From an uncultured Planctomycetota bacterium (GTDB lineage Bacteria > Planctomycetota > Phycisphaerae > UBA1845 > UTPLA1), in NCBI GenBank assembly GCA_900696465.1, contig CAADGE010000048.1:1-64000 (forward strand): a DNA stretch of 64,000 nt, in the 5' to 3' direction. The notes under the pieces were generated by a model that did not search any database, was not told the DNA's origin, and saw only the letters and a program-made list of their open reading frames with translations. Each line of letters opens with the position of its first letter. Within the stretch, counting starts at the first letter, position 1. The translations under genes and the position numbers were made by a program. Positions 1 to 64,000 of the stretch are shown here, in pieces.

Positions 1-772
1 CGTCGGCGATGTCACACTCATCCGGTATGCCGTTGGAGTTGCAGTCCTCACTCTTTTCGGAGGCAACGTCGCATTCGTCAGGCACCCCGTTCTCATTGCA
101 ATCGTGGCTGGTTCCGTCGGCGATGTCACACTCATCCGGTATGCCGTTGGAGTTGCAGTCCTCACTCTTTTCGGAGGCAACGTCGCATTCGTCAGGCACC
201 CCGTTCTCGTTGCAATCGTGGCTGGTTCCGTCGGCGATGTCACACTCATCCGGTATGCCGTTGGAGTTGCAGTCTGAACTGCTGCCCGAAATCAGGTCCA
301 GCGCGTCGGAGATACCGTTCGTATTGCAGTCAATAAAATCCGTCGGTGGCTGGTCGAGTCCCGGGATGACGAACACCAGCGTATCGCCGTCTCCGAAATC
401 CACCTGCCACTCGAAACGGCCCTCTGCGAGGACGTCGCCGTGACCCACGCGGGCATTTTCCGGTAGTTCCGCATCCGGTGAGACAATCGCAACCACCTTG
501 AGCAGGCGTGTGCGAGTCGGCAGTAGTGTTGCATCCGCATCGCGCCCGGTGGCATCCAACAGCCGGATGGTCTGGCGAACCTGAAAGTCCTCCAGCGTGT
601 ACTCCGCGGTCGCGACGACACGAAATCCCGACTGGTTCTTGATGTGCAGGGTTACGAGACCACTTTCCAAGCCGTCAGGCGGAAGGATCGCAGGGGGGCA
701 CATCAGCCCCGTCGTCACGAACAGGACGACAAGCGCGAGCGGTATAAAACGATGCCGTACTGCGAGGTGCAT
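1..772 (-). CDS. Secreted DCNxNGIPDECD-repeat protein, 3' end beyond the window
   Basis: The reverse frame is open from an ATG at 770-772 to the left edge, giving 257 residues and no stop. The N-terminus has a hydrophobic segment (IPLALVVLFVTTGLMC) typical of an export signal; the Cys at its end hints at a lipoprotein, but the lipobox is not canonical. A non-repetitive domain of about 150 residues follows (ending near FGDGDTLVFVIPGLDQPPTD), then tandem 19-residue repeats of the form DCN-x-NG-(I/V)-PDECD. Such Cys/Asp-rich repeats are widespread in secreted planctomycete proteins and resemble calcium-binding repeats. No strong ribosome site precedes the ATG, and the frame stays open upstream, so the start is uncertain. 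Function unknown; an extracellular structural role is inferred. Confidence 0.75.
   Translation of the reverse strand, partial: MHLAVRHRFIPLALVVLFVTTGLMCPPAILPPDGLESGLVTLHIKNQSGFRVVATAEYTLEDFQVRQTIRLLDATGRDADATLLPTRTRLLKVVAIVSPDAELPENARVGHGDVLAEGRFEWQVDFGDGDTLVFVIPGLDQPPTDFIDCNTNGISDALDLISGSSSDCNSNGIPDECDIADGTSHDCNENGVPDECDVASEKSEDCNSNGIPDECDIADGTSHDCNENGVPDECDVASEKSEDCNSNGIPDECDIAD
2..343 (-). repeat. 114-bp tandem repeat coding for two 19-aa DCNxNG units
   Basis: Identical blocks begin at 2, 116 and 230, a period of 114 bp (38 codons, two different 19-residue units). The copies visible here differ by about one base, far less than the two 19-residue half-units differ from each other. This points to recent duplication of the 38-residue dimer. 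The array continues past the left edge, so copy number is unknown. Confidence 0.85.
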
Positions 773-1146
773 GCCGATGAAACCTGGCACGAGACTACTC
801 CACGTCGCCCGCGCTTCCGAAAGCGCTGCGCCATGGATGTAAACCCCTGTGCCGTCAAGATCGAGTTCGGCGTGGGCGCAACCTTCGCGCCCCGCGCAGC
901 GGCGGCTCTCCCTCGGCCGCCGTACCCCTATCTTACGCCACCTGATGCCCGAGAATAAAGGGTGCACCTTTTGACGGAGGAAAAGCGCCGGATAGGGCAG
1001 TTTTGCGGACGCCGCAGGATACAGGTTGTTCCAGTTAGACGGGAAAGGTCCCCGAAAAGCGGGGTGCTGTAAGCCGTGGGCAGCTTCCTGGCATTCGGCT
1101 CGTTCGCACTGAGGAATCGGGCTGAATGGTCCTCTGCCGGCGGCTG
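773..1146. other. Intergenic region with no supported gene
   Basis: About 370 bases lie between the start of the repeat protein and the end of the small 65-residue gene. The open frames here have no ribosome site, no recognisable motif and arginine-rich antisense composition. It should contain the promoter of the leftward repeat-protein gene, but I cannot assign -35/-10 elements with confidence. Confidence 0.5.
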
Positions 1147-1344
1147 TCAGCAGGCCATGGGCCAGGCGGTGTACTCTTCCCGCGGAGGGACGGAGTCGAG
1201 CCGCTCGAGGTAGCCGGCGAGGTCGGCCTCGGTAAAGAGCTGGAGAAACTCAAGTCGCGCCGAACGGTTGATCCGCATGATGCGGTCGATGAGTTCCTGT
1301 TTGGGCAGCTTGCTGTACGCAGGCGACGAGATAGACAGGTTCAC
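1147..1344 (-). CDS. Small conserved-looking hypothetical protein, 65 aa
   Basis: A GTG at 1342-1344 preceded by GGGAGG with a 6-base spacer sets the start; the longer frame upstream is arginine-rich and looks non-coding. The product (start VNLSISSPAYSKLPKQELID) is charged and probably alpha-helical, with KQELIDRIMRINRSARLEFL followed by ...FTEADLAGYLERLDSV. It has no signal peptide or membrane segment. I do not recognise a named family. The amphipathic helices would suit a small cytoplasmic interaction protein, but that is only inference. It stands alone between the repeat protein and the membrane protein, both on the same strand. Confidence 0.6.
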   Translation of the reverse strand: MNLSISSPAYSKLPKQELIDRIMRINRSARLEFLQLFTEADLAGYLERLDSVPPREEYTAWPMAC

Positions 1345-1677
1345 GCGATGCCTCCCACTGGCGACGGCGGATGATTCCGTATTGATCGTGGCGCGACGGG
1401 CACGGTTCATCGAAGCGGGTTGGCGTCGCAGGACGCCTTCCGCGCGGGTCACGCGAAGTGTCGTATCGACCTCGACAAGCCGTCGTCTTGAGCGTCGTGC
1501 CGTTGCAGAAAACGCGAACGAAGGCGGATTATCAATTGCTTTCCTTCGTCGGTTCGCGCTGAACTTGCGCCGCGCGGTTGCAATCTGCGCGAGGCAGGCC
1601 CGCGTCGGCTGGGAACCACGATTCGTCGTCCGTCGATCCGGCAGAAATCTGCGCAACACCGGTGCGGCAGGGAATAT
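1345..1677. other. Intergenic region with no supported gene
   Basis: About 330 bases between the end of the polytopic membrane protein and the small 65-residue gene. Several overlapping frames are open on both strands, but all are Arg/Ser-rich and lack a ribosome site. Presumably it is the leader of the small gene. No hairpin terminator with a T tract is visible. Confidence 0.5.
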
Positions 1678-3216
1678 TTATCTGCGGAAGAAAATTGACG
1701 CGACGGGGTCCTGATGGCGGATCGTCCACGTCGGCGAGGCGCGGAGTGCTTCGGCTGCCGCCGACTGTGTTGAGATGATCGCGAGCCGCAACTCGTACGC
1801 ATCCAGTTCGGTCAGCAGCCGCTGGGCGTCGTGCAGTACATGGGGGAATTCCCGCAGGAACTCCTCCCCATACAACTCGCAGCGATCATCGATATAGACG
1901 CGGGCATCGGGCACTGCGTAGATGAGATAGCCGCCGTAGAGCATGGGGTTGAACACGCGATGATCGCCGGCTTCCAGCATGGCCTCCGGCAACTCTGCGG
2001 CCGCGGCGACCGGCCAGTAGGTCTCGTCGAGACTGGCCCAGCCGGCGCCGATGACCGGCACGCGAATGCCGCCGACCTGCAAGGCCAGACCGATGAGGAC
2101 AACCGCCGCAGGCCATGCGATCGCCGCCCATCGCATTGGGATCTTGCCTTCCGACGGGGCGTGTCGCGCGAGCAGGGCACTGCCGCGCGCTGCGAGCCGC
2201 TCGCGCAGCGCGGAATACGGAAACATCTCGGCGATGCTGATCGCGGCCAGCACGGCGAAGAGCGGTGCGTGCCGCACGCGTGACACCGCCAGGAGAAACC
2301 AGAGCAGCGGCAGCAGCCAGGTGATGCGCAGCATGCGTCGCCAGGTCGCGGACAGCACGGCGACGTACACGACGAAGAGGGCGATCACCATGACCCCCTC
2401 GACGCTGTCCCATCGGAGCGGGCCGTGCTCGCTGATGATCATGGGCAGCAGCTTTGAGCCCATCAGGGCGATCCAGACGCGCGGCAACTGCCCGCCATAA
2501 GGGTTCACCCAGATCGTCGCGGCCGAGAGCAGGGCGATCACGATCAGCACCACGATACGCCGATCGACCGCGGCCGTACCGATCTGGCTGCGACCGAGTA
2601 TCAGCAGAAATGCCCAGCCGAAGAGCACCAACGCCACGTTGACGATACCGGCCAGGGCGCCGCCGTGGAGATTGGTCCAAAGCACCATCAGCAGCGGCAG
2701 CAGCCAGAGCCGGCGTGCCGATTCCCGACGCGCCTCCACGTCACAGAGGATGCCGTAGGTCAGCGCCGTGAGGGCGATCGTGGCGATGTGCGGTCGGGCG
2801 TGAAAATGATGGCTCGACGCCGCCAGCACGATCGCCAGCAGCAGGATCACGCCGGGCACGCTGAACCCGGCGCGGAGCAGTCTGTCGCCGATACCGGCAT
2901 AGACCGCCGCGAGCAGGGCCGCCGCCGCCAGCAACAGCGAATCGAGCCCGGCGGCACGGTGGGCCGCGGCCATGATGCACTCGGCAAGCCACTGATGGGC
3001 GATCCACGGATGGCCTTCGAAGGTGAAGCTGAATTCGTCGGCGGTGGGCAGCGCGCCGCGATCGAGAATCCGCTCGCCGACGACGGTGTGCCAGAGCGCG
3101 CCCGGGTCGCGGAACATTCTTGATCGCCCGGCCAGAAGGAGTGTGAGCAGGAGGAGGATAAAGATCGCCGCGCGAAAGGAGGGCGCCAGGATGGACATCG
3201 TCCGCGCGGAGGTCAT
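1678..3216 (-). CDS. Polytopic membrane protein, possible GT-C-fold glycosyltransferase
   Basis: 512 residues with about ten hydrophobic segments. The first (FILLLLTLLLAG, about residue 20) is followed by a soluble stretch with DPGALWHTVVGERILDRG and HPWIAHQWLAE, conserved-looking motifs in a first periplasmic loop. FHARPHIATIALTALTYGIL and LWTNLHGGALAGI are also distinctive. A soluble C-terminal domain of about 130 residues ends near VASIFFRR. The topology (membrane core, first-loop acidic/aromatic motif, C-terminal soluble domain) resembles GT-C lipid-linked sugar transferases, which act at the outer face of the membrane. No catalytic residue can be proved. The start is the first ATG; an internal Met at residue 7 is possible. 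It is an isolated leftward gene. Confidence 0.75.
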   Translation of the reverse strand: MTSARTMSILAPSFRAAIFILLLLTLLLAGRSRMFRDPGALWHTVVGERILDRGALPTADEFSFTFEGHPWIAHQWLAECIMAAAHRAAGLDSLLLAAAALLAAVYAGIGDRLLRAGFSVPGVILLLAIVLAASSHHFHARPHIATIALTALTYGILCDVEARRESARRLWLLPLLMVLWTNLHGGALAGIVNVALVLFGWAFLLILGRSQIGTAAVDRRIVVLIVIALLSAATIWVNPYGGQLPRVWIALMGSKLLPMIISEHGPLRWDSVEGVMVIALFVVYVAVLSATWRRMLRITWLLPLLWFLLAVSRVRHAPLFAVLAAISIAEMFPYSALRERLAARGSALLARHAPSEGKIPMRWAAIAWPAAVVLIGLALQVGGIRVPVIGAGWASLDETYWPVAAAAELPEAMLEAGDHRVFNPMLYGGYLIYAVPDARVYIDDRCELYGEEFLREFPHVLHDAQRLLTELDAYELRLAIISTQSAAAEALRASPTWTIRHQDPVASIFFRR

Positions 3217-3373
3217 GACAAGGAAGGTATCGGCGTGGTAGGCCGGTTCGTCGGAGGGTTTGAGGGAACCGTCGAAAAGTCGAAAGGTCGAAAATGGGGA
3301 GCATCGGCGATTGACCGGTGGTCGGGACGCCGAGATGAGGGGTCGAGGGGAAGCTCATGCATGGGTGGTGCGC

Positions 3374-3583
3374 TCATGGAGCGGGCAGTGTCGCCGGGGG
3401 CGGTTGTTCGATGCCGGAGAAACGCTCGCCCATCAGGGTAATGGCGCCGATGAGGACGACGAGCACCAGTGCGGCGATGACGGCGTATTCGGTGAGGTTG
3501 TAGCGGCTGCGGTCGGCAGGCGTCACATCGTCGCAGTGGGATGCTGCGTTGTCGGCATTGGGCGGCGATTCGTGCGAGGTCAT
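3374..3583 (-). CDS. Small single-span membrane protein, Flp-pilin-like
   Basis: 69 residues, starting at ATG 3581-3583 with GGAG about 10 bases upstream. A polar N-terminal half leads into one hydrophobic helix, NLTEYAVIAALVLVVLIG, then ITLMGERFSGIEQPPP. The E-Y-x-(V/L)-I-A-A-L-hydrophobic pattern ending in (T)LG/MG resembles the core of Flp/Fap-type pilins, but the tail is short and proline-rich and no prepilin peptidase site is clear. No tad/flp assembly genes are nearby. It lies about 70 bases downstream of the BNR propeller gene on the same strand and may be co-transcribed. A generic small membrane protein is the alternative. Confidence 0.6.
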   Translation of the reverse strand: MTSHESPPNADNAASHCDDVTPADRSRYNLTEYAVIAALVLVVLIGAITLMGERFSGIEQPPPATLPAP

Positions 3584-3654
3584 GAAGGTTACTCCGTTAT
3601 CGAAGAAGGGCCAGTCGCTCGCGCTCCGGGCTCTGATCAGGGCCCGGAATGGTA

Positions 3655-4776
3655 TCACGACGGTTTCTCGAAGCGGACGCAGTAGACCGGCGGGAGGTGC
3701 TCGGCGACGGTCTGCCACGAGTCGCCGTCGTCTTCGCTGACCCACAGCGAGCCGGTCGTTGATCCGAAAGCGAGGACACGGCCGGTCTCGTCGATGTCCA
3801 TCGCGTGGCGAAAGACGAGGTCGTACGCGTGCTCCTGCGGCAGTCCCTTCGAGAGTTGCTCGAACGTTTTGCCGCCGTCGCGGGTGCGCGTGACGACGAC
3901 CTTCGCATTGACCGGGATGCGCTCCTCGTCCTTCACCGCAGGGACGAACCAGGCCACATCGCCGTTTGTCGGATGAACGACGCACGCAAAGCCGAAGACC
4001 GACGGCTGGACGTTTTCGATTTCCTGCCAGGTCTTCGATCCATCGGTGGATCGGAAGATGCCGTTGTGGTGCTGCACCCACATGACGTCGGGCTGGGCGG
4101 GGCATCGCACCATGCGGTGGGGGTCCTGGGCGTTTTCCTCATATGCCTGTTCGGGCGGCATGTACGCGGCGCGCATGCCCTTGGCCTGGCAGGCCCAGGT
4201 CTCGCCGCCGTCCTTTGTGACCCATACGCCGCCACAGGAGACGCCGACAGCGACGTGCTTCGAATTTCGCGGATCGACGCAGACGGTATGGATGCCTGCG
4301 TAGTCAAGTCCGCCGCCGGTCCATTCCTTTCGCCGGGGGTTGTACCAGAGGGACTTGATGATATCCCACGATTTGCCGCCGTCCTCCGAGCGGAAGAGGC
4401 CGCCGGGGACGGTACCGCACCAGAGGACGCCGGGTTCATCGCGTCCGCCTTTTTCCAGCTCCCAGATCAGCTCCGTGCGCCATGGGATCGGAATGCCACG
4501 GAACGGGCACTTGTCCGGCTCCTGATCCTTCGGTGGCTCCGGATAGGTGGGGACGCCGATTTCCTCCCAGCTCTTGCCGCCGTTGGTGCTCTTGTGGAGC
4601 TTGGAGCCGAAGTGACCGTGGTGCAGGGCAGCGTAGAGTGCCCTGTCGCGGGCATCGTGCAGCAGCATGGGCACGTTCTGCGCGAGAAATGCCGCGTCGC
4701 TGATTCGCCAGCCGGCGGGCTGCTTTGTGATGGTGAACAGTCCTTTGCGGGTCGCTACATAGAATCGCGTACTCAT
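3655..4776 (-). CDS. BNR/Asp-box beta-propeller protein (sialidase/VPS10-like)
   Basis: 373 residues with six Asp-box motifs: STNGGKSW, SEDGGKSW, TKDGGETW, STDGSKTW, TRDGGKTF and SEDDGDSW. Each marks one blade of a six-bladed sialidase- or VPS10-type propeller. The N-terminus (MSTRFYVATRKGLFTITK) has no signal peptide, so a cytoplasmic product is likely. Often called exo-sialidase, but the Arg triad and Tyr of true sialidases are not evident, so enzymatic activity should not be assumed. It is followed by the Flp-like gene and preceded, 76 bases upstream, by a MoaD/ThiS-like gene on the same strand, suggesting one operon. Confidence 0.85.
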   Translation of the reverse strand: MSTRFYVATRKGLFTITKQPAGWRISDAAFLAQNVPMLLHDARDRALYAALHHGHFGSKLHKSTNGGKSWEEIGVPTYPEPPKDQEPDKCPFRGIPIPWRTELIWELEKGGRDEPGVLWCGTVPGGLFRSEDGGKSWDIIKSLWYNPRRKEWTGGGLDYAGIHTVCVDPRNSKHVAVGVSCGGVWVTKDGGETWACQAKGMRAAYMPPEQAYEENAQDPHRMVRCPAQPDVMWVQHHNGIFRSTDGSKTWQEIENVQPSVFGFACVVHPTNGDVAWFVPAVKDEERIPVNAKVVVTRTRDGGKTFEQLSKGLPQEHAYDLVFRHAMDIDETGRVLAFGSTTGSLWVSEDDGDSWQTVAEHLPPVYCVRFEKPS

Positions 4777-4852
4777 GGATGGTTCTCGCTTTTTCGGGTC
4801 GGGTCATCGATCCTTCGGCAGGGCGGGATCGCCGGGGGGACTCGTCGCGGCG

Positions 4853-5122
4853 CTATCCTCCGGACAACGCCTGCATGATGTACACATGGCTCTCAGGGCC
4901 GACCGGGTCCGACAGGTCGCGCCGGTCTTTAATCGCCACGCCGTCCACAAAGACGATCATGTGTCGCCGCACTTCGCCATGCTCATCCAGAACGTAGCCA
5001 CGGGCGGGGGCATTCTCCCGAAAGACGTGCTCGAGCACTTCTCGCACCGTGTTTCCGGGCGCACGCGTTTCGGGACATGCGACGTGTCGCTGGATGTTCT
5101 GGGTGAAACTGACGCGGGCCAT
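4853..5122 (-). CDS. MoaD/ThiS-family ubiquitin-like sulfur-carrier protein
   Basis: 89 residues from ATG 5120-5122, preceded by GGAGAG with an 8-base spacer, which favours this start over a Met seven codons upstream. The beta-grasp fold is suggested by length, the internal GNTVREVLEHVFRENAP segment and the HMIVFVDGVAIKDRRDLSDP stretch. The C-terminus ends ALSGG, the di-glycine tail that is adenylated and thiocarboxylated in MoaD and ThiS. The sequence is somewhat longer than classical MoaD. No moa or thi gene adjoins it; its neighbour is the BNR propeller. A sulfur-carrier or protein-modifier role is therefore inferred from the tail and fold only. Confidence 0.8.
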   Translation of the reverse strand: MARVSFTQNIQRHVACPETRAPGNTVREVLEHVFRENAPARGYVLDEHGEVRRHMIVFVDGVAIKDRRDLSDPVGPESHVYIMQALSGG

Positions 5123-5250
5123 TTCGACTGCTCTCCGAAGCATGAGCGTAACAGAACGACCTGCCGGGTGGCAAACACGGCGGCGTATCGGATTGGCGCG
5201 CAGGAATCGTTATAATCGCCGGGGGCTAACGCCGGATGCTGGAGAACGAC

Positions 5251-6144
5251 ATGACGACTGCCTCGCACTTGTCCGTCGAAGAACATGCACCCAGCGTGCA
5301 GCGTTTCGCGCCGGGCAAGGTCAATCTCACACTGGCCATTCTTGGGAAGCGACCTGACGGCTATCACGAACTGGAGTCGTGGGCGAGGCAGATCGACCTG
5401 CGCGACCGGCTGACCATGCGACTTTCTTCCGAGCCGGGCTTGCAGGTATCCGGACTGATCGAGGGCGTACCCGACAATGAGGAGAACCTTGTCTGGCGTG
5501 CGGCGCAGCGCGTGGCGGACGCGGCGGGCCGTCCGCTGGACGTGGAATTCCATCTGGAGAAGTATCTGCCTTCAGGCGCCGGTCTGGGCGGCGGGAGCAG
5601 TGACGCCGCCGCCACGCTGCTGGGACTCAACGAACTCTGGGGACTCGGCTGGCCCCTTGAGAAGCTCTACGAGATCGCCGGTCTGCTCGGGTCCGATGTC
5701 CCGATGTTCGTCTCCGGGCACTCCGCGATCCTGCGCGGTCGCGGCGAGCGCGTGGAGATACTTAAGGACTCGTCAAAGTTCTACCTGGTGCTCATCATTC
5801 CATCGTTTCCGCTTTCCACTGCGCGAGTCTATGCGCGATGCGAAGTGTCTGCGAGCTTGTCGGGCGGTCGTGCCCGACCATGGGAAGACGGAGTCAAGGA
5901 GAGCCGTGTGCTGGGACCGCTGCTCTTCAATGATCTGGAGCCGGCGGCATTTACATGCGAGCCGATGCTGGCGCAGCTTCATGCGGCCTGTGACGGGATC
6001 GACGGGCGCTCGGTGCGGCTTACGGGAAGCGGCAGCTCGTTGTTCGCCCTCTTCGATCAACTGGAAGAAGCGAATGCATGGGCCCGAGCCGTGCGGTCGA
6101 AAATCCCCTCTGACGTGCGACTTCAGATTGTGAGTACTTTGTGA
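5251..6144 (+). CDS. ispE: 4-diphosphocytidyl-2-C-methyl-D-erythritol kinase
   Basis: 297 residues, GHMP-kinase fold. It phosphorylates CDP-methylerythritol with ATP in the non-mevalonate (MEP) isoprenoid pathway in the cytoplasm. Diagnostic segments are FAPGKVNLTLAILGKRPDGY at the N-terminus, the ATP loop LPSGAGLGGGSSDAAATLLG in the middle, GSDVPMFVSG, and a C-terminal LTGSGSSLFALF. Family length is about 280-300, so it is complete. ATG 5251 has GGAG seven bases upstream; an in-frame Met five codons earlier is less well placed. It is transcribed away from the MoaD-like gene and lies just ahead of the SpoVG-like gene, which may be in the same transcript. Confidence 0.95.
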   Translation: MTTASHLSVEEHAPSVQRFAPGKVNLTLAILGKRPDGYHELESWARQIDLRDRLTMRLSSEPGLQVSGLIEGVPDNEENLVWRAAQRVADAAGRPLDVEFHLEKYLPSGAGLGGGSSDAAATLLGLNELWGLGWPLEKLYEIAGLLGSDVPMFVSGHSAILRGRGERVEILKDSSKFYLVLIIPSFPLSTARVYARCEVSASLSGGRARPWEDGVKESRVLGPLLFNDLEPAAFTCEPMLAQLHAACDGIDGRSVRLTGSGSSLFALFDQLEEANAWARAVRSKIPSDVRLQIVSTL

Positions 6145-6249
6145 GCCGGAAGGTGGATGCAGGCGGCGGAATGTGTTATCGTAGTCCGGTCAGGGCTGAG
6201 CATCCGATCGACAACAGGCACGACAACGCGGATTCCTGGAGCGCAGCAC

Positions 6250-6924
6250 ATGAACATCACCGAGATTCGCGTCAAGCTCGTCGGAAACGGTCACAACGAA
6301 GAGCGCCTGCGGGCATTCTGCAGCGTCACGCTCGACGGTGCCTTTGTGATTCGCGATCTGAAGATCATCGACGGGACCAATGGTCCATTTGTCGCCATGC
6401 CTTCGCGGAAGCTGTCCGACCGCTGCCCCAAGTGCGGTTGCAAGAATCACCTCCGGGCGAAGTTCTGTAACGAGTGCGGCGGCCGGCTTGATCCGGGTCG
6501 TGCACCGCGCGACAGTGAAGGGCGCGTCAAGCTGCATGCCGACGTGGCGCATCCCATCAACGCGGCCGGCCGCGAGCAGATTCAGCGTGAGGTCATCGTC
6601 GCCTACGAGCGCGAGCTGGAAGCGGCCTCGCAGCCCGGCTATCAGTCGCAGTATGTGGATGCGGATATTGAGGATACCGTCGAGTCGGGGTACGACGATT
6701 TCATCTCCGAGATCCGCGAATCGGTCAAAGATCGCCAGGATCGGCGACCGGCCTCGTCGTCCACTGGTGCCGACCGTCGTCCTCCGCCACGCCCACCGCG
6801 TGAGACGGTCAAGCAACCGGTTCATGCACCGTCGCGCCCGGAGAGAGTCGATCGTGAAGCCAAGTCGGTCTATCCTGCCCAACCGCCGGTGCAGGATGAC
6901 CCGTTCAGTGCCGGCATCTTGTGA
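6250..6924 (+). CDS. SpoVG-domain protein with C-terminal zinc ribbon
   Basis: 224 residues. The first 80 match the SpoVG fold: [32 protein letters not shown] and [10 protein letters not shown], the hallmarks of SpoVG RNA/DNA-binding regulators. A four-cysteine zinc ribbon follows directly (CPKCGCK...FCNECG), then a charged region and a Pro/Arg-rich disordered tail ending DDPFSAGIL. Typical SpoVG is 85-100 residues, so the ribbon and tail are added. SpoVG proteins bind nucleic acid and affect septation, sporulation or gene expression; which applies here is unknown. ATG 6250 is preceded by GGAG at about 8 bases. It sits 105 bases after ispE. Confidence 0.85.
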
Positions 6925-7062
6925 TGTCGAGTCGCCGGCATGCCCCATGGGGACGCCCAAATATCATTTTTCCTGCGTCGGGTATTGAATTGACTCCTGG
7001 GAAGGGTGAATAATCAGAAGGTCACGATGCGCTACAGGTGCGCCGTTGGGAAGGGGATACAG

Positions 7063-8514
7063 ATGCTCTATATCCGAATAGCCGCGCGGCGGTTTCGATC
7101 CGGTTTCTGCACGATGGGTCTGATAGTCTGCTGGCTCGCGCCGGTGCCGCTCGACGCGGCCGAGGTCGTCGTCAAGAATGACTCGGTTATCAACGGCAGC
7201 ACCGCCGCCATTCAGGCCGGCTTCGATGCCAATGAGAGTGCAGCGGTCTGGCTGACCAGCCCTTGCAGCGGGAACATCGTCGCCGTGCAAATCTTCTGGC
7301 GGTCGCTCACCGGTGGCACGCCGCCGAGTCTCGAAGATTACATCACGATCAATCAGCCCGGCACGTTCCCTATCCCTGGCACCGTGCTTGCATTTCTCGA
7401 AGGCCCGGTCATGAATGACAATTTTCTAAATGAGTTTCGATACCTCGATGAGGACAACACCGTACCCATCAGCGTGCCCATCCTTCAGGGTCAGACCTTC
7501 GCGGTCGTTTTTCGCTTTGCCAGCGATCCCAATCCGTTCCTCGGCCCCAGTCTCGTGACCGATGCGGATGGCTGCCAGCCCGGGAAGAATGCCATCAACG
7601 CCATTGGTCTTGGCTGGCGTGATGCCTGTTCGCTCGGCGTCTCCGGTGATTTCTTCATCCGCGCAGTGGTGGATTGCACCGAGGCCACCGGGGCCTGCTG
7701 CACGGTCTTCGGCGATTGTGTCCCCGGCGTAACACAGACGCTCTGCACGCAGAACGGCGGGACGTATCAGGGCAACGGCTCGACCTGTCAGGGTGTGAAC
7801 TGTCCGCTGCTCGTCGGCGCCTGCTGCTTGCCCGATGGTTCCTGCCAGAACGGGCTAACCCAGTCGGAGTGCCAGGGTATGGGCGGCACCTATCAGGGCA
7901 ACGAATCCGGATGTGGCTCGGTAAGCTGCGCGCAGCCGCCGCAGGCGTGTTGCAATCCGTCGAATAATTTCTGCGCGATGCTCTCGCCGCAGGACTGCAC
8001 GAACTTTGGCGGCGTGCCGCAGGGCATCGGCACGGTGTGCGTCGGTCCCTCCGCCAATCAATGTCCGACGGGCGCGTGCTGTCTGCCAAGCGGCGCCTGT
8101 CAGCCGAGCATGACGGCAACGGCCTGCGCCGCGGCAGGGGGTGTCTATCAGGGCACAGGAGTCACCTGCGGTCAGGTTTCCTGTCCGCAGCCGCAGGGCG
8201 CGTGCTGTCTGACTTCCGGCGGCTGCAACGTCTCCGCGCAGGCGCCGTGCGAGGGATTCGGTCATACCTGGAAGGGGAGCGGCACGAATTGCGTCGATGC
8301 CAACATGAACGGCACGGCCGACATCTGTGAGCCCCCCGATGGTGACATGAACCGAGACGGTGACACGGATGGCCTCGACATCGCTCCGTTTGTCCGGGCG
8401 ATTCTCGACGCGTCCACCCATCCGCTGGACCTGGCTCACGGAGATTTCAGCGGCAACGGCGTGATCGACCTGGCCGACGTAGAAGACATGGTGGACGTGT
8501 TGCTGGCTAACTGA
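7063..8514 (+). CDS. Secreted GACCLP-module protein with dockerin-like tail
   Basis: 483 residues. ATG 7063 follows GGAAGGGG at six bases; two further Met codons upstream lack such a site. An N-terminal signal (FCTMGLIVCWLAPVPLDAAE) precedes a beta-rich domain of about 180 residues. Five Cys-rich modules of about 40 residues follow, four opening with GACC and one with QACC. Each has the pattern ACC-x5-6-C...C...GG-x-(Y/W)-x-G...C...C. The C-terminus (GDMNRDGDTDGLDIAPFVRA to the end) carries two Asp-rich EF-like loops and resembles type I dockerins, although no cohesin or cellulosome is implied. It is probably an extracellular, disulfide-rich, calcium-binding protein of unknown role. Confidence 0.85.
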   Translation: MLYIRIAARRFRSGFCTMGLIVCWLAPVPLDAAEVVVKNDSVINGSTAAIQAGFDANESAAVWLTSPCSGNIVAVQIFWRSLTGGTPPSLEDYITINQPGTFPIPGTVLAFLEGPVMNDNFLNEFRYLDEDNTVPISVPILQGQTFAVVFRFASDPNPFLGPSLVTDADGCQPGKNAINAIGLGWRDACSLGVSGDFFIRAVVDCTEATGACCTVFGDCVPGVTQTLCTQNGGTYQGNGSTCQGVNCPLLVGACCLPDGSCQNGLTQSECQGMGGTYQGNESGCGSVSCAQPPQACCNPSNNFCAMLSPQDCTNFGGVPQGIGTVCVGPSANQCPTGACCLPSGACQPSMTATACAAAGGVYQGTGVTCGQVSCPQPQGACCLTSGGCNVSAQAPCEGFGHTWKGSGTNCVDANMNGTADICEPPDGDMNRDGDTDGLDIAPFVRAILDASTHPLDLAHGDFSGNGVIDLADVEDMVDVLLAN

Positions 8515-8518
8515 AGCG

Positions 8519-8549
8519 GGCTTCGCGTTGCGCAGCATCCTGCGAAGCC
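8519..8549. terminator. Hairpin between convergent genes
   Basis: GGCTTCGC (8519-8526) pairs perfectly with GCGAAGCC (8542-8549) across a 15-base loop. It begins four bases after the stop of the rightward GACCLP gene and ends just before the stop of the leftward gene, so it could act in both directions. There is no T tract on either strand, so intrinsic termination is only a possibility. Confidence 0.45.
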
Positions 8550-8550
8550 G

Positions 8551-8925
8551 TTAATCCTCGGGAAACTCGACGATGACATCGTCGAGCGCGGATGCGCTGA
8601 TGACTACCTTGGCCATGACGAAGATCCGCCGGCGATTGGCCCGGATCCCGTTGAGCTTCGCCTCGCAGGCGTAGCTCTCCTTGCTGACGTGACCCTCGTT
8701 GCGATCGCGGATGTCGGCATCTTCCAGCCAGTAACCCTCCGGCCGGACTTCACGGAGGGTTCCCAGGTACATGATCGGGCCTTCCGTATCGAGGACAACC
8801 TTCCGCCCCACGTACCCGGCGATTCCCGCGGCGACGGTTTGCCGGGCTACATCGGTCTGAGTTCGAGTTGTGCTGCGGCGCTGCGATGCATTTCGTGTGC
8901 GTCGGGTTTTTCGTGCAGGAGGCAT
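8551..8925 (-). CDS. Hypothetical protein with LSm-like sequence pattern
   Basis: 124 residues. ATG 8923-8925 is preceded by GAAGGA at seven bases, so the 29-residue upstream extension is rejected. The first 40 residues are basic and Ser/Thr/Arg-rich (PPARKTRRTRNASQRRSTTR), as in nucleic-acid-binding tails. The rest is a compact beta-rich domain: GYVGRKVVLDTEGPIMYLGT, LREVRPEGYWLEDADIRD, then RRIFVMAKVVISASALDDVI. A Gly-x-x-Val...Gly-Thr-Leu...Leu-x-Asp-Ala order is reminiscent of Sm/LSm folds, which bind RNA. This resemblance is my reading, not a verified match. It is convergent with the secreted GACCLP gene. Confidence 0.65.
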   Translation of the reverse strand: MPPARKTRRTRNASQRRSTTRTQTDVARQTVAAGIAGYVGRKVVLDTEGPIMYLGTLREVRPEGYWLEDADIRDRNEGHVSKESYACEAKLNGIRANRRRIFVMAKVVISASALDDVIVEFPED

Positions 8926-9083
8926 GGGAATTCCTTCGATCGCCTTGAAAATCGAAACGGCGCAATCGGCTGGGCGGCTCAGACGATATAAATTACAGTA
9001 GGAGACTGGCATCGGACCGGCAAGGCGACCATGCAGGTCGCTGGTGCGTCCGTCAGCGGGATTCCCGGCACCGAGGGCAGCTT

Positions 9084-10061
9084 ATGAGACACCCCTGGAT
9101 GAATCGGCTCGGTTCGGTCGGCGTCGTTTTCGCACTCGTGGCGGTCGTGATTGTATCCGGCGCGCAGGGCGGGGCGAGCGTCCCCACGGCGAGCGTGACT
9201 CTCTACGCATCCACCGGCGCCTGGCTATTGGCTCAGGAAGGCGGGTCCCCTCTCGGCGGACCGGCTCGAGCGGAGCCGGAGGATGACGATTACGCGACGA
9301 CGATGCAGGACCGACCGATCGCGCACCTTCGGCGGCTGACGAACGAGGAGATTCAACGGATTCGATACAAGGAGCTTCGTTCCCTGCGGTTGCTCACCTC
9401 CGATCGGCCGGACCGCGTGACGGTCAAGATTTCCCGAAGCACCGTGGACGACTTCCTGCTGGAGATGGAGGGCCATCCGGATTTTCGGGGCGAGTCGACG
9501 CGGCGAGAGTTTCGCAAGCTTACTCCTGCACAAAAGCTGCACTTCATCGCCCGCTACAAGGGGGATCAGTTCATCGACAAAGTCGAAATCCAGAGCGATC
9601 CTGAGGTCTTCTTGGAGTTTCGCAAAAATGTGATGCCTCTTGTTCTCCGCGGCTGCGCAACGACCGGCTGCCACTCACCGAATTATCGCGATGAGGTTCG
9701 CTTTGGACTCTTTCGCGATGCGAAGCGCCTGCCGGCCACCACCTATGCCAACTTTATCCTGCTGAACGAGCTTTCTGTAGATCAGCAGCCGGTTATCAAC
9801 CGGGCCCAGCCGGAAAACTCCCTGCTGCTGACGTACATGCTGCCCGACAAGGAGGTACGCCCCGGGCTGCGCCACCCGCCTATCAGCGGGATGCGGCCGA
9901 TTTTTCAATCGCGCGGTGCGCCGGGCTATCGGCGGATCGAGCAGTGGATCGCTTCACTGCGTCAGCCCGCGCCGGACTACGGCGTCACCTTCTTCGGATC
10001 GGATGGTGCCAGCGCGGGCGAGCGAGGCGAGGAAGAGGCGGCGGATGACGACTGGCCGTGA
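9084..10061 (+). CDS. Exported protein with CX4CH haem-binding-like motif
   Basis: 325 residues. A signal peptide (SVGVVFALVAVVIVSGAQGG, about residues 10-30) is followed by an acidic linker. Then comes a domain with LRRLTNEEIQRIRYKELRSL and, near residue 190, NVMPLVLRGCATTGCHSP. The C-A-T-T-G-C-H spacing (CX4CH) is a variant of the CXXCH cytochrome c motif. Further HPPISGMR and RRIEQWIASL are typical of planctomycete c-type-cytochrome-like domains. A periplasmic electron-transfer or anchoring role is inferred; one haem would be expected if the variant motif is used. The tail is acidic (GERGEEEAADDDWP). Confidence 0.75.
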   Translation: MRHPWMNRLGSVGVVFALVAVVIVSGAQGGASVPTASVTLYASTGAWLLAQEGGSPLGGPARAEPEDDDYATTMQDRPIAHLRRLTNEEIQRIRYKELRSLRLLTSDRPDRVTVKISRSTVDDFLLEMEGHPDFRGESTRREFRKLTPAQKLHFIARYKGDQFIDKVEIQSDPEVFLEFRKNVMPLVLRGCATTGCHSPNYRDEVRFGLFRDAKRLPATTYANFILLNELSVDQQPVINRAQPENSLLLTYMLPDKEVRPGLRHPPISGMRPIFQSRGAPGYRRIEQWIASLRQPAPDYGVTFFGSDGASAGERGEEEAADDDWP

Positions 10062-10121
10062 TCGCCGCAAAGGATCGGCGTCTGCTTACGCTAACGATGA
10101 CTGCCTGCCGGGAGATGCAAC

Positions 10122-10796
10122 TTGAGACCGGGTCTCTTCATTGCCGGTATCGGACTGGCTGCTGTTGCAGCGGCATCGGTCGTACTGCTTCGGCGACGCG
10201 ATGAATCCCACCGGCGCGAGCATGCAGCGCAATTCGGGTGGAAGCCCGCGAATGACCTTGAGAATGAGCTGCAGGATCGGCTACGCGGACTGACGCTCAT
10301 GCAGGTCGGCCACAGCCGCTGCGTTGAGTTTGTCTTTCGTGCCGATGATGGTCTTTATCTCTTTCCATATCTCTGCGAGACGGGCGTAGAGCGCCGTCGA
10401 CAGTTGCATCGCTGGGTGGTGGCGGTTGCGGAAATGCCGCACCAGCGCTCTTTCGCGCTCATTTCCAGTCAGGCCTGGCTGATGGCCGCTGCCCACCTGC
10501 CGGGGCGCACGCGGAAATCTCTTTCAGCGACTTCCGGATCGTCCGCGGGCCTGACCGTGCTGGTGGAAGACGAGCAGGACTGGAAGGCGCTTCAGTCACC
10601 GGCCGTAAGCGAATGGCTGCATGGCCAACCCGCGACGCGCAGCTGGGAATGCCACGGCAACCTGCTCGTCGGTTACGATCCCGGTCCGATTTCCGATGCT
10701 GGTTTTCGCGATCTGCCCAATGATCTTCGTCAGTTTCGCCAACTGCTGCGTTCCCATGCTGAAGCACGCTCACTGACATCCGCCGGCAGCGTCTGA
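10122..10796 (+). CDS. Hypothetical membrane-anchored protein, 224 aa
   Basis: The start is a TTG at 10122-10124, seven bases after GGGAG; no ATG in the frame fits better. An N-terminal helix (GLFIAGIGLAAVAAASVVLL) followed by RRRDESHRR predicts one membrane span with a cytoplasmic globular domain. That domain includes VEFVFRADDGLYLFPYLCE and a Gln/Arg-rich C-terminus, with no catalytic motif I recognise. It lies about 60 bases after the haem-motif gene and may be in the same transcript. It is convergent with the kinase that follows. Confidence 0.65.
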   Translation: MRPGLFIAGIGLAAVAAASVVLLRRRDESHRREHAAQFGWKPANDLENELQDRLRGLTLMQVGHSRCVEFVFRADDGLYLFPYLCETGVERRRQLHRWVVAVAEMPHQRSFALISSQAWLMAAAHLPGRTRKSLSATSGSSAGLTVLVEDEQDWKALQSPAVSEWLHGQPATRSWECHGNLLVGYDPGPISDAGFRDLPNDLRQFRQLLRSHAEARSLTSAGSV

Positions 10797-10804
10797 GGCG
10801 CGCA

Positions 10805-12655
10805 TCAGCCAGGCGAAGGAGCAGGGGGGGTTCCGGAACTGCCTACTTCCGCCGATGAATCGGATGATTCCTGGTTGGCCTGTGCAGGGAGATCGTCGGC
10901 CGGCTGGGAGGCGGCCGGTTGCGTCGTCGCGGGTTGCGATGTCGGCTGGGTCGTCTGCGAATCGACCGGCGTGCTTACCAACGCCCCGGCCAGCTTGCCG
11001 ATCTCGCTGAGAATCTCCTCGCGGGTCATGCCTGACTTTTCATTCGACTGCGCCCATTCCGGGCGCGGGCTGTAGAGCGTCGCGTTCGGATCGATCGGCC
11101 CCTTCTTGATCGGTACCGCTTCGGTCTCGGAGCGCAGCTGCTGATTGAACGCCTCGGCGAGAATGCGGATGCCGATTTCCTCAGGACGACCGCTGCCCGC
11201 AGCGATTGCCCCGACCAGCGAGTCCAGTTGCTTCTGGGCATCCGGCGAGAGATTTCGCTTGACCGCGTCGTACTGGATGCGCGCCTGCTCCTGCTTTTTG
11301 CGCTCCTCTTCCACCTGGGCGACCCTGCGCTCGAGCTCCTCGCGTGACTGATTGACCTCCTGTGAGCGCTGTTCGAGTTCTGTCGCCTTGGTCTCCAGCT
11401 TGTGAGAGAAGTGCTGAATGATGAAGAATGTGGTCGTCGAGAACAGCACCGCCGCAGCGCTGACGCCGGTGATGAGCTTGTGCTTCCACAGCGCCTTGCG
11501 AATCAGGTAGATGCTGCTGGCCGGCTTCGCGGTGATGGGCTCTCCCGCCAGGAACCGGCGAACATCACCGGCCAGGGCGTCCACCGACTGGTAACGGTCT
11601 TCCTTGCGCTTCTCCAGCGCCTTGAGGACGATAGTCGACAGGTCAGTGTCGATTTTGGGGTTGAGCTTGTGCGGCGGCGTCGGCTCGGCGTGCGCGATGT
11701 TGTGCAGCACTTTGCCCATCGCGACGTTCGTTTCATATGGCATCACCTCGGTCAGCATTTCGTAGAGAATGATGCCCAGTGCGTAGATATCGACCCGGGT
11801 ATCGATTCCGGTCGGATCGCCTGAGGCCTGTTCCGGCGACATGTACGCGGGGGTGCCGACGATCTGCGCCGAGATGCTGGTGCTGGTGTCGATCAGTGAG
11901 CCGGCCTTGGCGAGTCCGAAGTCCAGCACATGCGGATCGCCGTTGCCGTCGACGAGGATGTTCTGCGGCTTGAGATCACGGTGAATCACGCCGCGCATGT
12001 GCGCGTGACTGACCGGCTCACAGATTTTGATGAACAGTCGCAACCGAGAGGGCAGATCAAGCCGGTGGGCGCGTAGATAGTCGCCGAGCGGCAACCCGAA
12101 CACGTGCTCCATCGCATAGTACATGCGTCCGTTGGCTTCGCCGCTGTCGTAGATGGGGATGATGTTCGGATGACGCAGCTGCGCCGCCAGGGCGATTTCC
12201 CGTTCAAAGCGGCGCCGGGCATTTTCGGTAGCGAACGGGCCTTCCAGCAGCAGCTTCAGGGCCACGACCCGCTTCGTGGAGAGCTGGATGGCCTTGAAGA
12301 CCACGCCCATGCCGCCGCGGCCGATCTGCTTGAGAACCTGGTAACCGGGGATGGCGGGCAACTCGACCGGTTCCTTGTGGAAGGGGTCTTCGCCGGAGCT
12401 GCCTGCGCCGCGCCGGGGCGAGGCCGCTTGGGTCGCATTGCCATCCGAGGAACCCAGGTCGCGGATCAGATCGAGACCGCCAAGGTGGGCGCGCAGCTCA
12501 TCCGCATACTCGGAATGTTCCGAGAGAAAGGCCTCCTCGGAGATGTTCTCCCCATGTTGACGCCGATCGAAGAATTCATTGATGAGTTCGCCGATCCGCG
12601 CCTCGCGGGGGTCTTCACCGAGCGAGTCGTCGGGATGATGGCCTGGGTGCTTCAT
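10805..12655 (-). CDS. Transmembrane Ser/Thr protein kinase
   Basis: 616 residues. Hanks motifs are complete: glycine loop IGRGGMGVVF (111-120), catalytic Lys in VALK (134), HRDLKPQN (225-232), DFG (245-247) and GTPAYMSPEQ (267-276). The first 60 residues resemble the short helical domain of other planctomycete kinases (ELINEFFDRR...LSEHSEYADELRAHL). One membrane helix lies at about 394-414 (LITGVSAAAVLFSTTTFFII), then a coiled coil at about 418-460. The C-terminus is low-complexity and Thr/Gln/Pro-rich. The kinase domain should be cytoplasmic. It is divergent from a sigma-factor gene with a 318-bp shared upstream region, a frequent kinase/sigma pairing in planctomycetes. Confidence 0.93.
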   Translation of the reverse strand: MKHPGHHPDDSLGEDPREARIGELINEFFDRRQHGENISEEAFLSEHSEYADELRAHLGGLDLIRDLGSSDGNATQAASPRRGAGSSGEDPFHKEPVELPAIPGYQVLKQIGRGGMGVVFKAIQLSTKRVVALKLLLEGPFATENARRRFEREIALAAQLRHPNIIPIYDSGEANGRMYYAMEHVFGLPLGDYLRAHRLDLPSRLRLFIKICEPVSHAHMRGVIHRDLKPQNILVDGNGDPHVLDFGLAKAGSLIDTSTSISAQIVGTPAYMSPEQASGDPTGIDTRVDIYALGIILYEMLTEVMPYETNVAMGKVLHNIAHAEPTPPHKLNPKIDTDLSTIVLKALEKRKEDRYQSVDALAGDVRRFLAGEPITAKPASSIYLIRKALWKHKLITGVSAAAVLFSTTTFFIIQHFSHKLETKATELEQRSQEVNQSREELERRVAQVEEERKKQEQARIQYDAVKRNLSPDAQKQLDSLVGAIAAGSGRPEEIGIRILAEAFNQQLRSETEAVPIKKGPIDPNATLYSPRPEWAQSNEKSGMTREEILSEIGKLAGALVSTPVDSQTTQPTSQPATTQPAASQPADDLPAQANQESSDSSAEVGSSGTPPAPSPG

Positions 12656-12973
12656 GTGGGGAGGCGCTGGGCGGGCGCTTGCGTATCCTCCTTATCTCCT
12701 TCGCAACAAACAACCTGTGGCGTTCTGCTCGTGCGGTCGGCCTTCCCTGGCGCTCGCGCGAAGGCACGGCTGGGGGGGTGGACTACGGCGACGCGGGGCA
12801 GTTTCCCGGACGCTTTCTCCCCCATTCTAAGGTATCACACCCGGATTATCTGACCATTACAATCTGACCCTCATTTTCGATGCCCACGCCTGCGGCGTGT
12901 CCTCGCTCGTCGTCCTCTTATAAGCTATTATGGAGAAATCGCCGATGATTCGCTCCATTGGGGTTTTCCAGGG
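12656..12973. promoter_or_regulatory. Shared upstream region of kinase and sigma-factor genes
   Basis: 318 bases separate the divergent kinase and sigma-factor genes, so both promoters should lie here. The last 80 bases are locally AT-rich (around 12910-12935), which suits a promoter. I cannot assign specific boxes. No RNA gene or credible ORF is visible. Confidence 0.4.
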
Positions 12974-13639
12974 GTGAAAACGGCCGTGGCCGGACCCGCG
13001 GGGTGCGTTTTGCCCGACGCCAGCGAAACCCAGATTCTCATCAAAAAGGCCCTCCACGGCGACGAACAGGCCGTTCAGCGGCTGCTTGTCCTATACCACC
13101 CGCGCCTCAAGGCCAGACTCATCCGCCAGATGGATGCTGTCATGAAATCCAAACTCGAGCCCGAGGACATTCTCCAGCAGGTCTATCTGGAGGCCTTCCG
13201 GGCCATCGGGCATTTTGAGTATCAGGGGCCGGATTCGTTTCTTCGCTGGATGTACGCCATCCTCGATCGCAAGCTCATCGACGAGCATCGTGCCCTGCGC
13301 GCCGAACGCCGCGATGTCCGGCGGGAAGTAAAGCCGGCCACTGCCCGGGCCGGACAAACCACGTACATTGACCTGCTGACGCGGGTCACCGCGGGCGGCT
13401 CGACGCCCAGTCAGGTCGTGCGGAAGGAAGAGGCGCTCGGAGTGTTGCAGGCCTGTGTGGCGACGCTCCCGGAACATTACCGCGATGTGATTCAGATGCG
13501 ATTCATCGAAGGCCGCCCGGTCGCGGAAGTGGCCGAGCATCTCGGCCGCTCAATCGGCTCGATCCACATGATCTGCCATCGCGCCCTCAAGCTGCTCCGC
13601 GAGCAGGCCGAGCAACTGGGGCTAACGCAGGAGGGCTGA
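12974..13639 (+). CDS. ECF-type RNA polymerase sigma factor
   Basis: About 221 residues from GTG 12974; a second in-frame GTG four codons later is equally possible because no clear ribosome site separates them. Region 2 is seen in EPEDILQQVYLEAFRAIGHF and FLRWMYAILDRKLIDEHR. Region 4 is ATLPEHYRDVIQMRFIEGRP followed by the helix-turn-helix VAEVAEHLGRSIGSIHMICH and RALKLLRE. Such factors direct RNA polymerase to specific promoters. There is no anti-sigma gene beside it; the divergent membrane kinase is the likely upstream signalling partner. The linker between regions 2 and 4 is long (about 50 residues). Confidence 0.9.
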   Translation: MKTAVAGPAGCVLPDASETQILIKKALHGDEQAVQRLLVLYHPRLKARLIRQMDAVMKSKLEPEDILQQVYLEAFRAIGHFEYQGPDSFLRWMYAILDRKLIDEHRALRAERRDVRREVKPATARAGQTTYIDLLTRVTAGGSTPSQVVRKEEALGVLQACVATLPEHYRDVIQMRFIEGRPVAEVAEHLGRSIGSIHMICHRALKLLREQAEQLGLTQEG

Positions 13640-13679
13640 CCGGTGACAGTCGAAATCTGCAGAACGATAGGGGTGGAAT

Positions 13680-13765
<86 letters not shown>

Positions 13766-13903
13766 TGGGGGCTCGTGCGGAGCATGGGGAGGTTAGCTTC
13801 CAGGCAGGCATGCGTCAAGCTGCGGACCTACGATCCGACAGGAAAGAGCGTGGGGCAAACCAGCGGGGCTGTTCTCCAACGAGTAATCCGACTTGCTCGC
13901 GCC

Positions 13904-15010
13904 CTAAATCTGTGCTCGCACGTCGAGTTGATGCGCTTTGCGACCGCCGCGGGTCGTGCGGGCATCAGTTGCCTTCCCAGCCAACAGGACTTTCGCTACG
14001 TCAATCGCACGGGCAACAAGATCGGCGGCGCCTTCGCGCAGCTCCTTGCTCTTCGCCACATACTCGATGTTGCGTTCCATGTCTTCGGCGCTCCAGCCGC
14101 GCGAATGCGCGATGTAAGGAAACGGCGGCAGGTGGCACCCCAACTCGGCGAAGAATCCCAACATCTGCCCGGCAACGGCCTGCACGTTGTCCTGTCCGCC
14201 GGTAATGATGAAAGCAGCGACTTTGTTGTGCATGAGGACCTTGTTGGAAATGGTGATCTGGTTCTGAATGCAGTTCATTCGCTCGATCATTTTGTAATAA
14301 AGGGAACTGGCCGAGCCCCAGCGGATGGGCGTAGCGACGAGGATTACGTCTGCCCAGTGGACGATCGCCTCGTACACGCGGTCGAGCTGGTCGCCCGCAT
14401 CCATCTGCGTGATGCTGCATGGCCAGGTGCAGGCGTGGGCGCTTTTGGAGTAGTAGCCCTCGCAAGCGCGGAACGACAGATCCTTGAGCTTGATGTGCTG
14501 CGTCTCTGCGGCAAGCTGCGACCGGGCATGTTCGACGGCGTACTCCAGCAGTGCGTCAGATGTCGAATAGCGCGGGTTGGCCGCGTCCATGACGGTCGTG
14601 GAGATACCCACGACGCGGATCGGTCCGTCGGCGCGTTTTACGGGTCGGGCCAGCGGGTGCGGGTCATGCTTCTTGTGCGTGCGCGGCGAACTGGGCGTCA
14701 GATTCACCAGCACACGGCCGTTTTCGATCCTGACGTCGTGTCGAGGGACGGCGTCTTCTTCGTAACCGGGTTCGCCGAGACCTGTGCTGCGATGGAACTT
14801 CCAGTTGTGCCAGGGGCAGACGACGTATTCGCCATCGAGGCGACCGTCGCCGAGCGGCCCGGCGACGTGGTTGCAGACGCCGCTGATGGCTGCGAACTGT
14901 CCGTTGACGCAACTCAGGGCGAGCTTCACCCGCTCGATGGTGATCTGCTGGAGGGGTTTGCGGCACAGGTCGTCTGCCGCGCCGATGTCGTGCCAGTTGT
15001 CCGGTGGCAT
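13904..15010 (-). CDS. Rieske [2Fe-2S] / flavodoxin-like reductase fusion
   Basis: 368 residues with two domains. Residues 1-110 form a Rieske ferredoxin: C46-x-H48 in GVCNHVAGPLGDG and C65-x2-H68 in VVCPWHNWKFH hold the cluster. Residues about 130-330 are an NAD(P)H-dependent FMN-reductase/flavodoxin-like fold: IRVVGISTTV at the first strand, VATPIRWGSASSLYYKMIER at the FMN-phosphate/ring region, then AAFIITGGQDNVQAVAGQML. The fused arrangement would let electrons pass between FMN and the iron-sulfur cluster in one polypeptide. The substrate is unknown. No signal peptide, so cytoplasmic. The gene is 36 bases downstream of a SnoaL-like gene on the same strand. Confidence 0.88.
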   Translation of the reverse strand: MPPDNWHDIGAADDLCRKPLQQITIERVKLALSCVNGQFAAISGVCNHVAGPLGDGRLDGEYVVCPWHNWKFHRSTGLGEPGYEEDAVPRHDVRIENGRVLVNLTPSSPRTHKKHDPHPLARPVKRADGPIRVVGISTTVMDAANPRYSTSDALLEYAVEHARSQLAAETQHIKLKDLSFRACEGYYSKSAHACTWPCSITQMDAGDQLDRVYEAIVHWADVILVATPIRWGSASSLYYKMIERMNCIQNQITISNKVLMHNKVAAFIITGGQDNVQAVAGQMLGFFAELGCHLPPFPYIAHSRGWSAEDMERNIEYVAKSKELREGAADLVARAIDVAKVLLAGKATDARTTRGGRKAHQLDVRAQI

Positions 15011-15046
15011 GGAGGGGCTCCGGCCGATTGATCGGGTAGTGCTAGA

Positions 15047-15403
15047 TCAACCCTTATTGTAGTAAAAGCGTTCGCTGACGACCTTGCCGTCGCGCCATTG
15101 CCGCACGCTGACCTGTTCCATCTTCACGCGGCCGCCGCCTTTGAAGGTGACGTCGAACAGCCACTCGCCGAAGGCGACATCACCGTTTGCCGCGCTTCGC
15201 ACCAGTTTGATTCCGTGCACCGCCTGCACGGAATCGACGAAGGTCTTCTCGCGGTCGCGGTTGGCGGCCTTGCCCGGCACGGGCGGCTCGGAGTTTTCCT
15301 GCATGACGACGTTTTCGGCGTAGAACTTTTCGAAGGCCGGCAGGATTTCGCCTTGCTGGATCATGGTGTTCAGTTCACTCTCAAGCTGCTCGGTTTGATA
15401 CAT
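15047..15403 (-). CDS. SnoaL/NTF2-like domain protein
   Basis: 118 residues, one NTF2-like alpha+beta barrel. MYQTEQLESELNTMIQQGEI and LPAFEKFYAENVVMQENSEP are the opening helices, followed by strands GDVAFGEWLFDVTFKGG and RVKMEQVSVRQWRDGKVVSE with YYNKG at the end. This is the layout of SnoaL-like proteins, which bind small hydrophobic ligands and include isomerases, cyclases and non-enzymatic members. The ligand cannot be told. It precedes the Rieske-flavodoxin gene with a short gap and may be co-transcribed with it. Confidence 0.82.
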   Translation of the reverse strand: MYQTEQLESELNTMIQQGEILPAFEKFYAENVVMQENSEPPVPGKAANRDREKTFVDSVQAVHGIKLVRSAANGDVAFGEWLFDVTFKGGGRVKMEQVSVRQWRDGKVVSERFYYNKG

Positions 15404-15515
15404 TGGGTGCTCCCGGTCGCGTATTGCAGTGCGTCACCTGTTCGAATTATCCGGCTGAGCAGGTTGTGTCATCGACCTGCCCAAAAGCGGTGTACAGAAG
15501 AATCGGAGCAAGGGT

Positions 15516-15806
15516 CTAACCACGGAGATCTTCAAGCTTCCGTGAATTTTCGACGTTTTTTGCCTTTTTGGCACGTCTTCGTAATTCTTCGGGGATGACG
15601 ATTTTCTCCGGCGGAAGCCAGACGAACTTGCCGTTTTCGCAGACGACGATCCAGTTACCCGCCTTCTTGTGCGCACGAAGGGCCTCACGAACGCCAGCGC
15701 GCAGGGCAGCGCCGATGACGCGTTCATCCTCCATGAGCTCATGAATGGATCGCTTCTGTCGAACAGGCAGTTTTTTTTCGGTTTCATCCCGAGTACTTCC
15801 GTGCAA
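15516..15806 (-). CDS. Small partner protein of the zeta-like gene (putative antitoxin)
   Basis: Up to 96 residues. The body (RSIHELMEDERVIGAALRAG, VREALRAHKKAGNWIVVCEN, GKFVWLPPEKIVIPEELRRR) looks like the small protein often found beside zeta-like P-loop genes. The start is unclear. The frame can begin at TTG 15804-15806, but a better placed ATG lies in another frame: it overlaps the stop of the restored zeta frame (ATGA) and is separated from this body by a run of eight A. One extra A, or a -1 slip on A-AAA-AAC, would join ATG-AAA-CCG-AAA to this frame. An antitoxin role is inferred from position only. Confidence 0.6.
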   Translation of the reverse strand: MHGSTRDETEKKLPVRQKRSIHELMEDERVIGAALRAGVREALRAHKKAGNWIVVCENGKFVWLPPEKIVIPEELRRRAKKAKNVENSRKLEDLRG

Positions 15807-16408
15807 GTGAAAGCCAAAGTCGGCGATCTGCTAGTTGTAGTGTTCGGCTGCCGCGACCATGGGCAATGAGTCGAGGACCGGGTAAAAGCGAATTATCGTA
15901 GATTCTCCATGTCGTTGAAAGAGGGCGATACAGCGAAAAAAAGTTGATCAAGCTGCGATCATAGCGCCTGCGGATCGTATCCTATCGTATCCTCCGGAAT
16001 GCCATGCTCGCCCAACCGGACCCTGGCCGCGACTCGTTCCACCGCTGTATCCGAAGATGGCAGCCAGAGATACACCAGATGAAAGAGGTAGCCGGCTTTC
16101 AGCAGCGTGGCAATCCAGGGCGCGTATGATCTGCTGGCAAGCGTGGTCTCAAAAGCGAAAGAAACGTGTCGATCGGCTAACGCTCTTACCCTTTCAAGCA
16201 ATACCTTCCCTGCTTCGATCGCAGCGCCGTCCGGGTTGAATCCAGAGAGACCGCGGGCGATCACATCCGCGTTGGCGAATTCCGTGACAGCGAGCGTACC
16301 TTCAAGCAAAGAGGGTGCGGTTGTGGATTTGCCTGCGCCGTTTGGCCCTGCGAGAACGACAACCGCCGGCGATCGACTGCTCGCTGCCCGCTTTCGCTTG
16401 AGGCGTGA
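15784..16408 (-). pseudogene. Zeta-toxin-like P-loop protein, frameshifted by 10-bp duplication
   Basis: The N-terminal part carries a Walker A loop (VVVLAGPNGAGKSTTAPSLL) and zeta-family segments FANADVIARG and FAFETTLASRSY. The frame then stops early after GEHGIPEDTI. Removing one copy of the exact tandem AGGATACGAT (reverse strand; 15974-15993 forward) restores EDTIRRRYDRSLINFFSLYR and a plausible C-terminus of about 66 residues ending at 15784. Between the upstream in-frame stop (16409-16411) and the P-loop there is no ATG, GTG or TTG, so the start is also missing. Zeta-family proteins phosphorylate UDP-GlcNAc or other small substrates. It lies directly after the MoxR-like gene on the same strand. 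Confidence 0.75.
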
Positions 16409-16413
16409 TTACT

Positions 16414-17829
16414 TCACGTCGTATAGCTTACCCGGCCGTGTTTTGTAGAGCGCGAGATTTTCTGATGGGCGTAGAGCCCGGCGAGCACAAACTCCACACA
16501 GGCGGCGCGCATCGCCGGGTCCTGCGACGGGTTGATCTCGAAGGCCTTCTCCCATGCCGGCGGGACTCGCTTGAGGCGCTCCGCATAGACCGAGGAGGGC
16601 AGCAGGTCGCCCACCTCGATGCTCACGCCCTTGCCGAAGAGGCCGGCGATTTCCTCAAATCCGTGCTGATCGCAATATTCGTCGAAGACTTTGCGGATTG
16701 CCTCGACCTGCACGGCTTCGATGACCTGTTGCTCGCTCATCTGATGGCTGCTCATCAGGTCCAGTTCGAGCTTGCCCATCGAACTGCTGGTCAGGTGGCC
16801 CAGGTCGCTGATGCGCGGGATGGCGTGGTCCTCGCCGAGTATGGCTACGCGCCGTCGGGCGCTGGCGATCATCGTGCGATAGTTGGCGATGGAGAAACGG
16901 GCGCTCACGCCGGACTGCGAATCGACGAAGTCGCTCTTTCGCGCTTCGATGGTGATCTGCTCGATGATCTCCTTCATGAAGAGCGGCACGCGAACAGGGA
17001 ACGGCCCGTCGAGGTCAATGCCGGCTTCCTGTTCCATGATGGCGATGCCGGTCTCGCGCTCGCGCGGGTAATGCGTACGAATGAGCGAGCCGATGCGGTC
17101 CTTGAGCTGTGGAATCACCTTGCCGCTGCGGTTGTAGGTCGATGGATTCGCAGAGAAGAGAATGACGATGTCGAGGTCGAACCGGATGGGGAAGCCGCGA
17201 ATCTGCACGTCCCGCTCTTCGAGGATGTTGAAGAGTCCGACCTGCACCAACTCATCGAGTTCCGGCACTTCGTTCATCGCGAAGATGCCGCGATTCATGC
17301 GCGGAATAAGCCCGAAGTGCAGGGCGTCTTCGGCGGACATGCTTGTACCCGCTGCCAGCTTGGCCGGGTCGATCTCACCGATGAGGTCGGCGAATTTCGT
17401 ACCCGGGGCGAGACGCTCTGCATAGCGTTGCTCACGCGGCCACCAGGCGATCGGTGTTGCATCGTCTTCCGCGGCGATCATTCGTCGGGCATGCTGGCTG
17501 ATCGGCCGCATCGGGTCGTCGTGCAACTCGCTGCCGGCGACGTAAGGTATCTCCGCATCCAGCAGGCGGACGAGCCCGCGCATCAGGCGGCTCTTGGCCT
17601 GGCCCTTCTCGCCGAGAAAGAGCATGTCGTGTCGGGCGAGTATGGCGAGGCAGACTTCGGGAATGACTGTGTCTTCGTAGCCGATGATGCCGGGGAACAG
17701 GTCATCATGGGCGGAGAGGAGCTTGAGCAGGTTGTCGTGCAGTTCCTGCTTGACGCTCTTGGACTTCCAGCCCGAATCCTTCAATTCGCCCAGGGTGCGC
17801 GGTCGTGTCACGGTCAGAGTCGTGCTCAT
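16414..17829 (-). CDS. MoxR-like AAA+ ATPase (magnesium-chelatase-like)
   Basis: 471 residues. A Walker A-like loop [20 protein letters not shown] lies near residue 72. Then come [20 protein letters not shown] (Walker B region, with N in place of the usual D before E), [16 protein letters not shown], and sensor 1 [16 protein letters not shown]. These are features of the MoxR/ChlI AAA+ clade, chaperone-like ATPases that often work with a VWA-domain protein. The C-terminal region (after about 320) is helical. No VWA partner adjoins it; the zeta-like gene follows downstream. The start ATG lies just before a 267-base gap. Confidence 0.88.
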
Positions 17830-18096
17830 AGTTGCACATTGTAGCGTTGGATGTGCGCCCTTGCAGGCGAGTCAAAGCGCGCACGTTGCACGACCGCGGC
17901 ACATGCTTGACGCTCCCGACATGCACACGTAGCATCCGCCAACGTGCCGGGTATGTGACTCGCATGGAAGCGATCGACCCCGGGAAGTTGAGGTCGCAAG
18001 AGACATGCGTCCTGCAGCCAGTCTGATTTGCAACCCCGGCGACTCATTGAGGTCTCCGTCGCCTGATCCGGGGCTTGTGTCCATTCATGTGATTTC

Positions 18097-19569
18097 ATGG
18101 TGCCGCGGATGAACGATTCGTCGCAGAAACTGCGGCAGACGTTCACGCATCGCGGCCTTTGGCTGGCCGTGCTCGCGGGCCTTGCCGTGCGCACGGCGAT
18201 CGCTTTGACGATGGACCCCGGTTTTCAGACCGGCATGCAGCGGTGGTACCTCGTGGGCACGGCCACGCTCGCCTCCGGCTACGGCCTGAAGATGCCCTCG
18301 GCGCGCACCTCGCCTTCCTTCGGCACCGAGGAACTGCCGCGTCCTGAAGACTTCATGCAGCAGCGCGAGCAGGAGGGCGGCCGCATCGACCCGGAGCATC
18401 CCTATCCGCCCGATGTCTCCGGATGGATCGAAGGCACACATCATCCCGCCGGTTACACCGTCATTCTCTATGCGCTGTATCGCGTCGGTAACTACACCGG
18501 CATGATCATCCTGTCGCGCGTCCTGCAGATCATTTTGGATGTCTCCGTCTGCGCGCTGATCGCCGTTTTCGCGACGCTGCTTTTCGATCATCGGGTGGCG
18601 ATCGTTGCCGCTTGGGCGTATGCCCTTTGCCCGCCCGCGTTCTACCTCAGCACGTCGCTCCTGCCCGATGCCTTTCACGGTTTCCTGACCGCCTCGATCC
18701 TGACGGCCACGGTGCTGACGCGACGAAAGCTGCCGGGCATGTGGATTGTCGCCGGCTTGATGCTGGGCATCGCCTGTCATCTCCGCTCGGAGTATGTCCT
18801 GATGCCCGCGGCGTTGTATGTGATTCTCGCGCTGGAACGCCGCTCACTCTGGAAGCCGATACCGTGGCTGGCCGGCGCTGTCGTGGTGATGCTCATCGTG
18901 TTGTCGCCGTGGGCGATGTACATGAAGAGCGTCACGGGTCGATATCGCCTCAACGCCACCGTTGGCGGCGGCAACCTGTACCTGGGGCTGGGCGAAGAGC
19001 CGCGTAACCCATGGGGCATCGGCTTGAGCGATGCCTGGCTGGCGAAGGACGCCGTCGCCCGAGGATTTGAGAGTCCGTGGGATGCGCAGGCCAATGACAC
19101 TTACTTCGCGCTTTTTAAGCAGCACGTTCGCGAGCGACCCGGTCTGTATGCGAAGATTGTGCTGCTGCACCGGTTGCCGATGGCCCTTGTGCCGCCGCAC
19201 CTGCTGGGTCATACGGCGTCCAGCGATGAGTTTCGCTTTACGAAGTATCGCCTTGAGGAAGGGCTGACCAAGTGGCAGGTCCTGCGCAAGTACCCTGATC
19301 GACTCATCAAGCACAAGTGGCGCGAGCTGGTCATGATGGGTTACTCCGCCGTGTTGCTGGCGTGCTTTGTGGCGACCGGCGTCCTGCTTCGCAGAGACCT
19401 ACGACTCTATGCGTGGCTGGCACTGCCCTGGGCGCTGACGGTCGGCTCGATGGCGCTCTTTAAGCATATTGAGCCGCGCAACATGGCGCCGATCCTCTTT
19501 GTGCAGCTTACGGCATTCGCTTTCTGCGCTGTTCGCTGGTGGGATCGCCGCGCACGCCGCACTGTTTGA
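18097..19569 (+). CDS. Polytopic membrane glycosyltransferase, GT39/ArnT-like
   Basis: 490 residues with about ten membrane helices, the first at RGLWLAVLAGLAVRTAIALT. An acidic first loop (THHPAGYTVILYALYRV) precedes a chain of hydrophobic segments such as VIVLSPWAMYM-like helices, and a soluble stretch GNLYLGLGEEPRNPWGIG. LLPDAFHGFLTASILTATVL and MLGIACHLRSEYVLMPAALY resemble the core of the mannosyltransferase-like (PMT_2/ArnT) superfamily, which transfers sugars from polyprenyl carriers at the periplasmic face. The acceptor is unknown. ATG 18097 and an in-frame ATG at 18109 are both possible; neither has a strong ribosome site. Confidence 0.78.
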   Translation: MVPRMNDSSQKLRQTFTHRGLWLAVLAGLAVRTAIALTMDPGFQTGMQRWYLVGTATLASGYGLKMPSARTSPSFGTEELPRPEDFMQQREQEGGRIDPEHPYPPDVSGWIEGTHHPAGYTVILYALYRVGNYTGMIILSRVLQIILDVSVCALIAVFATLLFDHRVAIVAAWAYALCPPAFYLSTSLLPDAFHGFLTASILTATVLTRRKLPGMWIVAGLMLGIACHLRSEYVLMPAALYVILALERRSLWKPIPWLAGAVVVMLIVLSPWAMYMKSVTGRYRLNATVGGGNLYLGLGEEPRNPWGIGLSDAWLAKDAVARGFESPWDAQANDTYFALFKQHVRERPGLYAKIVLLHRLPMALVPPHLLGHTASSDEFRFTKYRLEEGLTKWQVLRKYPDRLIKHKWRELVMMGYSAVLLACFVATGVLLRRDLRLYAWLALPWALTVGSMALFKHIEPRNMAPILFVQLTAFAFCAVRWWDRRARRTV

Positions 19570-19814
19570 TCACCGCCGCGGCGCGTCACAAAGACTGATA
19601 TTCTCCACCGAAGACACGTGACCGCCGGGCGGTCGCAATCTTCCTGAGTACCCGGCTAATGTAAAACGGCATCCGCCGCACAAATCTCGCGATGCCTGTT
19701 CGGGAGCACGAGATCGAGGATCGCAGAGACGGGCGCCCACTTGCCGAAGCTTTGGGCATCGGCTAATCTGTTTTTGCTGTGCAGGCGAGAGCATCGTTTG
19801 AGCCGGCGCAGCGT

Positions 19815-19905
19815 GGAGAGGTGGCTGAGTGGCTTAAAGCGACGGTTTGCTAAACCGTTGTACGGGCTAATACCTGTACCGGGGGTTCGAATCCCCCCCT
19901 CTCCG
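19815..19905 (+). tRNA. tRNA-Ser (anticodon GCU)
   Basis: A 91-base class II cloverleaf: acceptor GGAGAGG/CCTCTCC with discriminator G, and a D arm containing GGCTGAGTGGC. The anticodon stem ACGGT/ACCGT encloses TTGCTAA, anticodon GCT. A long variable arm (TGTACGGGCTAATACCTGTA) and a T arm GGGGG-TTCGAAT-CCCCC complete it. It is followed at once by seven T. Copies of its 3' end recur at 28586, 32069 and 33539, so this gene is probably an integration target. Confidence 0.96.
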
Positions 19906-20360
19906 TTTTTTTGCATCCGAATTGGGTCGCGTCGGTAAGCCCTTGCCTAGCACCGAGTTATGCGATTGCGAGTCCGACATCCCAGTATGAGAGTGTTGTG
20001 CTCTCCGTTTCTTCGAAGCGAAAGCACCGAAATGTTTGAATCGCCTACACCTGTGTCCGCTTCTCGGTTGTTGACTGCGCGTTTGCCCTCAAAGTGCCCT
20101 CAAGTTGGCTCATTGGGCACGCACTACGCCCCGACACCTCCAGATCGTACGGCGACTCGTCCACCGCTACTTTGCGTCGCACCGGGCTCTTCGAATTCAA
20201 TTCGGAACTCGTTCCGGAAGCTCAGCGTCGAACGCCGATTTTCCGCCGCCTTTACGAGACGACACGCGCATAAACTTATCCCAATCGCCCATGTAGCCCT
20301 TAATCCGCTGATGGCTGAATGATATCGCCGACGCCGGTGCAGCGTGGCTGACTGCGAGCG
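19906..20360. other. Gene-free region after tRNA-Ser with arm-site-like direct repeat
   Basis: 455 bases with no supported gene. TGCCCTCAAA (20084-20093) is repeated 11 bases on as TGCCCTCAAG (20095-20104). The same doublet opens repeat copy A at 28422-28442. A short CTCTCCGTTTC at about 19999 resembles the tRNA-Ser 3' flank. An open frame across the doublet reads LPSKCPQ, matching LPSNCPQ in copy A. I read this as debris of an integrative element, possibly the tail of a lost recombinase gene. Confidence 0.5.
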
Positions 20361-23093
20361 TCAGGGTCCTGCGGCGGCGCGGAGCGAGGTGTCCGAATTG
20401 AGTTTGGCCCGCCATTCGGCGGCCTGAGCGGGCTTGTTCCAAGCCTTGTAGAGTTCGATCATCACGTTTATGGCATCCTGCCGTATCTGCACGGGGAGGG
20501 TCTTGGTACTTGACGATGAGCCCAGTACCTCGGCCATCACCGCTTCGGCCTGCTCGGGGCGCGACAACCGAGTCAGAGTCCGCCCGTATTCGATCAGGTA
20601 CTCGGCGAGTTTCGCGTCAGAAGTCTCCCTGGCAAGGCGCACTAGCGGCATCAGCAACGCTTCGGCCTCGGTCGGTCGATTGAGGGCGAGCCAGGTGCGG
20701 GCAAGCCGCAGTTGGGTGGCACGTGTATAGGCGTGCTCCGCGCCGAAGATTTCCCGATTCGATTCAAGGACGGCGACGTAGTGCGGTTCTGCTTCGGCCG
20801 CGCGTTTCTGGCGGTAAAAGAAATCTCCGAGATGCTCTCGGGCGATGAGCGTTTCCGGGTGGTCAGACCCCAGCGATTTTTCGAGTCCACTGATGATTTC
20901 CAGCCGCAGCCGCTCGACATCCGTGAATCGCCCCTGCTTTTCATAGACCAGGCACATGTCGCCTATCACGTAAAGTGTATTCGGGTGGTCACCGCCAAAC
21001 ACGCGTCGCATGGACTCCAGAAGGTCTTCGTAGAGCGCCGCGGATTCATCGAGTCGATTCGTTCGCTGGTAGTTCACCGCCAGATTGCCGCGGGTGTAGA
21101 GCGTGTATGGGTTTTCCTTTCCCAGTGTGCGTTCTTGTGCATCAAGGGTGCGCTCGATGAGCGCGGCTGCTTCGGTGAGGCGGTTCTCTGCCTGGAGCAC
21201 AGAGATCAGATTCCCGCGCGCCGCGAGTGTACTTGCTGCTTCTTCGCCCAGCGTTTTCTCGCGTACTTCGTGGATCTCACGGTAGAGGTGCTCGGCCTCG
21301 CCAAGGCGGCCCATCCGCACATAATTGCGCGCCAGATCAAATAGAACGCTCAGAGTCACCTCGTCGATCTCCGAAGACATCCGCCTCCGACGTGCCAGGA
21401 CATCGTTGTTCAGTCGTTCAGATTCTTCGAAGCGACCTTGATCTGAACGCAACAGGGCAAGGGCCTGCTGGCCCTCCAGCGTATCCGGCGCGTCCGGTCC
21501 GAGCAATCGCGCGCGGATCTCATATGCGAGCGGCGTATTTTTGTCCGCCTCGTCGAGCAAGCCCAGCGCTCGGTAGGTACCTCCAAGCGCCAGCCGGATG
21601 CCGGCCTCAATCAGCGGCTGATCAGTGAAACGACCATCAACCCGCCGGGCCGCTTCGTCGACCACGGCGCGTACGGTAACATCCTTGCCTTGGGCTTCGG
21701 GCCGCGCCGCCGAAAGGAGATCATCGATGAGGAAGGTGGTAACTGCTCGTGAGATTGCTGACTCCGTGCGAGCGGACTCGGCGGAGCGTTGTGCCTGCAC
21801 CATGCCGATCGATGTACCAAGGATACCAATGACGAGTGTCAAAGCGAGCGCCGAACTCGCCACGAAGGCGGCCTTGTTCCGCCGTGCGAACTTTCTGAAA
21901 CGATAGGCAGCCGATTGCGGCCGCGCGAGCACTGGTTCATCGCGCAGGTAGCGCTCGATATCGGCCGCCAGGGCATCCACGGTTTCGTAGCGCCGCGCAC
22001 GGTCCTTCTCTAGGGCTTTCATGACGATCCAGTCGAGATCGCCCTGCAATACTTTTGTAAGCTTCGATATGTCGGTGCCATGACCTCTGGCAACAGCGGC
22101 GCCGCGCTCGCCGGACCTGCGAACGCGCGTGGAAGGCGTCGGCGGCTCCGAGTCGCGTATCAATCGCTGCCACTCCATCAGCGATGCGTTACGACTCGGT
22201 GTCCGTTCGATCGGCGTCGTACCGGTCAAAAGTTCGTAGAGCAACACGCCGAGGGAATAGATATCCGTACGCGTGTCGATGTCGCGGCTGCCTTCGGCCT
22301 GCTCGGGGCTCATGTACTCCGGCGTGCCGATCATCTGGCCCTGCTGGGTCATCAGCGACATTTCACCCGAATCGTCATCCAGCGCGCGGGCGATTCCAAA
22401 GTCGATGACGATCGGTCTCGGCTTGCCGTCCTGCGAAGTGATCAACACATTGGATGGCTTGATGTCGCGATGCAAGACGCCCTTCTGATGGGCATGACGA
22501 AGGGCCTCGCAAACCTGAGAAAAGAGCGCCAGTCGCGCACGCGTGTCCAGACAGCGCTCGTCGCAGTAGGCCGTGATCGGCTGGCCTTCGACCAGCTCCA
22601 TGACAAAGTACGATCGGCCGGACGTTGCGATGCCGGCGTCGAGAAACTTGGCGATCCCCGGATGGTTCATCCTCGCGAGTGTTTGTCGCTCGGCTTCGAA
22701 GCGCGCGAGAATGCGGCGGGTGTCCATGCCGAGCTTGATGACCTTGAGAGCGACGTGGCGACGAACGGGCTCAATTTGCTCGGCGCGATAGACGCTGCCG
22801 AAGCCGCCCTCGCCGAGCAGCGATTCGATCTGGTAACGACCGGCGGCGGCGAACTCCTCACGGACGCGCTGCTCAATCTCATCGGACTTGCCGACGTGGA
22901 AGCCGCTGCCCATCGCAGGGGTGTCGATGGGTGACATCGAGACGGCATCATGAGTCAGCATCCCCTCGACCTTACGCAGCACTTCGGGGTCGTCGGGGCA
23001 ATGCTCGCGCAGCCAATCGCCGCGGGCGTCCGGCGGCTGCGCGCACGCGCCTTCAAAAAGGGATTCCACTCGGGCAAATTGCTCGGGCGTCAT
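20361..23093 (-). CDS. Ser/Thr protein kinase with TPR-rich C-terminus
   Basis: 910 residues from ATG 23091-23093, which overlaps the sigma-factor stop as ATGA, so translation is probably coupled. Kinase motifs: LGEGGFGSVY (93-102), Lys117 in VALK, HRDIKPSN (208-215), DFG (231-233) and GTPEYMSPEQ (256-265). A membrane helix is at about 409-431 (FVASSALALTLVIGILG). The rest is a string of tetratricopeptide-like repeats, e.g. GRLGEAEHLYREIHEVREKT and NRLDESAALYEDLLESMRRV, which would be extracytoplasmic. The head (MTPEQFARVESLFEGACAQP) is typical of this kinase class. It forms a two-gene operon with the sigma factor. Confidence 0.94.
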   Translation of the reverse strand: MTPEQFARVESLFEGACAQPPDARGDWLREHCPDDPEVLRKVEGMLTHDAVSMSPIDTPAMGSGFHVGKSDEIEQRVREEFAAAGRYQIESLLGEGGFGSVYRAEQIEPVRRHVALKVIKLGMDTRRILARFEAERQTLARMNHPGIAKFLDAGIATSGRSYFVMELVEGQPITAYCDERCLDTRARLALFSQVCEALRHAHQKGVLHRDIKPSNVLITSQDGKPRPIVIDFGIARALDDDSGEMSLMTQQGQMIGTPEYMSPEQAEGSRDIDTRTDIYSLGVLLYELLTGTTPIERTPSRNASLMEWQRLIRDSEPPTPSTRVRRSGERGAAVARGHGTDISKLTKVLQGDLDWIVMKALEKDRARRYETVDALAADIERYLRDEPVLARPQSAAYRFRKFARRNKAAFVASSALALTLVIGILGTSIGMVQAQRSAESARTESAISRAVTTFLIDDLLSAARPEAQGKDVTVRAVVDEAARRVDGRFTDQPLIEAGIRLALGGTYRALGLLDEADKNTPLAYEIRARLLGPDAPDTLEGQQALALLRSDQGRFEESERLNNDVLARRRRMSSEIDEVTLSVLFDLARNYVRMGRLGEAEHLYREIHEVREKTLGEEAASTLAARGNLISVLQAENRLTEAAALIERTLDAQERTLGKENPYTLYTRGNLAVNYQRTNRLDESAALYEDLLESMRRVFGGDHPNTLYVIGDMCLVYEKQGRFTDVERLRLEIISGLEKSLGSDHPETLIAREHLGDFFYRQKRAAEAEPHYVAVLESNREIFGAEHAYTRATQLRLARTWLALNRPTEAEALLMPLVRLARETSDAKLAEYLIEYGRTLTRLSRPEQAEAVMAEVLGSSSSTKTLPVQIRQDAINVMIELYKAWNKPAQAAEWRAKLNSDTSLRAAAGP

Positions 23094-23662
23094 GCGTTGG
23101 CGCCTCTTCCCAGTTCTTCCGCCAACCATGCACGAGCCATGCGCCACTCGCGCGTGGCCTGGGTGCGCGAGATGTTCAGCGCGTCGGCGGCTTCTTCGAT
23201 CGAGAGGCCGCCGAAGAATCGCAATTCGACCAGCCGCGCCTTGTCCGGACTGAAGGCCGCAAGCCGTTCAAGCGACTCATCGAGATCCAATAGGTCGACG
23301 GCGGGGCCGCTCGGACCGGGGAAGGAGTCATCCAGCGTAATTCGCTCGCCCGCGCCACCACGCTTGAGGGCCTCCTTGCTCCGGGCATGATCGACGAGGA
23401 TTTGCCGCATGACCTTGGAGGCCAGCCGGAAGAAGTGGGCGCGATTCGCTATCTTTAGCCCTGCGTCGCTCGCCATCCGCAGATAGGCCTCGTTGACGAG
23501 GGCCGTAGGTTGAAGCGTGTGGCCGACGCGCTCGCTCTCGAAGTGACTCGCCGCGAGCCGCCGCAGTTCATCGTATACAAGCGGAAGCAGTTGGCGCGCA
23601 GCCACCTCGCCGGAGCCGAAGTCGGTGAGAATGCGTGTCACGCTGTGGGTGTCGAGCGCCAT
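23090..23662 (-). CDS. ECF-like sigma factor (TIGR02999-type)
   Basis: 190 residues. Region 2 spans PLVYDELRRLAASHFESERV, then HTLQPTALVNEAYLRMA and FRLASKVMRQILVDHARSKE, the hallmark of the TIGR02999 branch common in planctomycetes and acidobacteria. Region 4 is FSPDKARLVELRFFGGLSIE followed by EEAADALNISRTQATREW, a helix-turn-helix. It recruits RNA polymerase to a specific regulon. The stop overlaps the start of the downstream kinase by four bases, so the pair is made together and the kinase probably relays signal to the sigma factor. Confidence 0.93.
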   Translation of the reverse strand: MALDTHSVTRILTDFGSGEVAARQLLPLVYDELRRLAASHFESERVGHTLQPTALVNEAYLRMASDAGLKIANRAHFFRLASKVMRQILVDHARSKEALKRGGAGERITLDDSFPGPSGPAVDLLDLDESLERLAAFSPDKARLVELRFFGGLSIEEAADALNISRTQATREWRMARAWLAEELGRGANA

Positions 23663-23979
23663 GGTTACATGTGAGCCAGAAGCAGTGCTGGCGGGCTCGC
23701 TACGGCCTCCAGCTGACTGTCGATCTTACTCGAAGTCAAAAAACGGCTCAAGAAAACAGCTCCTCAAGCCCATTCCAGTCAGGCACTTAGGACACATCTG
23801 ACCGGCTCCAGCAAAATCGCCGTGGTTCTCCGTGGCCGCCCTTTTGGAGCGCGCCGGGGCTGTTTTACGCAGAGTGACGGGAAGGCCGGGTGTCGGCCGG
23901 CGATGAAACAAGCCAGGCGGGAGTTCTCGACTGCCATGAGGAAAGTCGAAGTCCCGCCGATCGGGAGAAAGGCAGAACC
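23663..23979. other. Divergent upstream region of sigma factor and RCC1 protein
   Basis: 317 bases between the leftward sigma-factor start and the rightward RCC1-protein start. It should contain both promoters. Apart from the leader hairpin at 23916-23958, listed separately, I see no gene or repeat. Confidence 0.45.
23916..23958 (+). promoter_or_regulatory. Leader hairpin upstream of the RCC1-protein start
   Basis: GGCGGGA...TCGACT (23916-23932) pairs with AGTCGA...TCCCGCC (23944-23958): two stems of six and seven pairs, with a small internal loop and an 11-base apical loop. The ribosome site (GAGAAAGG, about 23965) follows within ten bases. It could influence translation or mRNA stability; no known riboswitch class is recognised. 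Confidence 0.4.
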
Positions 23980-26900
23980 ATGTACGCGACACATGCAGAC
24001 CGCATGAATCGGATGGGGTGGATGGGTTGTCGTTGGACGGCGGCGCTGTTCGTCACTTTGACGTGCATGGCAGCGCCACAGGCGGCATTGGCGGAAAGCG
24101 GCTCGATCGTGGCGTGGGGAAGGAACAGCTACGGTCAGACCAACGTGCCTGTGCCGAATAGTGACTTCGTAGCCATCGCCGGGGGCGACAACCACAGTCT
24201 TGGCCTGAAGGCCGACGGCTCCATCAGGGCTTGGGGAGACAACTTTTACGGTCAGCGCAACGTGCCTATGCCCAACAGCGGTTTCGTGGCGATCGCCGCC
24301 GGCGAATCCTACAGCATTGGGCTAAAGGACGACGGCTCGATTAGGGCGTGGGGAAAGAACGACTGGGGACAGACCATTGTGCCCGCGCCCAACAGCAACT
24401 TCATCGCCATCGCGGCCGGCTCCAATCACGGCATGGGGCTGAAGGCCGACGGCTCGATCGTGGTGTGGGGAGCCAACTTCTCAGGTCAACGCATCATACC
24501 TGAGCCCAACAGCGGCTTCGTCGCCATTGCGGCACGGGGCAACCACTGCATGGGGCTGAAGGCCGACGGCTCGATCGTGGCGTGGGGGTACAACGGCTAC
24601 GGTCAGACCAACGTACCTGCACCCAACAGCGACTTTGTGGCCATTGCATCCGGCGGGGACCACAGCTTGGGGCTGAAAGCCGACGGCTCGATTGTGGCGT
24701 GGGGCAGGAACCATTTCGGACAGACCGACGTACCGTCGCCCAACAGCGGTTTCGTGGCGCTGACGGGCGGCCTGTTCCACAGTCTGGGGCTCAAAGCCGA
24801 CGGCTCAATAGTCACATGGGGGCAGAACGACGACGGCCAGACAAACGTGCCGTCGCCCAACACTCGCTTCGCAGCCGTCGAGGGCGGCTGGTGGCACAGT
24901 CTCGGCATTCAAGTGCCAAATGGCGCGTGCTGTCTGCCCAATGGCTTCTGTATCGAAACGACCCAGACGGCCTGCGGCTGGCTGGACGGTGCCTGGCAGG
25001 GCGCGGACAGCACTTGCGCGAGCGGTCCATGCGCTCCTAGTGAAAGCGGCTCGATCATTGCCTGGGGCCGTAACGAGGTCGGTCAGCTCAACGTCCCCGC
25101 GCCAAACGAGAATTTCGTCGGTGTCGCCGGCGGACGCTGGCACGGCCTGGGCCTGAAAGCCGACGGCTCCCTCGTCGTCTGGGGTGACAACTCCTACGGC
25201 CAGCACAATATCCCATCGCCCAACAGCGGCTTCGTGACGGTGGCGTCGACGCTCGGCAGCCACTGCCTGGCCATGCGCGCCGACGGCTCTGTAGCGGTGT
25301 GGGGCAACAACTCCAGCGGGCAGTCCAATCCACCGCCCAACAACGTCGGATTCGTGAAGGTCGCCGGCGGGCGGCAGCACAGTCTGGCCCTTCGGCCCAA
25401 CAGCGAGATCGCCGGCTGGGGGCGCAACGACGAGGGCCAGTTGAATGTGCCCGCGCCCAACCGAGACTTCATCGACATGGCCGGCGGCGAGTTCTTCAGT
25501 CTCGGCCTTAGGTCGGACGGTTCGATCGTCGGCTGGGGAAGTAACGCCTCCGGGCAACTCAACATTCCGTCGCCGAACAGTGGTTTCGTGGCGGTCGCGG
25601 CTGGCGCGAACCATGGTCTCGGCCTCAAGGCGGATGGCACGATCGTGTGCTGGGGAAGCAATGGCGCGGGACAACTCAATGTGCCCTCACCGAACTCCGA
25701 CTTCATCGCCGTGGAGGCGGGCTGGAACTTTTCACTGGGTAAAAAGGCCGACGGCAGCGTCGTCGCCTGGGGTCTCAACAATTTCGGTCAGACCGACGTA
25801 CCGGCACCGAACGACAGCTTCGTGCTGCTGGGCGGCGGCGGCGAACATTTCGGTCTGGCCCTGCGCGTGCCGAAGGGGGCGTGCTGTCTTCCCGACTTGC
25901 AGGGTTGTTCCGTGCTGTCGGAAGCCGAATGCACCGCCTCGGGCGGCACATGGGACGGCCCGGACACTACGTGCGAAACCGACTCCGACGGCGACGGTGT
26001 GCCGGATGCCTGCGACCTGTGCCCTGACACGCCACCCGGTGCGGTCGTCGACGCCGACGGCTGCCCGGCGCCGACGGGCGCGTGCTGTTTGCCGAATGGC
26101 CTATGTCTCGAAACGAGGGAGTCGGCCTGCGGCTGGTTGGATGGCGCGTGGCAAGGCCCGGACAGCATGTGCTCGGGCAGCCAATGTGCTCCCGGTGAAA
26201 GCGGCTCGATCGTGGCGTGGGGTAAGAACGACTTCGGTCAGACCAACGTCCCTGCGCCCAACAGCGGCTTCGTGGCGATTGCGGGCGGCGCGGACCATAG
26301 CATGGGGCTCAAGCAGGACGGATCGATCGTGGCGTGGGGAAGGAACAACTTCGGCCAGACTGACGTCCCTGCGCCCAACAACGGCTTCGTGGCCGTCGCG
26401 GCCGGCCGGTCTCACAGTCTGGGGCTCAAAGCCGATGGCTCGATCGTCGCGTGGGGATGGAACGATAACGGTCAGACCAACGTGCCATCGCCCAACAGCG
26501 GCTTCGTGGCGATCGCGGCCGGCAGCGACCACAGCATGGGTTTGAAAGCAGACGGCTCGATCGTGGCGTGGGGATCCAACTTCTTAGGTCAGACCAGTGT
26601 CCCTGCGCCCAACAGCGGCTTCGTGGCCATTGCGGTCGGCATGTACCACAGCATGGGTCTGAAGGCAGACGGCTCGATCGTAGCGTGGGGAATGAACAAC
26701 TTCGGTCAGACTAACGTACCTGCGCCCAACAACGGCTTCGTGGCCATCGCGGCAGGCTTTTGGCACAGCGCGGGGCTGAAAGCGGACGGCTCGATCGTGG
26801 CGTGGGGAAGCAACAACTTCGGTCAGACTAACGTACCCGCGCCCAACAGCGGCTTCGTGGCGATTGCGGCAGGCGACTTTCATTGTGTCGGTTCGAAAGC

Positions 26901-28278
26901 GGACGGCTCGATTGTGGCGTGGGGAAGAAACGACTACGGTCAGACGAACGTCCCTTCGCCCAACAGCGGCTTCGTGAGCGTCGCGGCCGGCGGGTTGCAC
27001 AGTCTCGGCCTTCAATTGCGGATGGGAGGATGCTGTCTTCCCGCCGCACAGGGTTGCAGTGTCCTGTTGGAAGCCGAATGCACCGACGCGGGCGGTAACT
27101 GGGGCGGTTGGCTTACAACATGCGAAACCGATACCGACGGCGACGGCGTGCCGGATGTCTGCGACAACTGCCCGGGCGTTTATAACCCGGATCAACTCGA
27201 TACCGACGGTGACGGCGTCGGCGACGCCTGCGACAACTGTCCGATGATTCCCAATTCCGATCAGCTCGACAGCGATGCAAGCTGGAGTGCGCTCTCTCCG
27301 GCCGCGATCTGGTTGTTCGATGAAGGCAGCGGCACGGTAGCCGCGGATTCGGTCGGCAACCTCGATGGCGCGCTGGTGGGCGGCGCGAGCTGGACTACAG
27401 GGCAATCGGGGACCGCTGTATCGCTGGACGGGGTCAACGACCACGTGGCGATTCCGAATGATGCGGCGTTGAACTTCTCCGCTGGCAGCGACTTTGCCGT
27501 CACAGTTTGGGCAAATGTGGCCGCGGTACAACTGGACACCGTGGCGATCGATAACTCGATCGTTGAGAAATGGAGCGGCGGCGGCGGTTATCCGTATGTG
27601 ATCCGCTATCTCAATCAGACCAGCGGCGCGAGTGCCGGCCGGGTGGTCGCGATCCGCTACGACGGCAGCGCGGCGGCATCGGTCACTTCGGTGTCCACCA
27701 TTGGCGGCGGCTGGCACCACATTGCGTTTGTCCGCAGCGCGGGGACACTCCGTCTGTACATCGACGGAGTGGAGGAGGCCTCGGCGCCAGATACGACCAG
27801 CGGAAATACCACGAACAGTTCGCCTCTATACCTGAGCTGCCGGGGCGGCGTCAGTCACTTCCTCGACGGCGTCATCGACGAAGTGGGTGTGTTCGGCAGG
27901 GCTCTCAGTGCGTCAGAAATTCAGCATCTGATGACCACGGGATTGACCCCGTCGGATGGCATCGGCGACGCCTGTGACAACTGCCCGGACGTTTCTAACC
28001 CGGATCAGGCGGATTCAGACGGCGACGGCATTGGCGACGCCTGCGATCCGTGTCCGACCGTGCCGGGGATCGTCTGCGAAGTGCTCGGCGACATGAACTG
28101 CGACGGCGTGCTCGACCTGGACGACGTGCCGGCCATGGTGCTGGCGCTGCTCGATCCCGACGGATACGCCGCGCAGTATCCCGCGTGCGACATTCTGAAC
28201 GGCGACCTGAACGAAGACGGCAGCGTCGACGGCCTCGACGTGCAGGAGTTCCTCAACGCTCTGCTTGGAAGCCCATGA
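23980..28278 (+). CDS. Giant secreted protein: three 7-blade RCC1 propellers, LamG, dockerin-like tail
   Basis: 1432 residues; ATG 23980 has AGAAAGG at seven bases. A signal peptide ends near ALA-ES (residue 39). Then come three groups of exactly seven RCC1-like blades, each about 39 residues (SIVAWG-x-N-x2-GQTNVPAPN...GLKADG), separated by GACCLP cysteine modules. Thrombospondin-type-3 calcium motifs ([15 protein letters not shown]) follow and are split by a LamG/concanavalin-like domain ([20 protein letters not shown] to [15 protein letters not shown]). The tail ([20 protein letters not shown] to end) is dockerin-like. It is probably an extracellular adhesive or binding protein. Blades of the third propeller are nearly identical in DNA, so it expanded recently. 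Confidence 0.9.
26197..27020 (+). repeat. Near-identical tandem repeats encoding RCC1 propeller 3
   Basis: Seven units of about 117 bp encode SIVAWG...GLKADG blades. Stretches such as TCGATCGTGGCGTGGGGA and CCCAACAGCGGCTTCGTGGC recur almost unchanged, whereas blades of propeller 2 have drifted. This points to recent expansion or gene conversion within the third block. The same array makes large false ORFs on the reverse strand. Confidence 0.85.
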
Positions 28279-28292
28279 GTACCCTGATCGCA

Positions 28293-28332
28293 ACGACGCC
28301 GTTGTGCCCGTTCAGAGGAACAACGGCGTCGT
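28293..28332 (+). terminator. Strong hairpin after the RCC1 protein gene
   Basis: ACGACGCCGTTGT (28293-28305) and ACAACGGCGTCGT (28320-28332) form a perfect 13-pair stem with a 14-base loop, starting 14 bases after the stop codon. No T tract follows, so it is either a transcription terminator of the U-less kind or a 3' mRNA-stability element. Confidence 0.6.
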
Positions 28333-28419
28333 GCATGGAAAATGACACAGGTATAAACAAAGGCGGTCGTCATTGAACTGCGATAAATTCCACACGCCCG
28401 TGTCGCTCCGCTCAGCAGG

Positions 28420-28590
28420 ACTGCCCTCAAACTGCCCTCAAAAGGCACCGCGAGACGGTAAAAAACCGTGGAGGCACAGAACATCAGCGAGACGGGCGAA
28501 GTCGTTGTCACTTCGGAGGTTGGGCGATAAACTGAGCGCGCGGCAGAGTTTGAGAAAACGAGGGAGATCGATTCCCCCCCCTCTCCGTTT
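28420..28590 (+). repeat. Cassette repeat copy A, ending in a tRNA-Ser 3'-end mimic
   Basis: Starts with the doublet TGCCCTCAAA-C-TGCCCTCAAA (28422-28442) and continues through CACCGCGAGACGGTAAAA and GGGCGATAAACTGAGCGCG. It ends in GATCGATTCCCCCCCTCTCC plus GTTTC. The last 22 bases match the tRNA-Ser(GCU) T arm and acceptor end with one mismatch. From 28431 to 28586 it aligns with copy B, same length (156 bases), at roughly 80% identity by eye. It follows the RCC1 gene on the same strand. Confidence 0.8.
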
Positions 28591-28753
28591 CATTTTGCAG
28601 GCAGTTCACATTCACTTGATTCTCGCGCACTTACGAGAATCTCTCGATTCTTGACGCCCGGCGACCCTTATACTGTCCACCAAGCTGTTAGAATGGAGTC
28701 ATCAATTCCTGCGGCCTCGGTGAGGGTTTCAACACTGTTCAAGAGGGAGGGTG

Positions 28754-31675
28754 ATGCTGTCTTCATTAACGTTCCTTCGATGCTTGGCCAACAGCAGCGT
28801 GCGGTGCACAGTCGCGCTGGCTGTAATGGGCTGGTTGATGTTCGCATCGGTGGCCATCGGCGCGGATCGCGCGTCGAATGCGGCTGATCGTCCACCGGAG
28901 GGCATCTCCACCTCGGACTGGTCGAGCATCCGCGCGGCGTACGAGGCGAATCGTCACGCGGCGTTTGCCGTCGATGGGGGCTGGCAGGCGCGGAACCCCG
29001 GCCAGCAGTGGCGGACGCAATTCGATTGGCGTGGGTTTGAGACGACGCCCGACGGAGGCGGGTGGTCATGGGGGCTGGAGCTGGTGAGTTACGGGCGCAG
29101 GGGCGCGGAGTGCAATCCGAGCCGCGCTCCCGGCTCGTCAGAAGGAGTGAGCTCACTGCCGGTGTGTGTGCAGGCCGACGGGAGTCGCGTCGAATACAAG
29201 TGGGATGACACGCTGACGGAATGGTACGTCAATGATCGTCGCGGGCTGGAGCACGGGTACACGGTTCATCAGCGGCCGATAGGAATTCGCGCCGTGGCGT
29301 CCGCGCAGCGCAGCTTAGCCGCGCGGGCTGAAGCCCGCAGCTCTTTTGAGGAGCCGTTGACATTCACGCTGGCGGTGCGCGGGAATTTACGGCCGCGCAT
29401 CAGCAGCGACGGACGGAATGTGACATTCGTCAACGAGGCCGGCGTGGCGGTGGTGAACTACAACGGGTTGACGGTTTTTGACGCCACGGGGACAGGCGTG
29501 CCGGCGTGGTTTGAGGCAATCGATGGTTCTGACGGGCGAGACACCCGTATCACTTACAATCACTCGTACGGGCGAGACGCCCACACCACCCAAGAAACCC
29601 CACCCGCCTATGCTGGCGTGACCGCGAAACTTCTGCGGCTGGTCGTCGACGATTCGGAGGCCGTCTATCCGCTCACCATCGACCCGATCGCCCAGCAGGC
29701 CTACCTCAAGGCCTCGAACACCGGGGCGGGCGACCAGTTCGGCTACTCCGTGGCCGTCAGCGGCGACACGGTAGTGGTTGGGGCGCGGTGGGAGGACAGC
29801 AGCGCCACGGGTGTGGACGGCAACCAAGCTGACAACAGCGCAACCAATTCCGGCGCAGCTTACGTCTTCGTCCGCGATGCCGGCGGCGTATGGACGCAGC
29901 AGGCCTACCTCAAGGCCTCGAACACAGAGTTGGGCGACGAATTCGGCTTCTCCGTAGCCGTCAGCGGCGACACGGTGGTGGTCGGCGCGTATCTGGAAAG
30001 CAGCAGCTCCACCGGAGTGAACAGCAACCAGGCCGACAACAGCGCCCCCACATCCGGTGCGGCTTATGTCTTCGTCCGCGACGGCAATAGCGTCTGGAGC
30101 CAGCAGGCCTACCTCAAGGCCTCGAACACCGGGGGGGGCGACAATTTCGGCTTCTCGGTGGCCATCAGCGGGGACACGGTAGTGATCGGGGCGCCCTTTG
30201 AAGACAGCAGCGTTACCGGTGTGAATGGTAATCAATCCAACAACAACGCGACCCAATCCGGCGCGGCCTACGTCTTTGTCCGCAGCGGAGGCATCTGGAG
30301 CCAGCACGCCTACCTCAAGGCCTCGAACACCGGAGAGTCTGACTTCTTCGGCTATTCCGTGGCCGTGAGCGGCGACACGGTGGTTGTCGGGGCGTATTTG
30401 GAAGACAGCAGCGCCACGGGGGTTGATGGCGACCAGGGCAACAACAATGCACTCGATTCCGGCGCGGCGTATATTTTCGTCCGCGACGGCAATGGCGTCT
30501 GGAGCCAGCAGGCCTACCTCAAGGCCTCGAACACCAGGTTTGGCGACACTTTCGGCCGCTCCGTGGCTGCGAGCGGCGACACGGTGGTGGTCGGGGCGCC
30601 GCAGGAGGCCAGCAGCGCCACGGGAGTGAACGGCAACCAGGCCGACAACAGCGCGATCGATTCCGGCGCAGCTTACATCTTTGTCCGCAACGGCGGCGTA
30701 TGGACGCAGCAGGCCTACCTCAAGGCCTCGAACACCGAAGCGATCGACAGGTTTGGCTGGTCCGTGGCCGTCAGCGGCGACACGGTGGTAGTCGGGGCAT
30801 ACTTGGAAGACAGCATCGCCACGGGGGTTAATGGCGACCAGGCCAACAATAGCGCCGGCGATTCCGGCGCGGCGTACGTCTTCATCCGCGACGGCGATGG
30901 AGTCTGGAGCCAGCAGGCGTATCTCAAGGCATCGAACACCGGGGGGTCCGACCACTTCGGCAGGTCCGTGTTCGTCAGTGGTGACACGGTAGTGGTCGGG
31001 GCGTATCAGGAGGACAGCAGCGCCACCGGCGTTAACGGCAACGAGGCCGACAACAGTGCCCTCAATTCCGGCGCTGCGTACGTATTCACCGGTCTGGGGC
31101 CGGACACGGACGGCGATGGCGTGCCCGACTCCATCGACGGTTGTCCGAACGATCCGATGAAGATCGCGCCGGGCGCGTGCGGCTGTGGCAATCCCGACGT
31201 CGACACCGACGGCGACGGGACTGCGGATTGCGTGGACGACTGTCCGAACGATCCGATGAAGATCGCGCCGGGCGCGTGCGGCTGTGGCAATCCCGACGTC
31301 GACACCGACAGCGATGGGATAGCGGATTGTGTGGACGACTGTCCGAACGATCCGATGAAGATCGCGCCGGGCGCGTGCGGCTGTGGCAATCCCGACGTCG
31401 ACACCGACGGCGACGGGACTGCGGATTGCGTGGACGACTGTCCGAACGATCCGAACAAGACCGATCCCGGCGCGTGCGGGTGCGGCGTCGCCGACACGGA
31501 CGAGGATGGTAGTGGCATTGCCGATTGCAACGAGACGTCGGCCCTGAACCCGACCCTGTCTGACGGCCTCTGCGGCTGCTTGAACTGCGCTTCCGGCACG
31601 GCCACGGTTCTGCCGATGCTGTTGGTCGGCATGGGCTTCATCAGGCGGCTCCGGGAGAAGCAGTCTCGGTGCTGA
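28754..31675 (+). CDS. Secreted FG-GAP propeller protein with Ca repeats and sorting-like tail
   Basis: 973 residues; ATG 28754 (a GTG just before it is also possible) with AGAGGGAGG upstream. The signal peptide ends about residue 37. A 260-residue N-terminal domain is followed by seven FG-GAP/integrin-alpha-like units of about 66 residues (AYLKASNTG...FGxSVAVSGDTVVVGA...SGAAYVFVRD). Four thrombospondin-3-like units follow (CPNDPMKIAPGACGCGNPDV, then DTDGDGTADCVDD). The C-terminus has CGCLNC, a hydrophobic stretch (TATVLPMLLVGMGFI) and RRLREKQSRC. This is the tripartite layout of a C-terminal sorting signal, though not plain PEP-CTERM. A cell-surface protein is inferred. Confidence 0.9.
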   Translation: MLSSLTFLRCLANSSVRCTVALAVMGWLMFASVAIGADRASNAADRPPEGISTSDWSSIRAAYEANRHAAFAVDGGWQARNPGQQWRTQFDWRGFETTPDGGGWSWGLELVSYGRRGAECNPSRAPGSSEGVSSLPVCVQADGSRVEYKWDDTLTEWYVNDRRGLEHGYTVHQRPIGIRAVASAQRSLAARAEARSSFEEPLTFTLAVRGNLRPRISSDGRNVTFVNEAGVAVVNYNGLTVFDATGTGVPAWFEAIDGSDGRDTRITYNHSYGRDAHTTQETPPAYAGVTAKLLRLVVDDSEAVYPLTIDPIAQQAYLKASNTGAGDQFGYSVAVSGDTVVVGARWEDSSATGVDGNQADNSATNSGAAYVFVRDAGGVWTQQAYLKASNTELGDEFGFSVAVSGDTVVVGAYLESSSSTGVNSNQADNSAPTSGAAYVFVRDGNSVWSQQAYLKASNTGGGDNFGFSVAISGDTVVIGAPFEDSSVTGVNGNQSNNNATQSGAAYVFVRSGGIWSQHAYLKASNTGESDFFGYSVAVSGDTVVVGAYLEDSSATGVDGDQGNNNALDSGAAYIFVRDGNGVWSQQAYLKASNTRFGDTFGRSVAASGDTVVVGAPQEASSATGVNGNQADNSAIDSGAAYIFVRNGGVWTQQAYLKASNTEAIDRFGWSVAVSGDTVVVGAYLEDSIATGVNGDQANNSAGDSGAAYVFIRDGDGVWSQQAYLKASNTGGSDHFGRSVFVSGDTVVVGAYQEDSSATGVNGNEADNSALNSGAAYVFTGLGPDTDGDGVPDSIDGCPNDPMKIAPGACGCGNPDVDTDGDGTADCVDDCPNDPMKIAPGACGCGNPDVDTDSDGIADCVDDCPNDPMKIAPGACGCGNPDVDTDGDGTADCVDDCPNDPNKTDPGACGCGVADTDEDGSGIADCNETSALNPTLSDGLCGCLNCASGTATVLPMLLVGMGFIRRLREKQSRC
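31142..31500 (+). repeat. 99-bp tandem repeat, four units
   Basis: Units start at 31142, 31241, 31340 and 31439, each 99 bp or 33 codons. The first three are almost identical; the fourth diverges after CCGAAC. They encode CPNDPMKIAPGACGCGNPDV plus DTDGDGTADCVDD, a Cys-containing calcium-type repeat within the FG-GAP protein. Confidence 0.9.
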
Positions 31676-32127
31676 CATCTCCTGCGGTGCGATCGAACCA
31701 ATGATCGCCGCGTTGACGGCGCAGATGTGCAGTGCTTTGCAGACGAAATCCTCGGGCAGTGTTCCGGACAACCGTTTGACATGGGTTGTGACCGGGACCG
31801 GTGTTCTCAACTGTCGAATAGACATTCGACCAGATGGATGGTCGTTCCGTGAAAGCGATCGGCGCGCTTACCTGAAAGCGGTACTGCCAGGATGCTTGGC
31901 CGGGAGTCTGTGTACTGCCCATAAAACGCGCCGCGAGACGGTAAAACAACCGCAGATGCACAGGGCAACAGCGAGACGGATGAAGTTGTTGTTACTCTTG
32001 AGGCCGGGCGATAAACTGAGCGCGGCCGAGTTTGAGAAAACGAGGGAGATCGAATTTCCCCCCTCTCCGTTCCTCTTTGTGTACCTGATCGATTGAGGCA
32101 ACCCTCTTAACAGGTAGCAGGTGAATT
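31676..32127. other. Gene-free spacer holding repeat copy B
   Basis: 452 bases between the FG-GAP gene and the Gly-rich lipoprotein gene. Copy B occupies 31914-32069. The 240 bases before it show no motif. The 58 bases after it contain the leader and ribosome site (AGGTGA) of the lipoprotein gene. Confidence 0.5.
31914..32074 (+). repeat. Cassette repeat copy B, ending in a tRNA-Ser 3'-end mimic
   Basis: 156 bases align with copy A from ACTGCCC to CTCTCCG. Shared blocks include CGCGAGACGGTAAAA, GGGCGATAAACTGAGCGCG and GAGAAAACGAGGGAGATCGA. GGCC flanks GGGCGATAAACTGAGCGC on both sides and would pair; in copy C the same positions are GGTC and GACC, also complementary. It follows the FG-GAP gene on the same strand. 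Confidence 0.8.
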
Positions 32128-33165
32128 ATGACGCGCCAGCTCAAGTTATATCTCATGACTGTACTGGTGGGATTCCTCGGCTGCGGTACGCAGATGCCCG
32201 GCGGCATGAATCCTTCTGCGACAGACGTTTTGATGTTGATCTTCGGCGACGGGTCAGCCGGCGCGAGGACGATCGAAATCGACGAGGACTGGTCCGTCAC
32301 GTATCCCCCGAATCTGCAGTTCACGGATTTCACCGTGAATGCCGGCCGGACATTCACGGTGCCGAGTGGCACGACCATCCGATGCACCGGCACGTTTACG
32401 AACAATGGGACGATTCGCGTACTAAACGGGGCGAGCGGCGGGAGCAACCGGGGCGCCGGCGGTGGTGTGCTCGTACCCTACAACGGTCCTCCTGAAGCGG
32501 GTATCGCGCTGGGAGCGGCAGTTAATGGCGATTATGGCGACAACACGAGCCTTCGTGTGCAGGGCGATGGAGGGGTCGGCGTGGGGAGTCTGCAAGCCCG
32601 CCAGATTCTCAATCCAGGGCCCAAGGCCGGTGGCGGCGGTGGGACGATTCACATCACGATTGGTACTAGTGGTGGCGGTTCGCTACGGGTACTGGCGCGC
32701 GGGGCGATTCTGAATTCGGTCGGGTCTATTATTGAGGCCAATGGCGGTGTAGGAGGCGGAATCAGTGGTCGTGGCGGTGCAGGGGGCGGCGTGGTAATCC
32801 TTGCTTCGCGCGTATCGGTCACTAACAACGGGACCCTCCGAGCGCACGGCAGCGCCGGAGGAAACAGCAGCGACTCGTCCGGTCCTGGAGGGGGCGGCGG
32901 AGGTGGCATTGTGCATCTGATCAGTCCAACCATCAGTCCGGCAGGCGGCGGCGCCGTCGCGGTAATTGGCGGTGCTCCCGGATCGATTTCCGGCATGGTA
33001 ACGCAACCGTTTCGCAGTGGTGGCGGCGGAGGCGGGGCGTGTCGAGGTGACGGTGGCCAGGGCGGCTTTGTACCGGCGGGCGCGTCGGTGACTCCGAGCG
33101 CTGCACAACCTGGCCAGCCAGGCGAACTGCTGCTTACTCAACTGGATCCAACGACTCTCTTTTGA
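32128..33165 (+). CDS. Gly-rich lipoprotein, probable beta-structured surface protein
   Basis: 345 residues; ATG 32128 has AGGTG five bases upstream. A lipoprotein signal (LYLMTVLVGFLGCG) suggests lipidation at Cys19. After a short linker come strand-like repeats: NLQFTDFTVNAGRTFTVPSG, TIRCTGTFTNNGTIRVLNG and SVTNNGTLRAHG. They alternate with glycine blocks (GGGGGTIHITIG, GRGGAGGGVVILASRVS, GPGGGGGGGIVHLISP). N-G-T-(I/L)-(R/E)-(V/A) turns are typical of parallel beta-helix or filamentous surface proteins. No enzymatic motif. It is the third gene of the repeat-bounded array. Confidence 0.8.
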   Translation: MTRQLKLYLMTVLVGFLGCGTQMPGGMNPSATDVLMLIFGDGSAGARTIEIDEDWSVTYPPNLQFTDFTVNAGRTFTVPSGTTIRCTGTFTNNGTIRVLNGASGGSNRGAGGGVLVPYNGPPEAGIALGAAVNGDYGDNTSLRVQGDGGVGVGSLQARQILNPGPKAGGGGGTIHITIGTSGGGSLRVLARGAILNSVGSIIEANGGVGGGISGRGGAGGGVVILASRVSVTNNGTLRAHGSAGGNSSDSSGPGGGGGGGIVHLISPTISPAGGGAVAVIGGAPGSISGMVTQPFRSGGGGGGACRGDGGQGGFVPAGASVTPSAAQPGQPGELLLTQLDPTTLF

Positions 33166-33686
33166 AACGGCCGGACAGAAGATCTGCATCCCCCACACGG
33201 CACAGCGAGGTGGCCAAGCGGCTTGATGTGGCGATTTCGAACTGGCGCCACCATGAACGAAACAATCTGCGGCTGCACCAAGTACGCTGCACGGTCATTG
33301 CGGCTCATGGGCTTCGAAAATCTCTTCTCCGGTTAGCCAATCGGCCTGAGAACGCACACCGCATGCCCCTGCGTGCTCCTTTTACCGCACTCGAAGCGCA
33401 TGACGGGGTTGAAAGAATCAATCGTGGGGGATCAAGCGCTTCTCGAGACGGGCGATGTCGTTGTCGCTCTTGAGGTCGGGCGATGAACTGAGCGCGACCG
33501 AAATTGAGAAAACGAGGGAGATCGAATCTCCCCTCTCCGATTTCTTCTATTCAGACGCTTTCATTTGCAGTCGTTTCGCGGCAGATGGTCATGCGCCGAA
33601 CAGCATGACTCGGCTTGACATGCGGGCCTGCGGGTTTGATGCCGAGTGCTGCATGATCATCGCGTCAACAGACTTCAGCACATCCT
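33166..33686. other. Gene-free region holding repeat copy C
   Basis: 521 bases between the lipoprotein gene and the convergent solute-binding protein gene. Copy C is at 33445-33539. A stretch at about 33206-33245 (GAGGTGGCCAAGCGGCTTGA onward) is roughly two-thirds identical to the 5' half of tRNA-Ser, possibly a decayed tRNA. The frame through it also reads SEVAKRLDVAISNW, so its nature is uncertain. Confidence 0.45.
33445..33539 (+). repeat. Cassette repeat copy C, truncated, with tRNA-Ser 3'-end mimic
   Basis: 95 bases from GAGACGGGCGATGTCG to CTCCCCTCTCCG align with the 3' two-thirds of copies A and B. GGGAGAT-CGA-ATCTCCC at the end is a perfect seven-pair hairpin in the place of the tRNA T arm. 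It follows the Gly-rich lipoprotein gene on the same strand. Confidence 0.75.
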
Positions 33687-34574
33687 TCAGCTTGATTTCG
33701 ATGCAGGATTGATCGGAAAAAAGATCGGTCGGTCATCCAGTTGCCCGATGCCGAATGTGGCGATGAAGGTCTGCGTCTCTTCTGAGGTGAGAAATTGCTG
33801 AAGCTGCGTAGCGGCATGATGACGCAGGGGTGTGCTGCGTGTGACTGGTACGACTCCCACGAGATAAGGTCGTCGCAAGGCAGGATCGCCTTGCACCATC
33901 AGTACGAGTCCCTGGTTCTCCATCCTTCCGGAGAGGAACGGAATCCGACCGACCAATGTGTAAGCATTCATGGCCGCAGCGCGTTTGAGTACCTCGCGAT
34001 GACGGTCTACGAGCAAGATGCTCGTCTGCTCTTCGGAGAGCTCGACACCTGTTCGATTCATCACGTCCTTCAATACCCCCTGTGCGCCGAGACTGGCATG
34101 TACGAGGAATCGGCTGTTTGACGAGCGAATCCTGCGGATCGCCTCTCCGGCATCCGTCAGGCCGCGAATGCCGGCCGGGTCCGTCGGAGGTCCGACGATG
34201 ACCAGATCGTTCCGAAGCCACGGTTGCAGGTTCTCAAGATATCCGTCCGCCGCGAGGTTCACGATCGTATCGCTGCTGTGTATGGTGACCAGATCGATTC
34301 CGCCTTGACGGACGGCATCGTCGATGACTTGCTTGGGCCCGGTGGCCACCATCTCGATGGTATGGCCGGTGGCTTCCTCAAAGCGATGGCTAAGTGCCTG
34401 CCAAAGACCCGTGTGCGTCATGCCTCCGACGACCGCGACATGTATCTTCTGTGGTGATCCGGGCGCAGCGGTTGTTTCAGGTGCGTTAGTCGGCGGTCTG
34501 CACGAGGCGATGATCAGCGCGGCCAGTGCCAGTCCCGACCACACGGGAAGGTATCTTCCAGTTTTATCGTTCAA
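33687..34574 (-). CDS. Solute-binding lipoprotein, TupA/oxyanion-binding-like
   Basis: 295 residues. The start is TTG 34572-34574, which overlaps the upstream stop as TTGA and has AGGAG six bases before it. ALAALIIASC is a good lipobox (Cys25). The periplasmic-binding fold resembles tungstate-type TupA proteins: VVGGMTHTGLWQALSHRFEE, VATGPKQVIDDAVRQGGIDL and LRNDLVIVGPPTDPAGIRGL. The usual SRGD-x-SGTH oxyanion motif is absent; the matching place reads SNSRFLVHASLGAQGVLKDV, so ligand or role may have changed. There is no permease or ATPase gene nearby. It is the last gene of a three-gene leftward operon. Confidence 0.85.
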   Translation of the reverse strand: MNDKTGRYLPVWSGLALAALIIASCRPPTNAPETTAAPGSPQKIHVAVVGGMTHTGLWQALSHRFEEATGHTIEMVATGPKQVIDDAVRQGGIDLVTIHSSDTIVNLAADGYLENLQPWLRNDLVIVGPPTDPAGIRGLTDAGEAIRRIRSSNSRFLVHASLGAQGVLKDVMNRTGVELSEEQTSILLVDRHREVLKRAAAMNAYTLVGRIPFLSGRMENQGLVLMVQGDPALRRPYLVGVVPVTRSTPLRHHAATQLQQFLTSEETQTFIATFGIGQLDDRPIFFPINPASKSS

Positions 34575-35341
34575 CGTCCTCTCCTGAGCAGCATTCCGCA
34601 TGCGCCGAGCGCGAGCAGCCCGATGCTTGCGGGCTCCGGAATGTATGTGATGGTCAGCACCGGTCGTATATCGTCTGCCACGACAGGTCCGCCCGCGGCT
34701 TCGCGGCTGTAGAACCGGCGCATCAGGTTGTTTGCCGATTCGACACCAATGGCGATCCAGCCGTGGTTCTGTCCGGGGTTGTCGAGCCAGTTCTGAACGT
34801 CAGTAACCAGCAGTGCGGAGGACCACGTATGAACGGTATCGATCGAATCGCCGTGCACCATTGCAAAAGCTCGTGAGAGCGGGTCGAAGTCGCCGCCAGG
34901 CGTTGTCCATTCCGTTGTGTTAAACGCGGAATAGCGCCAAGTGGCTGATCCGTTGGTAGCCGGAGCGCCGCCCGCCGGCGGGTTGGCCGTTGAGTTTCCA
35001 CCTTCCTGCCAGGGGGCAGTCAGCCGGAAGAGATCCACGCGTTGCGCAGCGGGCTGGCCGACAGGCGGCTGGGTCATCGTCAGAATGACATCGACGATGG
35101 TTACGCCCGCTGGTAATTCTGAAGCAATGTCGAACCAAAGAAGGCCGCGCCGCAATTCAGTTGCATTGTTGCGACGACCGACGGCCATTTGCGTGGCAGC
35201 CCCATTGTTGTTGTCAAGCTGTTCAGCGTAGATCGTATCGTCCATGCCCGGCAGGATGTTGATGACGGCTGCATGGCCCGAACTCGTCGTGGCGAACGCC
35301 GCTGCGGCGCAGGTAACGGCAAGAAGCATCATTCTGTGCAT
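34571..35341 (-). CDS. PEP-CTERM surface protein, DNRLRE-like
   Basis: 256 residues from ATG 35339-35341, nine bases after AAGGAG. A signal peptide ends near GHAAV (residue 25). One beta-rich domain follows: LPGMDDTIYAEQLDNNNGAA, RRGLLWFDIASELPAGVTIV and WSSALLVTDVQNWLDNPGQN. This is the layout of DNRLRE-type carbohydrate or surface domains. The C-terminus is a textbook PEP-CTERM signal: IPEPASIGLLALGACGML then LRRGR. The tail is expected to be cleaved by an exosortase, fixing or releasing the protein at the cell surface. The gene overlaps the downstream binding-protein gene by four bases. Confidence 0.88.
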   Translation of the reverse strand: MHRMMLLAVTCAAAAFATTSSGHAAVINILPGMDDTIYAEQLDNNNGAATQMAVGRRNNATELRRGLLWFDIASELPAGVTIVDVILTMTQPPVGQPAAQRVDLFRLTAPWQEGGNSTANPPAGGAPATNGSATWRYSAFNTTEWTTPGGDFDPLSRAFAMVHGDSIDTVHTWSSALLVTDVQNWLDNPGQNHGWIAIGVESANNLMRRFYSREAAGGPVVADDIRPVLTITYIPEPASIGLLALGACGMLLRRGR

Positions 35342-35400
35342 TACTCTTTCTCCTTCTGTCATACTTTCGTTGACTGCTTCGAGTTGATGATCTCTGTCGC

Positions 35401-36153
35401 CTATTGCGGCCCGGGCCAAATGCTTTCCGGATCAAACCACTGCACATCTTCTCGCTTGGGGTCTCCTGCTCCGCAGCCGATCGCGCTGCCGGTGAAGGCA
35501 GATACATGACCATCCAGGAACAAAATATTGATCGAGCCGCGATGACGAACATCCGGATTCCACGGCGCGGAGGAAGGCAGGACGCTGGAGCGTGGCCCCG
35601 GACCTTCCGTCAGCAGCACGAGTGACGCGGGCTTGGGGATACGTTCTTGCTTCGTTGGATATGCGTCGTTCCAGGTCGATACGCGCATGCTCATGGCATA
35701 CGCGAGCCAGACAAATCCGAGGTCAGCGGGACCGGCAGGACAATTCCAGATTCCGGTATCACCGGGTCGGGGGCGCCGTCCGTCAATGAAACGCTGTTGC
35801 AGACTCGACTCGCCCAGCATGACTGGTACGGCATTGAACCAGTCGTCCGCACGGTCGATCTGTGTAGTTACCTGCAATCCCTGGCCGCGGCGGGGAAGAA
35901 ATCCGCTGAACTCCTGCGCATAGTATTGAAAGCCGCGCCCCCATGTGCTGAGCGTTGCCAGACAGGCACTCTGCCGTGCCGTTGCCCTCGCTGCGGAGAG
36001 CGAGGGAAGGAGAATCGCTACCAGGAACGCCTGAATTGCAATTACAATGAGAAGTTCAATGAGCGTTAGCCCGCGATCGGGGAATTTGTGAAATGGCCGA
36101 AGTGCCGCAGTCGGGCAGGGCGAAAATCCAACGGCTAGCTTCCCTCGCGCCAT
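35401..36153 (-). CDS. Pseudopilin with H-X9-DG processing signature
   Basis: 250 residues from ATG 36151-36153. A prepilin-type N-terminal motif is at about residue 27: DRGLTLIELLIVIAIQAFLV, i.e. G, hydrophobic pair, E at +5, then a hydrophobic helix. The C-terminal region has HRGSINILFLDGHVSAF, where H is followed nine residues later by DG: the H-X9-DG signature of the large planctomycete type II secretion-like family. Such proteins are cleaved by prepilin peptidase and held in the inner membrane. Target unknown. It heads the leftward operon with the PEP-CTERM and binding-lipoprotein genes. Confidence 0.88.
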   Translation of the reverse strand: MARGKLAVGFSPCPTAALRPFHKFPDRGLTLIELLIVIAIQAFLVAILLPSLSAARATARQSACLATLSTWGRGFQYYAQEFSGFLPRRGQGLQVTTQIDRADDWFNAVPVMLGESSLQQRFIDGRRPRPGDTGIWNCPAGPADLGFVWLAYAMSMRVSTWNDAYPTKQERIPKPASLVLLTEGPGPRSSVLPSSAPWNPDVRHRGSINILFLDGHVSAFTGSAIGCGAGDPKREDVQWFDPESIWPGPQ

Positions 36154-36166
36154 GTTTCGGGTACAA

Positions 36167-36185
36167 TTGTATCTAGAAGATACAA
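36167..36185. promoter_or_regulatory. Perfect palindrome, candidate operator of the divergent genes
   Basis: TTGTATCT-AGA-AGATACAA: eight paired bases with a three-base spacer, in the middle of the 34-bp gap between the leftward pseudopilin gene and the rightward regulator gene. Its right edge is two bases before the regulator ATG. A dimeric XRE protein bound here would block both transcripts. Binding is inferred. Confidence 0.6.
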
Positions 36186-36187
36186 GT

Positions 36188-37237
36188 ATGTCAATAACAG
36201 CCAACATCCGAAATCGAGTCTGCGAGGAACGTTCCCGCCGCGACTGGTCGCAGGCGGAACTGGCCCGTCGTGCAGGGCTGTCTCGAGCCGAGGTGAGCGC
36301 GATCGAAACGGGGAGGATAGTACCGTCAACGGCTGTTGCTCTGGCCGTTGCCGGTGCAATGGGTTGCACCGTTGAAGAGCTATTCAGTCTTGCTGATACG
36401 GCACACGCGGAGCCGCCATGGGCATGGGAACCGCTCCACCCGGCCACTCGATTCTGGGTAGCCGAAGTGGGTGGGAAGCTTCTTCGATTTCCGGTCGAGC
36501 CGTCGGCAAGCGGGTACATTGCCCACGACGGTGTAGCGGGAATGTCGACTCCGGTGAATTATCAATTCATCGCGCAAAAGACACTGATCATAGCCAGTTG
36601 CGATCCGACAGCCGGATTGCTGGCGGCCGAGATGAACCGACGCCACGGGCTTCGTGTGATTGTTCTTAGCCGAGGCAGCCGAGCGGGTCTTGAGTTGCTC
36701 CGTCGAGGGCTTATCCATGCCTCTGGTGTGCATCTGGCCGATGACGAGCACCCTGATGGCAACGTCAAGGCAGTCACCGAGATGATGGGGCCTGGACACC
36801 GTTTGCTGAGCGTCGCGCGATGGGAGGAGGGTATTGCACTTTCGCCCCGCCTTGGCATGCGGACCGTCTCCAGCTTGTTTAAGAAGTCCGTTCGCTGGAT
36901 CGGACGGGAGCCGGGTTCGGGTGCGAGACAGTGCCTCGACATGCTGTTTGCAGGTCGAGTTGCTCCGAAAGCCATTGCGCACAATCACTCTGAAGTCGCG
37001 ATGGCCATTCGCGGAGGGTCGGCGGATGCCGGCGTCTGCGTTCGCGTGACTTCCGACGAACACGGTCTTTATTTCCTGTCGGTGAAGTTGGATCACTACG
37101 ATCTGTGCATCTCGGAAGCCAACGAGCCGAGGTTGGAAGCATTGGTTGATGCAGTTCGTTCCCCGACCTATCGACAAATGCTTAATGAAATCCCCGGCTT
37201 CTCCGCAGCCAGCGGAGAAACGATTGCTGCCGTCTGA
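36188..37237 (+). CDS. XRE-family regulator with PBP-like (PF12727-type) sensor domain
   Basis: 349 residues. The N-terminal helix-turn-helix is RDWSQAELARRAGLSRAEVS followed by AIETGRIVPSTAVALAVAGA. From about residue 90 a periplasmic-binding-protein-like domain follows: IIASCDPTAGLLAAEMNRRH, GLRVIVLSRGSRAGLELLRR, PKAIAHNHSEVAMAIRGGSA and DAGVCVRVTSDEHGLYFL, like the PF12727 domain of molybdate-type regulators. It therefore probably senses a small ligand in the cytoplasm. Divergent transcription from an operon that includes a TupA-like lipoprotein suggests control of that operon. The start is ATG 36188; the frame opens 36 bases earlier inside the neighbour's 5' end. Confidence 0.88.
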   Translation: MSITANIRNRVCEERSRRDWSQAELARRAGLSRAEVSAIETGRIVPSTAVALAVAGAMGCTVEELFSLADTAHAEPPWAWEPLHPATRFWVAEVGGKLLRFPVEPSASGYIAHDGVAGMSTPVNYQFIAQKTLIIASCDPTAGLLAAEMNRRHGLRVIVLSRGSRAGLELLRRGLIHASGVHLADDEHPDGNVKAVTEMMGPGHRLLSVARWEEGIALSPRLGMRTVSSLFKKSVRWIGREPGSGARQCLDMLFAGRVAPKAIAHNHSEVAMAIRGGSADAGVCVRVTSDEHGLYFLSVKLDHYDLCISEANEPRLEALVDAVRSPTYRQMLNEIPGFSAASGETIAAV

Positions 37238-38025
37238 TCCTTCCATCGAGAACGGATAGCGACTTCCGATGGGTAGTGGCTACCTGGAACAGCCCAAGAA
37301 CCCATTCCCCTGCACGTTTCATTATCAATTGTTGCAGGACGCAGCGCTGCAGGAATCCGAAGTTCGGACAAGTCCTTCAGCGATGCATTCGCACGCTTAT
37401 GTGACGTGAATCTCTACCTCGCAAAAATTCGCGACAGGCATACTATTTTCCTGAGAAGAATCTGTCTCGGGCCGGGTACATGAGTTACAGCTTGGCAGGA
37501 AGATGACACGCACCGATCGACCATCGGAAGTAGTCCTGTTCGAAGTTTCGGAAAAGGGTCATCCATCTGTCATGCACGGGGACCGCGGTCCGGCCGCGCG
37601 GTTTGCGTATGTCTCTTCCAGATCAATCTGGTAAGATGCTTTCCGAGCGGGTCTATTATGAACTCCACTCGGGCGTATCGTCATTTCCCGGCGGATTCAG
37701 ACCACGGATCGACGTGGCCAGGCACCGCTGTTTCCTGTCTGAGCAGACGACGGAGCAGTATTCGCCTCCGTTCATGTATAGTCTCAACCTGCGTGGCGAC
37801 TGTGAGGTGGCTTGGGGATTGCCTCGAAGTCGGGCGCACGGGACGGAACATCTCCGCGCTGTCCGAGGTTCGAGCATTGGCATGCCTGCGGAAGGGCTGC
37901 CTGCATTTCATTTGTTCAGAGAAGGTGAAGTATCTGCTGCGCTGGCAGCTTATTTCACGGCGATCGTGCGGCGCGGCTCATGGCTCGTACCTGGCGGAAG
38001 CGGTCTGAAGGAGCGGTGCTGTACC
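37238..38025. other. Gene-free stretch before the zinc-finger kinase
   Basis: 788 bases without a convincing gene. Frames are open here, including an upstream extension of the kinase frame, but their composition is not that of neighbouring proteins and no ribosome site supports them. A perfect 12-bp palindrome GGACCGCGGTCC lies at 37580-37591. It may be leader, decayed gene or promoter space for the kinase operon. Confidence 0.45.
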
Positions 38026-40431
38026 ATGGCCGGATGCTTGACCGATCATGATCTGCACCAGTTCCACTCCGGCGAGATCGAGTCGGCTGTGGCCGACGTC
38101 GTACAACGCCATCTCGACACCTGCTCCAACTGCGCAAGTCGCAGTGCCGCCCTCATCGCCGCGCAGGACCGACTTCTGCTCCAGGCGCGGGAGGTCAGAC
38201 GCCAGCCGCTGCCCACTGCGGCTACGCCACCGCGACAGATCCGGGTGAATGCTGGGGCTGTTCCAGTGCCGATCGAATCTCCGGAGCAAATCGGCGCCTA
38301 CAAGCTCCTCGAAGTGCTGGGGGAGGGAGGCCTGGGCACCGTATGGCTCGCACAGCAGGAGCAACCCGTTCGGCGCCGTGTCGCGCTGAAGGTCATCAAG
38401 GCCGGCATGGACACGCGGGAGGTCGTGCGGCGCTTCGAGGCAGAGCGCCAAGCCCTGGCGCTGATGGACCATCCGAACGTCGCAAAGGTCTTCGACGGCG
38501 GCGCGACACCGCAGGGCCGGCCCTACTTCGTCATGGAGTATGTCGCCGGGGAGCCCATCACGACGTACTGCGACAGGAATAAGCTGGCCATGACGGACCG
38601 TCTGGAGCTCTTCATCGGCATCTGCGAGGCCGTGCAGCATGCGCATCTCAAGGGCATCATACACCGCGACATCAAGCCCACCAACGTGCTGGTCAGCGTC
38701 CGGGATGGCAAGCCGACGCCCAAGGTGATCGACTTTGGCGTAGCCAAGGCGACGAACCAGCGCCTCACGGAGCACACGATCTATACCGAGCACGGCCTGC
38801 TCATCGGCACGCCGGAATACATGAGTCCGGAACAGGCCGAGATGGGTGCGACCGATGTGGATACGCGGACGGATATCTATTCCCTGGGCGTGCTACTTTA
38901 CGAATTGCTGACCGGCGCGCTTCCGTTCGATTCTCAGAATCTCCGCCGTGCGGGTTATGCGGAGATACAACGCATCATCCGAGAGGTTGATCCACCCAAG
39001 CCCAGCACCAAGCTGTCCTCGCTTCGCCAGGCAAAGACCGCGTCTTCGACGATCGTTCAGGTTGCAGTCAATGCCGACGGGGGTAAGCCCGATCCGGCCA
39101 AGCCCTCAACCGTCGTGGAAGTAGCAGATCGTCGCCGGACGGATGTCCGCACACTGCTTCGCCAGCTTCGCGGCGATCTCGATTGGGTCGTCATGAAGTG
39201 CATCGAAAAGGATCGCACACGTCGTTACGAATCGGCCGGTGAGCTGGCGATGGAAATCCGGCGATTCCTGAGAAACGAGCCGGTCAATGCCGGGCCGCCA
39301 AGCATCGGTTATCGATGCAGGAAGTTCCTCCGGCGGAATCGGACCGCGGTCATCGCCGTCAGCGCCATCGCGATGTTTTCGATCGCTTCACTGGCGGCGG
39401 TCCGATCTTCGCACAAGGCGCGACAAAGGGAACAGGAAGCGAAGGCGCTGCGGATCGAGGGATTTGTGCGGCAGGGCGTCGAGCACCGCGCCAATCGCGA
39501 CTGGGAGTCCGCCGCCCGCATGTTTCGAGCCGCGCTGGCGGAGGATCCGGATTGCTACCGCGCCTTGGTAAATCTCGTCGCGGTGCAGCGATTTCGCTTC
39601 GAGGACCAGATACCTGCGGCGGTTCTCGACGAGTGCGTGTCGCTGCTTGATCGGGCGCTGGCCCTCGAGCCCGATCGGGCCGAGGCGTGGAACGCGCGTG
39701 GCGTGTTTCTTCGGATGAGCGGCAAGTACGACGAGGCGATCGATTCCCACCGTCGCGGCATCCGCGCGAATGAGAGTTTCTACGCCAACTGGGCAAGCGT
39801 GGCTTCCGTGTATGCCCTGCGAAACCAACTGGACGAAGCCGAGAAGCATCTGCAACAGGCATGCGCGCTGGAGGGGGCCGCAGGCGACGGCATGCCCTGG
39901 CACAACCTCGCGGCGGTCCTGTTGCAGCTCGGGAAGACCGACGCCGCGATCGAGAGTCTTGAACGCGCCAAGCGCATCAAGTCCGCGGATGTGCCGACGA
40001 TCCTCTTACAGGCCCGCGTCCATCTGGTTCGCCGTACAACGGAAGACCTGCGCCTGGCATATCGCGCCGCAATTACGGCCGACGGGCTCAACGAAGGCGA
40101 GAAAAAGAATCCACGGGTTGCGAGAATCCTGGCACTGACCGAGCTCGCCAATGGTCAGTGGAGCGAGGCCATCGCCGCGGCGCAGCGAGCCAGCGCCGCA
40201 GGCGATACTCCCATCTGGCCGCTGCTGGTTCGGGCCGTGGCCCATTCTCGCCTTGGAAACACTCACGAAGCACAGAAGCTCGTGAACGAAGCCCGCGAGG
40301 CATGGCCGGCCGAATACGACGATTCCGAGACCGTCGTGCGACTCGATCAGGGGCTTCTCTGGTTTGAGTCGGTGTCAGACGCCCGGTCACTCCTGCAGGA
40401 GGTGGACCGCGGCGGGATTGCCGAACCGTGA
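38026..40431 (+). CDS. Ser/Thr kinase with N-terminal zinc finger and C-terminal TPRs
   Basis: 801 residues from ATG 38026. An H-x3-C-x2-C finger (HLDTCSNC, residues 29-36) in the first 40 residues resembles anti-sigma-type zinc fingers. Kinase motifs: GEGGLG (99-104), Lys122, HRDIKPTN (213-220), DFG (236-238) and GTPEYMSPEQ. One membrane helix (TAVIAVSAIAMFSIASLAAV, about residue 430) precedes TPR-like units (MFRAALAEDPDCYRALVNLV, AEAWNARGVFLRMSGKYDEA, NQLDEAEKHLQQACALEGAA). The GAAGGAG site lies 12 bases upstream, somewhat far. It is just upstream of a giant beta-helix protein and may share its transcript. Confidence 0.9.
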   Translation: MAGCLTDHDLHQFHSGEIESAVADVVQRHLDTCSNCASRSAALIAAQDRLLLQAREVRRQPLPTAATPPRQIRVNAGAVPVPIESPEQIGAYKLLEVLGEGGLGTVWLAQQEQPVRRRVALKVIKAGMDTREVVRRFEAERQALALMDHPNVAKVFDGGATPQGRPYFVMEYVAGEPITTYCDRNKLAMTDRLELFIGICEAVQHAHLKGIIHRDIKPTNVLVSVRDGKPTPKVIDFGVAKATNQRLTEHTIYTEHGLLIGTPEYMSPEQAEMGATDVDTRTDIYSLGVLLYELLTGALPFDSQNLRRAGYAEIQRIIREVDPPKPSTKLSSLRQAKTASSTIVQVAVNADGGKPDPAKPSTVVEVADRRRTDVRTLLRQLRGDLDWVVMKCIEKDRTRRYESAGELAMEIRRFLRNEPVNAGPPSIGYRCRKFLRRNRTAVIAVSAIAMFSIASLAAVRSSHKARQREQEAKALRIEGFVRQGVEHRANRDWESAARMFRAALAEDPDCYRALVNLVAVQRFRFEDQIPAAVLDECVSLLDRALALEPDRAEAWNARGVFLRMSGKYDEAIDSHRRGIRANESFYANWASVASVYALRNQLDEAEKHLQQACALEGAAGDGMPWHNLAAVLLQLGKTDAAIESLERAKRIKSADVPTILLQARVHLVRRTTEDLRLAYRAAITADGLNEGEKKNPRVARILALTELANGQWSEAIAAAQRASAAGDTPIWPLLVRAVAHSRLGNTHEAQKLVNEAREAWPAEYDDSETVVRLDQGLLWFESVSDARSLLQEVDRGGIAEP

Positions 40432-40547
40432 ACGATTTACCGGAAGCAGTGAAACAGTGCGCCAGAATCGGAGGAATCCGCTCGCATACCGATTGCTATG
40501 CAGCCGTGTGTTTCTATAAGATATTGGCAGGAGAGAGTGGATCAGCT

Positions 40548-43500
40548 ATGGCCGGAGAACCCTCGAAACGAGCAGGACGGCTTCGTGTGTGCCCTTGCAG
40601 CGCCGTGCTCCTGCTGCTGGTCGGGTCGGCGTTGCTTGTGCTTCCGGGTTTCTGTGATCGCCTGCATGCCGAGATTGACGTACCCATCGGCTACGAAAGC
40701 CACCATGTCGGCGTGCAGGTTCGTGGCGGGCCGGATACCGACGACGACGGGGTGCCAGACGACGAAGACAACTGCCCGGCTGATCCCAACCCCGAGCAGG
40801 AAGATTGTGATCAGAACGGCATCGGCGACGCCTGCGATAACCCTTTGCCCACGCGGCTGTACGTCGATGCACATGCTACCGGGGCCAACGACGGCACTTC
40901 GTGGACGGACGCCCTCACCGACCTGCGCGTTGCCCTCGACCGGGCCGCCTGCTCTGAGGGTTCGGTGACGGAGATTTGGGTTGCCGACGGCGTCTATCGG
41001 CCTTCAAGCAGCGGTGACCGCACGGCTTCCTTCCAGCTTCTGAACAATGTCGCAGTCTATGGCGGCTTTGCCGGCGGCGAGACGATGCTCTCACAGCGCA
41101 ATTCCGCGCAGAATCTGAGCATCCTGAGCGGCGATCTTTCTCAAGACGACGGGCCGAACTTCACGAACTACGGAGAAAATTCTTACCACGTCGTCGATGC
41201 CAGCGGGACCGACGCATCGGCTGTTCTCGACGGCTTTGTCATTCGCGCCGGCAATGCCAATGCCGTTTCAGGCATGAACACCACCGGCGGGGGCCTCTAC
41301 GCGAACGAGGGCAGCCCGACGATTCGCAACTGTACGTTTCGACGCAACCGCGGCCGCAGCGGCGGCGGCGTTGGAATCGAGGGCATGACGAGCATCGTTT
41401 TCGAATCGAATCTTGTTGAAGAGAATGCCGCATTCCAAGAGCCCGGCGGCGCCATGCGCATGCCGGGCATTAATGAAGGGCCCTACGGCTCGCCGGTGAT
41501 CCGTAATTGTCGGTTTCTTCGTAACACTGCACCAGCGACGGCAGCGGGTGCGACCGGCGGCGTCTCGATCGGCAGCACGAATGCCGTCATCACTGGTTGT
41601 CACTTCGAAGCGAACGTGGGGGCGCGGGGAGGTGGCATGGGATTAGGCGGTGCCGGTGCGATGCTCGTGAGCTACTGCACCTTCGTGCGCAATGTCGCGA
41701 ACGGCCCCGCCACCTTCTGTGGTGGCGGCGGCCTTTCGCTGTCCGGCGGCCTGTTAACGGTACGGGTCGCCAATTGCCGGTTTGATGGCAATCGAGCGAT
41801 CAATGGCGTCGACGGTCGCGGCGGTGCGATTCGATTGGAAAACGGCACCTATACCCTCACCAACCTGACAATTGTTGGAAATGAAGCCGAGTACGGCGGC
41901 GGGATCTTTTCTGTTCACACCGTGAATCGGCGGCTCGTTAACTCGACCCTGATCGCCAACCGTGCCGTCTTCACCGGCGGTGGCGTTCGATTCGATGCGT
42001 CGGCTGCGGGTGTGCTGACCCTCTCAAACTGCATCGTCTATGCAAACACGGACTCCAGCGGCGGTGAGACTGCGCAGTTCTCCATCGTGAATGTCGCTTC
42101 CACCATTAACGCGACCTACTGTCTTGTTCAGGGCGGCTTTCCCGGTACCGGCAACATCGATCAGAACCCGCTTCTGTTTCGACTGCCGCACCCCGGCGTG
42201 GATACCCAGTGGGGCACTGCCGACGACGACTACGGTGATCTGCGGCTATTGTCCGGCTCACCCTGCATCGATTCCGCAAGCACGCCCAATGTCTCCATCG
42301 ACTACACCGACCTCGATGGCGACAGCAACACCAGCGAGCTGGTGCCGTACGACCTCGGCGGCAACAAGCGACTTGTGGACGATCCGTGGACGGTCGATAC
42401 CGGCGTGCCCGGCTCGCCTGTCGTCGACATGGGCGCCTACGAATATTTTCCCGACTGTAACAGCAACGACATCGACGACGCCGACGACATCCTCGCCGAT
42501 CCTTCCATCGACGTGAATCCGACTGACGGCATTCCCGATTCGTGCTGCTTCTGCGCCGCGGCAGGCGTCTGGAGCGACACCGGTACCTGGAGCTGTACTG
42601 CCGTGCCCGACAACGGCACGCCTCCCGGCAGCAGGTACAACGTGAACATCACCTGCCCCGTGCCGACTGTCACGCTCGACATTCCCGTGACGATCGACTC
42701 CGTCCGCGTCGAGCCGGGTCAGAATCTCGAAGTCACCGGCGGTGATCTCACCATCGACGCGCCGAGCGGCATCGTCAACAACGGCACGCTCATGATCGGA
42801 GCAGGGCGAAGCGTCGTCGCGGCGACGAGCTTTACCCTCGGCGGCGTTTCCCCAGTTCAGCTCGACGATGCGACGGCCTCGCTTTCCTCGGCGACGATTG
42901 CCGAGGTCGTGACCAACCTCAATACGATCAGCGGGCAGGGCACCCTCGATGCATCGTTCGACAACCTGGGAAGTATCCGGGCGAACGCCGCCGGACAGAC
43001 GCTGCTCGTCACCGGTCCCTCGAAGAACAACGAAGGAATCTTTCAGGCCGATTCGGGCGGCATCCTGTTGATCCGCGATGCCCAGATTACGGACGACTCC
43101 GGTAATGCGAGCGGTAGCTTCGTGGCCGATGGCGGAACGATTCGTCTGGACCCGACCGGAGCGCTACTGCGAGGTTCGGGGGCCTCGGCAGCGGGTCGAA
43201 CTGTCCGGGTGTCAAACGGCGGCGTCATCGAACTGCTCGCCGATTCGTCGCTGACCCTCAGCGGAGAATTGATCCTCGATGGCGGCTCGCTGATCGGCGC
43301 CTTGTCACCCAGCGGCACGATCGCCGTCGGCACCATCGAGATCATCGGCAGCCCGGTCGGCGGTGAGCTGGCCCTCTCGGGCAGTATGATCGCAACAACC
43401 ACCGGCGACCTGCGACTGGCGGAGTCTCCCTCCATGCTTCGCGGAATCATTCCGCCGGTGCTCAGTCTTGCAGGTACGTCGTCGATCGTGATCGGGGGCA

Positions 43501-44114
43501 ATTTTCAGATGGAAGGCAACGTCGGCGTGAATGCCTCCTCCGGCGATCCGCTCTACCTTCGCGGAGACTTCGATAACCGTGCGACCAATGGATTTCTCGT
43601 CGATCTGACGGCGGCCACCCTCACGTTTGACGGAACGGCGACGCAGAACATTGAAGCGGCGGGTATGGATTACGGGCCGCTGAACCCGTCCGGCTTCATC
43701 GACAATTACGCGGTCGGCACGCTTCGCGTCGAGCCCGGCCGAACACTGCATGTGGTCAACAGTTTTGATAACCAGGGCGACGGGCTGGGCTGCGAGGCGC
43801 TCTACGTCAGCACGCTGAGTCTAGGGGCTGGATGCACTCTGCGACTGAGCGGATGCAATGTCTACTACGAGACACTCGTGGAAAAATCCGGCGTGACCGT
43901 TATTCGGGAGGGAGGCGCCCACCTGATCGCCATGTATGCCGGTGATCTGGATGGCGATTCCGTCACCAATATGTCCGATGCTGAGCAGTTGGTGTTGATC
44001 CTGCTCGGCGGCACGTGCAGCCCGGAATGTCTCGCGCAAGCGGACCTCAACCGCGACGGTCTGGTCAACGGTCTGGATATCGCCATCATGGCGCTGCTGC
44101 TCTCCGGCTGGTAA
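40548..44114 (+). CDS. Giant secreted parallel beta-helix protein with dockerin-like tail
   Basis: 1188 residues. ATG 40548 begins a good signal sequence (CSAVLLLLVGSALLVLPGF); a GTG at 40428, overlapping the kinase stop as GTGA, would give 40 more residues ahead of it. A thrombospondin-3-like stretch (DTDDDGVPDDEDNCPADPNP) leads into a right-handed beta-helix/polymorphic repeat region (NTTGGGLYANEGSPTIRNCT, GGVSIGSTNAVITGCHFEAN, RRLVNSTLIANRAVFTGGGV). A second beta-rich half follows, rich in N-G-T-L and V-x-x-S-F patterns. The tail (YAGDLDGDSVTNMSDAEQLV to end) has two Asp-rich loops like a dockerin. It is a likely extracellular adhesin or polysaccharide-binding protein. Confidence 0.85.
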   Translation: MAGEPSKRAGRLRVCPCSAVLLLLVGSALLVLPGFCDRLHAEIDVPIGYESHHVGVQVRGGPDTDDDGVPDDEDNCPADPNPEQEDCDQNGIGDACDNPLPTRLYVDAHATGANDGTSWTDALTDLRVALDRAACSEGSVTEIWVADGVYRPSSSGDRTASFQLLNNVAVYGGFAGGETMLSQRNSAQNLSILSGDLSQDDGPNFTNYGENSYHVVDASGTDASAVLDGFVIRAGNANAVSGMNTTGGGLYANEGSPTIRNCTFRRNRGRSGGGVGIEGMTSIVFESNLVEENAAFQEPGGAMRMPGINEGPYGSPVIRNCRFLRNTAPATAAGATGGVSIGSTNAVITGCHFEANVGARGGGMGLGGAGAMLVSYCTFVRNVANGPATFCGGGGLSLSGGLLTVRVANCRFDGNRAINGVDGRGGAIRLENGTYTLTNLTIVGNEAEYGGGIFSVHTVNRRLVNSTLIANRAVFTGGGVRFDASAAGVLTLSNCIVYANTDSSGGETAQFSIVNVASTINATYCLVQGGFPGTGNIDQNPLLFRLPHPGVDTQWGTADDDYGDLRLLSGSPCIDSASTPNVSIDYTDLDGDSNTSELVPYDLGGNKRLVDDPWTVDTGVPGSPVVDMGAYEYFPDCNSNDIDDADDILADPSIDVNPTDGIPDSCCFCAAAGVWSDTGTWSCTAVPDNGTPPGSRYNVNITCPVPTVTLDIPVTIDSVRVEPGQNLEVTGGDLTIDAPSGIVNNGTLMIGAGRSVVAATSFTLGGVSPVQLDDATASLSSATIAEVVTNLNTISGQGTLDASFDNLGSIRANAAGQTLLVTGPSKNNEGIFQADSGGILLIRDAQITDDSGNASGSFVADGGTIRLDPTGALLRGSGASAAGRTVRVSNGGVIELLADSSLTLSGELILDGGSLIGALSPSGTIAVGTIEIIGSPVGGELALSGSMIATTTGDLRLAESPSMLRGIIPPVLSLAGTSSIVIGGNFQMEGNVGVNASSGDPLYLRGDFDNRATNGFLVDLTAATLTFDGTATQNIEAAGMDYGPLNPSGFIDNYAVGTLRVEPGRTLHVVNSFDNQGDGLGCEALYVSTLSLGAGCTLRLSGCNVYYETLVEKSGVTVIREGGAHLIAMYAGDLDGDSVTNMSDAEQLVLILLGGTCSPECLAQADLNRDGLVNGLDIAIMALLLSGW

Positions 44115-44224
44115 TCGGCCCGCGTCACAGTTCCATCAACAAGAGTTGTTGTCGAAAGCTCTGCGTCCTGCGACGGCGCGGGCGGGTTTGGGTCGATAGT
44201 ACCTTTCGTCCATGAAGCCGCGCG

Positions 44225-45001
44225 CTATCGGCAGGTGATCCGCTGGCCGTCGTGCGAAAGTTCAATCCCCGGGGGCAATTCCCGGTTGGTCTCGGCGTGC
44301 GGCAGTTCGTGGGCGATGTGCGTGAAGTACGTCTGCCGAGCGCCGATTCGCCGGGCATGATCGACGGCCTGTTCCAGGTTGAAGTGGGTCGGGTGCGGGC
44401 GCTTGCGCAGGGCGTCAAGGATCAGCACGTCCAGTCCGGTCAACAGCGGCCACGAATCATCCGGGATCGTGCTGACATCCGTGCAATAGGCAAAGTTACC
44501 CACACGAAAACCCAGCACCGGCGTCGGACCGTGCAACAGCGGGATCGGCGTGATCGCCCGTCCACCGATCTCGAAAGGGCCGTTGATTTCGTGAAGCGCC
44601 AGCTTCGGCTTTGCGGAAGGATACGCATCGTCATCGTCAAAGACGTAGGAAAACATGGAGCGCAGACGATCGAGCGTCACCGGTTGACCGTAACACGGCA
44701 ATACCTGTTCCTGAACCCAGTTGAAGCGTCGCAGGTCGTCGAGCCCGGCGATGTGGTCGATGTGATGATGCGTGTAGAGCACCGCATCCACGCGGCGCAC
44801 GTCGTTCGCCAGGCATTGCAGCCGAAGCTCCGGCGATGTATCCACCAGCAGCGATACCCGGTCGTATTCGATTCGGATGCTTGGGCGCGTCCGTCGGTCT
44901 CGTGGGTCGTCGGATCGGCAGACCGTGCAGTCGCACGCGATCATCGGAACCCCGTGCGACGTCCCCGAGCCCAGCACCGTGATGGTCAGATCGTGATTCA
45001 T
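44225..45001 (-). CDS. MBL-fold metallohydrolase, PhnP-like
   Basis: 258 residues. Zinc ligands of the metallo-beta-lactamase fold are seen in LYTHHHIDHIAGLDD (HxHxDH at 78-83), HGPTP and TDVSTIPDDSWPLLTG, with a later HIAHELPH. The N-terminus has LGSGTSHGVPMIACDCTVC, the Cys/His zinc-binding motif and SHG motif of PhnP-like phosphodiesterases. PhnP hydrolyses cyclic phosphate diesters, for example of ribose phosphate. There is no phn operon here, so it may act on other cyclic diesters. It is cytoplasmic and convergent with the beta-helix protein gene. Confidence 0.88.
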   Translation of the reverse strand: MNHDLTITVLGSGTSHGVPMIACDCTVCRSDDPRDRRTRPSIRIEYDRVSLLVDTSPELRLQCLANDVRRVDAVLYTHHHIDHIAGLDDLRRFNWVQEQVLPCYGQPVTLDRLRSMFSYVFDDDDAYPSAKPKLALHEINGPFEIGGRAITPIPLLHGPTPVLGFRVGNFAYCTDVSTIPDDSWPLLTGLDVLILDALRKRPHPTHFNLEQAVDHARRIGARQTYFTHIAHELPHAETNRELPPGIELSHDGQRITCR

Positions 45002-45115
45002 CCGCGGGCATTATATGCTTTCGCCCCACATTGCCGATGACGGCATAGAGGACGGGCGCGGTTGCCTTGCGTAGTGTCGCACAACCCCGGTCGGCCGGCT
45101 GTTCTGGTATCGCCC

Positions 45116-46045
45116 ATGCCGCAGAACCTGTTTCTGATCCTGCTGATCCTGCCGACAGTGCCTGCCGGCGCGAGCAACCCGCTCCATGAGGCCGTGGCCG
45201 TGCAGGCAGCACTGGACCGTGCCGGCTTTTCTCCTGGAATTATCGACGGAAAGCTCGGCCCGAAGACCGCGCAGGCCATCGAGGCGTTTCAGGTTTACCG
45301 GGGATTGCCGCCGACGGGCCGGTTTGATGCCGCAACCCGACAGGCACTGGAAATCGACTCGCGTTCGCCGCTGATCACCTATCGCATCACCGATGCCGAC
45401 GTTCGGATGGTTGCACCGCCACCGAAGAAATGGCAGGACAAGGCCCGCGCCTCGCGCCTTGGGTACGAATCGCTTGCGGACCTCGTTGCAGAACGCGGGC
45501 ATTGCACGCAGGGCCTGCTTGCCCGGCTGAACCCGAAGCTTGACCTTCGTCGCCTCCGTGCCGGCGATGAAGTCTTGATTCCTAGTACATGGTCGCCGGA
45601 TCGAGCGCCGCAGGCCGCGCGGCTCGACATCCACTTGGATGCGAAGGTCATTGAGGTCGTGGATAAGTCCAGCCGGGTCGTTGCCCTGTTTCACTGTTCG
45701 ATCGCGAAGGACAAGGAGAAGCGCCCCAGCGGATCGGCCCGGGTGACATCCGTCAGTCGCAATCCCGAGTATCTGTTTGACCCGAAGATGTGGCCGGAGG
45801 TCAAGGGTGTCGATCGTAAGCTACGCATTCCTCCCGGGCCGCGCAATCCCGTCGGCCTTTGCTGGATTGGCCTGTCGCTTCCTGGTTACGGCATACATGG
45901 AACGCCGAATCCGGAACTGATCGGCAAGACGGGCTCCCACGGTTGCTTCCGGCTGACGAACTGGGACGCCCTGCGGCTGGCCAGGATGGTTCGTGTCGGC
46001 ACGCCGATCCGCTTTGTCGAGCGCTCCGAACTCGCCCGGCGGTAA
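45116..46045 (+). CDS. L,D-transpeptidase with N-terminal peptidoglycan-binding domain
   Basis: 309 residues from ATG 45116. A signal segment (NLFLILLILPTVPAGAS) is followed by a peptidoglycan-binding repeat (AALDRAGFSPGIIDGKLGPK, TAQAIEAFQVYRGLPPTGRF). A LysM-like stretch includes LGYESLADLVAERG. The C-terminal YkuD domain has the catalytic signature HGTPNPELIGKTGSHGCFRL: the His and the SHGC Cys nucleophile are present. The enzyme forms 3-3 crosslinks or anchors proteins to peptidoglycan in the periplasm. It is divergent from the PhnP-like gene. Confidence 0.93.
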   Translation: MPQNLFLILLILPTVPAGASNPLHEAVAVQAALDRAGFSPGIIDGKLGPKTAQAIEAFQVYRGLPPTGRFDAATRQALEIDSRSPLITYRITDADVRMVAPPPKKWQDKARASRLGYESLADLVAERGHCTQGLLARLNPKLDLRRLRAGDEVLIPSTWSPDRAPQAARLDIHLDAKVIEVVDKSSRVVALFHCSIAKDKEKRPSGSARVTSVSRNPEYLFDPKMWPEVKGVDRKLRIPPGPRNPVGLCWIGLSLPGYGIHGTPNPELIGKTGSHGCFRLTNWDALRLARMVRVGTPIRFVERSELARR

Positions 46046-46160
46046 GCAGCAGATACATCACATCCGATCCATATTTTGCACGTCCGGGCGTGACTGCGGC
46101 GCGATTGCGGGGTATAAATTGTAAGACCCGCCCGCCGCTGTCATCCTCCCGGAGCCGGAA

Positions 46161-47189
46161 ATGACGCAGGTAAGCTCCACCGGCACGAACGACGCAAACC
46201 GCTACGGCGCGTCCGGTCCTGCGGCGGATGACACAACGCGCTTGCCCGCCACATCTGAGTCTCCGCCTGACTGGTCGACTGTCGACGAAGAGATCGCCTG
46301 TCCGCTCTGCGAATACAGTCTTCGCGGCCTGGTGGAGTCGCGCTGTCCCGAGTGCGGCTATCGCTTTATCTGGCGCGAGATGCTCGACCCCAGCGTGCGG
46401 TTGCATCCGTACTTGTTTGAGCATCATCCGGAGCGGAATCTGTGGTCGCTGCGGAAGACGTTCGTGGGCACTCTGCGACCGAAGCATTTCTGGAATTCGA
46501 TCCATCCTGTCCAGCCATCAATGCCGAAGCGCCTGGTGTGGTACTGGGCTCTCATCGCGCTGAGTTTCGTACTCCTTCTGATCCTCGAAGCATCGTTGAT
46601 GACGATTGCGATGCGTGCAAGGCACATCCAGGCGAGAGCAGATAGCCTGGCATTTATCTCCGCAAATCCCGGTTGGCAGGCGTCTATCATAAGACAGTAC
46701 GGATCAAGCGAAGTTTTTCTGGACCGCTATTTTCCAATCGATGCACAATACCTTTCAAGGTACTGGGGCGACAACTTTTGCTCGCAGGTGCCGGCGACGA
46801 TCGGCGCAGCGATTATTCCCTGGGCAACGATCCTGTCATTCATGGTTTTTCAAATCTCGATGCGCCGTGCCCGCATACGAACGATCCATGTCATCCGTGC
46901 CGTGATCTACAGCCAGACCGTGATGCTCGGATGCTTCTTCATCGCAAGACTCGCCGGCAGTTCCATTCTGATTGCGTTTCCACGGGTCTTTATCAACCTG
47001 CCGTGGCTCATCACCGTCTCAAGTGGGCTGTTCGTGCTGATCGGTCTGATCGCCGGCTTCTACGGCATGGTTGTCGCTTACCGCGACTATCTCCGTTTCG
47101 ATCGCCCCGCATGGACCGTCCTTGCGGCCTCTGTCGTGGCCGCCATGATCCTCGTGAATGTCGGGCTTATGTATAACAACTGGCAGTGA
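46161..47189 (+). CDS. Membrane protein with N-terminal zinc ribbon
   Basis: 342 residues. A disordered head is followed by a four-Cys ribbon, CPLCEYSLRGL and RCPECGYRF, a motif repeated in many planctomycete membrane proteins. Four to five hydrophobic helices follow: VWYWALIALSFVLLLILEAS, TIGAAIIPWATILSFMVFQI, VMLGCFFIARLAGSSILIAF, LFVLIGLIAGFYGMVVAYRD and WTVLAASVVAAMILVNVGLM. No enzyme motif is visible; it resembles Yip1-like membrane folds in outline only. The ribbon probably faces the cytoplasm. Function unknown. Confidence 0.82.
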   Translation: MTQVSSTGTNDANRYGASGPAADDTTRLPATSESPPDWSTVDEEIACPLCEYSLRGLVESRCPECGYRFIWREMLDPSVRLHPYLFEHHPERNLWSLRKTFVGTLRPKHFWNSIHPVQPSMPKRLVWYWALIALSFVLLLILEASLMTIAMRARHIQARADSLAFISANPGWQASIIRQYGSSEVFLDRYFPIDAQYLSRYWGDNFCSQVPATIGAAIIPWATILSFMVFQISMRRARIRTIHVIRAVIYSQTVMLGCFFIARLAGSSILIAFPRVFINLPWLITVSSGLFVLIGLIAGFYGMVVAYRDYLRFDRPAWTVLAASVVAAMILVNVGLMYNNWQ

Positions 47190-47222
47190 GCCGTAGCGAT
47201 GCCGACCGGCAGGGGCAGGGCG

Positions 47223-48743
47223 TCACGTTTTGCGAATTCGCACCATCACCGGGTTGCTGTAGAACCACAGATCCTCCCATGGATTCACGGTCAGTGAATC
47301 CATCTCCGGTTCGGCGAGGTCGCGGTTGGTGCCCCGAAGGCGGATGTAAAAATCCTTCTCGAAGCGGTCGAAGCGGTGGCGATAGCTCAGCCACGGTCCC
47401 TCGCGCTGCATCTCCTTTACGCTCACCTGTACCAGGACGCGCGTCGATTCATTCACCATCACCGATCGATCCGCCGCCGGGCCGAGGATGTCGCCGACGA
47501 TGAGGTCGAAATGGTGCAGTCTGGGCCGCAGGCCTCCGAAGTTTTCGCCTGACGCCTCACGCATTCGCACGGTCAAATCGACGGCCTCCCCTCGCTTCTC
47601 CAGCATCAGGGTCCCGCCCATGGGTGCCATTGAGTCGGCACTCTTTGCCCGCAGCTCCAGCCGGTCAATCAGGTCGCCGTGGACCGTGAACATGCTCCCG
47701 CTGCGCAGTGCCGACAGCACCGCCATCGGCTCGGCGTGCGTCGCATAGACCCATGTCTTGCTGTACTCGCCCGGCCAGAAGTCGATGTTGCCGTGCGCTC
47801 CCGGATCGGTGACCGGCTGCGTCGTCGGCGTGACGTGCCCCTTGATCAGATAGGTCCCGGGATCGACCAGCCGATGATCGCTGTGGTGCCGATGGGCGTC
47901 GCTGTTCGCGGTGATGTACCACGGACGGCCCTCGCCGAGCAGACTGTCCCATAGCCCGCCGACCTTCGCTACGTACCAGTCGTATCCGCCGAAGGTGCGG
48001 TACGACTCCTCCGGGTAACCATGCCACGAACTCGACACCGGGCTCTTGTGATAGTGCCCGCGATGTGCGTGAATGAGCGACGCCGCCTGGTGACCGGGCG
48101 CGCCTTCGAAGCCACGGGTCACATCCGGCCCTGCTCCGGCCCATGCCCGCATCTCCATCGGGCTTACCCGACCTGTCCGCGCCGGGTGATTCACGAAGAA
48201 CAGCGGCTTGGGCGTGAGGGATTGAAGATACTTAACCGCCTCGACCGCGTCCTTCTCGGTGCGCGCCGGCAGCTTCGTCAGCGAGAAGTTTTTCGAGTCA
48301 TACCGACGTTCAAACTCGGCGATGATCTTCGCTTCATCCGGAGTCGGCGGGAGGATGACCGTGCCGTGGTCGGCCTCGGGCACGTTCCACTCCAGCCCCT
48401 GAAAGACGTGCACCGCCGGGTGCCGCTTCCTCGCCGCGAGCAGTTCGGGATACGCCTGCTCAACGACGACTTTGTCGTGGCGCGGGCCACCGTGATCGGT
48501 GATAACGCACCATGACAGCCCGTGTCGTCGGGCCTGGGTGACTTGTTCGATGATCTCGTACTGCCCGTCCGGGCTGTACTTCGTATGGATGTGATGATCG
48601 CCGGCGAGCCAGACGCCGCCGGCGTAGGGGTCTTTTCCGAAGGCCACACGCGGCAGCCACCACGGCATCGAGCCGAGACTGAGCGTCACGCCACCCAGAC
48701 GAGTCAGAAATACCCGCCGCGAAATTCGTCCGTGATCGCTCAT
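47223..48743 (-). CDS. Tat-exported PHP-domain metallohydrolase (CehA/McbA-like)
   Basis: 506 residues from ATG 48741-48743. A twin-arginine signal is present: SRRVFLTRLGGVTLSLGS. The PHP motif DHHIHTKYSPDG opens the domain. ITDHGGPRHDK, VFQGLEWNVPEADHGTVIL, VNHPARTGRVS and ITANSDAHRHHSDH supply the His/Asp metal ligands expected in the CehA/McbA branch, whose known members hydrolyse aryl carbamate or phosphoester bonds. The true substrate is unknown. Folded export with metals bound would explain the Tat signal. It is divergent from the dioxygenase gene with a 368-bp gap. Confidence 0.85.
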   Translation of the reverse strand: MSDHGRISRRVFLTRLGGVTLSLGSMPWWLPRVAFGKDPYAGGVWLAGDHHIHTKYSPDGQYEIIEQVTQARRHGLSWCVITDHGGPRHDKVVVEQAYPELLAARKRHPAVHVFQGLEWNVPEADHGTVILPPTPDEAKIIAEFERRYDSKNFSLTKLPARTEKDAVEAVKYLQSLTPKPLFFVNHPARTGRVSPMEMRAWAGAGPDVTRGFEGAPGHQAASLIHAHRGHYHKSPVSSSWHGYPEESYRTFGGYDWYVAKVGGLWDSLLGEGRPWYITANSDAHRHHSDHRLVDPGTYLIKGHVTPTTQPVTDPGAHGNIDFWPGEYSKTWVYATHAEPMAVLSALRSGSMFTVHGDLIDRLELRAKSADSMAPMGGTLMLEKRGEAVDLTVRMREASGENFGGLRPRLHHFDLIVGDILGPAADRSVMVNESTRVLVQVSVKEMQREGPWLSYRHRFDRFEKDFYIRLRGTNRDLAEPEMDSLTVNPWEDLWFYSNPVMVRIRKT

Positions 48744-49111
48744 CTTGCGGGCAACTCTCCCGGCCGTTGGTTTCGGCTGCTGGAGGTGAGCATAGCGGCA
48801 GGAGCCGAAGGAATGCAATCGGCCGAGTTGATTCCAGAGTTGCGATGGTGGCATGAGCATTCAAAAGGGGAAGTGTGAGATGAGAATTCGGAACTGGAGG
48901 GGTGACATGGTCAACCGTCAGATTGCTTGTATGGAAGTTTGCGCGCAGACGAAGCACAGGCAAGCTTCGCTTGCCAATGCCACCCGGCGTATCAGTTCCA
49001 ATCCGGCGATGCGCAAAGCCAGAAGTCAACATGTGCTTGCCGGATTGCGTCCTGCGCGGTACATTTCTTAACGAAGTCTTGATTATTCATCCATGACTCA
49101 GGAGGCCTGTC
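48744..49111. other. Divergent upstream region with a small hairpin
   Basis: 368 bases between the Tat metallohydrolase and the dioxygenase genes. GGCAAG-CTTCG-CTTGCC (48959-48975) is a perfect six-pair hairpin with a five-base loop. It may be an interspersed repeat, but only one copy is seen here. Promoters for both genes should lie in this region. Confidence 0.45.
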
Positions 49112-49702
49112 ATGTCCGTTCAGACTGCTCCGCACAACTCGGCAACCGGTGCCAAGCCCGCCGTATCCACCGGCGGATGTGAGCCGGCGATCAACCTGCT
49201 CAAGTGGGTCGAGGAAAATCGTGACTCGTTTCGTCCGCCCGTCGGCAACAAGTATCTGTATGATGGCAAAGACTTTTTTGTGATGGTCATCGCCGGACCC
49301 AATGCTAGGAACGACTTCCACATCGTGAACTCCGAGGAGTACTTTTACCAGGTCAAGGGCGACATCGTTGTGCGGACGCGCGAGGGGGACCGGATCGTGG
49401 ACCATCGTGTGCGCGAGGGCGAGACCTTCTTCATTCCCAAGATGGTGCCGCATTGCCCGATGCGGCCGCCGAATACGCTCGGTGTCGTCGTCGAGCGAAC
49501 ACGCCACGCTGGCGAGACCGAGCACATCGTCTTCTATTGCGAGGGCTGCGGTTCGCTGGTGGAGGACATCGAGTTCGACTGCAAGGACATCGTGAACCAC
49601 TTCCGCGACACGATGGAGGCCTTCTGGAAGGACGACGCCCGGCGCGTCTGCAAGAAGTGCGGCAAGCGGGTGGAGAAGCCTGTTCCGCTGCAGCGGATCT
49701 GA
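49112..49702 (+). CDS. haaO: 3-hydroxyanthranilate 3,4-dioxygenase
   Basis: 196 residues; ATG 49112 is preceded by AGGAGG with six bases, one of the best ribosome sites in the window. It opens the ring of 3-hydroxyanthranilate with O2 in tryptophan/kynurenine degradation and quinolinate synthesis. Cupin signatures: GPNARNDFHIVNSEEYFYQV and KMVPHCPMRPPNTLGVVVER supply Fe(II) His/Glu ligands. The C-terminal CEGCGSLVED...CKKCGK is the rubredoxin-like metal site of bacterial forms. Other kynurenine genes are not in the window, so the pathway context is missing. Confidence 0.93.
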   Translation: MSVQTAPHNSATGAKPAVSTGGCEPAINLLKWVEENRDSFRPPVGNKYLYDGKDFFVMVIAGPNARNDFHIVNSEEYFYQVKGDIVVRTREGDRIVDHRVREGETFFIPKMVPHCPMRPPNTLGVVVERTRHAGETEHIVFYCEGCGSLVEDIEFDCKDIVNHFRDTMEAFWKDDARRVCKKCGKRVEKPVPLQRI

Positions 49703-49758
49703 AACGTTCGTTGCCACGGTCACGATCGATCTTTCGCACCTCTTAATGAAGGTACGTC

Positions 49759-50226
49759 ATGGAAGACATCAACTGGCTCAACGTCGTATCCCGATTTCTG
49801 CATGTCACCGCGGCGATGATCGCCGTCGGCGGCGCGATCTTCACCATCTTTGCCGTCATGCCGGCTGTACATGTCATTCCCGACGAGGCCAGGGGACATT
49901 TTCAACAGCAGCTCCTCCGCAGATTCGGCAAGCTGCTCATGCTCTCGATCGGTCTCCTGCTTCTGACCGGCTTCTACAACTATCTCGTCAATGAGCGACC
50001 CGCTCACAGCGGGCAGGCCGTCTATCACGCCCTGATGGGTGTGAAGATCCTGCTGGCCTTTGGCGTGTTCTTTTTGGCGAGTGTGCTGACCGGCAGTTCG
50101 CCGGCCTTCGAGGGGATGCGCCGCAAACGTAAACGCTGGCTGATGCTTAACGTGATCATGGCCCTGGCGATTGTCGCCATCGGCGCCGTGCTCCGAGCCA
50201 TTCCGCCCGTGCCGCCGTCTGCGTGA
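49759..50226 (+). CDS. CopD-like small membrane protein
   Basis: 155 residues with four helices: FLHVTAAMIAVGGAIFTIFA, LLMLSIGLLLLTGFYNYLV, ALMGVKILLAFGVFFLASVL and MLNVIMALAIVAIGAVLRAI. The first-helix His and the pattern of polar residues fit CopD/DUF2269-like four-helix membrane proteins, some of which handle copper or haem-linked electrons. No Met-rich copper motif is seen, so metal handling is uncertain. It lies 56 bases after haaO on the same strand and may be co-transcribed. Confidence 0.75.
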   Translation: MEDINWLNVVSRFLHVTAAMIAVGGAIFTIFAVMPAVHVIPDEARGHFQQQLLRRFGKLLMLSIGLLLLTGFYNYLVNERPAHSGQAVYHALMGVKILLAFGVFFLASVLTGSSPAFEGMRRKRKRWLMLNVIMALAIVAIGAVLRAIPPVPPSA

Positions 50227-50236
50227 ATCCCGATTT

Positions 50237-51010
50237 TCACCGCTGCCGCGCGACAGTCCAGTCGCGTCCGGCATATCGGCCTTCCAGCGCCACGGCCGCC
50301 GTCCGTTCCTCTGCACGCCAGTCATCCGGAAATAGTGCCATATTCATGACACTTTCGAACGCGGGCGTCAGCCGTTCGACGGCTTCGTCGAAGTCGATCG
50401 GGCCGGCCACCTGCGACCACGTGGCTGCCGGCTGCTGGAGGTAACGCCGATCGAGCAGGATCGAGCCGTGTTGCAGGACTGCCGTCGTCGTGCGCCGTTG
50501 CGCCGATCCGGCAAGCTTGGAGACGCCGTCGATGCCGTCCGGATCGTCAACCACGAGGTCGAGTTCGTGTCGCCGGGCAAAGCAGAAGAACGGTCCGCGC
50601 TGTGAATTTTCTCCGCAGCCATTTTCGCCCCGGCCGTGCAGTCGCAGTCGACCTCCGACGGCTTGCAGGATTGCCGCGTGGGCGATGCGATAGAGTTCGT
50701 TCGGCCGACCGGCAATCAGTGGGTGGGCAAGCGGCAGGGTCAGTGAGTACGTCACTTCGAGATCGTGCAGGATGGCGCCGCCGCCGGTGGTCCGTCGTAC
50801 GACCGCGAGGCCGCCCGCTGGTGGTTCGAGTTGTTCGTACTCGGCGTATTCCTGAAAGTAGCCAAGCGAGATGGTTTCCGGCCGCCATGCATAGAATCGC
50901 AGCACTGGTGCAACGTCCGGCGAACGACACGCTTCGAGCAGCGCTTCGTCGCGGGCCATGTTGGCCGCACCGGAGAGCGGCGGGTCGATGATCAATCGTA
51001 CGGTGCTCAT
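50237..51010 (-). CDS. Lipoate-protein ligase family protein
   Basis: 257 residues of the LplA/LipL/LipB-like biotin-lipoyl ligase fold. Signature RRTTGGGAILHDLEVTYSL is the ATP/lipoate-binding loop and KLAGSAQRR, about 75 residues later, has the catalytic-type Lys. LRFYAWRPETISLGYFQEYA near the N-terminus is the usual W-x-P-x-x-S-L-G motif. It attaches lipoate or octanoate to lipoyl domains such as GcvH, coded about 7 kb away. Whether it is a free-lipoate ligase or an amidotransferase cannot be told from sequence. It is convergent with the CopD-like gene. Confidence 0.88.
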   Translation of the reverse strand: MSTVRLIIDPPLSGAANMARDEALLEACRSPDVAPVLRFYAWRPETISLGYFQEYAEYEQLEPPAGGLAVVRRTTGGGAILHDLEVTYSLTLPLAHPLIAGRPNELYRIAHAAILQAVGGRLRLHGRGENGCGENSQRGPFFCFARRHELDLVVDDPDGIDGVSKLAGSAQRRTTTAVLQHGSILLDRRYLQQPAATWSQVAGPIDFDEAVERLTPAFESVMNMALFPDDWRAEERTAAVALEGRYAGRDWTVARQR

Positions 51011-51090
51011 GCCCTTGAGATGTTAGGGCAATTTTGCTCTTTTTACGAAGAACTGGGCGATCTCTGGTAGACCGACGCCTCGCCTGTGTA

Positions 51091-51231
51091 TCACTGCACG
51101 GGCCAGGAACGGCGGCCGGGGCGCAGGGCGAACAGGAGAATGACAGCCGCGAGCACCGCTCCAAAAGGCAGCATGGAGTAATAGAACAGCACGGCCGCCA
51201 GCAGGGCGGTGGCCGACAGGGCAACGGTCAT
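51091..51231 (-). CDS. Small membrane protein, 46 aa
   Basis: ATG 51229-51231 is preceded by GGGGAGG at eight bases, a strong site, while the rest of the longer open frame upstream is non-coding in appearance. The product is mostly one or two hydrophobic stretches: TVALSATALLAAVLFYYSML and PFGAVLAAVILLFALRPG, ending RRSWPVQ. It is likely an inner-membrane miniprotein with a positive cytoplasmic tail. No family is recognised. It lies upstream of the lipoate-ligase gene on the same strand, 80 bases apart. Confidence 0.6.
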   Translation of the reverse strand: MTVALSATALLAAVLFYYSMLPFGAVLAAVILLFALRPGRRSWPVQ

Positions 51232-51450
51232 TTCAATTTCCTCCCCTCGAACGACCCAGAAGAGGCAATCGTCGTGCCGCGTTAAGGGGTCCGCTAAATT
51301 GACCGTCGGCGCCTTAGCGTCCACACCCAGCCGTTTGCAAGACGTTCTTCGTGCGCCAGTTGGTGCGTTCCGGCAACGGCATGTGTCGCCGCTCGTCAAC
51401 AGCAATACCGGGCTTTGCGGGGATGCGGTCACGCGCGTATCGTCTGGCTC

Positions 51451-52641
51451 ATGTCGATTGTCTCGACCACGCTTTGCTATCCGAACCCGACAGCACCGAC
51501 GCAGGGCATTTTCGTGCGCCGTCGACTCGAGGCGATCGCCCGACTCATGCCGGTCACGGTGATTTCGCCGGTGCCGTGGTTTCCACGGATGCGGCCGATC
51601 TGCTTCGACCCGGCGTGCGGCCAGAAGGAAGTGCCCGCGGTGCGTTACCCTCGCATGTTCTATTTACCGGGAATCGCCAAGTCGCTCGATGCTGCCTTTT
51701 ACGATCGTACGTTGCGGGCAGAGGTCATACGTCTGCGTCACCAGATGCCGGTGAGGTTGATCGATGCCCACTTTGAATGGCCCGATGGCGTGGGCGCGTT
51801 CCGTTCGGCCCGCAAGCTGGGGATTCCATTCGTCTGCACGCTGCGCGGCAAGCTGGTCAGCCGCCTGAAGCACCGTGCCATCCGACGGCAGCTCGTCGAA
51901 ATGTTGCGCGGCGCGGACGCCCTGATTGCTGTTTCGAAGTCGCTGGCGGAGTTGGCCGGTGATGCGGCCGGGCAGAACCTTCCCATTCGAGTCATTCCAA
52001 ACGGAGTGGATCGTTCGATCTTCAGACGCTTTGCGGAGAAACAGTCGTGTGAGTCGCCTTCGCAAGAAGCCCGCATGGCACTCGGCTGGTCCGCCGATGC
52101 CCGGTATGCGGTCTCGGTCGGCCATTTGCAATCACTCAAAGGGTTCGCGCGGCTGATTGAGCTCTGGCCGCAGATACGGCGCCGCGTGGGTGACGTGCGG
52201 CTTGCGCTGGTGGGTGGTCCGGCGGGAGAGCCGGATTACGAGAATCGCCTGCAACGGCTGGTGCGCGATTTTCGCCTCGGCGAGGTGGTCACGTTCGCAG
52301 GTCGGATCGACCCGCAACGGGTTTCGCAAATGCTGAATGCGGCGGACCTGTTTGTGCTGGCCAGCCGTTCGGAAGGATGGTGCAACGCCCTGGCCGAGTC
52401 CCTGGCCTGCGGATGCCCGGCCGTGGCGAGCGATGTGGGGGGCAATCGAGAGATCGTGACCGACCCCAAGCTGGGGCGGCTGGTAGCACTGGAAGATCAT
52501 GACCGCTGGATCGAGGTGATCGCCGCGGCGTTGCAACGTTCGTGGGATCGCGATTGGATCGCCGAGAAGGGGGGGCGCCGCGATTGGCAACAGGTGGCCG
52601 CCGAATGCGTCGATGTATTCAAGGGAATCCTGGGAGACTGA
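51451..52641 (+). CDS. Glycosyltransferase family 4 (GT-B)
   Basis: 396 residues. N-terminal Rossmann half: MSIVSTTLCYPNPTAPTQGI and ARLMPVTVISPVPWFPRMRP. Middle: RVIPNGVDRSIFRRFAEK, the GT4 linker. C-terminal half: VSVGHLQSLKGFARLIELWP, RLALVGGPAGEPDYENRLQR, then ADLFVLASRSEGWCNALAES with the E-x7-E motif (E at the start of EGWCNALAE) that contacts the nucleotide sugar. It transfers a sugar, probably from a UDP/GDP donor, to a cell-surface or exopolysaccharide acceptor at the cytoplasmic membrane. A second glycosyltransferase follows, probably in the same operon. Confidence 0.9.
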   Translation: MSIVSTTLCYPNPTAPTQGIFVRRRLEAIARLMPVTVISPVPWFPRMRPICFDPACGQKEVPAVRYPRMFYLPGIAKSLDAAFYDRTLRAEVIRLRHQMPVRLIDAHFEWPDGVGAFRSARKLGIPFVCTLRGKLVSRLKHRAIRRQLVEMLRGADALIAVSKSLAELAGDAAGQNLPIRVIPNGVDRSIFRRFAEKQSCESPSQEARMALGWSADARYAVSVGHLQSLKGFARLIELWPQIRRRVGDVRLALVGGPAGEPDYENRLQRLVRDFRLGEVVTFAGRIDPQRVSQMLNAADLFVLASRSEGWCNALAESLACGCPAVASDVGGNREIVTDPKLGRLVALEDHDRWIEVIAAALQRSWDRDWIAEKGGRRDWQQVAAECVDVFKGILGD

Positions 52642-52722
52642 GCGACCGCAGATACCGCAGATGGCGTATCGTACCTGACGGCTTGCGACTGCTCCGGATG
52701 CCGCCTGCGACTCGCACTCGAG

Positions 52723-53886
52723 ATGATCGAAGACCGAAACATCATCTGCATTGCCAGCAACTGGTGGTACGACCCGACGAGCAAGCACCATGTGATGCGA
52801 CTGCTCGCGGAACGGAATCACGTCATCTGGGTCAATTACCACGGATCGCGGCGTCCACGCGTACGCGCTGCGGATGTTCGTGCGGCGGCCGGACGTTTGC
52901 GTCAGGTCATTGAGGGGCCGCGGCGTGTCCTGGAAAATCTGACGGTCATCACGCCGCTGGTGTTGCCGTTGCCAGGCAGCCGCACAGCGACGCAGGTTAA
53001 TCGTCGGCTGCTGGTCCGTCAGATTCGTTCTGTGCTGCGGCAACTGCCCGAGCGACCTGTACAACTCTGGACCTTCGCTCCGGATGTGGATTATCTCGTC
53101 GGCCGTTTCGACGAGGAGTGTGCCGTCTACTATTGCGTTGACGCCTTCGACGAGTTCGAAGGGTACGACCGCGAGGCGATTCGCGCAGCGGAGGCACGTC
53201 TGATCGATAAGGTAGACCTGGTGCTGGCTGCTTCGCATGCGTTATACCAGTCGCGGCGCAGGCAGTGTCCGGAGGTGGTCTATGTGCCGCACGGGGTCGA
53301 TGTCGAACACTTTCAGGCGGCAAGCCGCGCGACGAACATCCCGGAGGACGTGGTCTTGCTGCGCCGCCCGGTGCTGGGATTCTGGGGGCTGATACAGGAA
53401 TGGGTGGACATTGAGCTGCTGGCAGACGTGGCCCGGATGCGGCCGGAGTGGTCGATCGTTGTGATTGGTGAGGCGGCAAGGGATGTAAGCAAACTATCGT
53501 CGCTGCCCAATGTGCACCTGCTCGGGCGGCAGCCCTACGCGAGATTGCCGGAATATGCTCGAGCGTTCGACATGGGCCTGATCCCCTTTCGAATCAATGC
53601 GCTGACGCGGGCGGTGAACCCGATCAAGCTGCGCGAGTATCTCGCAGCCGGGCTTCCGGTGGTCTCTACGCCCCTGCCTGAAGTGGAGGCGGCGGGACTG
53701 GAAGGAGTGTACATCGCGAACGGTGTGGAAGCGTTCGTTCGAGCATGCGAGCGGGCGATGGCGGAGAACACTCCGACACGGGCCGAGCAGCGCCGAAATC
53801 TGATGAACAGCGAGAGCTGGCGGGCAAAGGTGGAGGCGATCTCTGAGCTGGTTTTGGCGCGCTTCGGGCGTCGCGCGAAGTCCTGA
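52723..53886 (+). CDS. Glycosyltransferase, GT1/GT4-like
   Basis: 387 residues; starts MIEDRNIICIASNWWYDPTS. Segments of a GT-B enzyme: VYYCVDAFDEFEGYDREAIR, VDLVLAASHALYQSRRRQCP, YVPHGVDVEHFQAASRATNI, then PVLGFWGLIQEWVDIELLAD and VNPIKLREYLAAGLPVVSTP. NPIKLREYLAAGLPVVSTPL is the usual acceptor/donor loop with the K-x-x-E-Y-L-A motif. Donor and acceptor unknown. It lies 81 bases after the GT4 gene, suggesting joint assembly of one glycan. Confidence 0.9.
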   Translation: MIEDRNIICIASNWWYDPTSKHHVMRLLAERNHVIWVNYHGSRRPRVRAADVRAAAGRLRQVIEGPRRVLENLTVITPLVLPLPGSRTATQVNRRLLVRQIRSVLRQLPERPVQLWTFAPDVDYLVGRFDEECAVYYCVDAFDEFEGYDREAIRAAEARLIDKVDLVLAASHALYQSRRRQCPEVVYVPHGVDVEHFQAASRATNIPEDVVLLRRPVLGFWGLIQEWVDIELLADVARMRPEWSIVVIGEAARDVSKLSSLPNVHLLGRQPYARLPEYARAFDMGLIPFRINALTRAVNPIKLREYLAAGLPVVSTPLPEVEAAGLEGVYIANGVEAFVRACERAMAENTPTRAEQRRNLMNSESWRAKVEAISELVLARFGRRAKS

Positions 53887-53889
53887 CGA

Positions 53890-54225
53890 TTATGCTGTCG
53901 CCTGGACAGCTTCATCAATCGCGCCGTTGATGCGGTGCATCATCTCAAGATAGTCGGCCTGTGCCTTCATCATTTCCTTGATCTTCTCATTCGCAGCGAT
54001 GGCGCCTTCGCAATCCTGGAGCTTACGCTTGTCTTCCGGTTCGATCGGCTTGCCCGAGTTCTGCAACTCTTGAATCTTGACGGCCTGCTCCTGATAAGCG
54101 CGCAGAACCTTCTGGGCTTCGGAATCGGACTCGACCGCGCGGGCCGCGTTCATAAAGCTGACGGTCCGCGGGTTCGCGGCGATCTTCTTGCCTAAGGCCC
54201 GTGCGTCGGCGATGATGTCTTCCAT
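53890..54225 (-). CDS. YlbF/YmcA-family protein
   Basis: 111 residues, nearly all alpha-helical with heptad patterns. DIIADARALGKKIAANPRTV, FMNAARAVESDSEAQKVLRA, YQEQAVKIQELQNSGKPIEP and ANEKIKEMMKAQADYLEMMH match the YlbF/YmcA family. In Bacillus, YlbF with YmcA and YaaT forms a complex that influences RNase Y and competence. A partner is not seen here. The gene is convergent with the glycosyltransferase pair and divergent from the RNase R gene, an interesting RNA-decay context, but any link is inferred. Confidence 0.85.
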   Translation of the reverse strand: MEDIIADARALGKKIAANPRTVSFMNAARAVESDSEAQKVLRAYQEQAVKIQELQNSGKPIEPEDKRKLQDCEGAIAANEKIKEMMKAQADYLEMMHRINGAIDEAVQATA

Positions 54226-54362
54226 GGCAGCTTCCCTGTAGCGGTGCTATCTCCGCAAGACGCCATCATCGCGGTTTCCAGGCGCACGGGCAAGTATGCG
54301 GCGAATCGCCGCCGGATTGCCTCTTGGCAGCACTCGCGCTGGTCACGATCTGAAAGAACTTC

Positions 54363-56735
54363 ATGCCCAAGCGATTTTCCGAACGTATTCTCGATTTCCT
54401 CCGCAATCCCGACTATCGCCCGATGAAGGCGACGAAGCTGGCCCGGGCCATGGGCATCGCCGATGCCGAGTACGGCGATTTTCACGATGCCGTCGATGCC
54501 CTGCGGCGGGTCGGTCGTGTAGTTTTCGGCACGGGCAACGCGGTTATGCTGCCGCACCCGCCGAATCAGATCACCGGCACCTATCGTGCGAATCCGCGCG
54601 GCTTCGGCTTCGTCGTACCCGATTCACCGACGGCGCACGGCGATTTGTACATCGGACGTGGCGACGCGCTGGATGCCGTGACCGGCGATCGTGTGCTCTG
54701 CCATGTCCTGCCGCGCGGGCGACGCGAGGGGCGGGAGTCCTTCGGCGGGCGGATCCTCAAGATCATCGAGCGCGGCAACAGCCGCTTTGTAGGGCAGCTT
54801 CGCCAGGAAGGCGGGCACTGGTTCGTGCAGCCGGACGGAAATACGCTGCACGTGCCGATACTCGTCGGTGACGTGGGCGCGAAAGGCGCGCGCGACGGCG
54901 ATCAGGTGGTTGTGGAAATCGTGCGCTATCCAAGCGACGGTCGGCCTGCCAAGGGCGTGATCGTCGAGCGACTCGGCGCGCAGGGCAAGCCGGGCGTCGA
55001 CCTGATCAGTATCATCCGGCAGTATCACCTGCCGGAGGGTTTTCCGCCGGAGGTTCTCGACCATGCCGGCGAAGTCACCCGCGCATTCGACGTGGAGCAG
55101 GAACTCGCGAAGCGCGAAGATCTTTCCGACCTGTTGACGATCACCATCGACCCGGATGATGCGAAGGATTTTGACGACGCCATCACGCTTGTCCGACTCG
55201 ACGGTTTCACCGAATCTAAGAAAGGGCGAAGGTCAGCCAGGAATCCAAAATCCAAAATCCCGAATTCCCAATCGGGCGAGGCAGTCTGGGAACTGGGGGT
55301 CCACATCGCTGATGTGAGCCACTTTGTCCGCGAAGGCGAGCCGATGGACGAGGAGGCACGGGAGCGCGGCACGAGCGTGTATTTTCCTGGTCATGTCATC
55401 CCGATGCTGCCCGAGGTGTTGTCCAACGGGATATGCAGCTTACAGGAGGGAGAGCCACGGCTGACCAAAAGCGCCTTCATTCGCTATGACGTGCAAGGCA
55501 GAGTGGTTAGCACCCGATTCGCGAACGCCGTTATTCGATCTGCCAAGCGATTGACCTATCGACAGGCGAGTGCAATTCTTGAGGGCAGCGGATCGAAGCA
55601 GAGCTTCGCGGTCCCCAAGGTCGTGACACTCGTTCGAGAGATGGATCGCCTGGCCCGCGCCATTCGGCAACGGCGGCTGGACGAGGGGATGATCGTGCTC
55701 GATCTTCCGGCCGTGGATCTGATCCTAGACGAGAACGGTCGAGTGGTTGATGCTCGACCCGAGGACACGAGCTTCTCGCACACGATTATCGAGATGTTCA
55801 TGGTCGAGGCCAACGAGGCCGTCGCTCGGCTGATGGACCGCCTCGGGGTGCCGTGTATCCGGCGTATCCATCCGGAGCCGGACGAAAGCTCGCTGGAGGC
55901 AATGGCCCGATTCATGCGCGCCGCGGGCTTCGCTGTACCCAAGAAGATCACGCCGCATGATCTTCAGACGCTCCTTGCACCCTTGAAGGGAAAGCCCGAG
56001 GCGTACGCAGTGAATCTTGCGGTTCTCAAGTCGATGCAGCTTGCGGAATACTCGCCGAAGAAGGTGGGACACTTCGCCCTTGCGAGTAAACACTATACGC
56101 ATTTTACCAGCCCGATACGGCGTTATGCTGATCTGACGGTGCACCGTTTGCTGCAGCGCTATTTGACCGGCCCCTTCGGCGGAAAGAACAAGGTCGGGCT
56201 CGACGAAGTGCCGGACGAGGAAGAATTGACCGATCTGTCGCGACGACTGTCGTACGTTTCCCGGCGCGCGGAAAGCGCTGAACAGGAACTGCGGACGGTG
56301 AAGGTCCTGCAGTTGCTGACGGAGCACGTCGGCGACGAGTTCGAGGGCGTGGTGACCGGCGTGACCAACTTTGGATTGTTTGTTCAGCATCCGAAGTATC
56401 TGATTGACGGCCTGCTGCGAATCGAAGATCTCGGCGACGACTGGTGGGAGGCGGACGTGAAGGCCGGCCGGATCGTCGGCGAGCGGACCCGACAGGTATT
56501 CACGATGGGTACGCTTCTCAAGGTACGCATCGCGGAGGTGGATGTTTCGGCGAGACAGTTGAATCTGGTGCTCGTGGAGGGTTCGGCGCGATCCGCACGG
56601 CATCGTTCGAAGCAGGGGGGCGAGAGTGGTCCTCGTCGAAGATCGCGCAGCATTGAAAAACGGCTCGCTGGGCGCGAGCGCCGAGCAAGGAATGAGAAAC
56701 GTCGCTCCGGAGGGCGGCGGCGCGGAAAACGCTAA
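54363..56735 (+). CDS. rnr: Ribonuclease R
   Basis: 790 residues, exoribonuclease II family, degrades structured RNA 3' to 5'. The head is a helix-turn-helix-like RNase R N-terminus, followed by cold-shock domains (ITGTYRANPRGFGFVVPD). The catalytic RNB domain has TIDPDDAKDFDDAITL, the Asp cluster, and ELGVHIADVSHFVREGEPMD. A C-terminal S1 domain (FEGVVTGVTNFGLFVQHPKY) and a basic tail complete it. Between DDAITLVRLDGF and WELGVHIADV sits an extra stretch TESKKGRRSARNPKSKIPNS that other RNase R proteins do not usually have. The gene starts at ATG 54363 with no strong ribosome site. Confidence 0.93.
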   Translation: MPKRFSERILDFLRNPDYRPMKATKLARAMGIADAEYGDFHDAVDALRRVGRVVFGTGNAVMLPHPPNQITGTYRANPRGFGFVVPDSPTAHGDLYIGRGDALDAVTGDRVLCHVLPRGRREGRESFGGRILKIIERGNSRFVGQLRQEGGHWFVQPDGNTLHVPILVGDVGAKGARDGDQVVVEIVRYPSDGRPAKGVIVERLGAQGKPGVDLISIIRQYHLPEGFPPEVLDHAGEVTRAFDVEQELAKREDLSDLLTITIDPDDAKDFDDAITLVRLDGFTESKKGRRSARNPKSKIPNSQSGEAVWELGVHIADVSHFVREGEPMDEEARERGTSVYFPGHVIPMLPEVLSNGICSLQEGEPRLTKSAFIRYDVQGRVVSTRFANAVIRSAKRLTYRQASAILEGSGSKQSFAVPKVVTLVREMDRLARAIRQRRLDEGMIVLDLPAVDLILDENGRVVDARPEDTSFSHTIIEMFMVEANEAVARLMDRLGVPCIRRIHPEPDESSLEAMARFMRAAGFAVPKKITPHDLQTLLAPLKGKPEAYAVNLAVLKSMQLAEYSPKKVGHFALASKHYTHFTSPIRRYADLTVHRLLQRYLTGPFGGKNKVGLDEVPDEEELTDLSRRLSYVSRRAESAEQELRTVKVLQLLTEHVGDEFEGVVTGVTNFGLFVQHPKYLIDGLLRIEDLGDDWWEADVKAGRIVGERTRQVFTMGTLLKVRIAEVDVSARQLNLVLVEGSARSARHRSKQGGESGPRRRSRSIEKRLAGRERRARNEKRRSGGRRRGKR

Positions 56736-56855
56736 GTGCAGCGACCGGATGATCGACCGCGAGGAGAACTGCGCCGGTCGTCGCCGGCGATCAGGCATCC
56801 GTTGAAACGCAGTCCGCTTGACCCGTTGCCATCACAGCTTCTACACTTGCAGTCC

Positions 56856-57944
56856 ATGCTGAGAACCCCTTTATACGAAACACATAAACGCCTGGGCGCC
56901 CGGCTCATCGACTTCGGTGGATGGGAAATGCCGGTCATGTATCGCGGCATCAACGAGGAGCACGTTTATACACGGACGGCGAGCAGCATCTTCGACGTGT
57001 CCCACATGGGCCGACTGGTGTTCACCGGTTCGGACTCCGAGGCGCTGTTGCAGCATGTCTGCACGCGAAACGTCGGTAAACTGAAGGTCGGTCGCAGCGG
57101 CTACAGCCACGTCTGCAACGAGCGCGGCGGCATCCTTGATGATGTGATCGTCTCGCGTTATGAAGATCGATGGCTCATGGTATGCAACGCGGGGAATCGC
57201 GAAAAAATCGTGTCGCATCTTCAGCGGCATCTTGAGGGCCGCAAGGTCACGCTGGACGACACGACACAGAAATCGGTCATGCTGGCCATTCAGGGGCCGG
57301 CGACGATGGAACTCTTCGCGCAGCACATGCCGATCAAGGTGGGCGAGGTGGCGCGATACGGTTTCGTGACCGGCAGCTACTTGGGGCAGAAATACAGTAT
57401 CTTCCGAAGCGGCTACACGGGCGAAGACGGGCTGGAGGTCGTTCTTTCCGCGGCGACCGGTGTACTGGTTTGGGATTTTCTCACACAGGACGGCAGCGGA
57501 GACCGGGTGACGATCCGTCCGGCCGGTCTGGGCGCGCGAGATACTCTGCGGCTGGAGGCGGGCATGCCGCTCTACGGGCATGAGTTGATGGAAGAGGTTG
57601 ATCCGCTTTCGGCGGGTTGCGGTTGGTGCGTCGACCTTGAAAAAGAGTTCGTCGGCGCGTCGGCGCTGCGACAGATTGCAGCGGAAGGCCCGCGCCGAAA
57701 GCTCATCGGGCTGATTCTGGAAGGCAGGCGGATCGCCCGGCAGGGTGCCAGAGTGCTGGCTGACGGCGCGGAAGTCGGCGTGGTGACGAGCGGGACGCTG
57801 AGCCCGACGCTGGAGAAGTCGATTGCGATGGCCTATCTCGATGCTTCGTATTGCGAGGCGGGCCGTTCAATTACGGTGGAAGTCCGGGATCAGCAGATAC
57901 CCGCGGTCGTGACGGCGCTGCCGTTCTACAAGCGGTCTGCCTAG
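56856..57944 (+). CDS. gcvT: Aminomethyltransferase, glycine cleavage T protein
   Basis: 362 residues from ATG 56856, chosen because LRTPLYETHKRLGARLIDFG is the usual N-terminus. It transfers the methylene group from the aminomethyl-lipoyl H protein to tetrahydrofolate, releasing ammonia. Folate-binding and core motifs: GGWEMPVMYRGINEEHVYTR, FDVSHMGRLVFTGSDSEALL, GILDDVIVSRYEDRWLMVCN, SGYTGEDGLEVVLSAATG and LGARDTLRLEAGMPLYGHEL (the Asp/Arg-rich active-site strand). First gene of the gcvT-gcvH-gcvP cluster. A 120-base ORF extension upstream is not supported. Confidence 0.95.
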   Translation: MLRTPLYETHKRLGARLIDFGGWEMPVMYRGINEEHVYTRTASSIFDVSHMGRLVFTGSDSEALLQHVCTRNVGKLKVGRSGYSHVCNERGGILDDVIVSRYEDRWLMVCNAGNREKIVSHLQRHLEGRKVTLDDTTQKSVMLAIQGPATMELFAQHMPIKVGEVARYGFVTGSYLGQKYSIFRSGYTGEDGLEVVLSAATGVLVWDFLTQDGSGDRVTIRPAGLGARDTLRLEAGMPLYGHELMEEVDPLSAGCGWCVDLEKEFVGASALRQIAAEGPRRKLIGLILEGRRIARQGARVLADGAEVGVVTSGTLSPTLEKSIAMAYLDASYCEAGRSITVEVRDQQIPAVVTALPFYKRSA

Positions 57945-58017
57945 GCGCACACCAACGGGTATCGATATAATTTGCATCGTACTGACCTCAGGATGATGAA
58001 ACACACGGAGGCGCGGC

Positions 58018-58398
58018 GTGGGTGTTCCAAATGACCGGCGGTACCTGAAAAGCCACGAGTGGCACAAGCTCGATGGGAAGATCTGCACGATCGGCATCAC
58101 CAAGTTCGCCGCCGACGAGTTGACGGACATCACTTACGTCTCCCTGCCCAAGGTGGGCAAAGAGATCACGGCCGGCCAGCCGCTCGGTGAGATTGAATCG
58201 GTCAAGGCGACCAGTGATCTGTACAGTGGTGTCTCCGGCGTGGTGGTCGAGGTGAACGGCCGACTCGGCGATTCGCCCGAGCTGGTCAACAGCGATGCCT
58301 TCGGCGACGGCTGGCTGGTGAAGGTTCAGGTGAACGATCCGTCCCAGCTGGATCGGCTGATGACTGCCGAACAGTACGACGCCCAGATCGGCGGCTGA
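58018..58398 (+). CDS. gcvH: Glycine cleavage H protein (lipoyl carrier)
   Basis: 126 residues; GTG 58018 follows GGAGG, about 8 bases upstream. It carries the aminomethyl intermediate on lipoyl-lysine between P, T and L proteins. The lipoyl Lys is in GEIESVKATSDLYSGVSG (ESVKA), preceded by the beta-strand AADELTDITYVSLPKVGK. C-terminal GDGWLVKVQVNDPSQLDRLM is standard. Lipoylation may be done by the ligase at 50.2 kb. It lies 73 bases after gcvT. Confidence 0.96.
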   Translation: MGVPNDRRYLKSHEWHKLDGKICTIGITKFAADELTDITYVSLPKVGKEITAGQPLGEIESVKATSDLYSGVSGVVVEVNGRLGDSPELVNSDAFGDGWLVKVQVNDPSQLDRLMTAEQYDAQIGG

Positions 58399-58614
58399 TC
58401 GCCCACTCTCTCGGTTTCGAAGCTCGAATGGACCTCCGTTATTCATTGTGATTTTTGAGTATTCGCTTTCCCGGCAGGGTCGTGGTCGGGGTCGATGGTT
58501 CGCTTCCTGCACCACTGCCGCACGGGCGGTATCTCCGCTACAATCCTGACAACATCGTGACTGACCGCGTGCCCAGTGGACGGGCTTGCCGCAGCACCAG
58601 GAGATGCCACCAAG

Positions 58615-61545
58615 ATGCCCGAGTCCGCCTTCTCGCGATCTTTGCTCGATCCTTCCGACACTTTTCTTCACCGCCACAACGGCCCGAGTCCGGCCGATGT
58701 CCAGGAGATGCTGACGCTCATCGGCAGCAGCTCACTGGAAAATCTCGTGGAACAGACGATCCCGGCGGACATACGAATCAAGTCGCCGCTTCAAATCGGC
58801 TGCCCGCGCGGGGAGCATGAGCTGCTCGAGTCGCTTCGGGCGATCGCTGACCGCAACGAGACCTGTCGCAGTCTGATCGGCATGGGATACTACGACTGCA
58901 TCACGCCGCCGGTCATCGGGCGAAATATCTTTGAGAATCCCGGATGGTACACGCAATACACGCCTTATCAGGCGGAGATCTCGCAGGGCCGGCTGGAAGC
59001 ACTGCTCAACTTCCAGACGATGGTGTCTGATCTGACGGCTCTGCCCGTGGCGAATGCGTCACTGCTCGACGAGGCGACGGCAGCCGCGGAGGCCATGACC
59101 ATGTGTCGCGCGCTGGCCGGTGAGGACGGTGCACGACACGACTTCTTCGTCTCAGATGCCTGTCACCCACAGACGATCGCCGTCGTGCAGACCCGTGCAC
59201 GCCCGCTGGGGATCGAAGTCATGGTCGGCGATGCATCGAAGGCGGACTTTTCGAAACAGCGCCCGTTCGGCATTCTGTTGCAGTACCCGACGACAGATGG
59301 CCGTGTCGAGAATTACGAGGAAATTGCCGGGCGAGGCCATGCGGCGGGAGCGCTGGTGGTCGTGGCGACGGACCTGCTGGCGCTGGCGCTATTGCGTGCG
59401 CCGGGCGAGTTCGGCGCCGACATCGCCGTCGGTTCGTCCCAGCGCTTCGGTGTGCCGCTGGGATTCGGCGGGCCGCATGCGGCGTTCATGTCCTGCCGCG
59501 AAGACCTCAAGCGACACATGCCGGGACGCATCGTCGGCGTCTCGAAAGATGTACACGGCCGGCCTGCGTACCGGCTGGCAATTCAGACGCGTGAGCAGCA
59601 CATTCGTCGGGAGAAGGCCACGAGCAACATCTGCACGGCGCAGGTGCTGTTGGCGATCATGGCGGGAATGTATGCCGTTTACCACGGACCTACCGGGCTG
59701 CGGCGAATCGCAGAACGCATCCATGCGTTCACGGCCATCCTGGCATCCGGCTTGCACAAGATGGGGCATGCGACGAGCGATTCGGCGTTCTTCGATACGC
59801 TGGCGATTCGTCCCGCCGGAGGAGCAGACGCGGCCCGTGCAATACTTGAGGCGGCGCGGAGCGCCCGTATCAACCTGCGAGACTATGGCGACGGTCGCAT
59901 CGGTGTCAGTCTCGATGAGCGAACCGATCGCAACGAAATTGCGAAGCTGCTGGATATCTTCTCGGTCGGCACGAAGGGGCAAGTTCCACCGGTCGCACTG
60001 CAGGAGGAGACGCGTTTCTCGATTCCCGATCCGCTGGTGCGTCACAGCGGCTACCTGACGCACACCGTCTTCAACAGTTATCACAGCGAAACGGAAATGC
60101 TTCGCTACATCTTCCGGCTCCAGTCGCGCGACCTGTCACTGGCGCATTCCATGATCCCGCTCGGCTCCTGCACGATGAAGCTCAACGCCACGAGCGAGAT
60201 GCTTCCGGTGAGCTGGCCGAAATTCGCCGGGCTGCATCCGTTTGCCCCGGCAGATCAGTGGCGCGGCTATGCGGAGCTTTTCCGTCAGCTCGAGGGTTGG
60301 CTCGCGGAAGTGACCGGTCTGGCGGCCGTGAGTCTTCAGCCCAATGCCGGTTCGCAGGGCGAGTATGCCGGGCTGCTGGTCATTCGTGCTTATCACGAGA
60401 GCAGGGGAGAGCCGCATCGCAACGTCTGTCTGATTCCCACCTCGGCCCACGGGACCAATCCTGCCAGCGCGGTGACCGCGGGCATGCGGGTGGTTGCGGT
60501 GGCGTGTGATGCCCGCGGCAACATCGATATGACCGACCTGAAAGCCAAGGCCGCGCAGCATGCACGCGAGCTGGCGGCGATCATGGTGACCTATCCGTCG
60601 ACGCACGGCGTCTTTGAAAAGTCCATCCGCGAACTGTGCGAAGTTGTCCATCAGCACGGCGGACAGGTTTACATGGACGGCGCAAACATGAACGCCCAGG
60701 TGGGCCTGTGTCGTCCGGGCGACATCGGCGCAGACGTCTGTCACCTGAATCTGCACAAGACCTTCTGCATTCCGCATGGCGGTGGCGGTCCGGGCATGGG
60801 GCCGATAGCCGTGGCAAAGCACCTGGCCGCCTTCCTGCCGGGCCATCCGGTTCAGCCGGTTGATCGCGCCGGCGCAAAGGCGATCGGCCCGATCTCTGCG
60901 GCGCCATACGGCAGCCCGAGTATCCTGACGATCTCGTGGGTCTATATTGCCCTGATGGGGGGCGAAGGCCTGACGCGGGCATCACAAATCGCAATTCTTA
61001 ATGCCAACTACATGGCATCGCGCCTTGAGCGACACTACCCCGTTCTCTATCGTGGCGAGAACAATCGCGTGGCCCATGAGTTCGTCGTCGACTGTCGGCC
61101 GTTTGAAAAGTCCGCCGGCGTGAAAGTGGAGGACATCGCCAAGCGGCTGATGGATTACGGCTTCCACGCGCCGACGATGTCGTGGCCGGTGCCCGGTACG
61201 CTGATGATCGAGCCGACGGAGAGCGAGTCCCGCGCCGAGCTGGATCGTTTCTGCGACGCGATGATTGCGATCCGGGAGGAAATCCGGGCCATTGAGGAGG
61301 GCCGCGCGGATCGCGAGGACAATGTTCTCAAGAACGCGCCGCACACCGCCGAAGCCGTCAGTGCCAATGATTGGACACACGCATACCGGCGTGAGCAGGC
61401 GGCGTATCCGGCGCCGTGGGTGCGTGAGCGGAAGTTCTGGCCGCCCGTCGGCCGCATCGACAACGTGTGGGGCGACCGCAATCTTTTCTGCACGTGCCCA
61501 TCGGTCGAGGCCATGGCCGCCGCCGAATCGCCGACCCGCACGTAA
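58615..61545 (+). CDS. gcvP: Glycine dehydrogenase (decarboxylating), fused P protein
   Basis: 976 residues from ATG 58615; both P1-like and P2-like halves are in one polypeptide, as in E. coli and mitochondria. It decarboxylates glycine with pyridoxal phosphate and loads the residue on GcvH. Motifs: [20 protein letters not shown] near the N-terminus, [40 protein letters not shown], and the PLP-Lys region [21 protein letters not shown]-terminal [20 protein letters not shown] is typical. A 216-bp gap separates it from gcvH. It ends 12 bases from the convergent transketolase stop. Confidence 0.96.
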
Positions 61546-61557
61546 CTTCAATACAAT

Positions 61558-63492
61558 CTATTTGATCTTTTCGTGAGCGCACTGCGCGATGTCTTCTGCC
61601 GAGAGTCCGCAATAGGAGAGAATCTCGTCGGTCGTACGGGCGCTCTTGGGCATCTTGCGGCAGGTCATGGATTCGACGCGCGTCATTCCATGGCGAGCGG
61701 CCGCCTCGGCAATGGCGCTGGCCAGGCCGCCGATGTAGTTGTCCTCGACGACGAGGATTCGGTCGCCGGTCTTCTTTGCGGCAGACAGGATCGAGTCCGT
61801 CTTGAGCGGGAAGGAGTAGGCGTCGATCAGCGTGCACCGGATACCGTCCTTCGCGAGCATCTCCGCGGCGCGCTTGCTCTCATGCACCATGTAACCGGCA
61901 CTCACGAGCGTCAGCGCATCGCCTTCCTGAAGAACATGCGACCCGCCGATCTCGAAGCGTGTGTCGGGTGCGTACAACAGTGCCACGTCCGGACGATGCG
62001 TTCGCATGTAGCACATCCCTTCGTGCGCCGCCATCAACCAGGTGCAGTGATAGGCGGCGACGGCATCGGCCGGGTGAAAACTCACGCAGACCGGTCGGCC
62101 ACGTCCATCGTCGGCCTCACTCGCGCTGCGGAAATAGGCCACGTCGTGGAGACTCATCTGGCTCGGGCCGTCCGCGGCGAGGGTGATGCCCGCGTGCGAG
62201 CCGGTGAGCTTGATGTTTGCCCGTGTGATCTGGGCCATTTCGATCTGGTCATAGGCGCGGGAAATGAACTTGGCGAAGCTGCTGACAAAAGGAACAAAGC
62301 CGGCGGCGGCCATGCCCGCGGCGGCGGAGACCATGTTCTGCTCGGCGATCTTGCACTCAATGAATCGGTCGGGGTGCTTCTTCGCGAAGATATCCGCGAA
62401 GGTGGAGTTGCTCACGTCGCCATCGAGGGCGACGACGCGCGGATCGGATTCGCCGATGGCCAGCAGTGCCGCGCCGTACGCCCGGCGCGTTGCCAGCGCG
62501 CCTTTTGCCACGGCACCATCGAGTCCGGCGAGCTTCATCGCCGCGGCGAATTCCATCGGGCGACTTTCCGGCCGCAGCATCGGCTTTGCAGCAGCGGGCT
62601 TTGCGATCGTGGGTGCAGGAGGTGAACGATCCTTGATGCCCAGTCGGGCAGCCGTCTCGTCGAGCAGGGCCACCGCCGCGTCGAGGTCTTTCGCCGTCAC
62701 CGGCTTGCCGTGATTTGATTTATCCTTCAAGGCCGCACAGCCCCAGCCCTTTTCCGTCTTCGCCACGACAGCGAGCGGGCGATCTCGCCTTTCCGTCAAG
62801 ATACGCTTTAGCGCATCGGGATCATGCCCATCGACCGTTACCACTTTCCAACCGAATGCCGCCGATTTCTCAGCCAGCCGCTCGGCGGACTGCTGCGGCG
62901 AGACATAGTCGGCCTGTCCCTGGCCGTTGCAGTTGAAGATGGCGCAGACTTCATGCAGCCCGCGCTCGGCGATCATGTCCATCGCCTCCCAGATCTGCCC
63001 CTCGCGGGATTCGCCGTCGCCGATGAGCACATACACGCGGCGATCGACCTTCTGGAGGCGCGAGGCGATCGCAAGCCCGGCACCGACGCTCAGACCCTGT
63101 CCGAGCGAGCCGGTCGCCGCGTCGAAGAAGGGGAAACCCTCCGCGGGGTTCGGATGCCCGTCGAGTGGGCTGTCAGCGTCTCGAAGGGAGGCAAGATCGG
63201 CGAGGGTCAATCGGCGAGACGTGGCGGGCGACTTGCCTACCACGCCGCCGAGGTCAGCATAGGCCGCATAGACGGCGGGCACTGCATGGCCTTCGGAAAG
63301 AACCAACCGATCGGAGGCGGTGTTCCAGGGGTCGGCCGGGTCCCAGCGCATCACGTCGTACATGAGCGTGACGACGGCGTGCATGATCGACAGCGCGCTG
63401 GAGGGATGTCCCGACCCAGACGCAGTCGTCATGCGGATGACTTCTTTGCCAAGCTGAATGGCTTTGCTGTGCGCGAAATCCCTGAAACTCAT
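61558..63492 (-). CDS. tkt: Transketolase
   Basis: 644 residues, thiamine-diphosphate enzyme of the pentose phosphate pathway moving two-carbon units between sugar phosphates. First-half motifs: TASGSGHPSSALSIMHAVVT, RLVLSEGHAVPAVYAAYADL, the TPP motif LIGDGESREGQIWEAMDMIA (GDG...N) and SNHGKP. Second half: FIECKIAEQNMVSAAAGMAA, SFAKFISRAYDQIEMAQITR, GSHAGITLAADGPSQMSLHD and a C-terminal VEDNYIGGLASAIAEAAARH. Slightly short of the 660-670 usual length but complete. It is convergent with gcvP. Confidence 0.95.
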   Translation of the reverse strand: MSFRDFAHSKAIQLGKEVIRMTTASGSGHPSSALSIMHAVVTLMYDVMRWDPADPWNTASDRLVLSEGHAVPAVYAAYADLGGVVGKSPATSRRLTLADLASLRDADSPLDGHPNPAEGFPFFDAATGSLGQGLSVGAGLAIASRLQKVDRRVYVLIGDGESREGQIWEAMDMIAERGLHEVCAIFNCNGQGQADYVSPQQSAERLAEKSAAFGWKVVTVDGHDPDALKRILTERRDRPLAVVAKTEKGWGCAALKDKSNHGKPVTAKDLDAAVALLDETAARLGIKDRSPPAPTIAKPAAAKPMLRPESRPMEFAAAMKLAGLDGAVAKGALATRRAYGAALLAIGESDPRVVALDGDVSNSTFADIFAKKHPDRFIECKIAEQNMVSAAAGMAAAGFVPFVSSFAKFISRAYDQIEMAQITRANIKLTGSHAGITLAADGPSQMSLHDVAYFRSASEADDGRGRPVCVSFHPADAVAAYHCTWLMAAHEGMCYMRTHRPDVALLYAPDTRFEIGGSHVLQEGDALTLVSAGYMVHESKRAAEMLAKDGIRCTLIDAYSFPLKTDSILSAAKKTGDRILVVEDNYIGGLASAIAEAAARHGMTRVESMTCRKMPKSARTTDEILSYCGLSAEDIAQCAHEKIK

Positions 63493-63786
63493 CGCTATCC
63501 CTCCGAGTATGCCGGAAGTTGATGTATACAGTTACCGATCTGGCCTTGGGCGCATGCCCGCCGACCGCTGTGGCCGGAGAAGGCCGGTAGCGTACGTGAA
63601 TCCGCGGTCTTTCGGAAGCGGTCTCCCTTCAACGCCGTGCCGGATGTCGATGAGGCATTGCGGGGCACGAATACGCTGCTTCATTTCATCTTGACTCGGC
63701 CGATATTATAATGCCTGCCCGTGGCGACGCGCCTCACAGGGACGTGCGGCCCGCCGCGGGGTTGAGTCATTGCGCGGGGTGAAACC
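63493..63786. other. Divergent upstream region of transketolase and murA
   Basis: 294 bases with the promoters of tkt (leftward) and murA (rightward). The locally AT-rich patch at about 63680-63715 (TGACTCGGCCGATATTATAA) contains a TATTATAAT-like element that could be a -10 box for the rightward gene. No RNA gene is visible. Confidence 0.4.
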
Positions 63787-64000
63787 GTGGACTATTTCGA
63801 AATCACAGGCGGCAATCGCCTTCGGGGCACCTTGACCGTCAACGGTTCGAAGAACGCGGCCCTGCCGATCATGGCCGCTTCGATATTGACGGACGGCGAG
63901 ACGGTGCTCAAGGGCGTGCCGCGTCTGGAAGACGTCAAGCATCTTTCCGGCCTGCTGGAGAAGCTCGGGGTCAACGTCTGGCGCGGTGAGAATGGCGATC
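63787..64000 (+). CDS. murA: UDP-N-acetylglucosamine 1-carboxyvinyltransferase, 5' part
   Basis: 71 codons before the right edge. GTG 63787 follows GGGGTGAAACC. The start VDYFEITGGNRLRGTLTVNG and SKNAALPIMAASILTDGETV are the classical MurA N-terminus; the Lys/Asn in GSKNA bind substrate. The enzyme adds enolpyruvate to UDP-GlcNAc, the first committed step of peptidoglycan synthesis, in the cytoplasm. The rest, including the fosfomycin-target Cys region, lies outside the window. It is complete at the 5' end. Confidence 0.93.
   Translation, partial: MDYFEITGGNRLRGTLTVNGSKNAALPIMAASILTDGETVLKGVPRLEDVKHLSGLLEKLGVNVWRGENGD

Follow-up and report, generated by a model that had tools for sequence, protein, structure and literature searches.

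What does a regulator with a putative oxyanion-binding domain control when its divergent neighbours encode a pseudopilin, a sorted surface protein and a lipoprotein? The question is raised by a locus in the window, the whole stretch of 64,000 nucleotides analysed here from an uncultured Planctomycetota bacterium. The original prediction, made from the sequence alone, answered it with a surface module which captures or senses an anion and reports inwards through a matching intracellular sensor. Our analysis supports this interpretation in part: the anatomy of the locus and its conservation hold, and the direction of control appears to be the opposite one.

The four genes and their products

As outlined in the following list, the regulator and the leftward operon of pseudopilin, DNRLRE/PEP-CTERM protein and TupA-fold lipoprotein are separated by a gap of exactly 34 bp, and profile matches were obtained for all four predicted genes.

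33687..34574, minus strand: lipoprotein with modelled TupA fold, lipobox IIASC, TTG start and replaced oxyanion motifs
34571..35341, minus strand: secreted DNRLRE (CBM96-like) protein with PEP-CTERM sorting signal
35401..36153, minus strand: pseudopilin, first gene of the leftward operon, with prepilin N-terminal motif, LPRRGQGLQ and GCGAGDP C-terminus
36154..36187: intergenic gap of 34 bp, mostly made of the two predicted operator boxes
36159..36174: predicted operator box 1, GGGTACAATTGTATCT, a degenerate copy of the family palindrome (6.0 bits)
36166..36194, minus strand: putative sigma-70-like promoter TTGACA-17-TACAAT of the pilin operon, overlapped by both boxes
36178..36193: predicted operator box 2, AGATACAAGTATGTCA, at the regulator start codon with the conserved -10 position (11.0 bits)
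36188..37237, plus strand: XRE (HTH_3) and PF12727 PBP_like regulator, 349 aa

The regulator, whose start codon was picked from the alignment and the operator position, combines an HTH_3 domain (E 1.5e-11, 44.6 bits, cut-off 23) with a PF12727 domain (E 2.3e-36, 125 bits, cut-off 27), and neither HTH_1 nor TOBE/Mop was detected in it by profile search. It retains the subfamily motifs SCDPTAG and GREPGSGARQCLD, which are common to the ModABC-linked members of its family. The prepilin motif of the pseudopilin exceeds the cut-offs of TIGR02532 (21.9 bits, cut-off 16.3) and PF07963 (22.9 bits, cut-off 21.2), while the protein stays below those of DUF1559 (PF07596, 13.5 bits against a curated 23.3) and TIGR04294; its predicted structure (pLDDT 44.6) is too poor past the first helix. 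For the surface protein, both PEP-CTERM profiles (PF07589 with 21.9 bits, cut-off 20.7, and TIGR02595) and the DNRLRE domain (63 bits, cut-off 34) are above cut-off. An exosortase is encoded in the same genome (PF09721, 185.6 bits), and the protein qualifies as a PEP-CTERM substrate.

The stop codon of the surface protein gene and the TTG start of the lipoprotein gene share the predicted TTGA overlap, which lies behind AGGAGAGG. The lipoprotein matches SBP_bac_11 (E 6.5e-13) and, in a phmmer search, Geobacter TupA (1e-15). Its AlphaFold2 model (pLDDT 82) superimposes on 5my5 (Z 25.7, rmsd 4.2 over 243) and 3lr1 (Z 22.7), so that the proposed kinship to oxyanion-binding proteins is upheld by a modelled type II periplasmic-binding fold of the TupA kind. 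The SRGD/SGTH motif is indeed missing, and in place of TTTST, SRGDxSGT and TDRGT, through which TupA contacts its ligand, the lipoprotein family conserves VIGGMT, GxGS and VGxIP. With these motifs replaced, oxyanion capture by the lipoprotein was not borne out; on the TupA equivalog NF041772 it reaches 40.1 of the required 400 bits. The sensor and the lipoprotein had been called matching. Their domains belong to one superfamily and to different Pfam families, so the term holds at the superfamily level only. Canonical TupA loci of Planctomycetota were considered as relatives of the cassette and rejected (at most 159 bits versus 387–419 for the family); in the two that were inspected (L201, L202) an ABC gene adjoins and such a pilin is absent.

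The predicted lack of an ABC partner of the TupA or Mod type extends to the whole genome (96.8% complete). Only five PF00528 permeases were found there; their gene context assigns them to the Ssu/Tau, sugar and amino-acid types, and none to the ModB/TupB type. Molybdopterin-enzyme matches and secretion ATPases are present.

A conserved operator and recurrent neighbours

Neither the regulator nor the lipoprotein has a full-length match in 60 same-order relatives, and consequently close relatives offer no test of adjacency. Outside this set 59 relatives of the regulator were found, and the adjacency, whose conservation had been declared decisive beforehand, persists among distant relatives: five Verrucomicrobiota loci hold the full set (regulator, DNRLRE-like protein and orthologues of both pseudopilin and lipoprotein), and one further planctomycete, found independently of the regulator, holds all but the regulator. 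Orthologues of the pseudopilin occur in L106, L113, L115, L116, L117 and L200, DNRLRE-like genes in these loci and in L099, and in L086 a protein similar to the DNRLRE protein (2e-26) adjoins the pilin. Cultured hosts among the relatives are Singulisphaera acidiphila, whose locus L076 combines the regulator with an orthologous pilin, and Aquisphaera insulae.

The neighbourhoods also tie the regulator family to oxyanion uptake, as the original prediction had assumed from its ligand domain. Among 38 well-flanked loci, ModA and ModB accompany the regulator in 20 and a pilin lies within 3 kb in 20; six have both pilin and ModB, and pilin, lipoprotein or ModB, singly or in combination, are present in 36. 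In sampled loci the curated cut-off was exceeded by ModA in six of six and by ModB in one of two. Furthermore, the order regulator, PF00174 protein, pilin, ModABC is found in L095 and L126, and L115 contains an additional TOBE (molbindin-like) protein and the beginning of a ModA gene. A regulator tree, in which the window regulator falls outside the Verrucomicrobiota clade, suggests that different regulators recruited the cassette independently; as an AU test leaves a single clade unrejected (p 0.365), such recruitment is not claimed.

In 57 of 60 loci the start codon of the regulator is overlapped by a 16-bp palindrome, TGACAsgATcATGTCA, which is often paired, with copies 19–23 bp apart. We regard it as the candidate operator of the family. 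Sites of at least 15 bits number 71 near the regulator (6.3 per kb) versus seven in 620 kb elsewhere. Among these seven far sites, one precedes a displaced pilin (L079) and another, in L099, an operon for DNRLRE/PEP-CTERM protein and lipoprotein; a third, in L108, stands before the gene of a TonB-dependent receptor, after which comes a PF00174 gene. Isosphaeraceae pilins carry an operator pair of their own, as does the pilin of L076.

The two boxes in the window, spaced by 19 bp, are weak matches, and several unrelated sites in the window reach 9–14 bits, so that score by itself does not set the boxes apart. The case for them as operators is carried by position, spacing and near-perfect symmetry. 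The putative promoter of the pilin operon is strong and agrees with the consensus at 11 of 12 positions (one found, 0.1 expected in shuffles). When the genome was searched with the window box pattern, a single further perfect hit turned up, within a coding gene (L138), besides a hit with one mismatch at 17336 of the window, within an ORF; both were taken as chance and a wider regulon was rejected. Taken together, the evidence does not bear out a surface module that reports inwards and points to an intracellular regulator which controls a surface operon through the boxes in the gap. This regulation is well supported.

Competing readings of the cassette

The explanation that we consider best, and hold to be about evenly balanced between right and wrong, is that a Mo/W-responsive regulator represses an extracytoplasmic cassette which acquires or senses the metal without an ABC transporter. 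The regulator would act as a cytoplasmic molybdate/tungstate-responsive repressor: with ligand on the PF12727 domain it would occupy the two palindromic boxes, covering its own start codon and the divergent promoter, and when the metal is scarce the pilin operon would be expressed. The dedicated pseudopilin would employ the T2SS/T4P machinery of the cell, the CBM96-like protein would be held at the surface via PEP-CTERM/exosortase sorting, and together with the TupA-fold lipoprotein they may assist the acquisition or sensing of Mo/W, whether free or in complexes, beyond the inner membrane and without a dedicated ABC transporter. We infer the identity of the ligand, repression rather than activation, and the role in acquisition or sensing.

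The metal might instead serve as a signal only. The regulator would then read the Mo/W status, the pseudopilin and the surface protein would serve attachment, secretion or polymer binding, for instance as the cell changes over to nitrate respiration or some other lifestyle that relies on molybdoenzymes, and the lipoprotein would be a secretion accessory and no nutrient binder. This is a possible but rather unlikely reading. The carbohydrate-binding type of the DNRLRE/CBM96 domain speaks for it, as do the loss of the TupA contact motifs, the many Planctomycetota loci which keep the pilin without the lipoprotein, and the long pilin-like proteins next to the lipoprotein in L099 and L120, that of L120 being a Verru_Chthon cassette A protein. 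However, pilins share loci with ModABC, in L092 apparently as a single operon, and further neighbours of the regulator are outer-membrane proteins of uptake type (TonB receptor, porin O/P). It is less probable still that the cassette handles phosphate, arsenate, or another oxyanion or organic anion, with the regulator retuned to this ligand. For this reading speak the conserved pocket motifs VIGGMT/GxGS/VGxIP peculiar to the lipoprotein family, the occurrence of porin O/P in L118 and L123, and the phosphate-type binding protein also encoded in L123, which makes phosphate possible for some members of the regulator family; but the window regulator keeps the motifs of ModABC-linked members, and the lipoprotein loci L113 and L120 also hold ModABC.

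A chance neighbourhood of abundant pseudopilin and PEP-CTERM genes is very improbable and, in its strong form, refuted. Planctomycetota genomes can carry 150 or more pseudopilin paralogues (Singulisphaera), and the close relatives of the window lack regulator and lipoprotein. Against this, a scan of ~564 kb in the 59 related loci gave 27 pilin motifs, of which 21 fall in the 112 kb at most 1 kb away from the regulator; beyond 2 kb their density is about zero. In six of seven genomes, the closest match of a regulator-adjacent pilin proved by its coordinates to be the pilin next to the regulator of that very genome (E 1e-107 to 1e-158); the next paralogues there reach 4e-59 at best. Orthologous pairs are kept across phyla, and the operator is held in common.

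Returning to Mo/W acquisition or sensing, the occurrence of the same set in distant bacteria suggests that these metals may be gathered or sensed at the cell surface in a way not yet described. More tentatively, and with less confidence than for the window itself, pseudopilus, CBM96/PEP-CTERM protein and ABC-less TupA-fold lipoprotein may form a surface step for acquiring or sensing Mo/W or metal complexes under a dedicated Mo/W repressor. The system would span Planctomycetota, Verrucomicrobiota and Sumerlaeota, and ModABC, TonB receptor, porin and PF00174 protein would be among its exchangeable parts. Mo/W nutrition would then gain a pilus-like extracytoplasmic step, and also a regulator family whose 16-bp operator can be checked by experiment. 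Some Planctomycetes genomes hold at least 100 pseudopilins of unknown role; position, sequence relationship and a common operator now tie one orthologous group to a molybdate-type regulator and provide a testable physiological context for this class.

Comparison with known systems

No description of such a module was found in the literature searched, nor any paper on molybdate together with pseudopilin, prepilin or PEP-CTERM in a search that covered few subscription journals. The TaoR family is tungstate-responsive and regulates tungstoenzymes and Mo/W transport (Rajeev et al. 2019, doi 10.1111/1462-2920.14500, cited in PMC10102598). The window regulator family differs in its own 16-bp operator over the start codon and its pseudopilin targets. 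TaoR reportedly pairs a DNA-binding domain, said to be excisionase-like, with a PBP-type ligand domain; the window regulator likewise joins a DNA-binding and a PBP-type domain, the former being XRE/HTH_3 and not excisionase-type. ModE, the molybdate repressor of modABC, consists of a LysR-type HTH and a TOBE/Mop domain. Our regulator, to which a comparable role is ascribed by analogy, adjoins ModABC in many relatives and has a candidate palindromic operator; unlike ModE, it carries PF12727 in place of HTH_1 and TOBE/Mop. The lipoprotein resembles TupA, the tungstate-binding protein of TupABC, in its modelled fold, and departs from it in its equivalog score, its contact motifs and the lack of TupBC. 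The pseudopilin shares with DUF1559/H-X9-DG pseudopilins and Verru_Chthon cassettes the prepilin N-terminus, a C-terminal RHxxxxNxLFLDGH-like motif and the company of PEP-CTERM and cassette proteins, whereas its LPRRGQG/GCGxGDP subfamily is tied to a TupA-like lipoprotein.

Genes and gap in the window

The four genes of the original prediction proved genuine at the predicted positions. They are listed here with the elements between them:

33687-34574 (-), lipoprotein of TupA fold
34571-35341 (-), PEP-CTERM protein with a DNRLRE (CBM96-like) domain
35401-36153 (-), pseudopilin with prepilin motif, first gene of the leftward operon
36154-36187, gap between operon and regulator
36159-36174 and 36178-36193, operator boxes
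36166-36194 (-), pilin-operon promoter
36188-37237 (+), regulator, XRE helix-turn-helix (HTH_3) and PF12727

Alignment with relatives gave 36188 as the best regulator start; with the start placed there, the gap as far as the pilin ATG (36153) measures exactly the predicted 34 bp. The TTGA overlap of the PEP-CTERM and lipoprotein genes was likewise confirmed, with a good ribosome-binding site ahead, and the lipoprotein read from that start comprises 295 aa with the lipobox IIASC. Copies of a ~105-nt interspersed repeat (28488-28592, 31972-32076 and 33444-33548; 65-83% identity) lie 3' of three consecutive surface-protein genes and adjoin the end of the lipoprotein operon. Large secreted repeat proteins are encoded at 23890-28278 and 28751-31675; one is RCC1-like, built of 117-nt repeats, and the other is an FG-GAP protein whose repeats measure ~204 nt.

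The source genome, a 4.14-Mb draft of 96.8% completeness, contains one PF12727 match, four PF00384 molybdopterin-enzyme matches, an exosortase and six full-length secretion/pilus ATPases among 18 PF00437 matches; no ModB/TupB-type permease was found among its five PF00528 matches, which belong to nitrate/taurine-type, sugar-type and amino-acid-type operons.

Gene company and operator of the regulator

Neither regulator nor lipoprotein was found in 60 genomes of the same order. Searching 294 genomes of the phylum for PF12727 yielded six full-length XRE relatives whose gene context could be read; ModABC-like genes directly follow four of them, and two are divergent from a pilin. With their alignment as query, 59 regulator loci were retrieved from the genome collection, spanning Planctomycetota, Verrucomicrobiota, Acidobacteriota, Sumerlaeota and others (five apparently being the same records as phylum-search loci, judged partly by gene coordinates).

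Among the 38 loci with good flanks, ModA and ModB occurred together in 20, a pilin within 3 kb in 20 and the window-type lipoprotein in seven, and 36 carried at least one of pilin, lipoprotein and ModB; the curated cut-off was passed by ModA in 6/6 sampled proteins and by ModB in 1/2. Within 1 kb upstream of the regulator 15 pilin motifs were counted, every one divergent, and six within 1 kb downstream, with six altogether in the remaining ~452 kb. Genomes such as that of Singulisphaera hold at least 150 pilin paralogues. Even so, the regulator-adjacent pilin of one locus (L092), used as query, found the regulator-adjacent pilin first in 6/7 genomes (identity by coordinates), ~48 or more orders of magnitude ahead of the next paralogue, and abundance consequently does not explain the clustering.

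A 16-bp palindrome, TGACAsgATcATGTCA, covers the regulator start codon in 57/60 loci, in many of them with a second copy 19-23 bp off. Sites of at least 15 bits occur at 6.3 per kb at the regulator versus 0.011 per kb elsewhere. The far sites number seven; one of them precedes a displaced pilin in L079, one a DNRLRE/PEP-CTERM/lipoprotein operon in L099, and one, in L108, a TonB receptor gene with a PF00174 gene behind it. In Isosphaeraceae-type loci the pilin has a separate operator pair. At the L113 start codon two identical copies lie in inverted orientation, so that together they make up a perfect inverted repeat of 37 nt, with arms of 17 nt around a 3-nt centre.

In the window two degenerate copies, GGGTACAATTGTATCT and AGATACAAGTATGTCA, lie in the gap; they contain the perfect inverted repeat TTGTATCT-AGA-AGATACAA and overlie the pilin-operon promoter TTGACA-17-TACAAT. 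With 6.0 and 11.0 bits they score only modestly, and position and symmetry therefore add weight to the assignment. A pattern search of the source genome revealed no further convincing target.

Other neighbours were also observed. In two Verrucomicrobiaceae loci (L108:2391-4838, L104:3492-5906) a TonB-dependent receptor, in L104 assigned by sequence resemblance only, and a small PF00174 protein lie near the same regulator type; the pair, which in L108 has its own operator copy, is a candidate outer-membrane Mo/W receptor. Small secreted PF00174 (molybdopterin oxidoreductase-like) proteins between regulator and pilin (L095:7061-7630, L126:2092-2664, L102:5303-5884) may bind Mo in the periplasm instead of acting as enzymes. 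At L123:748-5593 the genes divergent from a regulator relative encode porin O/P, a binding protein of phosphate type and a permease-like protein, and from these neighbours the family may serve phosphate as well.

The cassette and its lipoprotein

Five verrucomicrobial loci (L106, L113, L115, L116, L117) combine the regulator with an orthologous pilin (37-40% identity, motifs LPRRGQG and GCGxGDP), an orthologous lipoprotein and a DNRLRE/CBM96-like protein, the DNRLRE matches often scoring under the curated cut-off. Accompanying the lipoprotein in L099 and L120 are pilin-like genes (in L120, a Verru_Chthon cassette) and a PEP-CTERM protein. Since the 59 loci were gathered via the regulator, its association with the cassette is subject to ascertainment. 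When 392 Planctomycetota genomes were searched starting from the lipoprotein, one further true member emerged (387 bits; next best at most 159), on a short regulator-free contig (L200) where the genes for DNRLRE-dockerin, pilin and lipoprotein follow one another; the trio is kept in this, the sole sample not gathered via the regulator. Positional enrichment and this locus reduce the ascertainment bias but do not remove it.

The predicted lipoprotein structure (pLDDT 82) resembles TupA 5my5 (Z 25.7) and ModA (Z near 18). In the sequence alignment its contact loops differ from those of solved TupAs: TTTST is replaced by VIGGM(T), SRGDxSGT by FxGxGS (HASLGAQG in the window) and TDRGT by VGxIP. 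The family as a whole conserves the replaced motifs, and this conservation argues against decay and for a pocket or interface that was retained but differs. Furthermore, the L113 and L120 loci encode complete ModABC, own ModA included, besides the lipoprotein, so that the latter is unlikely to be an ABC importer's usual partner.

Proposed regulation and known systems

The simplest account would be an autoregulated repressor, presumably responsive to Mo/W, which also governs an extracytoplasmic cassette. The pilin cassette fills the slot that ModABC, a TOBE protein, PF00174 proteins, a TonB receptor or porin O/P occupy elsewhere, neighbours that look like steps of oxyanion uptake; for the pilin and the CBM96-like protein we infer a role in Mo/W handling. 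TaoR is a known family of tungstate-responsive regulators. Rajeev et al. 2019, as cited in PMC10102598, reportedly describe a family of regulators acting on tungstoenzymes and on the transport of molybdate/tungstate. The literature also connects PF12727 as a domain with Mo/W: it is carried by a MoeA of Desulfovibrio vulgaris, which Aor was inferred to need for its tungsten cofactor (PMC10102598).
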